Source: Flavobacteriales bacterium (GTDB lineage Bacteria; Bacteroidota; Bacteroidia; Flavobacteriales_F; PHOS-HE28). Taken from it: a stretch of DNA of 38,126 nt. The position numbers and the translations under genes are program-made. Where the stretch lies: assembly GCA_020848295.1 (NCBI GenBank), contig JADLAI010000148.1:1-38126 (forward strand), read 5' to 3'. This document shows, one piece after another, positions 1 through 38,126 of this stretch (position 1 is its first letter; each line of letters begins with the position of its first letter). The notes beneath the pieces are model-generated. The model saw nothing but the letters and a program-made list of their open reading frames with translations. It made no database searches and was not told where the DNA came from.

Positions 1-190
1 CGCCATTGAAAGTGCTTACCGCCGTGCCGGGAGGTAGGAGAGGTGCGTTGCGCAGGAACGCGGCGAATGAGTGATCCTGCGCATTGACACGCGTGGCCCC
101 CTGAGGAGGTGGGAAGCGTGATAGGATGGTTCCGTCCTGCCCGGCCAGGAGTCCGTTCAAGAGCAGTCCGCAATACAGGATGATGGTCAT
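1..190 (-). CDS. DUF4846 family protein, N-terminal part only (cut by window edge)
   Basis: This is a minus-strand reading frame that starts with ATG at 190 and runs open to the left edge, giving 63 visible residues. The first 16 or so residues are hydrophobic (MTIILYCGLLLNGLLAG) and look like a signal peptide. They are followed by RFPPPQGATRV and SFAAFLRNAPLLPPG, which match my recollection of the start of DUF4846 proteins (a R-F-PPP-G-x-x-R element, then S-F-x-x-x-LRN-x-P-L). The family is a predicted exported protein of unknown function. It lies 51 bases downstream of the conserved gene ending at 242 on the same strand and could be co-transcribed with it. The rest of the gene is outside the window, so nothing can be said about completeness. 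Confidence 0.7.
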   Translation of the reverse strand, partial: MTIILYCGLLLNGLLAGQDGTILSRFPPPQGATRVNAQDHSFAAFLRNAPLLPPGTAVSTFNG

Positions 191-224
191 CCCTGTTGGA
201 ATGCAGTTCGTCGCATGAAGTAAC

Positions 225-249
225 GCACCTGTCCCAGTGGGTCAGGTGC
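225..249 (-). terminator. Inverted repeat over the stop codon of the 483-aa gene
   Basis: Arms GCACCTG and CAGGTGC flank a CCC/GGG core around a very small centre, with one internal T/T mismatch. The repeat includes the stop codon at 242-244. It has no U tract on either strand, so termination is only a suggestion; it could equally protect the mRNA 3' end. Confidence 0.35.
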
Positions 250-1693
250 TGGCCATGTCGGCCTTCTTGTTGGGTTGATAGCCGAACAACCGGTTGTCCT
301 TGATCATGTTGTCCACATACGGGGGCACCAGTTCCTCCCAGCCACCCTTCCCTTGTCGGATCAGGTCGAGCACCTGTTTGCTGAAGATGTGCAGCACATC
401 CGGATCGTAGGTGTTGATGTCCACCAGCCGTTTATTGAACAACAGGTAGTCGTACAGGGGCTGCAACCGGGGATGTACCGGCATGTTGACGGTGGTCATG
501 ATCTCATCCGCTGCCTTCTCACGGCTTGGATACACATAGATCTTCAGGTCGCGGGTGAAGAGGATGCCGAAGGCTTCAAGCATTCCCCCATTCAGGTGGC
601 GGTAGTACTTCTCGTCGAAGACCTCGATCAGGTTATTCACGCCGAGGATCAATCCCATCCGGGCTTTGGTGTATCGGCTGAAATACTCCACGAGCTTGTA
701 ATACTCCTGGTAGTTACTGATCAGCACGGTCTGCCCGAGGGAACAAAGGATATCGGCGCGGTCAATGAAATCCTTTTCATCCACATCGCCGGTATCCGCA
801 CGCAGGTTGCTCAGGGTGATCTCGAAGAGCACCTGTAGGTTCTGACGGTCCACACGTTGTTCCTTGATGAACATGTTGTAACCGTTCATGATCATGTCGA
901 TGTTCACCTTCGTGACCGGTCGGAAGCTCCCCCGGATGGCCAGGATGTTCTTCTTGTACAGGGTCTCGCTCGCCTGTAGGTTCTGTCCGTCGGGACCGAA
1001 GAGCACGGCATCGGTGTACCCTCGCTTCACGAGTTGCAGGCTCAGCAGGCGGTTGTCCACGGCTGCGAAAGCAGGTCCGTTCATCTGGATCATGTCCACC
1101 TCCACCACATGCCGGCTCACGTTGTCGTACAACGCGGTCATGATGGCCTGCGGATCGTTGTGATGCATCAGGCATCCGTAGAGGAGATTCACCCCCATCA
1201 CCCCGACGCTTTCCTGTTGCAGGCTGATGTCGGGATCGTGCAGCCGCACGTGGATGATCACATCGTTGGACGGGGAATCCGGGGCCGTCTGGAATCGCAC
1301 ACCGATCCAGCCATGTCCGTTGTGGGGGTCCTGGAAGGTGCTACCCGCCACGGTGTTGGCGAAGGTGAAGAACTTCTTGGAGGGGTGGTCGGTGCGGTTC
1401 AGGCGCTCATTGATCAGGCCGAATTCGTGCCGGAGCATGTTCTTCAACCGGCTTTCGCACACGAACCGGTTGCCCGGCTCCTTGCCGTAGATGGCGTTGC
1501 TGAAATCCTTGTCATAGGCGCTCATCGCTTTCGCGATGGTCTGGGAGGCCCCGCCAGCTCGGAAGAAATGCCGAACGGTCTCCTGCCCGACCCCGATCTC
1601 GGCAAAGGTGCCGTAGAGGTCGCCATCCATGTTGATCCTACGGGCCTTTTGAGCAGGGCTCATCGGCTGATGGTGGGGGTCCGGTACGAGCAT
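242..1693 (-). CDS. Conserved protein of unknown function, 483 aa
   Basis: This is a soluble protein of about 483 residues with no signal peptide or membrane segment. The N-terminal part carries a strongly family-like stretch (DLYGTFAEIGVGQETVRHFF, then GGASQTIAKAMSAYD), and the middle part has LQLVKRGYTDAVLFGPDG. I recall close relatives across Bacteroidota and some Cyanobacteria. Public labels for this family are inconsistent (TonB-dependent receptor, nicotinate-nucleotide adenylyltransferase), and I see no barrel, plug or nucleotidyltransferase HxGH motif to support either. The frame extends to a TTG at 1705, but the ATG at 1693 is preferred. A TAATTTCG promoter-like element lies 25 bases upstream. 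Function is unassigned. Confidence 0.8.
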   Translation of the reverse strand: MLVPDPHHQPMSPAQKARRINMDGDLYGTFAEIGVGQETVRHFFRAGGASQTIAKAMSAYDKDFSNAIYGKEPGNRFVCESRLKNMLRHEFGLINERLNRTDHPSKKFFTFANTVAGSTFQDPHNGHGWIGVRFQTAPDSPSNDVIIHVRLHDPDISLQQESVGVMGVNLLYGCLMHHNDPQAIMTALYDNVSRHVVEVDMIQMNGPAFAAVDNRLLSLQLVKRGYTDAVLFGPDGQNLQASETLYKKNILAIRGSFRPVTKVNIDMIMNGYNMFIKEQRVDRQNLQVLFEITLSNLRADTGDVDEKDFIDRADILCSLGQTVLISNYQEYYKLVEYFSRYTKARMGLILGVNNLIEVFDEKYYRHLNGGMLEAFGILFTRDLKIYVYPSREKAADEIMTTVNMPVHPRLQPLYDYLLFNKRLVDINTYDPDVLHIFSKQVLDLIRQGKGGWEELVPPYVDNMIKDNRLFGYQPNKKADMAST

Positions 1694-1718
1694 CGGATCG
1701 TTCAAGGATAAGGAGGGG

Positions 1719-1726
1719 CGAAATTA
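1719..1726 (-). promoter_or_regulatory. Putative -7 element TAATTTCG
   Basis: This minus-strand octamer differs at one base from the Bacteroidota consensus TAnnTTTG and sits 25 bases before the ATG at 1693. The C-for-T variant recurs upstream of other genes in this window. Confidence 0.4.
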
Positions 1727-1832
1727 GCCTGTTCCACCCCGCCATGCACGGAACGCCCTTGGGTTTCAAGGTACGCCCCGCGGCCAGGATCATCTGGCCC
1801 GGTCCTTCGTGGCAAGGTGAACCTGCGGCTGG

Positions 1833-2483
1833 TCAGCGCATGTCGTTCACCTCCACACCGGGGAATTTGCCTTTGTCGAAAGAGAAGAGGGCATCGGCCA
1901 GCTCCGGGTTGGCCGTGAACTTCTTCAATTGGTAGGACACTTGATTCCCATCCTTGTACAGGACCTGGATGCTCTTGGGCTCCACCTTGGCCTTGTCCAC
2001 CGCGATGATCACGGTATGGTATGCCTTCTTGGTGGGATCCAGGGGGAAGAGTTTCACGGTCTGCACGATACTCCCGGAGGCATCCGCCTTCTCGTCCACG
2101 AAAGCGCTCTTGAACCCCTTCTCATACTGGGTGAAGAGTTTGGAGGGATCCATCTCCTGGTCCATCTCGGCCGGGTCGCTCAGGTTCACCTCGTTGGACT
2201 CCTTGTTATAGGTGTACAAGGTGGTGCCGTCGTTGATGATGGTGTTCTTATCCAACACGAGTCGGAATTTCTTCCCCTTCACCTTCATATTTCCCTCCTG
2301 CTTCACGTCCAACTTGTCCTTGGTGTTCTGTAGTCGGCTGCTGAAGTCGGCCTCGAAGCTGGTCCAAGCCTTGGCCTTGGCCAGGAGCTTGTCCATGATG
2401 GCTTTGCTGCGTGCGTCATCCTGGGCTTGTACACCGAAGGCAAGCAACAGGGTACAGGCGGTAAGCAGAAGGTTCCGTTTCAT
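1833..2483 (-). CDS. lolA: LolA-like outer membrane lipoprotein carrier protein
   Basis: The product is 216 residues with a clear signal peptide (MKRNLLLTACTLLLAFGVQAQ, cleavage after AQA/Q). The mature part has the LolA layout: an amphipathic start (SKAIMDKLLAKAKAWTSFEADF), a glycine/lysine beta stretch (EGNMKVKGKKFRLVL) and a DGTTLYTYNKESNEV strand pair, then a hydrophobic core. LolA-family proteins carry lipoproteins through the periplasm to the outer membrane. The frame opens further upstream at 2513, but the ATG at 2483 is chosen because it begins the signal peptide and has a perfect TAGTTTTG element five bases ahead. No LolB or LolCDE gene is nearby. Bacteroidota relatives are often only called LolA-like. 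Confidence 0.85.
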   Translation of the reverse strand: MKRNLLLTACTLLLAFGVQAQDDARSKAIMDKLLAKAKAWTSFEADFSSRLQNTKDKLDVKQEGNMKVKGKKFRLVLDKNTIINDGTTLYTYNKESNEVNLSDPAEMDQEMDPSKLFTQYEKGFKSAFVDEKADASGSIVQTVKLFPLDPTKKAYHTVIIAVDKAKVEPKSIQVLYKDGNQVSYQLKKFTANPELADALFSFDKGKFPGVEVNDMR

Positions 2484-2488
2484 AGGGG

Positions 2489-2496
2489 CAAAACTA
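2489..2496 (-). promoter_or_regulatory. -7 promoter element TAGTTTTG of the lolA-like gene
   Basis: This is a perfect match to TAnnTTTG on the minus strand, with only five bases (CCCCT) before the ATG. A transcript starting at the usual distance would have almost no leader. The nearest upstream TTG is 14 bases away, shorter than the usual 17-23. Confidence 0.6.
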
Positions 2497-2566
2497 ACTT
2501 CCAGGGCAGGCAAAGGCCGTGCCGATCAGCAAGGGAGGCGGAGAAGGGGGGCTACTTCCCTGTGGT

Positions 2567-3094
2567 CTATTTGTTCCAGTTCGGATTCGCCTTGGCGAAA
2601 GCCCGGAACTTCTTCCCATTCAACATGGTACCCCGGCATTTCGGGGATCCACAGCGACAGGCCCAGGTCTTGAGCAACCGGGCCGTGTACGGCACCTCGA
2701 ATTCGAACCCGTAGTCGTAGGTGATCTCCTCACCGGGTGCGATGGCCCGTAATGCCTCGATGATGACGCGGTCCTTCTTCGGGTCGGGGTCCTTCTTCTT
2801 TTCGCTGTGGATGAAAGCGATCGCGTTCGGTGTGCAACTCGTGTTGATCCACCGGGCCACGTTCCCGCGCACGTTGGCATCAATGACCCAATCCTCGTTC
2901 AGGGTGAACAGGAAAGTATGGCCGGAGCTGACATCGCCATGGTACAGCACATCGGCGGCATCGGTCCTCATCAACCGCCCCTTGTATTCCACAATGGATT
3001 CTCCTTTACGGATGGGTGCGATGGCGACCACGCCGTTCCCATGGATCGGTGAACGGCGCTTCTTGATCTTGAGCTTGGAGGGTGGTTTGGGCAT
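2567..3094 (-). CDS. SET-domain protein (putative protein-lysine methyltransferase)
   Basis: The product is 175 residues and is almost entirely a SET domain. The start has the usual SET opening (RRSPIHGNGVVA, residues about 14-25, then KGESIVEYKG). The cofactor-binding motif NxSCxPN is at about 81-87, the catalytic-tyrosine motif GEEITYDYG at about 118-126, and a post-SET cysteine cluster (CRCGSPKCRG) at about 144-153. These enzymes use S-adenosylmethionine to methylate lysines; the bacterial target is unknown here. The usual histidine of NHSC is threonine in this protein (NTSC). The frame extends to a TTG at 3100, but the ATG at 3094 is the better start. The SpmA/SpmB fusion ends 49 bases upstream on the same strand. 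Confidence 0.85.
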   Translation of the reverse strand: MPKPPSKLKIKKRRSPIHGNGVVAIAPIRKGESIVEYKGRLMRTDAADVLYHGDVSSGHTFLFTLNEDWVIDANVRGNVARWINTSCTPNAIAFIHSEKKKDPDPKKDRVIIEALRAIAPGEEITYDYGFEFEVPYTARLLKTWACRCGSPKCRGTMLNGKKFRAFAKANPNWNK

Positions 3095-3107
3095 GGTCAA
3101 TGGGCGG

Positions 3108-3115
3108 CGAAGATC
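3108..3115 (-). promoter_or_regulatory. Possible -7 element GATCTTCG upstream of the SET gene
   Basis: This minus-strand octamer lies 13 bases before the ATG at 3094. It has two differences from TAnnTTTG, but it resembles the TATCTTCGCC elements seen before the helicase and cyclophilin genes. Confidence 0.25.
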
Positions 3116-3143
3116 GTGCTTCCATCCATCCGTTCGACACGGA

Positions 3144-4565
3144 TCAGAAATAGAGCTTGCACACGAAGATGGCGGTGATCACACAAGCCAGGTCGGCCAG
3201 CAGCATGATCCCGAGCGTGTAGCGGCTGTCCTTCACGTTCACGGAGCCGAAGTAGAGGGCGACCACATAGAAGGTGGTCTCCGCCGCACCTTGGAAAAGG
3301 CAGGAAAGTTGCCCGGTGAGGCTGTCGGCACCGTAGGTCTTCATGGCATCGAGCATGAACCCGCGTGAACCACCGGCACTGAAGGGACGCATCAGGGCCA
3401 CCGGGATGGCATCGATCACCTGTTTGTCCACACCAACGAACGCCAGCGCCCAGCCCAGCCCATCCATCGCGATGCCCATGAGGCCACTGTTCCGGAAGAT
3501 GCTGAGCGCGGCGAGCATGGCCAGCATATAGGGTAGCACACGCAGCCCGGTGGTGAACCCATCCTTGGCACCGTGTACGAAGCTGTCGAACATGTTGGTG
3601 CCCTTCTCGGTGAAGTAGCGCTCCACCAGGAAGGCATATCCAACGATGAGGGCGATGATCACCAGGAGCATGCCATTGCTCAGGTTGTCGGTGAAGTGGA
3701 ACTTGGATACGCCCACCAGGCCACTGATATAGGCCATGAGGCCACCGATGATCGTGCTGATCCCCAGGACGGCCAGCATGACCGGCAGGTTGAACAGACC
3801 GATCCGCTGCCGGGCCGCAACGAGGAACAACGCGACCAGTGTTCCCACGAAACTGGTGATGATGCACGGGATCATGATGTCCGCCGGATTGGCAGCACCT
3901 TGTGCCGCACGATAACCGATGATGCTCGTGGGCAGGAGCGTGAGGCCGGCCGCATGGAGGCACAGGAACATGATCTGGCTGTTCGTGGCGCGGTCCTTCT
4001 GCGGATTGTCCTCTTGCATGCTTTCCATGGCCTTCAGCCCGAAAGGCGTGGCTGCACTGTCCAATCCGAGGAAATTGGCCGCGAAGTTCATCGTCATGAG
4101 GCCGTATGCCGGGTGGTCGCGTCGCAACTCCGGGAACACACGATGGAACACAGGGGAGAGGAAACGGGCCACCTTCTCCATCGCACGGGAATCGATGAGC
4201 AAGTTGAGCAGGCCACAGAAGAAGGTGAGGTACCCGATCAAGGGCAGCCACAGGTCGGTGATGGTGTTCCGGCATGTGGCGAAAAGGCCATCGGCGGGTT
4301 GTGTACCATGGCTCTTCACCAAGGTTCCGCTCTTGCTAAGGCTTAAAGTGGTGTCGCCGTGGACCACAGGACCCGTCGTGCGGATGGTGGCCAGCAGCGC
4401 GTTGTCCGTCACCGCGATCGTGTCCATTTCGGCCACTACGATGGGGTCGCCCTGCTTGCCGTTCACCAAGGGGCCAAGGCTGTATTGCCTTCCAAGGGCC
4501 AACATCACCAACACATAGATGATGCTGAGCAGGAGGATGAAGGTCCAGAACCGACTAAGGGCCAT
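3144..4565 (-). CDS. SpmA/SpmB fusion, nucleoside-recognition (Gate) domain membrane protein
   Basis: The product is 473 residues of multi-pass membrane protein. The first half (RFWTFILLLSIIYVLVML, later NTITDLWLPLIGYLTFFCGLLNLL, and MNFAANFLGLDSAATPFGLKAM) matches spore maturation protein A. The second half (IGYRAAQGAANPADIMIPCI, and GAKDGFTTGLRVLPYMLAML) matches SpmB. Bacteroidota often carry the two as one polypeptide although they do not sporulate, so the role is not sporulation; a nucleoside- or small-solute-related transport role is only inferred from the domain. The frame opens further upstream, but the ATG at 4565 is chosen because it precedes the first membrane helix (MALSRFWTF) and follows a CTTTG element at a spacing of five bases. 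Confidence 0.85.
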   Translation of the reverse strand: MALSRFWTFILLLSIIYVLVMLALGRQYSLGPLVNGKQGDPIVVAEMDTIAVTDNALLATIRTTGPVVHGDTTLSLSKSGTLVKSHGTQPADGLFATCRNTITDLWLPLIGYLTFFCGLLNLLIDSRAMEKVARFLSPVFHRVFPELRRDHPAYGLMTMNFAANFLGLDSAATPFGLKAMESMQEDNPQKDRATNSQIMFLCLHAAGLTLLPTSIIGYRAAQGAANPADIMIPCIITSFVGTLVALFLVAARQRIGLFNLPVMLAVLGISTIIGGLMAYISGLVGVSKFHFTDNLSNGMLLVIIALIVGYAFLVERYFTEKGTNMFDSFVHGAKDGFTTGLRVLPYMLAMLAALSIFRNSGLMGIAMDGLGWALAFVGVDKQVIDAIPVALMRPFSAGGSRGFMLDAMKTYGADSLTGQLSCLFQGAAETTFYVVALYFGSVNVKDSRYTLGIMLLADLACVITAIFVCKLYF

Positions 4566-4570
4566 GAACG

Positions 4571-4578
4571 CAAAGGAC
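4571..4578 (-). promoter_or_regulatory. Possible -7 element GTCCTTTG before the SpmA/SpmB fusion
   Basis: This minus-strand octamer keeps the TTTG half of the consensus but lacks the TA. It lies five bases before the ATG at 4565, the same spacing as stronger examples in the window. Confidence 0.3.
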
Positions 4579-4764
4579 ACGTTGGCGCCAAGTGGTCCTG
4601 CGGCGGAAGCTGGTTCTTGGTGAACAACGGATCGTGGATGGAACGGTGGTGGTGGACTTTGGCCCCTTGGCATGCGCCACCCTGTGGATCGAGGGATGGG
4701 ACGGTACCCGATCCCTGGCGATGGTAGCGCGGCTGGTTCCGCGGACGAACTGTGGCAGTGCGTC

Positions 4765-4772
4765 TACTTTTG
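4765..4772 (+). promoter_or_regulatory. -7 promoter element TACTTTTG of the GT-C gene
   Basis: This is a perfect TAnnTTTG match, four bases (ACGC) before the ATG at 4777. I see no TTG at the -33 distance. The position implies a leaderless or nearly leaderless transcript. Confidence 0.6.
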
Positions 4773-4776
4773 ACGC

Positions 4777-6057
4777 ATGCATCCCGGTCGTTCAGGCTCC
4801 GATACGACCATTCACAACGACCGGTGGTGGAACCTATTGGTCCTTCTGATCCCCGTGGCGGTGAAGTGTGCCTTCCTGCGCCCGGACCAGCTGTTCGAGG
4901 CACATACAGCAGCATTGGACCTGGTGGCGACGGGTCAGTTCGGGCATCACTATTTCGGGTCTTGGGACCGCGCTTTTCAGTTCCCGGTATACACCGCGAT
5001 GCTCGGCCTTCTATACCTGTTCGGAGGTGGAATGCACATCGCACTCTTCTTCCAAGTGGTCTGTGGCACCTTGGTCGCGTACCTGTGCCAAAAGCTGGTC
5101 ATTCATTTGCTTCACACACACCGGCACGTCCACGTACTGGGTCGTATAACCGCCTTACTCATAGGGCTTGATCCATTTCTCGCGTATTACCAGGTGCGCA
5201 TGGTCCATCCGTTCGCATGGGACATGCTCCTGGCGACCGGACTGCTCTACCTGGCCTTGGTTGCCGAACCGGCCCGGCGCCGATCGGTCATCGTGCTGTT
5301 CGCCTTGGCAGGCCTGGCCCTTTTGAACAGACCCACCCTGGGCGTGCTCCTGTTGCCCTTCGCGCTTCGACATCCGCGGTTGGTTCTTGGTAGGTCGGAC
5401 GCCTTGTTCAAGTTGTCCCTGTCCATCCTTTTGCTGGGGCCGATCGGGTGCTGGGCCCTGCGCAACCACCTGCTCACGGGTCGGTTTCAACTCACCTCGG
5501 TCACCGACCAGATGGTCTGGATGGGACAGCAGGAGGAGACGGAAGGCGGTGCCTACCAGGCCGATGGGCGCACCTACCTGCATCTATTGAGCATCCCGGA
5601 ACGACACCTGATGTTCGAACTGGATCCGGGCGGGCGTTCGGATCTCTTCCGTGCCAAGTGGAAGGCCGAACGCAAAGCGGACCCATTCCTGGCCTGGCGC
5701 ATGTTGGGGGTCAAACTGAAGAACTTCTGGTTGTGGCGCAACGGGATGGGGCAGGACCACGATGCGCGGCTCCATTGGGCCAAGGGACTGTACCGGGTTC
5801 ATGCGGCCATCCTGAGCCTCCTGGGCATGGCTTCGCTGATCATCGGGGATAGGCGTGCCCGATACGTCGGGTTCGCCGTGCTGCTCCTCTCGATCATCCA
5901 ATGCACGTTCTACGTGGAGACGCGCCACCGCCTCTTGGTGGATCCCGTGCTGTACGTGCTGACCATCACCGCGGCCGCAAGGGTCGGGGATCGCCTCACC
6001 TCCCAGAGCGGATCAAAGGCTGCCGGTTACCTTCGCCCCACTGACCCTACCCCATGA
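4777..6057 (+). CDS. GT-C type membrane glycosyltransferase (ArnT/PMT-like)
   Basis: The product is 426 residues with about nine to eleven hydrophobic segments. Features seen in GT39/GT83-type integral membrane glycosyltransferases include LNRPTLGVLLLPFAL in the middle, CWALRNHLLTGRF after a helix, and a C-terminal ETRHRLLVDPVLYVL (compare RxRxPxxPxL in the family). Such enzymes move a sugar from a polyprenyl-phosphate donor to an acceptor on the outer face of the cytoplasmic membrane; donor and acceptor cannot be told here. The first loop lacks the strongly acidic DE pair usual after helix 1 (it reads FLRPDQLFEAH). The stop overlaps the next ATG by four bases (ATGA), so it is co-transcribed with the OmpA-like gene. 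Confidence 0.75.
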   Translation: MHPGRSGSDTTIHNDRWWNLLVLLIPVAVKCAFLRPDQLFEAHTAALDLVATGQFGHHYFGSWDRAFQFPVYTAMLGLLYLFGGGMHIALFFQVVCGTLVAYLCQKLVIHLLHTHRHVHVLGRITALLIGLDPFLAYYQVRMVHPFAWDMLLATGLLYLALVAEPARRRSVIVLFALAGLALLNRPTLGVLLLPFALRHPRLVLGRSDALFKLSLSILLLGPIGCWALRNHLLTGRFQLTSVTDQMVWMGQQEETEGGAYQADGRTYLHLLSIPERHLMFELDPGGRSDLFRAKWKAERKADPFLAWRMLGVKLKNFWLWRNGMGQDHDARLHWAKGLYRVHAAILSLLGMASLIIGDRRARYVGFAVLLLSIIQCTFYVETRHRLLVDPVLYVLTITAAARVGDRLTSQSGSKAAGYLRPTDPTP

Positions 6058-6941
6058 AAAGGACCATACTTTACTCGCTCAGCCTGCTCTTCTTGTTGGG
6101 TTCCTGTGTTCCCAAGAAGAAATATGCGGCCATCCAGGCATCGAACGAGACCTTGAAGAACAAACTGGATGAAGCCAACCGGAGCTTGAGTGATTGCAAC
6201 AGCCAGAAGTCCATCCTGGATGCACGGCTGGCCGAGTTGCAGAACAAGAACGAACACCTGAAGGATCAGGTGAACCAGTTGAACAACACCAATGCGGCGC
6301 TGTTGAACAATGTGAGCCAGATGGCCACGCTTTCGGCCAAGGAAGCGCAGAACCTGGAGAGTTCCCTGGAGCAGATCAAGGAACAGGACCTGCGCATCCG
6401 CAGTCTTCAGGATGCCTTGACCAAGAAGGACTCCGTGACCCTGGCGCTGGTGGTGAGCTTGAAGAGTTCGTTGGGCAACCTGAACGATACCGACGTGGTG
6501 GTGAACGTGGAGAAGAGCGTGGTCTTCATCTCGCTCAGTGATAAGATGGTGTTCACCAGTGGTAGTACCACGATCTCCCCGCGTGCGAAGGAGGTGCTGG
6601 CCAAGGTGGCCACCGTGATCAATGCCAAGCCGGAGATGGAGGTATTGATCGAGGGACACACGGACAATGTGCCCATCGCCAAGGATTGTTTCAAGGACAA
6701 TTGGGACCTCAGCGTACTGCGTGCCACAGCCATCACCAGGGTGCTTCAAAAGGACTTCGCCGTGGACCCGGCGCGGATCACTGCCGGTGGTCGTAGTGAG
6801 TATGTACCCTTGGTGGCCAACGACACACCGGAGGCTCGTAGCACGAACCGTCGAACCCGTATCGTGATCATGCCGAAGATGGATCAGTTCTATGGCATGA
6901 TCGAACAAGGATTGAAGCAGGCGGGTGAGATGGGCAAGTGA
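6054..6941 (+). CDS. OmpA-family lipoprotein with coiled coil
   Basis: The product is 295 residues. A lipobox (LFLLGSC) at about residues 13-19 predicts a lipoprotein. Residues of about 25-140 are rich in Lys, Glu, Gln, Asn and Leu with heptad character (ETLKNKLDEANRSL, LAELQNKNEHLKDQVNQL), a long coiled coil. The C-terminal third is an OmpA/MotB peptidoglycan-binding domain: LIEGHTDNVP, then LSVLRATAITRVL, ITAGGRSEY and STNRRTRIVIMP, with the conserved Asp and Arg present. It probably tethers the outer membrane to peptidoglycan. It is translationally coupled to the upstream GT-C gene (ATGA overlap) and followed by a good intrinsic terminator. Confidence 0.9.
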   Translation: MKRTILYSLSLLFLLGSCVPKKKYAAIQASNETLKNKLDEANRSLSDCNSQKSILDARLAELQNKNEHLKDQVNQLNNTNAALLNNVSQMATLSAKEAQNLESSLEQIKEQDLRIRSLQDALTKKDSVTLALVVSLKSSLGNLNDTDVVVNVEKSVVFISLSDKMVFTSGSTTISPRAKEVLAKVATVINAKPEMEVLIEGHTDNVPIAKDCFKDNWDLSVLRATAITRVLQKDFAVDPARITAGGRSEYVPLVANDTPEARSTNRRTRIVIMPKMDQFYGMIEQGLKQAGEMGK

Positions 6942-6960
6942 TCCGTTCAGAACACGATGA

Positions 6961-6988
6961 AAAGGGCCATGCACAAGCGTGGCCCTTT
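6961..6988 (+). terminator. Intrinsic terminator after the OmpA-like gene
   Basis: AAAGGGCCA pairs with TGGCCCTTT around a ten-base loop, 20 bases after the stop codon. A modest T-containing stretch (CATTTG) follows. It ends the GT-C/OmpA transcription unit. Confidence 0.65.
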
Positions 6989-7076
6989 CATTTGCTACCT
7001 GAACGACCGATCGAACTTGGAACAAGGCGTTCGTACACACCACGCCGGATCGGGCGTCCATGCATACGGTGGTCGG

Positions 7077-7769
7077 TCAGCCGGCTCCTTGGCCCTGGGC
7101 CAGGTGTGTGGCGGCCATCGGACCCAGATTGCACATCAGGTCGATCACGCTCATGCGGCCAATGAAACCATGGCGGTCGGCAAAAGCCTGTGGGTAGGAT
7201 GGGAGAATGGGGATCCCGACAGGAAGAGCCTTCTTGGGATGGAAGGCGTGGCGCAGGTCGAGGATCTCGTGGTGGTTCCCGGCTAGTGATGAGTGCTCCA
7301 TGTTCATCGGTCCCATCGGCACAGGGATCTCATCATGCGGTTCGACATAGGTCTCTCTCACGATCACCTCGGTACGCAGCCCCAGCCACTTCATCCCCAG
7401 TCGCATGGTCGCAAGGTCAAGCTCCACCAAATGGCTATACCCATGAAGCAAGGTGGCTTCGATCTCGTCAAAGTAGTGGATGAACCAGGGCGTCTGTCCG
7501 TATGCACTGCGCATGGCATGCAGGTGCTGTTGTGGCCAGTTCTCCGCGTATGTGAGTCCCACGGTACGCATTGGCATCTTGTGGCCATGGTCCCTTGTGA
7601 TCCGAACGTTCAGGTGCTGAATCCCGTTGGGTCCGACGATGCTGGTTCGTGTACGATAACTCTGCCGTTCGTAATGTTCACCGACATCGATGATGACCTT
7701 CGCATGACGTGCAAGGAGCAGGTAATGCTCGACACTGCCGAAGTAGAAGGCGGGAAGTACCGGGAGCAT
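7077..7769 (-). CDS. WbqC-like family protein
   Basis: The product is 230 residues, soluble, with no signal peptide. It follows the WbqC pattern: an opening strand with an aromatic stretch (LPAFYFGSVEHYLLL), then ERQSYRTRTSIVGPNGIQ with LNVRI, and the MPMRTVGLTYAENWPQQHLHAM segment, where family members have a W-x-x-x-H-xx-xx-xx-Y region (here SAYGQTPWFIHYFDEI). WbqC-type genes occur in O-antigen clusters and as solitary copies in Bacteroidota; the reaction is not established. The gene is divergent from the NlpE-like gene with only 28 bases between start codons, and a GACCTTTG element lies four bases before its ATG. Confidence 0.85.
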   Translation of the reverse strand: MLPVLPAFYFGSVEHYLLLARHAKVIIDVGEHYERQSYRTRTSIVGPNGIQHLNVRITRDHGHKMPMRTVGLTYAENWPQQHLHAMRSAYGQTPWFIHYFDEIEATLLHGYSHLVELDLATMRLGMKWLGLRTEVIVRETYVEPHDEIPVPMGPMNMEHSSLAGNHHEILDLRHAFHPKKALPVGIPILPSYPQAFADRHGFIGRMSVIDLMCNLGPMAATHLAQGQGAG

Positions 7770-7773
7770 GTCA

Positions 7774-7793
7774 CAAAGGTCGCGCTACCTTGG
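7774..7793. promoter_or_regulatory. Back-to-back -7 elements for the divergent WbqC/NlpE pair
   Basis: On the minus strand GACCTTTG (7774-7781) ends four bases before the WbqC-like ATG. On the plus strand TACCTTGG (7786-7793) ends four bases before the NlpE-like ATG at 7798. Each differs from TAnnTTTG at one base. Any -33 contacts must lie inside the opposite gene's coding start. Confidence 0.5.
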
Positions 7794-7797
7794 CTCC

Positions 7798-8565
7798 ATG
7801 AGCATCCTACTGCGCTACTCGGTCATTCATTCCGTACTCCTCGGCTTGTTCGTAGCCTGTGGTACGGGCCCCGGAGAGGAACGGAAAGAAGCCACAACAC
7901 CGGTTCTGAAGACGGATGTGGCCTCTACTGGGCTCGACGAACTACCCGGCTACTACGAGGATACGCTGCCCTGTGCGGACTGTCCCGGGATCCTCACCCA
8001 ACTATGGGTACGTAGCGACAGCACCTTCGTCCTGCGCGAAGAATACATGGAACATGACACGCTCCCATCCGGCCTCATCGGACAATGGCATGTGATGAAC
8101 GGCTTGGTGACCATTGGAAGGAGTGGCGACAAGCCGATGTTCTACCGCCCCACCACGGAAGGATTGATGTTGGTGGATGAGATGGGCACTGCTTCGCCGA
8201 GCGGGCTCGACATGACCCTGGACCGCCTGTCCGACGAGATTCAGGACGAGATCCCACGGATGCGGCTGACAGGGACCTTCACATACCTGGCCGATGCCAT
8301 GAGTTTCAAGCCTTGCGGCACACGATACACCTGGCCATGTGCTGGCGGGGAGGCCCTTGGTGCCGAAGAGGGTGAGCTGATCGGATCCATGACCAGTGCA
8401 GTGCTGGAGCGGATGTACCTCGGAGCGGTGAAAAAGGGCGGTGATCCATGGACCATCGTTGCGGAATGCAGCATGAGCATGGGGCCTGCCATGGAGGGCG
8501 ATGGCGCGGATGAATACATCCTTATTCATCGTGTGCTCGACGGCAAGGCCGAGTGTATGGAATGA
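7798..8565 (+). CDS. NlpE-like lipoprotein
   Basis: The product is 255 residues from the ATG at 7798. That start is chosen over the upstream ATG at 7768 because it begins the signal peptide (MSILLRYSVIHSVLLGLF) and avoids overlap with the divergent gene. A lipobox VAC precedes GTGPG. The region LPGYYEDTLPCADCPGILTQLWV is the hallmark of the NlpE N-terminal domain (G-x-Y-x-x-x-LPCADCPGI), followed by beta strands with TFVLREEY. The C-terminal part (FTYLADAMSFKPCGTRYTWPC) resembles the second NlpE-type or META-like barrel, with two further cysteines. NlpE is an outer-membrane lipoprotein linked to copper tolerance and envelope stress sensing in enterobacteria; no Cpx-like partner is adjacent here. 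Confidence 0.8.
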   Translation: MSILLRYSVIHSVLLGLFVACGTGPGEERKEATTPVLKTDVASTGLDELPGYYEDTLPCADCPGILTQLWVRSDSTFVLREEYMEHDTLPSGLIGQWHVMNGLVTIGRSGDKPMFYRPTTEGLMLVDEMGTASPSGLDMTLDRLSDEIQDEIPRMRLTGTFTYLADAMSFKPCGTRYTWPCAGGEALGAEEGELIGSMTSAVLERMYLGAVKKGGDPWTIVAECSMSMGPAMEGDGADEYILIHRVLDGKAECME

Positions 8566-8598
8566 ACGCAGGCCGTGCCAAGGGCACGGCCTGCGTTC
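8564..8598. terminator. Long perfect hairpin between convergent genes
   Basis: A 16-bp perfect stem (left arm 8564-8579, right arm 8583-8598, three-base loop AAG) begins inside the stop codon of the NlpE-like gene. The convergent propeller gene ends 23 bases further on, so the hairpin probably serves both transcripts. There is no U tract on either side. Confidence 0.6.
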
Positions 8599-8620
8599 GC
8601 ATTGAAGGAGCCGGAGGTTC

Positions 8621-10267
8621 CTACCTGGCCGCCACCTTGGTCACGGTCTTCTTCTCGTACACATAGACGAAGTTGCCATCGGTGCTCATGCTGGTGATGG
8701 CACCATTGCGGGCCTTGAATTCCTTGAAGGTGCAGTTGTCCAGATCGAAGCAAGCGATATCCGCCCCGGCGGTCTTCAGGATCATCCGATCACCTTCCAC
8801 CTCCTCCAGATCGCTCTTCTTGTACTTCCCACTGGCAACGGGCTCACCGGTCTTCATATTGAAGGTGCTCACGCCTTTGTCGCCCACCACGACGATCATG
8901 TCCTTGTAGGTCATGATCTGGTCGGCATTGCCCACACCACCCTTGGCCACAGGCACCACGAATTTCTCGGCGCCTGTCGCAAGGTCCATGCTGTAGAGTT
9001 CCTTGCCGCTGCATACCACGAACTGGCCCTCCACCACCACCGCATTGGTGATGCCCTTCCGGAACCGCTCGCTGTCCCATGCTTTGCTGCCATCCGTCGT
9101 GTTGAAGGCCTGTATACCACAGGGCTTCACATTGGGATGCCAGACGCGCCATTCCTCGGTCACTTTCCAGCCGCCCTGGCCGTCCGGTTCACGCCTGTAG
9201 ATGTATGCTTGGGCCTCCACATTGCCACCGATCTGAAGCAACACCCGATCTCCCTCCACGTACATGCCTGGGATGGCACGCGCCTCTTTGATCTCGGGGC
9301 TCGTCCACAGGAGTTTGCCACTGTTGCGGTCGTATTTCTTCACGTACTGGCTCTTTTTGCTGCTCATGTCCAGTACGTACAGGTCATCACCCACGATCAC
9401 GGGCTCGGCCACAGCGCCGTACACCCCGAATCTCTTGGCACCCATTGGTGCTCCTACCAGCTTGTCCGGAGTATAATCGAAGGCGGCGGTGTAGATGTTC
9501 GCACCCGTGTTGAGGTCGTACACCTGCATCCCGTTCATCCGCAGGAATACCTTATCGCCGGCGATATCCAGGTCGAAGAGGAACTCACCGGTGATCACCT
9601 TGCGTTCCGCACGGCCGATATAGGTGTTCTCCCAAAGGATGTTGCCGTTGGACAGGTCGATCTTCACGATCTGGTTCTTGAAGCCCGTGAACAAGGCGGC
9701 CAGGTTGCCTGGAACGAAGTTCACCATGACCAGCTTGCCATCCGGAGTGGTGATGTATTGGCCAGCGACACCCTTGAACTTGTCGGTGCTCCAGAGTTCC
9801 TCACCGGTCTTCGCTTTCACGAACACCAGGCGCTCCTTCAGTGAGATCGCGAAGCCATCCTTCTCCGGGATGTACACCACGTTCTCCTCGGAGAGGTTCT
9901 GGTACTTGTCCGTGCTCCAGAGCATTTTGCCGGTGGCCAGATCGAGCACAGCGATCTGGTCCTTGCCCATCTTGCGATCGAACAGGAAGACCGCGTCACT
10001 CTCCCAGAAGGGGATCAGCTCATCCACCTTGTTCAACTTAGGCGTAAGGTCCTTGTAACGGCCGGTCCACTTGGTGGCACCCGACTTGTTGTCGAAGACC
10101 GTCATTTCCTTGTCGTCGGCGGCATAGCTGTAACCGCGTGTCTCGGTCCCGGTCCCGGTATGGTCAAGGCGGTGTTCCAGCTTTGTTTCCCAAAGCACAG
10201 GCATGTCCTCTTGTGCTTGCGCGCTCAAGGAAGCGAGGAGGAGGAGAGAGGTGAGCTTGAGTTTCAT
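8621..10267 (-). CDS. Secreted PQQ-type beta-propeller protein
   Basis: The product is 548 residues with a signal peptide (MKLKLTSLLLLASLSAQAQ). The rest is a repeated beta-propeller with PQQ-like blades, each with a hydrophobic strand, DxxTGKxLW and a following charged strand: LDLATGKMLWSTDKY, KAKTGEELWSTDKF, IDLSNGNILWENTY, YDRNSGKLLWTSPE, FNTTDGSKAWDSERF and MDLATGAEKF. There is no dehydrogenase active-site region and no BamB lipobox, so an enzymatic role is not indicated; a binding or assembly role is possible. It is the last of three same-strand genes for secreted proteins (24 bases after the previous stop), which suggests an operon. Confidence 0.75.
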   Translation of the reverse strand: MKLKLTSLLLLASLSAQAQEDMPVLWETKLEHRLDHTGTGTETRGYSYAADDKEMTVFDNKSGATKWTGRYKDLTPKLNKVDELIPFWESDAVFLFDRKMGKDQIAVLDLATGKMLWSTDKYQNLSEENVVYIPEKDGFAISLKERLVFVKAKTGEELWSTDKFKGVAGQYITTPDGKLVMVNFVPGNLAALFTGFKNQIVKIDLSNGNILWENTYIGRAERKVITGEFLFDLDIAGDKVFLRMNGMQVYDLNTGANIYTAAFDYTPDKLVGAPMGAKRFGVYGAVAEPVIVGDDLYVLDMSSKKSQYVKKYDRNSGKLLWTSPEIKEARAIPGMYVEGDRVLLQIGGNVEAQAYIYRREPDGQGGWKVTEEWRVWHPNVKPCGIQAFNTTDGSKAWDSERFRKGITNAVVVEGQFVVCSGKELYSMDLATGAEKFVVPVAKGGVGNADQIMTYKDMIVVVGDKGVSTFNMKTGEPVASGKYKKSDLEEVEGDRMILKTAGADIACFDLDNCTFKEFKARNGAITSMSTDGNFVYVYEKKTVTKVAAR

Positions 10268-10291
10268 TTGGTCGGGTCGGTGTGGAGGTGT

Positions 10292-10669
10292 TCAGTGCGT
10301 GATGTTGTTCAGATCGAAAGTGTGTTCGGTGCGGTACTGCCGGCCCTTGGGCATTTTGAAAGGCAGATCGAGGAGGTGAACAAGGTCCTTGAAACGGTTC
10401 TGGGAGCGTTGGTCGTGGCCTTCGGCGCTCACCACGAACACACTACTGATGTCACCCTTCTCCCTGAAACTGACCTGAAGCACGTACTTGCCGATCAGGT
10501 TCTCCTTCACGATGGCATCATGCAGATCGTTACCCGGCTGTAGTGCCGCATCGAAGGCTTGTGCTGCCCGGGAGAGGATGATCTCCTTGTCCTCCAGCAG
10601 TTCTTTCTTCTGGGCGGTGGCGGACAGTGCGATACCGCACAGCAGCAGGATGGCGTACAGGTGTTTCAT
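10292..10669 (-). CDS. Small secreted protein, unknown function
   Basis: The product is 125 residues. The ATG at 10669 is chosen because it overlaps the stop of the upstream gene by four bases (ATGA) and starts a good signal peptide (MKHLYAILLLCGIALSATAQ). The mature part is about 105 residues. Its middle (IGKYVLQVSFREKGDISSVFVV) and end (RQYRTEHTFDLNNITH) faintly recall the TonB C-terminal fold used in many Bacteroidota proteins, but the resemblance is weak and no proline-rich linker is present. It sits between two secreted beta-propeller genes and is almost certainly co-expressed with them. No function can be assigned. Confidence 0.65.
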   Translation of the reverse strand: MKHLYAILLLCGIALSATAQKKELLEDKEIILSRAAQAFDAALQPGNDLHDAIVKENLIGKYVLQVSFREKGDISSVFVVSAEGHDQRSQNRFKDLVHLLDLPFKMPKGRQYRTEHTFDLNNITH

Positions 10670-11808
10670 GGTGCGTAGGTCCATTCAATGAGCCGGCTTC
10701 CCATGGTCATCAACATGCGTTCCTCGTCGGGGAGCAATGCGAATCCGACACGCTGGTCGCTCCATTTCTCACCTTTTTCCTTGAGTTTGGAGAACAGCCG
10801 CTCATCCAGGATGAAGCGACCGGCCATGGATCCCGTGGTACGGTCGTACAGGTGGACCTCCAGGCGCCAGCCTTTCTGGCTGCCGATGGCGAACCGTGTG
10901 TTCGCCGAATTGGCACAGAAGGTGGGCTCATACAAGGCGTGCGAAGGGAAGGAGGCCCGCTGCATGGCCCCTGTGCTTGGATCGGCCACATCCACATAAC
11001 TCAGCGTTGCGTCCGGGTTCGCGCTTTTATGGGATGCGGGTTTGGCGTGTATCCACAATTCATCGCCATCCGGGGAATAGCGCAGGCGGAACACACGATC
11101 GAACAACTCACTCACCGTGAACAGGAATGCACCTGTGGCAAGTTCATGCACATGCACCACTTGACCGATCTTGAGGGCCGCCTTGATCACCTTCTTGTCA
11201 TTCCGAATGGAAGGAATACGCTCCAGGTCCTCAATGGTCGGGTCGTAGGCCAGGGCGATCCGCTGGCCATCCGGAGAGAGGGCCAATGCCGTGGCCATCC
11301 GGGTTAGGCCGCTGATGTTCCGCTCGCTACCTGTGGCGATATCCTTCACACGTACACCATCCTTGCCCACGAACACCAGTTTGCGCTCATCGGCGGTGAT
11401 CTGCGCCGCATAAGCCTGCACATCGGGTACCAGCAAGGCACCCGTTACGGGATCCAACACGGCGAAGCGCCTTTCCTGCTTCCCACGAGGAGAGTATTCC
11501 AGGTATTCGATCGCCTCCAGCAGCAGGTACTTCCCATGGGTACTGTGTGTAACACGCGTACCGACCTTCCAATCGCCCACGTCGATCCGGCGAACGATGC
11601 TCAGGTCGTTCGCATCCATGATCAAGAGGGGGGAAGCCGCTGTGGCGGAGACCGCCAGTGTGCGCCCGTCCGGTGCCCGGTCCACCCAGGAATGCACATG
11701 CTGATCACCGATCCCCAGGGTCGCTTGATCGATCACGCGGTACTGCTGGCCATCATCCTGTGCGAAGGCGGCCAAAGCCAGCAGGCTGAGGATGGCCGTG
11801 AGGATCAA
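10666..11808 (-). CDS. Secreted WD40/YVTN-like beta-propeller protein
   Basis: The product is about 380 residues. The mature part has propeller-type repeats: DRAPDGRTLAVSA, THSTHGKYLLLEA, ITADERKLVFVG, LALSPDGQRIALAY and LRYSPDGDELWIHA, each a strand followed by D/PDG and another strand. No in-frame ATG precedes the signal sequence (ILTAILSLLALAAFAQ). The TTG at 11808 is preferred because AAGGAG lies eight bases upstream. A GTG at 11865 would add 19 residues and basic charges before the hydrophobic core, so the start is uncertain. It is the first gene of a three-gene run, overlapping the next by four bases. A function beyond binding cannot be inferred. Confidence 0.7.
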   Translation of the reverse strand: MILTAILSLLALAAFAQDDGQQYRVIDQATLGIGDQHVHSWVDRAPDGRTLAVSATAASPLLIMDANDLSIVRRIDVGDWKVGTRVTHSTHGKYLLLEAIEYLEYSPRGKQERRFAVLDPVTGALLVPDVQAYAAQITADERKLVFVGKDGVRVKDIATGSERNISGLTRMATALALSPDGQRIALAYDPTIEDLERIPSIRNDKKVIKAALKIGQVVHVHELATGAFLFTVSELFDRVFRLRYSPDGDELWIHAKPASHKSANPDATLSYVDVADPSTGAMQRASFPSHALYEPTFCANSANTRFAIGSQKGWRLEVHLYDRTTGSMAGRFILDERLFSKLKEKGEKWSDQRVGFALLPDEERMLMTMGSRLIEWTYAP

Positions 11809-11816
11809 TGCAGGAA

Positions 11817-11822
11817 CTCCTT
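11817..11822 (-). promoter_or_regulatory. Shine-Dalgarno-like AAGGAG before a TTG start
   Basis: AAGGAG on the minus strand is eight bases before the TTG at 11808. Bacteroidota rarely rely on such sites, so its presence helps decide this start but could be chance. Confidence 0.4.
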
Positions 11823-12085
11823 CTTGCCCCGCACGGGTCGGTTGGATAGGCCCTGATCTTTGCACGGACCATTCTACGGGGGATGGTCCTCCGTGTTTCG
11901 CCGTAATTCCATACGGCAACCACCGTAGCGTCAGGCTGGGGCGGTGCGCCGGTGATCATCGCGGGTCGGGGCCTTGTGCTTCAAAACACCCCCTTCCACC
12001 CACCATGGCCGCACCACCGGCTCACCTGCATCACTCGGCCGCAGGACCTATGTGCGGTTCAGCCGTTGGGAGTAATGGTCGTAGC

Positions 12086-12844
12086 TCAAAGCGCGTACCG
12101 GAACCCAAGGTCCAACGTGCCACTGAACAACTTTGCGGTGATCGGGGCATCGATGATGTCCAATAACCCATAACGGACCGTGGGTTGCAACCGCCACTCG
12201 AAGCGGTCTCCCATGCGCAAGGCAAGCCCTGTGCTCAGGTAGGCGAACCCATTGAAGGCATTGAAGTCCTCAGCCTTCTTGTAGGTGGTCTCCTCCTTGG
12301 TGCCATCGGCATACTCGTAGACCGTCCTACCACGAGCCGCGACCATGATCGAGGGCGCCATCCCCACTGCGGATACCGAGCGCAACCGGCCCTTGCCCAC
12401 TCGCACGGTAAGTCCGATCGGGACCTCGATATGGTGGAAGGCATCCTTGTAGATGACCTTGGTCGGCACCACATCACCGGTCACATAGATGAACCCGCGC
12501 CGTGGGTCGATGGCATCGCCGAAACTGAGATCATCCAGGTCCGTGCGATGAGTCCAGCCGAGCTGATGGTAGCCGATGCCAAGCTCAAGGCCGATCCGTT
12601 TCCCCAGTTGTTTTCCCATGTTCACCACAGCGGCGAATGCTGCCTTGGGGACCTCCCGTTCGTCCCGGACCCCGATGATCAGCGCATTCACAGGTGAACC
12701 CTGGGTATCAAGCAGGGTCCGGAAGCCCATTCCCGCTCCCACACGCAAGCCCATGGTCCACGGTTCCGCGGTGTGCGGTCGCAGCTGTGCGACGGCCTGT
12801 CCGAACATCAGGACAAGTGCTATTGTCAGTAGGGGTGTTCGCAT
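12086..12844 (-). CDS. Outer membrane beta-barrel protein
   Basis: The product is 252 residues from the ATG at 12844, which begins a signal peptide (MRTPLLTIALVLMFGQAVAQ). The frame opens much further upstream into mnmE, but that part is not protein-like. The mature part alternates short amphipathic strands with turns (WTMGLRVGAGMGFRTLL, KRIGLELGIGYHQLGW, HIEVPIGLTVRVGKG, YLSTGLALRMGD, RLQPTVRYGL) and ends in the aromatic-rich strand GTLDLGFRYAL, typical of eight- to ten-stranded porin-like (PorT or outer membrane protein beta-barrel) families. Cargo or ligand is unknown. It has its own TACCTTTG promoter element in the gap after mnmE. Confidence 0.7.
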   Translation of the reverse strand: MRTPLLTIALVLMFGQAVAQLRPHTAEPWTMGLRVGAGMGFRTLLDTQGSPVNALIIGVRDEREVPKAAFAAVVNMGKQLGKRIGLELGIGYHQLGWTHRTDLDDLSFGDAIDPRRGFIYVTGDVVPTKVIYKDAFHHIEVPIGLTVRVGKGRLRSVSAVGMAPSIMVAARGRTVYEYADGTKEETTYKKAEDFNAFNGFAYLSTGLALRMGDRFEWRLQPTVRYGLLDIIDAPITAKLFSGTLDLGFRYAL

Positions 12845-12881
12845 GATCCGGAACCGGCCGGTCGGCACAGTATCGTGTGAC

Positions 12882-12889
12882 CAAAGGTA
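12882..12889 (-). promoter_or_regulatory. -7 promoter element TACCTTTG of the barrel gene
   Basis: This is a perfect TAnnTTTG match on the minus strand, 37 bases before the ATG at 12844, in the short gap downstream of mnmE. Confidence 0.55.
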
Positions 12890-12944
12890 GGAAGACCCGG
12901 TTGAGCGCATCGGCCTTCCCGTGGCATGAACAGGGTGCCAAAAC

Positions 12945-14297
12945 TCATTTCCCGATGCAGAACCGCCCGAAGATGCTGCCCAAGAGGTCATCGGGCGCGA
13001 TCTTGCCGGTGATCTCGCCCAAATGGTGTTGGGCCCTGCGCAGGTCGATCGCCAGTAGTTCACCGCTTACACCTTGGTCAATGGCCCGCTTGGCCTCGTG
13101 CAGGGCGTCCCGTGCCTTGGTGAGGGCATCCACATGCCGGGCATTCGTCACCACGATATCCCCCGGACCGCTTTGCATGGCACGTACATGGGCCACAAAG
13201 GCTTCCTTCAGCGCTTCGAGTCCAATACCATTTCGAGCCGATATGGCGATGGTATCCTGGCTGATGCGGACACCTTCCAGATCGCACTTATTAAGGACCG
13301 GAAGCACATGGGGGCCGGTACCGATCCGTTCCTGGAGCAACGCGGCCTCGGTCCTCAAGGCACCTTCCGAGATCTTGGATGCATCGCCCAGCAAAAGCAC
13401 CAGGCTTGCCTCCGATGCCTTCTTGTAGCTGCGTTCAATGCCCATCTGTTCCACCACGTCGGTGGCTTTGCGCAACCCGGCCGTATCAATGAACCGGAAC
13501 AGGAAACCGCCAATGGCCATCGTCTCCTCCACGGTATCCCGTGTGGTGCCAGGGATGTCGCTCACCAAGGCGCGATCCTCCCGAAGCAGTGCGTTCAGCA
13601 GCGTGCTTTTACCACTGTTCGGTGCGCCGACGATGGCGACCGGGATCCCCTGTTTGATGGCATTCCCATAGCGGAAGCTGTCGATCAACTCCGTGCTGAG
13701 GTCCACCAGGCGATCCAGTAAGGCCAACAGTTCCACGCGCTGCGCGAACTGGACGTCTTCCTCGCCGAAGTCGAGTTCGAGCTCGATCAGCGCCGCGAAA
13801 TCGATCAGTTGCTGCCGGAGGTCTTCGATGTGGGCACCGAACCCGCCCCGCAATTGTTGGATGGCCAACCGATGCTGGGCCGCGCTCTGGCTGGCGATCA
13901 GATCGGCCACCGCCTCAGCCTGGCTCAGGTCCAGCTTGCGATTGAGGAAAGCGCGTTGGGTGAATTCACCGGGAAGGGCCACCCGTGCACCACCATCCAG
14001 CATGGCCTGGAGCACACGTTGCTGGATGTACGTGGAACCGTGGATGCTCACCTCCACCACATCCTCCCCGGTGTAGCTGTTCGGACCTGGGAAGAAAGTG
14101 ACCACCGCCTCGTCGATCCGGCCCTCCGCATCGATCACCGGCACGAAATAAGCGTGTCTGGCAAGTGGTTCCAGCGGCAAGGTGGGCGACAGCCGCTCGA
14201 TCACCGGATACGCCTTCGGGCCGCTCAACCGGAGTACAGCGATGGCGGCCATACCGGGTGCTGTGCTCAGTGCGGCTATGGTATCAGTGACGATCAT
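12945..14297 (-). CDS. mnmE: tRNA uridine-5-carboxymethylaminomethyl modification GTPase MnmE
   Basis: The product is 450 residues, the usual MnmE length. With MnmG it modifies U34 of certain tRNAs. The N-terminal tetrahydrofolate-binding domain starts IAALSTAPGMAAIAVLRLSG. The helical domain carries the inserted G domain: GAPNSGKST (about 224-232), DTAGLRK (about 268-274) and NKCD (about 334). The protein ends in FCIGK, the diagnostic CxGK motif that holds the catalytic cysteine. The long upstream extension of the frame is shadow; the ATG at 14297 gives the family N terminus (MIVTDTIAALST). It is divergent from the NADH dehydrogenase gene with 66 bases between starts. mnmG is not in the window. 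Confidence 0.96.
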   Translation of the reverse strand: MIVTDTIAALSTAPGMAAIAVLRLSGPKAYPVIERLSPTLPLEPLARHAYFVPVIDAEGRIDEAVVTFFPGPNSYTGEDVVEVSIHGSTYIQQRVLQAMLDGGARVALPGEFTQRAFLNRKLDLSQAEAVADLIASQSAAQHRLAIQQLRGGFGAHIEDLRQQLIDFAALIELELDFGEEDVQFAQRVELLALLDRLVDLSTELIDSFRYGNAIKQGIPVAIVGAPNSGKSTLLNALLREDRALVSDIPGTTRDTVEETMAIGGFLFRFIDTAGLRKATDVVEQMGIERSYKKASEASLVLLLGDASKISEGALRTEAALLQERIGTGPHVLPVLNKCDLEGVRISQDTIAISARNGIGLEALKEAFVAHVRAMQSGPGDIVVTNARHVDALTKARDALHEAKRAIDQGVSGELLAIDLRRAQHHLGEITGKIAPDDLLGSIFGRFCIGK

Positions 14298-14323
14298 GTG
14301 ACGGAGGGGAGGCGGAAACCGGT

Positions 14324-14342
14324 CGAAAGTTGCGGATCTTCG
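14324..14342. promoter_or_regulatory. Possible divergent -7 elements between mnmE and the NADH dehydrogenase gene
   Basis: On the minus strand AACTTTCG (14324-14331) is 26 bases before mnmE. On the plus strand GATCTTCG (14335-14342) is 21 bases before the NADH dehydrogenase ATG. Each differs by one base from TAnnTT[T/C]G. This is a weak call based on similarity to other elements in the window. Confidence 0.3.
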
Positions 14343-14363
14343 CGACAACGTAGCGAAATACAC

Positions 14364-15686
14364 ATGAGCCAGGTGCGCAGACGGTACGAGGGGCTTCCGT
14401 ATCCGAAGGTGGTGGTGATCGGCGGGGGCTTCGCCGGACTTGAGGTGGTGAAGGGTTTGAATGGAAGGCCATTCAAGGTCCTGTTGCTCGACAAACAGAA
14501 CCACCACTGCTTCCAGCCGCTGCTCTATCAGGTGGCAACGGCCAGCCTCAGCGCCGATAGCATCGCCCATCCCTTCCGCACCACGGTTGCTCCGATGGAT
14601 AATGTGGCATTCCGGATGTGTACGGTACAGGGGGTGGATCCGGTGGCACGGATCGTACACACCGATCGCGGCGAGGTCCCGTTCGACATCCTCATCATCG
14701 CCACGGGAAGTGCCACGAATTTCTTCGGGAATGTGGCTATTGAGCAGGAAGCCATGCAATTGAAGGCCATCTCCCAGGCGTTGGACATCCGCAGCGATTT
14801 CTTACAGGATTTCGAAGCGGCATTGTATGCCCAGAACGAGGAGGGCCAGCGGCGCTACCTCAACTTCGTGGTGGTGGGTGGTGGCCCTACCGGGGTGGAG
14901 ATGGCCGGGGCCCTGGCCGAGATCCGACGCACCATTCTCAAACGGGAATACCGCGAACTGGAGAGCGATCGTATGCAGATCTGGCTTATCGACAGTAACG
15001 ACAGGCTCTTGGGCAATTTCAGCGGGCCAAGCAGTGCCAAGGCCAAGGAGTACCTGGAAGGTATGGGCGTACTGGTGAAGCTCAACGCTCGGGTCACCGC
15101 ATACGATGGCAAGATGGTCACCTTTGATTCCGGGGAGCGTATGGCCTCACATACGTTGCTTTGGGCCGCTGGTGTGAAGGGAGTGCTGCTTCCGGGATTG
15201 GAAGCCGCCGAAGTACCGAAGGCGAACCGGTATGAGGTGGATCGGAACAATGCATTGGTGGCCTACAAGGATATCTACGCGCTCGGCGATGTGGCCTTGA
15301 TGCACGAAGAGGGGTGGGAGAGGGGCCACCCGCAAGTGGCACCCGCCGCGATCCAACAAGCACAATGGTTGGTACGCAACCTGCGGCGCCGCGCAGCTGG
15401 CGCACCCATGCAGCCGTTCGCTTACAAGGACAAGGGTAGCATGGCCACCATCGGTCGTTACAAGGCCGTGGTGGATCTGGGCCGTATCCAAGTGAGCGGG
15501 CTCGTGGCCTGGCTGGCGTGGATGTTCGTACACCTCATGTCCCTGGTGGGCTACCGCAACCGCATCCAGGTACTGGCCGGTTGGGCCTGGAAATACATGA
15601 GCTGGAAGAATACGATCCGGCTCATCATCCGCCCGTACGTGCGCAAGGCTACGATCACCGAACAGGAGGCGGCGGTGCGCATATAG
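14364..15686 (+). CDS. ndh: Type II NADH:quinone oxidoreductase (NDH-2)
   Basis: The product is 440 residues. NDH-2 passes electrons from NADH through FAD to the quinone pool without pumping protons, at the inner face of the membrane. The FAD-binding dinucleotide motif VVVIGGGFAGLE is near the N terminus, with the NDH-2 signature NHHCFQPLLYQVATASLS just after it. The NADH-binding motif VVVGGGPTGVEMAGALAE is at about residues 168-185, and ALGDVALMHEEGW near residue 310 closes the FAD site. The C terminus (VAWLAWMFVHLMSLVGYRNR) is the membrane-anchoring helix. The ATG at 14364 is chosen because the frame upstream lies antisense to mnmE. It may be read on into argS, 84 bases downstream. Confidence 0.93.
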   Translation: MSQVRRRYEGLPYPKVVVIGGGFAGLEVVKGLNGRPFKVLLLDKQNHHCFQPLLYQVATASLSADSIAHPFRTTVAPMDNVAFRMCTVQGVDPVARIVHTDRGEVPFDILIIATGSATNFFGNVAIEQEAMQLKAISQALDIRSDFLQDFEAALYAQNEEGQRRYLNFVVVGGGPTGVEMAGALAEIRRTILKREYRELESDRMQIWLIDSNDRLLGNFSGPSSAKAKEYLEGMGVLVKLNARVTAYDGKMVTFDSGERMASHTLLWAAGVKGVLLPGLEAAEVPKANRYEVDRNNALVAYKDIYALGDVALMHEEGWERGHPQVAPAAIQQAQWLVRNLRRRAAGAPMQPFAYKDKGSMATIGRYKAVVDLGRIQVSGLVAWLAWMFVHLMSLVGYRNRIQVLAGWAWKYMSWKNTIRLIIRPYVRKATITEQEAAVRI

Positions 15687-15719
15687 GTGACATCCGGGCC
15701 GCCACAACCCGGCATCTCG

Positions 15720-15727
15720 TTCCTTTG
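15720..15727 (+). promoter_or_regulatory. Possible -7 element TTCCTTTG of argS
   Basis: One base differs from TAnnTTTG. It is 43 bases before the argS ATG, just after the NADH dehydrogenase stop. No -33 TTG is visible. Confidence 0.35.
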
Positions 15728-15770
15728 CAGCCCGGTTCGTGCCCCAACGGGTGCGGCCACGTTCCTCGCC

Positions 15771-17561
15771 ATGTTCCAAGATAGACTGCACGCCCACCTC
15801 GTTCCCGCACTACAAGCGGCCTTCAAGCTCCACTTCGGTCACGACCTGGATGGCAGTAAAGTCGTATTCCAACAGACCCGCCCGGAGTTCGAAGGCGATG
15901 TGACCATCAATGTATTCCCCTTCTTGAAGGCGAGCGGCCAAGGACCCGAACGAACGGCCCAATTGCTCGGCGATCACCTCGTTGCCAAGTTGGACATCAT
16001 CGAACGACACAATGTGGTGAAGGGCTTCCTCAACCTGGTGATCAGCGATGCGTACTGGCTCGGTTTCCTCGCGGAGGTTGGCACGAAGGACCTGCTTGCC
16101 TTCCCATCCACCGGTATGGAGATGATGGTGGAGTACGCCAGCCCGAACACGAACAAACCGCTGCACCTCGGTCACCTGCGCAACATCTTCCTGGGGTGGA
16201 GCGTGAGTCGCATCCTCGAAGCGGCGGGCCACAAGGTGATCAAGGTGCAGGTGATCAACGATCGCGGTATACACATCTGTAAAAGCATGCTGGCCTGGCT
16301 GCGCTTTGGCAACGGGGAAACCCCGACCACCAGCGGCCTGAAGGGCGACAAGCTCGTCGGTAAGTACTACGTGGAATTCGACAAGGCCTACAAGAAGGAG
16401 GTGGAGTCGCTTGTGGCTTCAGGCCGTGCGAAGGAGGAAGCGGAAAAGCAGGCACCGATCCTATTGGAGGCCCAGGAAATGCTGAGGAAGTGGGAGACCA
16501 ATGACCCTGATGTACGGGCGCTTTGGGAACGCATGAATGGCTGGGTGTACGATGGGTTCAACGCCACCTATGCGCGTATCGGCGTCAGCTTCGATAAGGA
16601 CTACCACGAAAGCGGGACCTACGTGCTGGGCAAGGCCGATGTCCTGGCAGGATTGAAGAAGGGCGTCTTCTATGAGAAGGATGGCGCGGTATGGGTGGAC
16701 AACACCAAGGAGGGGCTCGACGAGAAGGTCTTGTTGCGGCGCGATGGCACCAGTGTGTACATGACCCAGGACATCGGTACGGCGATCCAACGATTTGAGG
16801 AATTCCCGGGCCTGCGTAAGTTGATCTATACCGTGGGGAATGAGCAGGACTATCACTTCAAGGTGCTGTTCATCATTCTCAAGAAACTCGGTTTCGCTTG
16901 GGCCGACGAGCTCTTTCACCTGAGCTATGGCATGGTGGACCTGCCGACGGGCAAGATGAAGAGCCGGGAAGGCACGGTGGTCGATGCCGACGACCTGGTG
17001 CAGGAAGTGGTGGATACGGCCCGCGCCGTAACGAGCGAACTGGGCAAGCTCGATGCCTTCACGGACGACGAGAGAACGGCATTGTTCGAGATGATCGGCC
17101 TTGCCGCGCTGAAGTACTATCTGTTGAAGGTGGATCCCAAGAAGCGGATGCTCTACGATCCGGCAGCGAGCATCGATCTGCAGGGTCACACCGGACCGTT
17201 CATACAATATACCTACGCTCGGATCCAAAGCTTGCTGCGGAAAGCCGGGATGGATGCCGATGCGTTGGGGACCACGATGGGCATTCATGCCTTGCTCCCT
17301 GAAGAACGGGCCGTGATCAAACATCTCCACCAATTTCCGGCAGTGCTGAATGAAGCGGCCACCCGGCTCGATCCCTCCACGGTCGCCAACCATACCTACG
17401 AGCTGGTGAAGGCGTACAACGGATTCTACCAGAGCGTCCCGGTGCTCAAGGAGGAGGATGCCGAGAAACGGTCGAGGCGCCTTGCATTGAGCACTGTGGT
17501 GGCAGCGACCACGAAGAAGGCCATGTGGTGCCTGGGCATCGACGTGCCCGAACGCATGTGA
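15771..17561 (+). CDS. argS: Arginyl-tRNA synthetase
   Basis: The product is 596 residues, normal for ArgRS, which charges tRNA-Arg. The N-terminal additional domain is followed by the class I HIGH motif as PNTNKPLHLGHLRN (about residues 124-137). The KMSKS-equivalent loop is GKMKSREGTVVDADDL at about 392-407. The C-terminal anticodon-binding domain has HTGPFIQYTYARIQSLLRKA, a strong ArgRS signature, and ends with LGIDVPERM. The frame starts earlier at 15687, but the ATG at 15771 fits the family N terminus (MFQDRLHAHLVPALQAAF). It is convergent with the porP-like gene, with only 20 bases between stops. Confidence 0.96.
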   Translation: MFQDRLHAHLVPALQAAFKLHFGHDLDGSKVVFQQTRPEFEGDVTINVFPFLKASGQGPERTAQLLGDHLVAKLDIIERHNVVKGFLNLVISDAYWLGFLAEVGTKDLLAFPSTGMEMMVEYASPNTNKPLHLGHLRNIFLGWSVSRILEAAGHKVIKVQVINDRGIHICKSMLAWLRFGNGETPTTSGLKGDKLVGKYYVEFDKAYKKEVESLVASGRAKEEAEKQAPILLEAQEMLRKWETNDPDVRALWERMNGWVYDGFNATYARIGVSFDKDYHESGTYVLGKADVLAGLKKGVFYEKDGAVWVDNTKEGLDEKVLLRRDGTSVYMTQDIGTAIQRFEEFPGLRKLIYTVGNEQDYHFKVLFIILKKLGFAWADELFHLSYGMVDLPTGKMKSREGTVVDADDLVQEVVDTARAVTSELGKLDAFTDDERTALFEMIGLAALKYYLLKVDPKKRMLYDPAASIDLQGHTGPFIQYTYARIQSLLRKAGMDADALGTTMGIHALLPEERAVIKHLHQFPAVLNEAATRLDPSTVANHTYELVKAYNGFYQSVPVLKEEDAEKRSRRLALSTVVAATTKKAMWCLGIDVPERM

Positions 17562-17581
17562 GCCCGCCTCGGCCTGGTGTA

Positions 17582-18583
17582 TCAGAATTTCGGGCAGGGC
17601 ACCACGCGATGGCGACGGGCCTTGGCCCGTCGGGGCCATTCGTAGATCAGGCTCAATTCATGAGCTCCGGCGCTTCGCATGGTGAGCTTGCTGATCGTGA
17701 TGTCATAGCTATAGGTGATCCGCAATTGCTTCTCGGTCTCGTAACCTGCCATGAGGATCATCGCCTCGCTGTTCCCATATCCCTTTTCGTAGGCCTTCAC
17801 GATGGGCAGACCGCGATACCATAGTCCACCGCTGATCCGATCATGCTCGATGTATCCGCCCAGATCGAGTTGGTCCCATTCACCTTGGGCCTTATAGTGC
17901 GCGGCCAGCGTGAGCTTGGTCCGGCTCCGGATCAGTTTGTGGCCATCCATCGGCAACTTGTAGCCCGCATGTACGGTGGTGCGCATGGGTACCACCGCGT
18001 CGCCATCCACCATCAAGCTGGTGTTCGGTCGGTTGATGTGGTTGAAGGAGGCCCCGGCCCAGAACCGTTCGCAGTAGTACAGCCCACCCGCCGCGATGTC
18101 GAGGTAGCTCGTATTGGGGACCATGGAGGCCTCCAGCGAGGTGGGCGCCATGTCACGGATCACCTGATCGGCGAAGATGTAACCGTCGGGTGCCACACTG
18201 CGCATGGTATAGCCCGGCCTGATCCCGAACCGGATGGCCTGTCGGCGGTTCAACCGGGCCTCGTAGCTGTAGCCCATGGCGATCGTGGTGAAGGAAAGGC
18301 CGTAGGTCCCTGCCTTATCGCGAAGTACGAAACCGCCCAGGCCGCTGTGTGCACCGGCGAAATTGTGATCGTACGCGAAGGAATAGGTCTCGAATCCGGG
18401 TTGCACACCAGGCCACTGGAGTCGATAGTTCAATGCCACACGGTCCTGGAACGTATTCCCCGTGAGGGCAGGGTTCAGGTACTGCGATGCGGCATAGAAC
18501 TGCGAGAATTGCGGGTCCTGCGCGTGGAGCACGCAAGGCAGCGCGAAAAGCAGGACCAGGTGCGTGCGTCGCCGTGCCGTCAT
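17582..18583 (-). CDS. PorP/SprF family type IX secretion membrane protein
   Basis: The product is 333 residues with a signal peptide (LVLLFALPCVLHAQ) and the family opening QDPQFSQFYAASQYLNPALTG, diagnostic of PorP/SprF. It is followed by many beta-strand segments such as VALNYRLQWPG, GLGGFVLRDKAGTYG and LNRRQAIRFGIRPGY. These proteins form outer-membrane barrels; SprF is needed for surface display of the adhesin SprB in gliding Flavobacterium, and similar genes often sit beside type B T9SS cargo. Here the start overlaps the stop of the giant SprB-repeat gene by four bases (ATGA), which strongly implies paired expression and a dedicated export or anchoring role. No core T9SS genes are in the window. 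Confidence 0.93.
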   Translation of the reverse strand: MTARRRTHLVLLFALPCVLHAQDPQFSQFYAASQYLNPALTGNTFQDRVALNYRLQWPGVQPGFETYSFAYDHNFAGAHSGLGGFVLRDKAGTYGLSFTTIAMGYSYEARLNRRQAIRFGIRPGYTMRSVAPDGYIFADQVIRDMAPTSLEASMVPNTSYLDIAAGGLYYCERFWAGASFNHINRPNTSLMVDGDAVVPMRTTVHAGYKLPMDGHKLIRSRTKLTLAAHYKAQGEWDQLDLGGYIEHDRISGGLWYRGLPIVKAYEKGYGNSEAMILMAGYETEKQLRITYSYDITISKLTMRSAGAHELSLIYEWPRRAKARRHRVVPCPKF

Positions 18584-21500
18584 CGGAACAAGGTCAGGTC
18601 GGTCAGCTTCTCCACGGTCTTACCATCCACGAAGCGGAACCATGTTTGTACCACATACACGTCCTGCGGGCTGATCTGACCACGGTAGTAGCCATCCCAG
18701 CCGATGTTCAGGTCGGTGCTCTCGAACACCAGTTCACCCCATCGGTTGAAGATGCGCATCCGGAAGTCCTTCACGAAGCGCACGAAGGGGTAGAACACAT
18801 CATTACTGAGGTCGCCAGTGACCCAGTTGGAGCCGCCACCGGCGCCTCCCTGTCCGCCGGGTCCGTTCGGGTCCGGTGTGAATGCCGTTGGAAGCACGAT
18901 GTCGTACACCGGGGTGATGGTCACCTCCTGCGTGGCGCTGTTCTCGCAGCCATGGAGATCGACCACCGTCAGTTCCACTGTGAACGTGCCGATCTCACTG
19001 AACGCGTAGGCCGGACTATTCACCTGGCTTGTACCGCCATCGCCGAAGACCCAGTCATAACCCACGATGGTCCCAGTGCTCTGGTCGGTGAATTCGACAA
19101 GCGGTGCATCGATGCTCGTGATGAGGGGCGAGGCGCTGAATGCTGCAGTGGGATGACCATAGGAATGGATCAGCCCTTGGTTGGCGCTGGTGCTGGTGCA
19201 TCCGAGCGGGGTGGTCACCGTGAGGTTCGCCTGGTAGGTCCCTTGTGGGTAAATGACCTGTGGCGCGCTCACGTGGCTGATCTGGCCATTGCCGAGGCTC
19301 CAGGTATACAGGACATTTCCGAGGTCCAACGCGGGGAACTGCACGGCCAGCGGGGCACATCCTTGGGCGATCACGGCCGGTAGTTGGAATGTCGGTGCGA
19401 TATCCAGTCGGAGGCTGATCGTCCGTTGCACGGTTGCCCCACAAGCGTCGGTCACGGTAACGGTCAGGTCCTGGTCCACATTGATCGGCATGGGGTAAGG
19501 GCCGGTGCCCGTGTAGCCCGTGGGCGACCAGGCGATGTTGTAGTTGCCCGGATATCCATTCACATTCACCCCCACCTGGGCCACCCCACCGATACAGGTC
19601 GTTGTATCCCCGTAGGTGGTGATCTCCGCCGCGTTCAGGTCAAGCACGGACACTGGAACCGGTGTGACCGGGCCCGCACAACCGTTCTGATCCACCACGG
19701 CGAGCAGGATCGTCTGCGAATTCTGGAAGGCCAGTTGAACGGCCGTGTCGTATCCCATCCCTCCCCAGTTGAAGAGGTAGCCGCCCGCACCACCAGTGGC
19801 CGTGGCGGAGAATACATTCGTTGTGTTCACACAGACGGTATCGGGTGTGTCCACCGTAACGACGATGGGGTCAGGTTGGGAAATGGTTCCCGTAGCTTGC
19901 GCCGTGCATCCATTCGCATCGGTGACCACCGCCGTGTAGTCACCCGCCACAAGGCCTGATGCGATGGAACCCGTGGTTCCATTATTCCATAGGATGGAAT
20001 ACGATGGGGTACCACCGGACAGCTGCACGTTCATTGCACCGTTGTTACCGCCGTAGCAGCTCACATCAGTCGTCCCCACCTGCGCCACGACCAAGGCTGA
20101 AGGCTCGGTGACCGCAGCGGTGAAAGTGGTGTCACAGCCCCACACATCGGTCACGGTCACACCGTAGGTGCCTGCCACAAGGCCGGTGGCGGTGGCCGAT
20201 TGTTGGGCGGCGGCATCATCCCATTGGTAGACCAGGCCGGGTATGGCCGGGGAAAAGGTGATCGATCCGTTCTGATCCCCAGCGCACAAGGCGTTACTCG
20301 GATCGAGTGCCGCCGAGAGGAAACTGTTCGAGAGGTTGATGTGTACCAGGTCGGTGTCCGGGGGGCAAGTGCTATTCCCAATGGTGACCAAGGCCAGATC
20401 GACCCCACCCGCAAGGACTTCCGCCGGATGGGGCTGATAGACCACCTGTAGCCCTGATCCGAGGATCGACCCGTTCCCACCGCTCCATTGCCCACTGGTC
20501 GCGTTCACCACGACGCCTTGAAGGGCGATCGGGTATTGACCCTGGCAGGCCACGAGGTCAGTACCGGCATCGGCCTGGTTCGGCAGTCCGGTAGCGACGA
20601 TCGTGCCGGACCCTACCGCAGGGGCACAGCCGTTGGCATCGCTCACCGAAACGGAATAGTCACCGGCTCCCGCTGTGATGCTGGCGGCGGTGGACCCGTT
20701 GCTCCATGCGTAGGTGTACGGTGCTGTACCACCGGACACTACCGCCTGGAGCAGGCCATTCCCAAGGCCTCCGCAGGTCTCATTCGTGCTGTTCATCGAT
20801 GCCACTGCAATGGCATCCGGCTCCGCGATGTTCACCTGAAGGGTGGTGTCGCAGCCATTGGTATCGACCACCGTGACGGTGTAGGCACCTGCCAGCAGGT
20901 TCGTCACGCTCTGACCCGTCTGGCCACCGGGCACCCAACCATAGGTGAAGTCGGTGGACGAGGTCACCACGGTGGCGGATCCTGTGGCAGTGCCATTGCA
21001 CAGCGCATCGGTATGCACGGCCTGAAGACCGATGAAGTGCTGCGGGATGGAGATCACCATCTGATCGCTGGCCTGTGGACAAACGTCGTTGCCGATCGTG
21101 ACCAGGGTCAATGTCACCGAACCGGCTGCGATATCACCAGGACCAAGCGTGTAATCGATGTTCGGGAATACGCCGTTCAAGACACCATCGCCGCCACTCC
21201 AGGCCCCGCTCGGTGCGTTCACCACGGTCTCATTCAGGTATACAGGCCCACTGTTCGGGCACGATACCAGGTCCGGGCCGGCCACAGCGGCATTGGGGAG
21301 GCCAGTGGGCGTGATCTGGCTCGAAGCGGTCGCCGGTCCACAGCCGTTCGCATCGGTCACTGTAACGGTATACATGCCCGACGTCGCGGTCAGTACAGGC
21401 CCTGTGTCCCCATTGCTCCATGTATAGTTGTAAGGTGTAGTGCCACCGCTGGCGGTCGCCGTGATCGTACCATCGGCATCACCCAGGCACGATTCCATCG

Positions 21501-23394
21501 TCGGGACCATGGAGACCATGCTCAAGACAGCAGGCTCGCCAATGTTCACGAGCATGGTGGTGTCGCAACCATCCTGGTCCTGGATGTACACTTCATAGGG
21601 GCCTGCTGCGAGCCCGGTCGCTGTGGCACCGGTCTGTGTGGCCGCATCGTTCCACTGGTAGGTGAATTCATTGCTGCCGGGGACGATGGAAGCCGAGCCG
21701 GTCGCTTCCCCAGCACATGTGGCATCGTTGGTCGTACTGGCGAAGCCGATGAAATTGTTGGAAAGGGTGAGATGAACCGTGTCCGTAGCCACCGGGCAAC
21801 CCGTATTGCCCGTCGAACTCAACACCAGATCGACCCCACCACTGGCGATCTCCGCTGGGGTGGGAACGTAGGTATTGGCTGGCCAGTTGCCCCCGACGTT
21901 CCCGGCACCGTTGCCCCAGGTACCACCGGTGGCGTTCGTTACGTTACCCTGTAAGGTAATGGGCGTGTCCCCGTTGCAGGCGACCAGGTCCGTGCCGGCA
22001 TCCGCCGTGGCCGGTTGTGGCCCATCACCGATCGTGGCGGGCAGATCGCCGGACTGGCATCCATTAGCATCCACGATGGAGACCGAGTAGGTCCCCGCAC
22101 CCGCTGTGATCATGCTCTCACCGCTGCCTGTGGACCATGTGTAGGTGAACGGGCCCGTGCCCGCCGTAACCTCCGCTGTGGCGGTGCCCGAACCGTCACC
22201 GGCACAGTTCTCATCGGTCACCGCGATGGTCGCCGCAAGGCCGGGCAGCACCTCGATGGAATAGACATAGGTCTGGAAAGCCGGTATGGGACAGGCGCCA
22301 TCGCTCACGTTCACGATGACGGGGAAGAACCCGGCGGAACCCGGTTGGGCCGTCCAACACAAGGTCGCGGTGATGGGATTGGCACCGGTCACCGTGAAGG
22401 TGGCACCAGGCAGGTTCTGTGTGGCATTGGTGAATGCGCTGAGCACATTGTTCGCATTGGGATCGGAGATCACCATATCGTAGCAGAAGTCCCCCGATTC
22501 GCACACTTGTACCGAGCGAGGGCCCGTGGCGAGCGCCTGGCCGGTAAGGTTGGTCACGGTACCGGTGGCCGCATCCGGTGGGATGTTGGCACAGGGATAG
22601 GCCACGAATTGCATGTCGCGCATGATCGTGCCGATCACATTCCCGTTCGCATCGTATTCGGTCACGAGCACGGCCACCACCCAGTTACCGGCGGTGTTCA
22701 GCGTGAAATTCATCAGGCCGGATACCGGATCCAGGGAGATCCCCGGGATCGGTTGCAATGGGGTATAAGGGGCTACGTAAGGGATAGGGGTGCCATCGAT
22801 CATCCGGGCACCGATCAACGAGTAGGAGAGTGAATCACCCTCCGTATCCACCGCCCCGTAGCTGTACGAGATGGGGTATCCAAGGCACACGTAAGGAATG
22901 GCCGTATTGGTGAATACGGGGGAATCGTTGCATGCGGCACCGGCGTTGTTCAGGGCGGATTCGATGTACATGTGCCGTGTACCCGGATTGGTCAGGTTCA
23001 CGATGGCATTGTTGCGATAGATGTTCGTCCAGCTGATCCTCCAGCTATCACAAGGCGGCAGGGTGATCGTACCGGTGTAGGTGTATTGTTCGATGCCGGG
23101 CAACGATCCACCGTTGCATGTACTGTTCGGCAGTTCAAGGTCACAGAGCTGCGAGAGTTCGGTGGCTCCGTTGTGCGTCACGGTAAGATTGCGATCACCA
23201 CAAGGGCTGGTGAGCACCAGGTTGTAGGTGGGATCCACCTCGATACCGGCACAATCGCGATACACGATCAATCGGACCCGGTATTGGTCCGGTCCGATGC
23301 ATTCCCAGTAGATCTCGCCACCGCTCATGTGCGTGGCCCATGTCGAGGTCCCGAAGCAGAGGAAGAACAGGACAGCGAAGAGGTGGCGGGCCAT
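18580..23394 (-). CDS. Giant T9SS surface protein with SprB repeats, PKD domains and CHU_C-type C terminus
   Basis: The product is 1604 residues. The ATG at 23394 starts the signal peptide (MARHLFAVLFFLCFGTSTWA). The N-terminal region HMSGGEIYWECIGPDQYR with VYRDCAG is a recurrent Bacteroidota surface-protein module. SprB-type repeats, each ending in a V-x-D-x-(N)GC motif, lie near residues 443, 608, 683, 846, 920, 1086 and 1163. Between them are Ig-like segments starting ADAGTDLVAC. Two PKD-like domains follow (about 1351-1400 and 1445-1481, with VFGDGGTS). The last 100 residues (IFNRWGELVFES, GWDGYYRGQ, LTDLTLFR) are the gliding-motility/type B T9SS sorting domain. It is probably a secreted adhesin, co-translated with the PorP/SprF-like partner. 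Confidence 0.93.
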   Translation of the reverse strand: MARHLFAVLFFLCFGTSTWATHMSGGEIYWECIGPDQYRVRLIVYRDCAGIEVDPTYNLVLTSPCGDRNLTVTHNGATELSQLCDLELPNSTCNGGSLPGIEQYTYTGTITLPPCDSWRISWTNIYRNNAIVNLTNPGTRHMYIESALNNAGAACNDSPVFTNTAIPYVCLGYPISYSYGAVDTEGDSLSYSLIGARMIDGTPIPYVAPYTPLQPIPGISLDPVSGLMNFTLNTAGNWVVAVLVTEYDANGNVIGTIMRDMQFVAYPCANIPPDAATGTVTNLTGQALATGPRSVQVCESGDFCYDMVISDPNANNVLSAFTNATQNLPGATFTVTGANPITATLCWTAQPGSAGFFPVIVNVSDGACPIPAFQTYVYSIEVLPGLAATIAVTDENCAGDGSGTATAEVTAGTGPFTYTWSTGSGESMITAGAGTYSVSIVDANGCQSGDLPATIGDGPQPATADAGTDLVACNGDTPITLQGNVTNATGGTWGNGAGNVGGNWPANTYVPTPAEIASGGVDLVLSSTGNTGCPVATDTVHLTLSNNFIGFASTTNDATCAGEATGSASIVPGSNEFTYQWNDAATQTGATATGLAAGPYEVYIQDQDGCDTTMLVNIGEPAVLSMVSMVPTMESCLGDADGTITATASGGTTPYNYTWSNGDTGPVLTATSGMYTVTVTDANGCGPATASSQITPTGLPNAAVAGPDLVSCPNSGPVYLNETVVNAPSGAWSGGDGVLNGVFPNIDYTLGPGDIAAGSVTLTLVTIGNDVCPQASDQMVISIPQHFIGLQAVHTDALCNGTATGSATVVTSSTDFTYGWVPGGQTGQSVTNLLAGAYTVTVVDTNGCDTTLQVNIAEPDAIAVASMNSTNETCGGLGNGLLQAVVSGGTAPYTYAWSNGSTAASITAGAGDYSVSVSDANGCAPAVGSGTIVATGLPNQADAGTDLVACQGQYPIALQGVVVNATSGQWSGGNGSILGSGLQVVYQPHPAEVLAGGVDLALVTIGNSTCPPDTDLVHINLSNSFLSAALDPSNALCAGDQNGSITFSPAIPGLVYQWDDAAAQQSATATGLVAGTYGVTVTDVWGCDTTFTAAVTEPSALVVAQVGTTDVSCYGGNNGAMNVQLSGGTPSYSILWNNGTTGSIASGLVAGDYTAVVTDANGCTAQATGTISQPDPIVVTVDTPDTVCVNTTNVFSATATGGAGGYLFNWGGMGYDTAVQLAFQNSQTILLAVVDQNGCAGPVTPVPVSVLDLNAAEITTYGDTTTCIGGVAQVGVNVNGYPGNYNIAWSPTGYTGTGPYPMPINVDQDLTVTVTDACGATVQRTISLRLDIAPTFQLPAVIAQGCAPLAVQFPALDLGNVLYTWSLGNGQISHVSAPQVIYPQGTYQANLTVTTPLGCTSTSANQGLIHSYGHPTAAFSASPLITSIDAPLVEFTDQSTGTIVGYDWVFGDGGTSQVNSPAYAFSEIGTFTVELTVVDLHGCENSATQEVTITPVYDIVLPTAFTPDPNGPGGQGGAGGGSNWVTGDLSNDVFYPFVRFVKDFRMRIFNRWGELVFESTDLNIGWDGYYRGQISPQDVYVVQTWFRFVDGKTVEKLTDLTLFR
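19880..22005 (-). repeat. Three tandem composite units of about 239 codons in the giant surface gene
   Basis: Equivalent codons of the A-x-AG-x-DLV-x-C motif start at 22005, 21288 and 20574, so the first two units are 717 and 714 bases. Each unit has an Ig-like segment (G-x-W-(S/G)-GG, then PAEIA-like, then GN-xx-CP) followed by two SprB repeats, and units one and two end near TGLPN. Cysteine positions are kept. The end of unit three is approximate. Confidence 0.8.
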
Positions 23395-23398
23395 GCTG

Positions 23399-23430
23399 GA
23401 ACAGAGCGGGCGGAATGCGCCCACCTGTTC
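23399..23430 (-). promoter_or_regulatory. Hairpin just upstream of the giant gene's start codon
   Basis: GAACAG and CTGTTC form the outer six base pairs and GGGC with GCCC form an inner stem around a short loop. The outer arm ends four bases before the ATG. If in the mRNA leader it could limit ribosome access, but no function is shown. The remaining gap to the kup stop (23431-23572) holds only a weak six-base-pair hairpin at 23536-23553. Confidence 0.35.
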
Positions 23431-23572
23431 CTACGGAAAGAAGCCCGGCAAGGTTCTGGAGCACGATGGTGCCATGATCGGAGCGTGCTGGCTGCTCCGG
23501 TCCTTCACCTGCTCGGCTGATCGCATGATCCCTGGAGCGGAACCATGTCCGCTAACGCGCCTAATGACGGGC

Positions 23573-25555
23573 TCACACCCGGGTAGCGGGCGGTGTGCCG
23601 ATACGTCGCAAGGGGACCTGGTGCGGTTCGGTCAGCACCATCGGCACATGCTCCACCACGGTATCGGTGTGGTCCAGGCCGAAGGCGGTCTGGTCGCTCA
23701 ACGCAAGGCGTTTGATGAAGAAGTACGTATCCAGGAGAATATCATCCGCCACGCTCAACTCGTTCTCCACGGAGAGGAAGCGCTCCATGAGCACGTACCG
23801 GATATCCGCTGCAAAGTCCCTTTTCCGCAAGGATTCGTACTTGCTGCTGAAGTCGAATTGATGGCACTCCACCAGTTCCTGAAGCACCTGCTTGAAGAGC
23901 ATGTTGATCCGTGGCTGCACGCGGAAACCGAGGTTGAAATCGACACGGATCACCTTGTCATGCACCAACTCGTTCACCTTGTACTCCATGGTGTACGGCT
24001 CGTCCGTCCAATTCACGTGGATGAACCAATAGACGTCCGCACGTTTCGGCCTTCGGCGCAGGATGGAATCCAGGATCTTGCGTTCCACCTCCATCGGGCT
24101 GTTGGCCTTCGTAAGGTACACGAGGTGGGTGGCGAACTTCGGCACGTCCTTATCCTTGCTCAACTCGGTGAGCACCGGCGCGTGATCCAGCAGGTTGCGG
24201 AAATCGAGGTACCGGTTGGTGATCTTCCGGGCCTTGTACCACATCAACATCAGGTTGAACAGGCCCAGGACCACGAGTACGAAGCTCAGCCGGTTGATCA
24301 CCTTCATGCTATTGGCGATGAGGAAGGAGATCTCCATGGTGGCGAAGACGGCCAGGATCGCCACCACGGCAAGCCAGGGCCAGTGGCGCACGTACCGTAG
24401 CCAGATGCCCATGAGGATCGTGGTCATGCCCATGGTGAGCGTGATGAAGAAGCCGTAGACATGCTCCAACTCGCTGCTCTGCCGGAAGGTGAGCATGAGC
24501 ATCACACACCCCAGCCAAAGCATCAGATTGATGCTGGGGATGTAGATCTGGCCGCGCACGTCACTGGGGAACTTGATCTTCACCCTGGGCCAGAAATTCA
24601 GGCTGATGGCTTCGCTCACAAGGGTGAAGCTGCCGGAGATCACCGCCTGGCTCGCGATGATGGTGGCCAGCGTGGCGATGATCACCCCGGTGAGCAGGAA
24701 CCAGTCGGGCATCAGGGAATAGAACGGGTTGCGGCCGTTCAACGCATCACCGGCACTGTTCAATGCCCAGGCTCCCTGCCCCATGTAGTTCATGATCAGG
24801 GCCACCTTCACGAAGCCCCAGCTGCTCTGGATGTTCCTACGGCCCACGTGACCAAGGTCGCTGTACAGGGCCTCGGCACCGGTCGTACAGAGGAAGACCC
24901 CACCGAGCAACCAGAAGCCCTCCGGATATTCCGTGAGCAGCACGATCGCATAATGCGGGCTCAAGGCGCGCAGCACCTCCGGGTGTTCGAGCACATTGAT
25001 CAAACCCAGTACCAACAACATGGTGAACCATACCCCCATGACCGGCCCGAAGGCCGTGCCGACCACCTTGGTGCCGAACCGCTGGAAGATGAAGATCAAC
25101 GAAAGGAGCACGATCACCACGGTCACCGTGACATTGCTGCCCGGCTCGAACAGGTGCTCCAGGCCGCGCACGTTCGCCAGCCCTTCCAAGGCACTGCTTA
25201 CCGAGATGGGAGGGGTGATGATCCCATCGGCCATCATGGTGGAGGCACCGATCGTGGCCGGGATGAAGGCCCACCACGCATAGCGCCGCACCAGCGCATA
25301 CAACGAGAAGATCCCGCCCTCACCGCGGTTATCGGCCCGGAGCGTCAGGAAGATGTACTTGATCGTGGTCTGGATGGTGAGCGTCCATACCACACAACTG
25401 ATGCCGCCAAGAACGAGGATCTCCGAAATGGGCCGCTCACCCAGGATCGCCTTCATCACGTACAAGGGCGAGGTGCCGATATCACCGTAGATGATACCCA
25501 GGGCCACCAGAAGCCCGGCGGCCGTAACGCGCTGTTTCCGGGGGTCCACGCTCAT
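23573..25555 (-). CDS. kup: Kup-type potassium uptake permease
   Basis: The product is 660 residues, typical for Kup/HAK/KT transporters, which bring K+ in with protons. The N terminus has the family signature LGIIYGDIGTSPLYVMKAIL (about residues 18-37). Signature segments follow: LTIQTTIKYIFLTLRADNRGEGGIFSLYAL, DGIITPPISVSSALEGL, and STTGAEALYSDLGHVGRRNI (here with CTTGAEALYSD). About twelve membrane helices precede a soluble C-terminal domain of about 230 residues. It has its own promoter with a 105-base leader, which starts inside the space after the DUF3276 gene. Confidence 0.95.
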   Translation of the reverse strand: MSVDPRKQRVTAAGLLVALGIIYGDIGTSPLYVMKAILGERPISEILVLGGISCVVWTLTIQTTIKYIFLTLRADNRGEGGIFSLYALVRRYAWWAFIPATIGASTMMADGIITPPISVSSALEGLANVRGLEHLFEPGSNVTVTVVIVLLSLIFIFQRFGTKVVGTAFGPVMGVWFTMLLVLGLINVLEHPEVLRALSPHYAIVLLTEYPEGFWLLGGVFLCTTGAEALYSDLGHVGRRNIQSSWGFVKVALIMNYMGQGAWALNSAGDALNGRNPFYSLMPDWFLLTGVIIATLATIIASQAVISGSFTLVSEAISLNFWPRVKIKFPSDVRGQIYIPSINLMLWLGCVMLMLTFRQSSELEHVYGFFITLTMGMTTILMGIWLRYVRHWPWLAVVAILAVFATMEISFLIANSMKVINRLSFVLVVLGLFNLMLMWYKARKITNRYLDFRNLLDHAPVLTELSKDKDVPKFATHLVYLTKANSPMEVERKILDSILRRRPKRADVYWFIHVNWTDEPYTMEYKVNELVHDKVIRVDFNLGFRVQPRINMLFKQVLQELVECHQFDFSSKYESLRKRDFAADIRYVLMERFLSVENELSVADDILLDTYFFIKRLALSDQTAFGLDHTDTVVEHVPMVLTEPHQVPLRRIGTPPATRV

Positions 25556-25660
25556 AAGTGAAGGGACGCTACGCTACGGACCGGTTCAGTCCTCATGTGG
25601 GCGGTTCAGGAACAGCACGGGACCGGTTCGATCAGGGGGAGGATGTTCAACGGAGGGCGG

Positions 25661-25692
25661 CAAAAATAGGATGCGCTCTGCTGTGGCCGCAA
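25661..25692 (-). promoter_or_regulatory. Promoter of kup: TTG-N21-TATTTTTG
   Basis: On the minus strand TTG (25690-25692) is followed by 21 bases and then TATTTTTG (25661-25668), a full match to the Bacteroidota TTG-N17-23-TAnnTTTG form. The -33 part overlaps the space before the DUF3276 stop codon. It leaves an unusually long leader of about 100 bases for this window. Confidence 0.7.
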
Positions 25693-25707
25693 CACCTGCC
25701 GAACGGA

Positions 25708-26058
25708 TCAGACGTCCTTCCGACCCAGGTCCTCGAAATTGAGGTCCGAATACCCGGAGCCGGTATCCTTCTCCGTCGGAGGCGGCTGTTCCTCACGCAC
25801 GAACTCCCCGGAATTCCTCAGGCGATCGATCTCGTCGAAAGCCTCGCGCAGGCCATCCATGAATTTATCGAAATCCTCCTTGTACAGGAAGATCTTGTGC
25901 TTGTCGTAGTGTGCAGAACCATCCTCGTGGGTATGTTTCTTGCTTTCGGTGATGGTGAGGTAAAGATCACGCCCTCTCGTGCTTTTCACATCGAAGAAAT
26001 ACGTGCGCTTACCTGCTCGAACCGCTTTGGAAAAAACGTCCTCTCGATCGTCCTGCAT
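25708..26058 (-). CDS. DUF3276 / PUR-alpha-like nucleic-acid binding protein
   Basis: The product is 116 residues from the ATG at 26058 (the frame extends to 26124 but the extension is not conserved-looking). The core reads EDVFSKAVRAGKRTYFFDVKS, then GRDLYLTITESKK and HKIFLYKEDFDKFMDGLREAFDEI, which matches the Bacteroidota DUF3276 family. This family has the PUR repeat fold, known from Borrelia and eukaryotic Pur-alpha proteins that bind single-stranded nucleic acid. The C terminus is acidic and flexible (EEQPPPTEKDTGSGYSDLNFEDLG). A consensus promoter lies upstream. The physiological target is unknown. Confidence 0.9.
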   Translation of the reverse strand: MQDDREDVFSKAVRAGKRTYFFDVKSTRGRDLYLTITESKKHTHEDGSAHYDKHKIFLYKEDFDKFMDGLREAFDEIDRLRNSGEFVREEQPPPTEKDTGSGYSDLNFEDLGRKDV

Positions 26059-26094
26059 GGTGCTCCACAAACTTGTACTGCCCTTAGACCCAAC

Positions 26095-26124
26095 CAAATA
26101 TAACGGGGATATTGGATAATCCAA
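26095..26124 (-). promoter_or_regulatory. Promoter of the DUF3276 gene: TTG-N19-TATATTTG
   Basis: On the minus strand TTG (26122-26124) is followed by 19 bases and then TATATTTG (26095-26102), a complete consensus match. The leader would be about 30 bases. Confidence 0.75.
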
Positions 26125-26170
26125 TACCGCCCCACCCGATCAGGGGCCTCGGCTGAACGAAAAGTTGACA

Positions 26171-28051
26171 TCAGGTGTGTGCCTCCGCCAGGAGCTGCTC
26201 CTCGTGCATCCGGGCATAGATACCCTTCCGGGCCAGGAGTGCCTCGTGTTTGCCTTCTTCCACCACACGGCCGTGGTCCAGCACCAGAATATGGTCCGCA
26301 TCGCGCACCGCACTGATCCGATGACTGATCAGGATGGTGGTGCGGCCTGCCATCACCGTACGGAGTTCGCGCAGGATCGCCTCTTCGGTCGCGGTGTCCA
26401 CGGCGCTCAAGGCATCATCGAACACCAGGATCGAGGGTTCGGCGATGATGGCCCGCGCGATGCTCACACGCTGTTTCTGGCCACCGCTCAGCGTAACACC
26501 ACGTTCACCCACCATGGTCTCATAACCCTTGGGGAAGCCCATGATCTCGTCATGCACCTGGGCGATACGGGCAGCCTCCTGGATCCGCCGGTCCAGCGCC
26601 TGCTGATCCTCCTGATCCAGACCGAAGGCGATGTTGTTCCGGATGGTATCGCTGAAAAGGAGGACCTCTTGCGGGACCACGCCCAACCGGCCCCTGAGCT
26701 TGGGTAGATCGATCCGCTGAATGGGCACTTGATCAAGGAGAACGACACCTTCCGAAGCATCATACACCCGTCCGATCAGGTCGGCCAGTGTGCTTTTACC
26801 CGACCCCGTGTGCCCCACCACCGCCAATCGATCGCCTGCCTGCACCTGGAACGAGACCTGGTCCAGCGCCTTGACCCCGGTATTGGGGTAGGTGAAGCCC
26901 ACGTTCTTGAAGCTGATGCTCCCCCGCACGGCGTCCAGGTCGTCCGCCTCGCTCTGGATGGCCGGCCGGGTATCCAGGAACTCGTTGATCCGCACCATGC
27001 TGGCAGAGGCTTGCTGGACCAGGGAGGTGACCCAGCCTACCGAGGCGAATGGCCAGGTGAGCATGTTCACGTAGATCACGAACTCGGCGATGTTCCCCAC
27101 GGTCACCGAGGGATCGCCGTTCAGCATTTTCCGGGTGCCAATGAAAATGGTGATCACGGTGCTCAGGCCGATCAGGAGCATGATGGAAGGCATGAACAGG
27201 GCGTCGACCTTGGCCTGGGCCATGGTGCGGGAGCGGTAGGCACGGGCGGCATCGGCGAAGCGCTCCACGGCAGCCGCTTCCTTCGCATACGCACGCAGCA
27301 CGCGCATCCCGCTGAAGCTTTCCTGGGCCAAGGAACTCAAACGGCTCTGCTCTTGCTGCACCTGCATGCTCCGCTGGTTGATCACCTCGCTCACGCGGTA
27401 GATGATCACGCTCATGATCGGCAACGGCGCCAGGGTCCAAAGGGCCAATTCCACGTTCACCCGCAACATGAAAACGATGCACAACACGAACAGGACCGCC
27501 AAGTTGATCGTGTACATGATCGCGGGCCCCAGGTACATCCGCACTTTCCCGACGTCCTCACTGATCCGGTTCATCAGGTCTCCCGTACTATTGTGCTTAT
27601 AAAAGGCCCGGTCCAACTGTTGGTAGTGGGCATACACCTCGTTCTTCAGGTCGAACTCGATCAGTCGGCTCACCACGATGATGGTCTGCCGCATCAGGAA
27701 CATGAAAAAGCCCTTGAGCAGGGCGAAGACCAGGTAAAGGATGGCCAGCAGTCCAGCGCACCAGATGATCATCCTGCTCGTTCCATCGCGCTCCCTGATC
27801 GCATCGATGTGCGTTTGTAGGTCCATGCCGGTCCAACCCAACCACAGGTCCAGGGTGGCTGGGACGACCGGACCCCTGGCCCCAGGCTGATCCACGGCCT
27901 GCAACCCACTGCCGATCAGATCGATCGCTTCCCTTACCACTTGGGGGGAGTAGACCGCGAACAGGTTGCTGAGGATGATGAAGAGCGTACCAAGCAGTAG
28001 ACGCCATCGGTATTTCGCCAGATAGGGGTTCAGCTTCAGGAGCGGACGCAT
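26171..28051 (-). CDS. ABC exporter, fused membrane and ATPase domains
   Basis: The product is 626 residues. An N-terminal six-helix exporter domain (RWRLLLGTLFIILSNLFAVY, LKGFFMFLMRQTIIVVSRLIE) is followed by an ATPase domain with Walker A GHTGSGKST (about 412-420), signature LSGGQKQR (about 520-527), Walker B ILVFDD and D-loop SAVD (about 540-550), and the H-loop LISHR. The residue after Walker B, usually glutamate, is aspartate (DDALSAVD), as in the degenerate half of heterodimeric exporters such as YheI/BmrC and MdlA. No partner gene is nearby. The ATG at 28051 is chosen because it starts just before helix 1 (MRPLLKLNPYLAKY). It is divergent from the amino acid dehydrogenase gene. Confidence 0.92.
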   Translation of the reverse strand: MRPLLKLNPYLAKYRWRLLLGTLFIILSNLFAVYSPQVVREAIDLIGSGLQAVDQPGARGPVVPATLDLWLGWTGMDLQTHIDAIRERDGTSRMIIWCAGLLAILYLVFALLKGFFMFLMRQTIIVVSRLIEFDLKNEVYAHYQQLDRAFYKHNSTGDLMNRISEDVGKVRMYLGPAIMYTINLAVLFVLCIVFMLRVNVELALWTLAPLPIMSVIIYRVSEVINQRSMQVQQEQSRLSSLAQESFSGMRVLRAYAKEAAAVERFADAARAYRSRTMAQAKVDALFMPSIMLLIGLSTVITIFIGTRKMLNGDPSVTVGNIAEFVIYVNMLTWPFASVGWVTSLVQQASASMVRINEFLDTRPAIQSEADDLDAVRGSISFKNVGFTYPNTGVKALDQVSFQVQAGDRLAVVGHTGSGKSTLADLIGRVYDASEGVVLLDQVPIQRIDLPKLRGRLGVVPQEVLLFSDTIRNNIAFGLDQEDQQALDRRIQEAARIAQVHDEIMGFPKGYETMVGERGVTLSGGQKQRVSIARAIIAEPSILVFDDALSAVDTATEEAILRELRTVMAGRTTILISHRISAVRDADHILVLDHGRVVEEGKHEALLARKGIYARMHEEQLLAEAHT

Positions 28052-28069
28052 CGTGGGGCCGGAAGGTGC

Positions 28070-28077
28070 TACTTTTG
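28070..28077 (+). promoter_or_regulatory. -7 promoter element TACTTTTG of the dehydrogenase gene
   Basis: This perfect TAnnTTTG lies about 100 bases before the ATG at 28181. A second, weaker GAACTTTG (28171-28178) lies two bases before that ATG. This promoter faces the ABC promoter at 28115-28122, so the two 5' ends may overlap. Confidence 0.55.
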
Positions 28078-28114
28078 CGCCGCTCTGCGGGAGGACGGCT
28101 AATGAAAGGCGCCT

Positions 28115-28122
28115 CAAATGTA
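28115..28122 (-). promoter_or_regulatory. -7 promoter element TACATTTG of the ABC exporter gene
   Basis: This perfect TAnnTTTG on the minus strand predicts a leader of about 60 bases for the ABC gene. It lies downstream of the opposing TACTTTTG element at 28070-28077. Confidence 0.55.
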
Positions 28123-28180
28123 GACCGGGAGCCAAGGAGCGGGCGTGGACCCGCGCATGTGGAAGGAGTCGAACTTTGAA

Positions 28181-29293
28181 ATGAGCGAAGACATGGTCAA
28201 CACCACCACGAAAAGTGCAGCTACCGACCTGGTGCTGGGGCGAATGGAGAACCACGATCACGAAGAGGTCCTCTTCTGCCATGATCGGGCCACCGGGCTG
28301 AAGGCCATCGTCGCGATCCATGATACCACACTGGGTCCAGCCTTGGGCGGCACCCGGATGTGGCCCTACGCCTCCGAGGTGGATGCCCTGAATGATGTGC
28401 TGCGCCTTAGCCGCGGCATGACCTATAAAAGTGCACTGGCCGGTCTGGACCTGGGAGGCGGCAAGGCGGTGATCATCGGCGATGCCCGCACGCAGAAGAC
28501 CGAGGCCATGTTCCGCCGATTCGGCCGTTTCGTGGACAGCCTCAATGGCCGGTACATCACCGCCGAGGATGTGGGGATGAGCACCACGGAAATGGTGAAC
28601 ATCCAGAAGGAGACCCGCCACGTGGCCGGGCTACCGGAGGAGATGGGCGGTAGCGGTGATCCCAGTCCGGTAACGGCCTACGGGGTCTATTGCGGGTTGA
28701 AGGCTGCCGCGAAGACCGCATACGGGACCGACGACCTCAATGGCCGGAAAGTGGCGATCCAAGGGGCTGGGAACGTGGGGAAGGGCCTGGTGGCCCTGCT
28801 GGTTAAGGATGGGGCCACCGTGTACCTCACGGATATCCACGATGACAAGCTCGCGGCCATCAAAGCCGAGTTCCCGTCGATCCAGTTGGTGAAGCCCGAT
28901 GCGATCTATGATGTGGACATGGACATCTACTCGCCCTGTGCGCTCGGAGCCACGGTGAACGATGAGACCCTGAAACGATTGAAGTGCAGCGTGATCGCCG
29001 GTGCGGCCAACAACCAATTGGCCGATGAGGCGGTGCATGGTCGGAAGGTCATGGACAAGGGGATCCTCTATGCACCGGATTACCTGATCAATGCCGGGGG
29101 CATCATCAACTGCGCCTGGGAACGCAAAGGATACAATCGCAAGGCAGCCTTGCGGCAGACCGAAGGCATCTATCAGACCGCCCTTAGGATCTTCAAGGCC
29201 AGCAGCGATCAAGGGATCCCCACCTACCTGGCGGCGAACCAGGCTGCCGAGGACCGGATCAGCAGCATCCGCGCAGCGGGTATGCGGTTCTGA
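28181..29293 (+). CDS. Glu/Leu/Phe/Val-type amino acid dehydrogenase (leucine dehydrogenase-like)
   Basis: The product is 370 residues, the length of leucine dehydrogenases. It has the family start EEVLFCHDRATGLKAIVAIHDTT, the GPALGGTRMW motif, the catalytic lysine region MTYKSALAGLDLGGGKAV, and the Rossmann motif IQGAGNVG (about 194-201) of the NAD domain. The end segment YLINAGGIINCAWERKGYN is typical. It reversibly deaminates branched-chain amino acids to 2-oxo acids with NAD+. Substrate choice between leucine, valine and phenylalanine cannot be settled by eye. The frame opens at a GTG at 28145, but the ATG at 28181 is preferred. The next gene is nusB, 30 bases on. Confidence 0.92.
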   Translation: MSEDMVNTTTKSAATDLVLGRMENHDHEEVLFCHDRATGLKAIVAIHDTTLGPALGGTRMWPYASEVDALNDVLRLSRGMTYKSALAGLDLGGGKAVIIGDARTQKTEAMFRRFGRFVDSLNGRYITAEDVGMSTTEMVNIQKETRHVAGLPEEMGGSGDPSPVTAYGVYCGLKAAAKTAYGTDDLNGRKVAIQGAGNVGKGLVALLVKDGATVYLTDIHDDKLAAIKAEFPSIQLVKPDAIYDVDMDIYSPCALGATVNDETLKRLKCSVIAGAANNQLADEAVHGRKVMDKGILYAPDYLINAGGIINCAWERKGYNRKAALRQTEGIYQTALRIFKASSDQGIPTYLAANQAAEDRISSIRAAGMRF

Positions 29294-29301
29294 TCGGGAA
29301 A

Positions 29302-29322
29302 CACCTTCGGCCCACACCTTCG
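29302..29322 (+). promoter_or_regulatory. Direct repeat of CACCTTCG before nusB
   Basis: CACCTTCG occurs at 29302-29309 and again at 29315-29322. The second copy ends one base before the nusB ATG. Each copy is one base off TAnnTT[T/C]G. It may be a promoter between the dehydrogenase gene and nusB, or chance. Confidence 0.25.
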
Positions 29323-29323
29323 C

Positions 29324-30274
29324 ATGCTCAATCGCCGCTACCTCCGTATCAAGGCCTTCCAATCGCTGTATGCCCATTGGCAAAGCGAGGGAAGCAATGC
29401 CGCACGGATCGAGAAGGACCTGCTCCAGGGGATCGAGCGCACGGGCGATCTGTACCTGTCCTTGCTCCTGGTGTTCGGGGAGCTGCGTCACGTGGCCGAA
29501 CTGGTCTTCGAGGAGCGCAAGAAGAAACGCCTGCCCACACCGGAGGACCTCAACCCGAACCGTCGCTTCGTGGACAACCCGGTCGTAAAGGCCATCGCCA
29601 CGAGCGATCGTCTCCGCGTGGAATGCGAGAAACGCCGGATCAGCTGGGTGGGCAACCACGAGCTGTTCGCCGCCATGTACCGCGAGCTGGAGGGTAACGA
29701 GGCCGTAAAGACCTACCTCGCCGAGCCGGACCAGGGCTTCAAACGGGATCAGCAGTTCGCCATCGCGCTCTTCACGGACCTCATCGCGAACAACGAGGCC
29801 CTGCAGGAAGTCTTTGAGGCACGCCATATCGCCTGGTTGGAGGATCTGGACCTGGCGGCCGGGCTAGTGAAACGAACCCTCGAACAGTACCGGGCCACGG
29901 ATACCGGCGATGTGCTGGCGAACGAACTGGGTATGGATGCCAAGGAGGACCAGGAGTTCGTTTCCCAGCTTTTCCGGAAGACCATCGCCTATGCGGATGA
30001 GCATGGAAAAGCCATCTCTGAACGCTCCAGCAACTGGGAGAGCGACCGGATCGCCCTGAGCGACATGATCCTGATGCAGATGGCCTTGACCGAGGTGCGC
30101 GTCTTCGACCAGATCCCGGTGAAGGTGACGATGAACGAATACATCGAGATCGCCAAGGCCTACAGCACCCCGAAAAGCAAGAATTTCATCAATGGGGTCC
30201 TCGACAAACTCTTCATCGAGATGCGCAGCGACGGCCGTATCCACAAAGTGGGGCGCGGACTGCTCGAAGGTTGA
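29324..30274 (+). CDS. nusB: Transcription antitermination factor NusB
   Basis: The product is 316 residues, about twice the length of enterobacterial NusB but normal for the long Bacteroidota form. The start MLNRRYLRIKAFQSLYA is the family N terminus. The C-terminal half holds the conserved helical NusB fold: ELGMDAKEDQEFVSQLFRKT, ERSSNWESDRIALSDMILMQMAL, and the closing IPVKVTMNEYIEIAKAYSTPKSKNFINGVLDKL. NusB works with NusE/S10 on boxA RNA in rRNA antitermination. It heads the nusB-DUF1573-yajC-coaE block, a gene order known from Bacteroidota. Confidence 0.95.
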   Translation: MLNRRYLRIKAFQSLYAHWQSEGSNAARIEKDLLQGIERTGDLYLSLLLVFGELRHVAELVFEERKKKRLPTPEDLNPNRRFVDNPVVKAIATSDRLRVECEKRRISWVGNHELFAAMYRELEGNEAVKTYLAEPDQGFKRDQQFAIALFTDLIANNEALQEVFEARHIAWLEDLDLAAGLVKRTLEQYRATDTGDVLANELGMDAKEDQEFVSQLFRKTIAYADEHGKAISERSSNWESDRIALSDMILMQMALTEVRVFDQIPVKVTMNEYIEIAKAYSTPKSKNFINGVLDKLFIEMRSDGRIHKVGRGLLEG

Positions 30275-30280
30275 CCCCCA

Positions 30281-30790
30281 ATGGCACACAGGAACGGAAT
30301 AAGGATGGGTGGCAAGGATGGGTACATCCTCCTTCCCTTGGTCGCGCTACTGATCCTAAGCGGCTGCCGCATCACCGACCATCAGGAGAACGATCCCAAT
30401 GAGGTGAGCGCCGAGGACCTGCGTTTCCCCAATAGTGGCTATGGCGATGTGGATCCGGAGGACCTGCCCCGCATGGCCTTCGTGTACACCCACCTGGATC
30501 TTGGTAAACTCGTACAAGGCGCCAAGGTGGATAGTGTGTACCTGTTCGAGAACACGGGCGGTTCGCCGCTGGTGATCTCCGATGTGCGTGGGTCCTGCGG
30601 ATGTACCGTGGGCAAGGACTGGCCCCAACAACCCGTACCACCGGGGAAGAAGGGCCGCATCACCGTAAGTTTCGATAGTGAAGGCCGCAATGGCCGGCAG
30701 GATAAGACCGTGACGGTGGTGGCCAACACCACACCGCCCAGTCATGTACTCACCCTCACGGCCGATGTCGTGGGGCCAACCAATAAATAA
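30281..30790 (+). CDS. DUF1573 lipoprotein
   Basis: The product is 169 residues. A hydrophobic stretch with lipobox LILSGC at about residues 24-29 predicts a lipoprotein. The domain begins HLDLGKLVQGAKVDSVYLFENTGGSPLVI and has the family hallmark SCGCTV followed by VPPGKKGRITVSFDS. It is the Ig-like DUF1573 fold, common as a single-domain exported protein in Bacteroidota. Function is unknown. It starts six bases after the nusB stop and is followed by yajC, so it is part of the same operon. Confidence 0.92.
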   Translation: MAHRNGIRMGGKDGYILLPLVALLILSGCRITDHQENDPNEVSAEDLRFPNSGYGDVDPEDLPRMAFVYTHLDLGKLVQGAKVDSVYLFENTGGSPLVISDVRGSCGCTVGKDWPQQPVPPGKKGRITVSFDSEGRNGRQDKTVTVVANTTPPSHVLTLTADVVGPTNK

Positions 30791-30808
30791 GCAGAACCCG
30801 AACGACGC

Positions 30809-31141
30809 ATGCTCACCGCAACCTTCCTTCTTCCAGCGCAACCCCAGAAAGGGGCCGACTGGTCCTTCTTCGTGATGATGGGCCTCCTGATGGTGGTCTT
30901 CTATTTCTTCATGATCCGGCCACAGCAGAAGAAAGCGAAGGAGGCCCGGAAATTCCGTGAGTCGTTGCAGAAAGGGGCCAAGGTGGTCACCATCGGTGGC
31001 TTGCACGGCAAGGTGGCCGAGGTCGCCGAAAGCACCATCCTCCTCGAGGTGGATTCGAACGTGCGCCTGCGATTCGAGAAGAGCGCCATCGCCATGGACA
31101 GCTCCCAGCAGCTGAACGAGGCCACGGCGAAGGCCCAGTAG
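30809..31141 (+). CDS. yajC: Preprotein translocase subunit YajC
   Basis: The product is 110 residues. It has a single membrane helix (FFVMMGLLMVVFYFFMIRPQQKK, about residues 20-42) with the diagnostic FxxIRPQxKxxK. A small soluble domain follows, with the family motif LQKGAKVVTIGGLHGKV and a beta strand TILLEVDSNVRLRFEKSAI. YajC joins SecDF in protein export at the inner membrane. It lies 18 bases after the DUF1573 gene and 13 bases before coaE. Confidence 0.95.
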   Translation: MLTATFLLPAQPQKGADWSFFVMMGLLMVVFYFFMIRPQQKKAKEARKFRESLQKGAKVVTIGGLHGKVAEVAESTILLEVDSNVRLRFEKSAIAMDSSQQLNEATAKAQ

Positions 31142-31154
31142 GCTTCCGGCACCT

Positions 31155-31742
31155 ATGCTCAAGGTGGGCCTTACCGGTGGGATCGGCAGTGGAAAATCCA
31201 CGATCGCGCGGGTATTCCGCACGTTGGGCATACCGGTATTCGAGGCCGATGCTGCTGGTAGGGACATTCTACAGCACGACCAGGACGTGATCAGGACGGT
31301 GCTGCATCGGTTCGGACCGGGGGTGGCTCTTGAAGGTGCCATCGACCGGGCCGCCCTTGGCCGCATCGTGTTCAGTGACGCGGGTGCCTTGCAGGACCTG
31401 AATGCCATCATTCACCCCGTGGTACGCCGAACCTTCATGACCTGGGCTGGGGATCAACGATCACATTACGTACTGATGGAGGCCGCGATCCTGGCCGAAA
31501 CAGGTGGCCACGAGGCCCTGGACCAGGTGGTGGTGGTGACCGCTCCGGAAGCGCTACGGATCGCGCGGGTGGTGCAACGGGACCGGGTGGAGGAGGCCGC
31601 CGTTCGCAGCCGGTTGGCCAACCAGGTGGATGATGCCAGGCGACTGGCCATTGCGGATCATGTGATCCAGAACGACGACCAGCACTTGGTGATCCCGCAG
31701 GTCCTGGCGGTCCATGGAGCCATCCTGAACACCGGACCATGA
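31155..31742 (+). CDS. coaE: Dephospho-CoA kinase
   Basis: The product is 195 residues, normal for CoaE, which phosphorylates dephospho-CoA in the last step of coenzyme A synthesis. It begins MLKVGLTGGIGSGKST with the P-loop GGIGSGKST. ADAAGRDIL follows as the substrate-binding Asp-containing segment, then HPVVRRTF, EAAILAETGGH and the lid region QRDRVEEAAVRSRLANQ. The C terminus IADHVIQNDD is typical. It directly follows yajC; many Bacteroidota have a YbbR-like gene between the two, which is absent here. The stop overlaps the next ATG by four bases. Confidence 0.95.
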   Translation: MLKVGLTGGIGSGKSTIARVFRTLGIPVFEADAAGRDILQHDQDVIRTVLHRFGPGVALEGAIDRAALGRIVFSDAGALQDLNAIIHPVVRRTFMTWAGDQRSHYVLMEAAILAETGGHEALDQVVVVTAPEALRIARVVQRDRVEEAAVRSRLANQVDDARRLAIADHVIQNDDQHLVIPQVLAVHGAILNTGP

Positions 31743-32026
31743 GCGACCAACCGATCCGCGACCTGCCGTTCAGCATGGCCACGCTGGTCTTCGGCGCGGC
31801 GAGCATTCCGCTGTCCTTTGCCGTTCACCTGGTCTCCTTGGCCTTCGTCATCGCCGTGCTCGCCTTGGCGCTCGGCCTTTGGGGGCGCCGGAAAGGGGAG
31901 CGCAGGCCCACCTTGTATAGCTTGTCGAGCATGAAGCGGTCTCAGCTTGGCCTGCGTATGGGGGCGATCGGTCTATTGTGTGCCGTGGTGATGTGGGTCC
32001 TTTGGGCGACGAACGTCCTGCTTTGA
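31739..32026 (+). CDS. Small membrane protein, DUF4190-like
   Basis: The product is 95 residues with two or three hydrophobic segments: MATLVFGAASIPLSFAVHLVSLAFVIAVLALALGLWG without a long break, and LGLRMGAIGLLCAVVMWVLWA after a basic linker (GRRKGERRP). The layout of two glycine-rich hydrophobic hairpins around a charged loop resembles DUF4190 proteins, but the match is by eye. It overlaps coaE by four bases (ATGA), so it is the last gene of the nusB block. No function can be assigned. Confidence 0.65.
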   Translation: MSDQPIRDLPFSMATLVFGAASIPLSFAVHLVSLAFVIAVLALALGLWGRRKGERRPTLYSLSSMKRSQLGLRMGAIGLLCAVVMWVLWATNVLL

Positions 32027-32058
32027 GCCCGGGCGTTCGAAAAGGTGCGGTGCGTAGG

Positions 32059-32079
32059 ATCAGGCTCGGCGAGCCTGAT
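32059..32079. terminator. Perfect hairpin at the stop codon of the exonuclease gene
   Basis: ATCAGGCTC and GAGCCTGAT form a nine-base-pair stem around a three-base loop and include the exonuclease stop codon at 32060-32062. The convergent DUF4190-like gene ends 32 bases before it, so it probably serves both strands. No U tract is seen. Confidence 0.5.
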
Positions 32080-32716
32080 GCATGCCATTGACGCTTGCCA
32101 GGAGCCTATCCACTCCGAATTCGGCGATCAACCGGGTCAGCAGGGCGGCGGTGGCCTCCGCATCGTTCAACGCACGGTGCGCGGCCTGGAAACCGATGCC
32201 GAAATAGCGACAAAGGCTACCCAGGTTATAGTGGGGGAGATGAGGGACCAACTGGCGCGCCAGGCGTTCCGTGCAGAGGGTGGGACGCTCGAAGACCAGA
32301 CCGGTGCGGGCGAATTCATGGGTAAGCGCCGTCATGTCGAAACGGACATTGTGGGCGACAACGACCCGGTCCTGGGTAAGTGTTCCCAGGGTGCGTACCA
32401 CCTCGGAGAAAGAGGGCGCATCCTTCAGCATGGCCGGATCGATGCCGGTGAGCCTTTGGATGAACCCCGGCACATGGGTGCGCGGCTGGATCAACGAGTC
32501 CCATCGAAGGCGCTCCTGTACGCCATCCAAGGCCAATACCGCCACCTCCATCACCCGGCCTTCCGTAGGATCGCCGCTGGTGGTCTCAACATCCAGCACT
32601 GCGAACCGGAGCCCTTCCATGGCGCCCTCATACGCGGCAGGAGGGATCGGGGTTCCATGGCCCGCGTACATGCCATGCATGCCCACTATCTTGCCGCCGA
32701 ACCGCTTGACCAGCAT
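32060..32716 (-). CDS. DEDDh 3'-5' exonuclease, DnaQ/Pol III epsilon-like
   Basis: The product is 218 residues. The exonuclease domain starts at about residue 35: Exo I motif FAVLDVETT with the catalytic Asp and Glu, Exo II AHNVRFDMTAL (Asp), and Exo III HRALNDAEAT with the H-x4-D spacing of the DEDDh group. It removes nucleotides from 3' ends; it could be a proofreading subunit homologue or an independent DNA or RNA exonuclease. The ATG at 32716 gives a 32-residue extension before the domain; a CATCTTTG element four bases upstream supports it. An alternative ATG at 32620 would start exactly at the domain (MEGLRFAVLDVE). Confidence 0.88.
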   Translation of the reverse strand: MLVKRFGGKIVGMHGMYAGHGTPIPPAAYEGAMEGLRFAVLDVETTSGDPTEGRVMEVAVLALDGVQERLRWDSLIQPRTHVPGFIQRLTGIDPAMLKDAPSFSEVVRTLGTLTQDRVVVAHNVRFDMTALTHEFARTGLVFERPTLCTERLARQLVPHLPHYNLGSLCRYFGIGFQAAHRALNDAEATAALLTRLIAEFGVDRLLASVNGMHQARRA

Positions 32717-32720
32717 CCCT

Positions 32721-32728
32721 CAAAGATG
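32721..32728 (-). promoter_or_regulatory. -7-like element CATCTTTG before the exonuclease gene
   Basis: One base differs from TAnnTTTG. It lies four bases (AGGG) before the ATG at 32716 on the minus strand, the same spacing as other genes here. Confidence 0.45.
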
Positions 32729-32753
32729 CACATCGGAACGGATCCCACCACCC

Positions 32754-33302
32754 GTGCGCCCCATCTACCACTTCTTTTTCCACACGCTGGCCGGCTGGCG
32801 GATCCAGGATGAGCGTCCTGCCGGATTGGACCGTTACATCGTGGTGGTGGCCCCGCATACCAGCAACTGGGATTTCTTCGTGGGCCTTTGTGTACGTAAC
32901 CTGGCCCGCATGGGCGATGTGAAGTACCTGGCCAAACGTTCGCTGTTCAAGCCCCCGTTCGGTTGGATCTTCCGGGCATTGGGCGGCTATCCGGTGGACC
33001 GCAGCAAGCACAACAACCTGGTGGATGCAGTGGTCGCCATGTTCGAACGGGGCGAGATCGAACGGATCGGCATCACCCCGGAAGGCACCCGTAAATACCA
33101 GCCCGACTGGAAAACGGGTTTCCACCACATGGCCACTCGGGCCGGTGTACCGATCATCCTGGTCACCTTCGATTATCCGGCCAAGCTCGCCATCCTCAGC
33201 GCGCCGTTCCCGCTCACCAACGATCCCGTGGCCGACATCGCCCGGATGAAGGATTGGTTCCGCCCACACAAGGGCAAGAACCCGGAGGATGGCATCCGAT
33301 GA
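32754..33302 (+). CDS. 1-acyl-sn-glycerol-3-phosphate acyltransferase family protein
   Basis: The product is 182 residues from a GTG at 32754. The frame extends far upstream, but that part lies antisense to the exonuclease and is not protein-like. The acyltransferase motif H-x4-D is present as HTSNWDF, followed by KYLAKRSLFKPPFGWIFRALGGYPVDR and the substrate motif PEGTR. These PlsC-type enzymes move acyl chains onto glycerol phosphates in phospholipid synthesis; small Bacteroidota members may act on other lipids. There is no membrane anchor beyond a short hydrophobic start. The gene is divergent from the exonuclease, with 37 bases between starts. Confidence 0.87.
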   Translation: MRPIYHFFFHTLAGWRIQDERPAGLDRYIVVVAPHTSNWDFFVGLCVRNLARMGDVKYLAKRSLFKPPFGWIFRALGGYPVDRSKHNNLVDAVVAMFERGEIERIGITPEGTRKYQPDWKTGFHHMATRAGVPIILVTFDYPAKLAILSAPFPLTNDPVADIARMKDWFRPHKGKNPEDGIR

Positions 33303-33330
33303 TCGGTACGAACCTTGCAATGACCCCGGC

Positions 33331-33855
33331 GTGAACCGTTCATTCCATCTGCTCTGCATGTTCGCGCTGGTCATCACGGTGCGGGCACAAACCACCTTCC
33401 CGACACTGACCGGAGAAACCGCTACGGGGGCCACCATCACCCTACCTACCTCGGGTAAACCGTGGACAGTGATCGGTCTTGCTTACGGTCAGAAGGCCGG
33501 TCCGCTTTTGGAGGAATGGTACGAACCGGCCTATCTCCGCTTCATCGCGAAACATGGCCTCATGGCCGGGTCGTATGAGGCGGATGTGTATTTCGTGCCA
33601 TTGTACACGGGTGCCAACAAGGTCGCCTACGAGCCCAGCTTGGACCGGTTCCGCAAGAGCGCCGATCCGGAGATCGTGGACCACGTGCTTTTCGTGAAGG
33701 CTGATCTGGACCCGTTGAAAGAGCGCTTGGGCTTGCAGGACAAGGACGTGCCGTACTTCTTCGTCCTGGACAAGGATGGTCATATCGTACACCGGGAGCA
33801 AGGCGCCTTTACCGACGCTAAACTGGAATCCATCGAGGAGGTGCTGCTCGACTAA
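33331..33855 (+). CDS. Secreted thioredoxin-fold-like protein, unknown function
   Basis: The product is 174 residues from a GTG at 33331, chosen because it begins a signal peptide ([19 protein letters not shown]). An ATG at 33289 would overlap the acyltransferase and leave a long polar start. The mature part reads [17 protein letters not shown] with [12 protein letters not shown], then a helical stretch, and ends [21 protein letters not shown]. This order (a strand ahead of a loop, then PxFFVLDKxGxIV) is that of thioredoxin-like redoxins, but no CxxC motif is present, so disulfide chemistry is not expected. It lies between the acyltransferase and a cyclophilin lipoprotein on the same strand. 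Confidence 0.65.
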
Positions 33856-33878
33856 CGGGACCGGAACGACCACCTGCC

Positions 33879-33886
33879 TATCTTCG
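33879..33886 (+). promoter_or_regulatory. -7-like element TATCTTCG before the cyclophilin gene
   Basis: One base differs from TAnnTTTG, 22 bases before the ATG at 33909. The same octamer occurs before the helicase gene on the other strand. Confidence 0.4.
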
Positions 33887-33908
33887 CCCCCTCAAGAAAA
33901 ACACGTCC

Positions 33909-34595
33909 ATGACCATGCTGTTCTCGATCTCACTTCCCGCATTGCTCAGCTTGTCGCTCGCCGCTTGCGGCTCCGCACCGGAAGGTGGGAGCACCACGGC
34001 AGCCACCACCACCGAACAACCAACCGCCCAGAAACCCGTGGAGAATACGACCGACGGCCTTTTCGCCGATATCAAGACCAACAAAGGAACGATCCGCATC
34101 AAACTTGAATACGAGAAGGTGCCGATGACCGTGGCCAATTTCGTAGCCCTGGCCGAAGGGAAGATGAAGAACACGGCCAAGGCGGAAGGCGCACCTTACT
34201 TCGATGGCATCAAGTTCCACCGGGTGATCGCCGACTTCATGATCCAGGGAGGTGATCCCACCGGGACCGGCATGGGTGGTCCGGGTTATGCGTTCGCGGA
34301 CGAGATCGACCCCAGCTTGAAACACGATCGCGCTGGCACCTTGAGCATGGCCAACGCCGGCCCCGCCACCAATGGCAGTCAATTCTTCATCACCCACAAG
34401 GAAACACCCTGGCTCGATGGCAAGCACGCGGTGTTCGGTTATGTGGTGAGCGGCCAGGATGTGGTGAACGCGATAGCCCAGAACGACGTGATGGAGAAGG
34501 TGACCATTGAACGGGTAGGGAAGGATGCGAAAGCCTGGGACCCGATGAAAGTACTGGAGGAGAACAAGGCGAAGTTCGGCCCAAGCCGTCGCTGA
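33909..34595 (+). CDS. Cyclophilin-type peptidyl-prolyl isomerase lipoprotein
   Basis: The product is 228 residues. A signal sequence with lipobox LAAC at about residues 17-20 predicts a lipoprotein, followed by a Thr/Ala-rich linker. The cyclophilin domain covers about residues 55-205 and shows the catalytic set: FHRVI (Arg), [20 protein letters not shown] and [12 protein letters not shown]. It catalyses cis-trans isomerisation of prolyl bonds and so helps folding of exported proteins. The C-terminal tail after VTIERVGK is basic and short. A hairpin lies after the stop, at the junction with the convergent helicase gene. Confidence 0.94.
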
Positions 34596-34614
34596 GCCTC
34601 TGCTTCCATTGAGG

Positions 34615-34648
34615 ACGAAGAGCGGATCCGTTTGGGTCCGCTCTTCGT
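34615..34648. terminator. Hairpin between the cyclophilin and helicase genes
   Basis: A 15-base-pair stem with one G-T pair (left arm 34615-34629, right arm 34634-34648, four-base loop) lies between the cyclophilin stop at 34595 and the convergent helicase stop at 34659. It probably acts in both directions. There is no U tract. Confidence 0.6.
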
Positions 34649-34658
34649 GTATACGGGG

Positions 34659-35927
34659 TCAATTCCGGGGTCCGCTCTTCCTGGCGCCAGAGGGTCGTGG
34701 GCGACCACCGCTGCGCCTATGGCCGCCGTTGCGGCCCTTGTCCTTGCTGCGCGCCTGGGGGTCGTAGGCCGGGCCGGAAGTGCCTTCGGGTAGAGGCATC
34801 TTCTTCACCGGATAACCGATCAAGGCCTCGATGCGCCCGAACTCGCGCATCTGCTTCTCGTTCACGAAGGTGATCGCTGTCCCCTTCCGCGCCGCACGGG
34901 CGGTACGTCCCACACGGTGTACATAATCCTCCGGATCATGGGGCACATCGTAATTGATCACCAGATCGATGTCGTCGATATCGATGCCGCGGCTCACCAC
35001 ATCCGTAGCCACCAGGATGCGCAGTTTCCGGTTCCGGAAGGTGAGCATCACGCTTTCGCGTTCGCTCTGCTCCAGGTCGCTGTGCATGGCCGACGCGTTG
35101 AAGCCGCGCTTTTGAAGGTGGCGGGCCAGGTTGCGCACCTCCACCTTGCGTCCGGCGAAGATCACGATGCTCGTGGCCTCGCTGTGCTTGAGGATGTGCT
35201 CCAGGGCGTTGGCCTTCTGCATATCAAAGACCACATAGGCCTGCTGGTCCACGCCTTCGGCCGGTTTACTCAGCGCGATGGTGATCTCCACCGGCTCCTT
35301 CAGGATCTGTTTGGTGAGCTCCCGGATGGCCGGGGGCATGGTGGCACTGAACATGAGCGACTGCCGTTCCTTCGGAAGGAAGTTGATGATGCGGCGGATG
35401 TCGTCCACGAAACCCATGTCCATCATGCGGTCCGCCTCGTCCAGTACAAGCATTTCCAACCCTTTCAAGGGTACGTAGCCCAGGTTCAGGTGGCTGAGCA
35501 ACTTGCCCGGGGTCGCGATCACCACTTCCACACCACTGGTAAGCGCCTGTTTCTGCGAGTCGAAGGTGCTGCCATCGCTCCCCCCATAGAGCGGAATGGA
35601 GGTGATCGGCGTGAAATAGGCGATGGCCTGGAGCTGTTGATCGATCTGAAGGGCCAGCTCGCGCGTGGGCACCACGATCAACCCGCGGATGCTACCATCC
35701 TCCTTGGGGCGGTAGCTGATGATCACATCGATCAGCGGAAGGAGGAAGGCCGCGGTCTTACCGGTCCCGGTCTGCGCGCAGGCGATCAGGTCCTTGCCAT
35801 CGAGCACGGCGGGTATGGCCTGCGCCTGGATGGGCGTGGGCTTACGGATGTTCATGTGGTCCAGGCCATCGAGCAGGTCATCGCTCAGGCCCAGTGCGTG
35901 GAAATCGGGTGCCGTTGGTTCCGTCAC
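34659..35927 (-). CDS. DEAD-box ATP-dependent RNA helicase
   Basis: The product is 422 residues. All core motifs are visible in order: Q motif KPTPIQAQAIP, I AQTGTGKT (about 50-57), Ia PTRELALQ, Ib TPGKLL, II DEAD (about 162), III SAT (about 192), V ATDVVSRGIDI and VI HRVGRTARAARKG (about 339-351). The last 40 residues are basic and glycine-rich (KDKGRNGGHRRSGGRPRPSG), an RNA-binding tail as in RhlE-type enzymes. The start is a GTG at 35927; a TATCTTCG element lies 18 bases upstream. The likely role is in RNA unwinding during ribosome assembly or mRNA decay. RhlE is the closest guess, but the symbol is withheld. Confidence 0.95.
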   Translation of the reverse strand: MTEPTAPDFHALGLSDDLLDGLDHMNIRKPTPIQAQAIPAVLDGKDLIACAQTGTGKTAAFLLPLIDVIISYRPKEDGSIRGLIVVPTRELALQIDQQLQAIAYFTPITSIPLYGGSDGSTFDSQKQALTSGVEVVIATPGKLLSHLNLGYVPLKGLEMLVLDEADRMMDMGFVDDIRRIINFLPKERQSLMFSATMPPAIRELTKQILKEPVEITIALSKPAEGVDQQAYVVFDMQKANALEHILKHSEATSIVIFAGRKVEVRNLARHLQKRGFNASAMHSDLEQSERESVMLTFRNRKLRILVATDVVSRGIDIDDIDLVINYDVPHDPEDYVHRVGRTARAARKGTAITFVNEKQMREFGRIEALIGYPVKKMPLPEGTSGPAYDPQARSKDKGRNGGHRRSGGRPRPSGARKSGPRN

Positions 35928-35945
35928 GTGCAGGGAAAGTGGCGG

Positions 35946-35953
35946 CGAAGATA
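35946..35953 (-). promoter_or_regulatory. -7-like element TATCTTCG before the helicase gene
   Basis: One base differs from TAnnTTTG on the minus strand, 18 bases before the GTG at 35927. It lies in the 45-base gap after the histidine kinase gene. Confidence 0.4.
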
Positions 35954-35972
35954 GGGGGTGTGGCCCAGTGGC

Positions 35973-37886
35973 TCAGGAAGCCGCACGAAGGCTGGATGCG
36001 TCCGGCATGAAGGTCAGGTGAACCGTGGTCCCATTCCCTGTCAGGTAACGCACGCGTCCGTTCATCTGCTCGGCCAGCAAGCTCACGAGTTCAAGGCCGA
36101 AGGAGGAGCGTTGGCGATGCTCCCCTTCCGTGCCAAGGCCAAGGCCATCGTCGTGGAAGAGCAGTTCGTAGCCCGCACCCGCTGGTCGGATCACGATGGT
36201 GATGCGACCGGAGCCATCGTTCGCAAAGGCGTATTTCACCGCATTGGTGAACAACTCGTTGAGCACAAGGGTGAAAGGAAGCAGGCACTCCATGTGGAAT
36301 GCGGGCAGGTCCGTTCGTACCTGTACGGAAATACGGTCATGGGCGCCATAGGCGACCAGGATGTTGCGGCCGAGCTTTTCGATGTGCGAGCGCAGGTCGG
36401 CGCGTGTTCCGCTGCTCGTCCTGTAGATCTGTTCATGTACCAGGGCCATGGAGCGGATACGACCCTGGGCCTCGCGGATGACCCTGGCCACACCGGGATC
36501 ATTGGAATCGTGGGCTTGCAACTGCAACAAGCTATCCACCACTTGTAGGTTGTTCTTCACCCGATGGTGGATCTCCTTGATCACCAATTCCTTCTCCTCA
36601 TCACCCATGAGGGCCTCGGTCATTCGTAGGTTCTGGCGTTGCAACTCCAGGTGTTTCGTTCGGATCTCGTCGTGCTGGCGCTTCACCACCTCGTTCTTCA
36701 AACGAAGCCGGTGAGCCATGCGCCTGCCTTTTCGGATGTTCAGGAGGAGCACGGTGACCAGTCCGATAAGAACGATGCTCGAACCGATCAACACCCTGGT
36801 GCAGAAGGCGGGATCCGTGACGAGGCCGGCAACCTGCGCCTGGCCTTCGACCGGTGGCTGCACCTTCCCCTGCACCCCAGGGTACGTACCCATCCCGAAC
36901 CGGGCGAACTGTACCGCTGTCCTGGTGGCTCGAACGCTGTCCTCCATTTGTTTGATCCGTTCCAATGATGCGACCGCATCGCGCCACTCATTCGCTGTGC
37001 GATCCATGAGGTATCGCAGCTCCAGCACCCGGTGACGCTTGATCCAGCCACCACCAGCGGCAGCAATGGATGCGGCATTCAGCGCGGCCTTGGCTTCCGT
37101 GGTGCGCTCCAGACCGAGGAGGGCCACCACTAAGCCTGCTTCTATCTCGAAACGATCGTTGGTCGCATCGGATCCCGAGAGCGTGTTCTGCGCTTGGGTC
37201 AGGTGTACGATCGCATCAGGGAATTGCTTCATGGCGACCAGGACCGCGCCCAATGCGGCTTGGAAGCGTGCTGTTCGCTCTTCGGATCCGTTGCCCCTGA
37301 CCTTCGATAGCGAACTGGAGGCCAGATCGCGGGCCTCTTCGACCTGCCCCGCATCCTTCAAGGTCCTGATCAGGAAGAGCTCGGCATCCTCGACCTCCTC
37401 GATCGGCCGTGTAGGTAACAGGATGGCCAGTGCATTCCGCGCCTCCATCACTGCGGGCTCGCCCATTCCATTCAACAAATAAGCCTCGGACAACGCGCGT
37501 AGGTCGCGGGCGATGAGTTGTGGATCGGCAAGTCCTTGGGAAAGCCGTAGGGCCTTGATGGCCGTGGCGAGCCGATCCTCGAGAAGCCCGATGTGTTCCT
37601 CGACGGTCCCCAAGCACACCAGTGCCTTGTGTTCGAGTTGGGGATCACCAGAACCCTCGGCCGATCTCAGCGCCTCCAATGCCTGTTCGTGGGCCTCCTG
37701 CGGGTTCGATGTGATGGCATGGTATGCTGCCGCAAGGTGCTGTGCAGCCCGTTGGTTGGCCGAAACGGCGTCAGCACCGACCGGTCGGGTGGCCTCCTCT
37801 GCATCGGAACCGATCACCTTGGCATTTGAGAACAGAAGCACCAGGAGTAGTGCAGCACCTGGAAGAGGAGGGCGGCGGGTGAACAT
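35973..37886 (-). CDS. TPR-containing sensor histidine kinase, HisKA_2 type
   Basis: The product is 637 residues. It has an N-terminal signal sequence (LPGAALLLVLLFSNA), an extracytoplasmic helical region of about 330 residues with TPR-like repeats (ALEALRSAEGSGDPQLEHKALVCLG, AKAALNAASIAAAGGG), and one membrane helix (LIGSSIVLIGLVTVLLLNI, about 365-383). A coiled linker leads to the HisKA_2 dimerisation box KEIHHRVKNNLQVVDSLLQLQA (about 440-461) with the phosphoacceptor His, then N box ELFTNAVKYAF and G box DDGLGLG. HisKA_2 kinases often signal to regulators encoded elsewhere; no response regulator is next to it. It is divergent from cutC, with 61 bases between starts. Confidence 0.9.
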   Translation of the reverse strand: MFTRRPPLPGAALLLVLLFSNAKVIGSDAEEATRPVGADAVSANQRAAQHLAAAYHAITSNPQEAHEQALEALRSAEGSGDPQLEHKALVCLGTVEEHIGLLEDRLATAIKALRLSQGLADPQLIARDLRALSEAYLLNGMGEPAVMEARNALAILLPTRPIEEVEDAELFLIRTLKDAGQVEEARDLASSSLSKVRGNGSEERTARFQAALGAVLVAMKQFPDAIVHLTQAQNTLSGSDATNDRFEIEAGLVVALLGLERTTEAKAALNAASIAAAGGGWIKRHRVLELRYLMDRTANEWRDAVASLERIKQMEDSVRATRTAVQFARFGMGTYPGVQGKVQPPVEGQAQVAGLVTDPAFCTRVLIGSSIVLIGLVTVLLLNIRKGRRMAHRLRLKNEVVKRQHDEIRTKHLELQRQNLRMTEALMGDEEKELVIKEIHHRVKNNLQVVDSLLQLQAHDSNDPGVARVIREAQGRIRSMALVHEQIYRTSSGTRADLRSHIEKLGRNILVAYGAHDRISVQVRTDLPAFHMECLLPFTLVLNELFTNAVKYAFANDGSGRITIVIRPAGAGYELLFHDDGLGLGTEGEHRQRSSFGLELVSLLAEQMNGRVRYLTGNGTTVHLTFMPDASSLRAAS

Positions 37887-37929
37887 CGGCCCGTTATACG
37901 CGGAGATGCCCAGCTGGTTGCATGACGGG

Positions 37930-37943
37930 GAAAGCTACATTCG
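37930..37943. promoter_or_regulatory. Overlapping divergent -7 elements for the histidine kinase and cutC
   Basis: On the plus strand TACATTCG (37936-37943) ends four bases before the cutC ATG. On the minus strand TAGCTTTC (37930-37937) could serve the histidine kinase, 43 bases from its ATG. The two share two bases. A TTG at 37918-37920 lies 15 bases before TACATTCG. Confidence 0.4.
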
Positions 37944-37947
37944 GACC

Positions 37948-38126
37948 ATGCGGGTGACAGTGGAAGTATGCGTGACCACGGTGGAGGAAGCCGTAGCGGC
38001 GGAACAGGCGGGTGCCGATGGAGTGGAGATATGCAGTTGGCTTGCATCCGGTGGCATCACACCGAGCTCGGGGCTGGTGGATGCGGTCCGCACCGCCGTG
38101 CGGATACCCGCCCGTGTATTGGTAAG
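37948..38126 (+). CDS. cutC: CutC family protein, N-terminal part only (cut by window edge)
   Basis: The frame starts with the ATG at 37948 and stays open to the right edge, 59 full codons. It reads MRVTVEVCVTTVEEAVAAEQ, then AGADGVEICSWLASGGITPS, SGLVDAVRTAV and IPARVLV. The pattern EVC-x(4)-EA-x(4)-AGAD-x-(I/V)E-(L/I)CS-x(4)-GG-(L/I)-TPS followed by IP-x-(H/R)-V is the N-terminal signature of the TIM-barrel CutC family, known as copper homeostasis proteins though the enzymatic role is unclear. The remainder lies outside the window. Confidence 0.9.
   Translation, partial: MRVTVEVCVTTVEEAVAAEQAGADGVEICSWLASGGITPSSGLVDAVRTAVRIPARVLV

Follow-up and report, generated by a model that had tools for sequence, protein, structure and literature searches.

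The gene at positions 18580-23394 of the window, the stretch of 38,126 nucleotides of Flavobacteriales DNA analysed here, probably encodes a type B surface adhesin secreted by the type IX secretion system (T9SS), with its own carrier and with a shaft that is changed by whole three-domain units; we put the probability of this reading at about 65%. The kind itself, a T9SS type B adhesin together with a PorP/SprF carrier, is already known. Ig-like sandwiches, every one of them carrying a cysteine pair, would form the shaft that holds a conserved N-terminal module off the cell, and gain or loss of the whole unit of 239 residues (b-I-a, an Ig-like domain I between two SprB repeats) would be the sole way in which shaft length changes. 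The C-terminal type B signal would take the protein through the SprA translocon to the PorP/SprF carrier encoded by the adjacent gene, and this carrier would remain bound to the adhesin as its anchor. The sequences themselves show the architecture, the change by whole units, the age of these units, the conserved pairing with a carrier and the invariant carrier cysteine, whereas export, anchoring, an adhesive role and the disulfides are inferences. PorP-like proteins have been described as binding type B proteins at the cell surface (PMC9143113), and type B substrates are reported to depend on their cognate PorP/SprF carriers and to remain on them (PMC12618676).

Organization of the adhesin gene and its carrier

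The features of the locus, all encoded on the minus strand, are as follows.

18580..23394, (-): adhesin-like T9SS type B surface protein, 1604 aa (Pfam: SprB x7, PKD, CHU_C)
23335..23394, (-): likely Sec signal peptide, residues 1-20 (read by eye from the translation)
22234..23334, (-): conserved N-terminal module, residues 21-387 (no Pfam family)
21520..22233, (-): composite unit 1 (b-I-a, 238 aa; Ig segment 21748-22005)
20806..21519, (-): composite unit 2 (b-I-a, 238 aa; Ig segment 21031-21288)
20089..20805, (-): composite unit 3 (b-I-a, 239 aa; Ig segment 20317-20574)
19864..20088, (-): terminal SprB cap repeat (own group on the repeat tree)
18916..19098, (-): best PKD_4 stretch, residues 1433-1493 (Pfam)
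18655..18819, (-): CHU_C type B sorting domain, residues 1526-1580 (Pfam, 28.3 bits)
18580..18583, (-): ATGA overlap of adhesin stop and carrier start
17582..18583, (-): PorP/SprF-family outer-membrane carrier, 333 aa (PF11751, TIGR03519)
17594..17596, (-): Cys330 codon in the invariant carrier C-terminal tail PCPKF

From its N-terminus the protein has a start resembling an export signal, then the N-terminal module and an array of ten Ig-like/SprB repeats in tandem, and finally a PKD region and CHU_C. The SprB repeats scored 154.7 bits against PF13573 in seven stretches. The two models of the type B sorting domain disagree, since PF13585 (CHU_C) scored 28.3 bits, above its cut-off of 27, and TIGR04131 scored 25.7 bits, below its cut-off of 35. 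Assignment of the downstream gene to the PorP/SprF family is based on 210.7 bits with PF11751 and 220 bits with TIGR03519 (cut-off 90.55); its sequence gave no match among solved chains at 0.01. The original prediction called the adhesin giant, a label that does not hold, as 1604 aa is modest beside an Ig-array protein of the same genus with 4347 to 5402 aa.

The three-fold composite repeat

Ungapped self-comparison of the protein, counting 40-residue windows with a score of at least 50, yielded 200, 254 and 268 high-scoring windows at offsets 238, 239 and 477, and 26 at the next best offset. The offset of 76 residues expected for plain SprB repetition gave 17, and shuffled sequences never exceeded three (200 shuffles, 20 of them over all offsets from 20 to 899 and 180 over offsets 238, 239 and 477). 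Off-diagonals near 239 residues thus outrank all others in the protein, which is the opposite of the dot-plot result named as refuting the original prediction. All this bears out the original prediction of three composite units at a spacing of 239 and 238 codons, including its coordinates: the starts of the Ig segments agree to the nucleotide, at 22005, 21288 and 20574 (residues 464, 703 and 941).

The cysteines keep register as well, as had been claimed, with 18 out of 18 in place, six per unit, at offsets 9, 69, 96, 145-146, 171-172 and 220-222. Twelve cysteine columns are invariant in an alignment of 31 two-unit sequences, and each shaft domain is therefore credited with a cysteine pair, which probably forms an intradomain disulfide.

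Regarding the composition of the unit, one Ig-like segment and two SprB repeats, the prediction was right, but the phase that it proposed, with the Ig segment first, was not. Similarity at the unit offset rises already from the SprB repeat preceding the first Ig segment, and in a repeat tree of 12 proteins the last SprB repeats of the arrays cluster separately from the others. The unit is for these reasons better read as SprB(b)-Ig(I)-SprB(a), followed by a cap, and Ig-SprB-SprB was rejected as the natural phase. Decoded with profiles made from the repeats of the window itself, the array reads b I a, b I a, b I a and then a last SprB.

Predicted structure and domain families

The structure predicted for two units has a mean pLDDT of 91 and a pTM of 0.56, and all three domains of the unit are modelled as Ig-like sandwiches. 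The sandwiches are confident in this model, but the angles between domains stay open at this pTM, and a rigid unit forming one rod segment is at most possible. Among solved structures, fragments of GhpA take all the top places (Z 10.0 to 12.6, the highest covering 449 residues with an rmsd of 6.8 and 21% identity), ahead of titin, the next entry, at Z 9.2. An alignment profile of the shaft likewise matches GhpA, at E 2.3e-103. For the N-terminal module, a cadherin-like sandwich is predicted at its end (about residues 253-371); residues 1-250 of the model had no clear solved relative in two structure searches that barely covered this region.

Although widespread, neither the I domain nor the N-terminal module has a family in the Pfam release used: 32 copies of the former and 33 of the latter gave no convincing match (best E 0.013 and 0.012, respectively, each in one copy). 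A profile of the Ig segment matches 75 of 149 genomes searched in the class. Outside this family, the usual spacing of neighbouring Ig segments within one protein, among the matches listed, is about 88 residues or close to a multiple of this, and never 239.

Unit number and length among relatives

Matches at 1e-60 or better were found in 45 of the 58 related genomes searched. Those with good coverage of the shaft fall within the genus of the window; outside it, mostly the N-terminal module or the C-terminal part is matched. Further Flavobacteriales metagenome-assembled genomes (MAGs) provided extra relatives, from which stretches were fetched for decoding, and L051 and L056-L061 were dropped as duplicates of genomes already fetched. 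The set of complete proteins numbers 29, of which 24 are from same-genus genomes (window included) and five from the further MAGs. Fragments cut by contig ends were left out of it, as were three paralogues in which no N-terminal module was detected (G008p, G018_4339 and G024_4148).

All 29 complete proteins have the architecture (b-I-a)n plus cap, with n = 1 in three, n = 2 in 15, n = 3 in eight and n = 4 in three, so that the counts in orthologues suggested as a check of the original prediction range from one to four whole units. When partial sequences and paralogues are included, whole units plus at most one SprB were found in 42 out of 42. Among the 29, the length from the N-terminal module to the end increases by 239.0 residues per unit (r = 0.9998), and the residues outside the units number 861.7 (SD 3.6, range 855 to 869). 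The mean length of the 88 units measured is 238.6 residues (SD 3.2). Judging by these sequences, the shaft evidently changes its length between species only by whole b-I-a units. Independent duplications of single domains were rejected as a source of this variation, as every relative keeps whole units.

Age and history of the units

The composite repeat had been taken for an old duplication of a whole module, and grouping by position on the trees agrees with this. In a tree of 88 units, 63 of them labelled, the labels first and last need three changes, whereas none of 1000 label shuffles needed fewer than 14; last units mostly cluster together, and first units fall into a few other groups. Separate trees of the b, I and a domains from the window and its four closest three-unit relatives (five species) recovered eight of the nine clades of domain by position, the missing one being the a repeat of unit 1. 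Together, the position-wise clades and the few label changes argue that the whole module was duplicated long ago, and the second outcome named as refuting the original prediction, repeat phylogenies that fail to group by unit position, was not observed. The array of the window is itself old, since its units are only 42-50% identical to each other.

Middle units are in part recent copies, and they come and go. Units 2 and 3 share 85% of their amino acids in G006 and 84% in G008, and recently copied units show long stretches above 75% nucleotide identity. No sharp recombination breakpoint was seen in the recently duplicated units, where identity shifts gradually.

The carrier and its cysteine tail

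Pairing of the adhesin with a dedicated carrier is general. The ATGA overlap noted in the original prediction is present at 18580-18583, and a PorP/SprF gene comes next in 34 of the 38 copies (out of 42) where the downstream gene is visible; in the remaining four, the downstream neighbour is a second giant of the same kind. ATGA occurs at the adhesin stop in 20 of the 34 copies adjacent to a carrier. The upstream gene, encoding the potassium transporter Kup, was rejected as a partner, as it was detected beside the gene only in the window and in its near relatives G002 and L050.

Every carrier with a readable end (31/31) closes with PCPKF, and its cysteine is accordingly invariant. By comparison, a cysteine within the last eight residues was found in 18 out of 48 PF11751 proteins from four genomes and was absent from the other 30 (49 hits, less L020, a sub-threshold hit in the window's own genome). 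The 18 are spread over three nearly complete genomes, with five apiece, and the window's incomplete genome, with three. On a carrier tree built without the tails, the trait needs three changes, compared to at least 10 in shuffles. In a class-wide search, 131 out of 149 genomes had a carrier match at 1e-30. The tail cysteine was present in 29 of the 30 nearest carriers fetched, and in 24 of the 25 from outside the genus, L292 being the exception; the tail of L294, for instance, is VVPCPKF.

In Flavobacterium johnsoniae, a Cys-X-Cys in the SprF tail is reported to form a disulfide with GldK, by which the SprB adhesin follows the gliding track, and cells in which either tail cysteine was substituted, so that a single one remained, no longer glided on agar (PMC12635249). 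The same source describes PorG of Porphyromonas gingivalis as working with one cysteine. The carrier studied here has a single cysteine in its tail, not Cys-X-Cys, and is for that reason not assigned to SprF itself. This difference speaks against a straightforward parallel with F. johnsoniae.

Secretion and gliding machinery in the genus

SprA scored above its cut-off in all 39 genomes of the genus, and GldK was matched in all 39, in 35 of them above cut-off. One non-lipid cysteine of GldK, a possible counterpart of Cys343 of F. johnsoniae, is invariant in the 30 loci read among these 39 genomes (30/30). GldJ was above its curated cut-off in 21 of the 39 genomes and was not clearly found in the MAG of the window, which is 66% complete.

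Covalent attachment of the carrier to GldK, with the adhesin riding the gliding track, is a tentative proposal, and the odds are somewhat against it. It is a reasoned guess, given that GldJ is above cut-off in only 21 out of 39 genomes and some type B substrates are static. A wider speculation, which we consider doubtful, is that the carrier tail acts as an address label across Bacteroidia: single-cysteine tails (PC-x-KF and relatives) would lock their adhesin to a moving GldK by a disulfide, and PRYF tails would hold theirs still. The protein of the window might then be a motor-driven stalk with a reach set in steps of 239 residues, by a fixed three-domain unit whose length varies by no more than a few residues within the genus.

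Alternative explanations

The unit may be mechanically meaningless. Following duplication of a b-I-a block, unequal crossing-over would add or drop only that same block, and the quantised length would be a by-product. The near-identity of neighbouring middle units in G008 and G006 (84-85% of amino acids) is what unequal exchange predicts, and we regard this explanation as possible, though not the favoured one. However, the units of the window have diverged to 42-50% identity and still agree in length to within one residue, and the non-unit remainder spans only 855 to 869 residues in the 29 relatives, which together suggest a constraint on length itself. Faulty assembly of metagenome bins is a very improbable source of the unit counts. 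It is true that most genomes are broken into many contigs and that several of them are incomplete, but reads should not collapse between units that are mostly 42-60% identical, and the same length law holds in G009, G003 and G024, near-closed genomes with n = 4, 2 and 2.

Other alternatives concern what the protein does once exported. It could be a static adhesin, anchored by its carrier off the moving track, with a tail cysteine that serves carrier folding or another partner. The presence of a single rather than a twin tail cysteine would fit this, as would the type B substrate Fjoh_3952, which is reported not to move (PMC12618676). We nevertheless think a static adhesin rather unlikely, given that the cysteine is invariant in 31 out of 31 carriers and kept in 24 of the 25 closest carriers outside the genus, whereas 30 of the 48 carriers from four genomes do without it. 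A role as a grappling-hook-like appendage, in which several copies would join into a multimeric hook for catching prey or other cells, is suggested by Aureispira GhpA, the best structural and profile match and a T9SS-secreted protein (PMC11205867). Such a role is improbable, as the comparison covers the shaft only, GhpA has 5898 residues against 1604, and a shared fold shows no function.

Relation to known systems

The preferred reading remains that of an exported, carrier-anchored adhesin with a shaft changed by whole units. In a literature search outside which most subscription journals lay, we did not find described either a diverged three-domain unit as the sole quantum of length in a genus or a single-cysteine tail as a class-wide signature of carriers. 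The relatives offer a natural length series of 1, 2, 3 and 4 units on an almost constant remainder, useful for relating adhesin reach to gliding or attachment. Furthermore, the carrier tail offers a sequence criterion, open to test, by which type B adhesins that ride the gliding track might be told from the others; the carrier papers of 2025 raised this question.

SprB of F. johnsoniae is a protein of about 6500 aa, with SprF encoded immediately downstream of it. The window protein, by contrast, has 1604 aa and a composite Ig-SprB unit; the carriers differ in that the tail has a single cysteine here and Cys-X-Cys in SprF. What the two systems share is SprB-type repeats, a type B C-terminal signal, an SprF-family carrier and a cysteine in the carrier tail (PMC12635249, PMC12618676).

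GhpA of Aureispira sp. CCB-QB1 (PDB 9flp, 9flw) resembles the shaft in being a chain of small Ig-like sandwiches, the fold predicted here. It is described as a heptameric, T9SS-secreted grappling hook (PMC11205867), and its deposited sequence is far longer than the window protein, of which the shaft alone was compared.

The Periscope Proteins (SasG, Rib and Sgo0707) are alike in having a rod-like stalk with a variable number of repeats that should set reach. Their stalks are described as variable in length (PMC9704523, PMC8201768), and their repeats as highly identical and varying between strains (PMC9704523). In contrast, the units of the window are only 42-50% identical, and the variation in unit number was seen between species, with one genome per species.

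A further comparison is with the Ig-homopolymer giant of the same genus, in G024, G009 and G003, which has the same I domain and its own adjacent PorP/SprF carrier. It differs in consisting of 41 to 53 I domains arranged head to tail at 84-91 residues (41, 53 and 53 copies in these three genomes), and its arrays decode as I only, with no SprB partners.

Copies of the giant gene and their carriers

The giant gene occurs in tandem pairs in four related genomes, namely at loci L144 (genome G018), L150 (G024), L136 (G008) and L146 (G020). No gene for the PorP/SprF-family carrier was detected between the paired giant genes at any of these four loci, and at L144 and L150 the second giant copy is followed by the carrier. 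A PorP/SprF gene of the tail-cysteine type adjoins the gene encoding GldJ in three nearly complete genomes (loci L220, L221 and L222). One close carrier from outside the genus, at L292, has the C-terminal end VTVPKF and is without the tail cysteine.

Type B giants of 4347 to 5402 aa were also found at L262 (G024), L265 (G009) and L266 (G003), with 41, 53 and 53 Ig domains, respectively, arranged head-to-tail. Each of them is accompanied by a PorP/SprF carrier of its own, whose C-terminal residues are SSAF or SNAF.

The N-terminal module

The N-terminal module of the giant protein (window 22234-23334), for which no Pfam family was found, is found again in further large proteins encoded by the window's own genome, and also in other families across the class. 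The open frame of the orthologue at L155 (G032) extends approximately 800 residues upstream of this module, to a total of 2173 aa, reflecting either a fusion or a missed start.

Comparison with GhpA

The shaft profile matches the Aureispira grappling-hook protein GhpA (PDB 9flp_A) several times, with starts at residues 1786, 2035 and 2284 and at 3203, 3452 and 3703. This spacing of 249 to 251 residues between the starts within each set hints at a three-domain super-period in GhpA as well.
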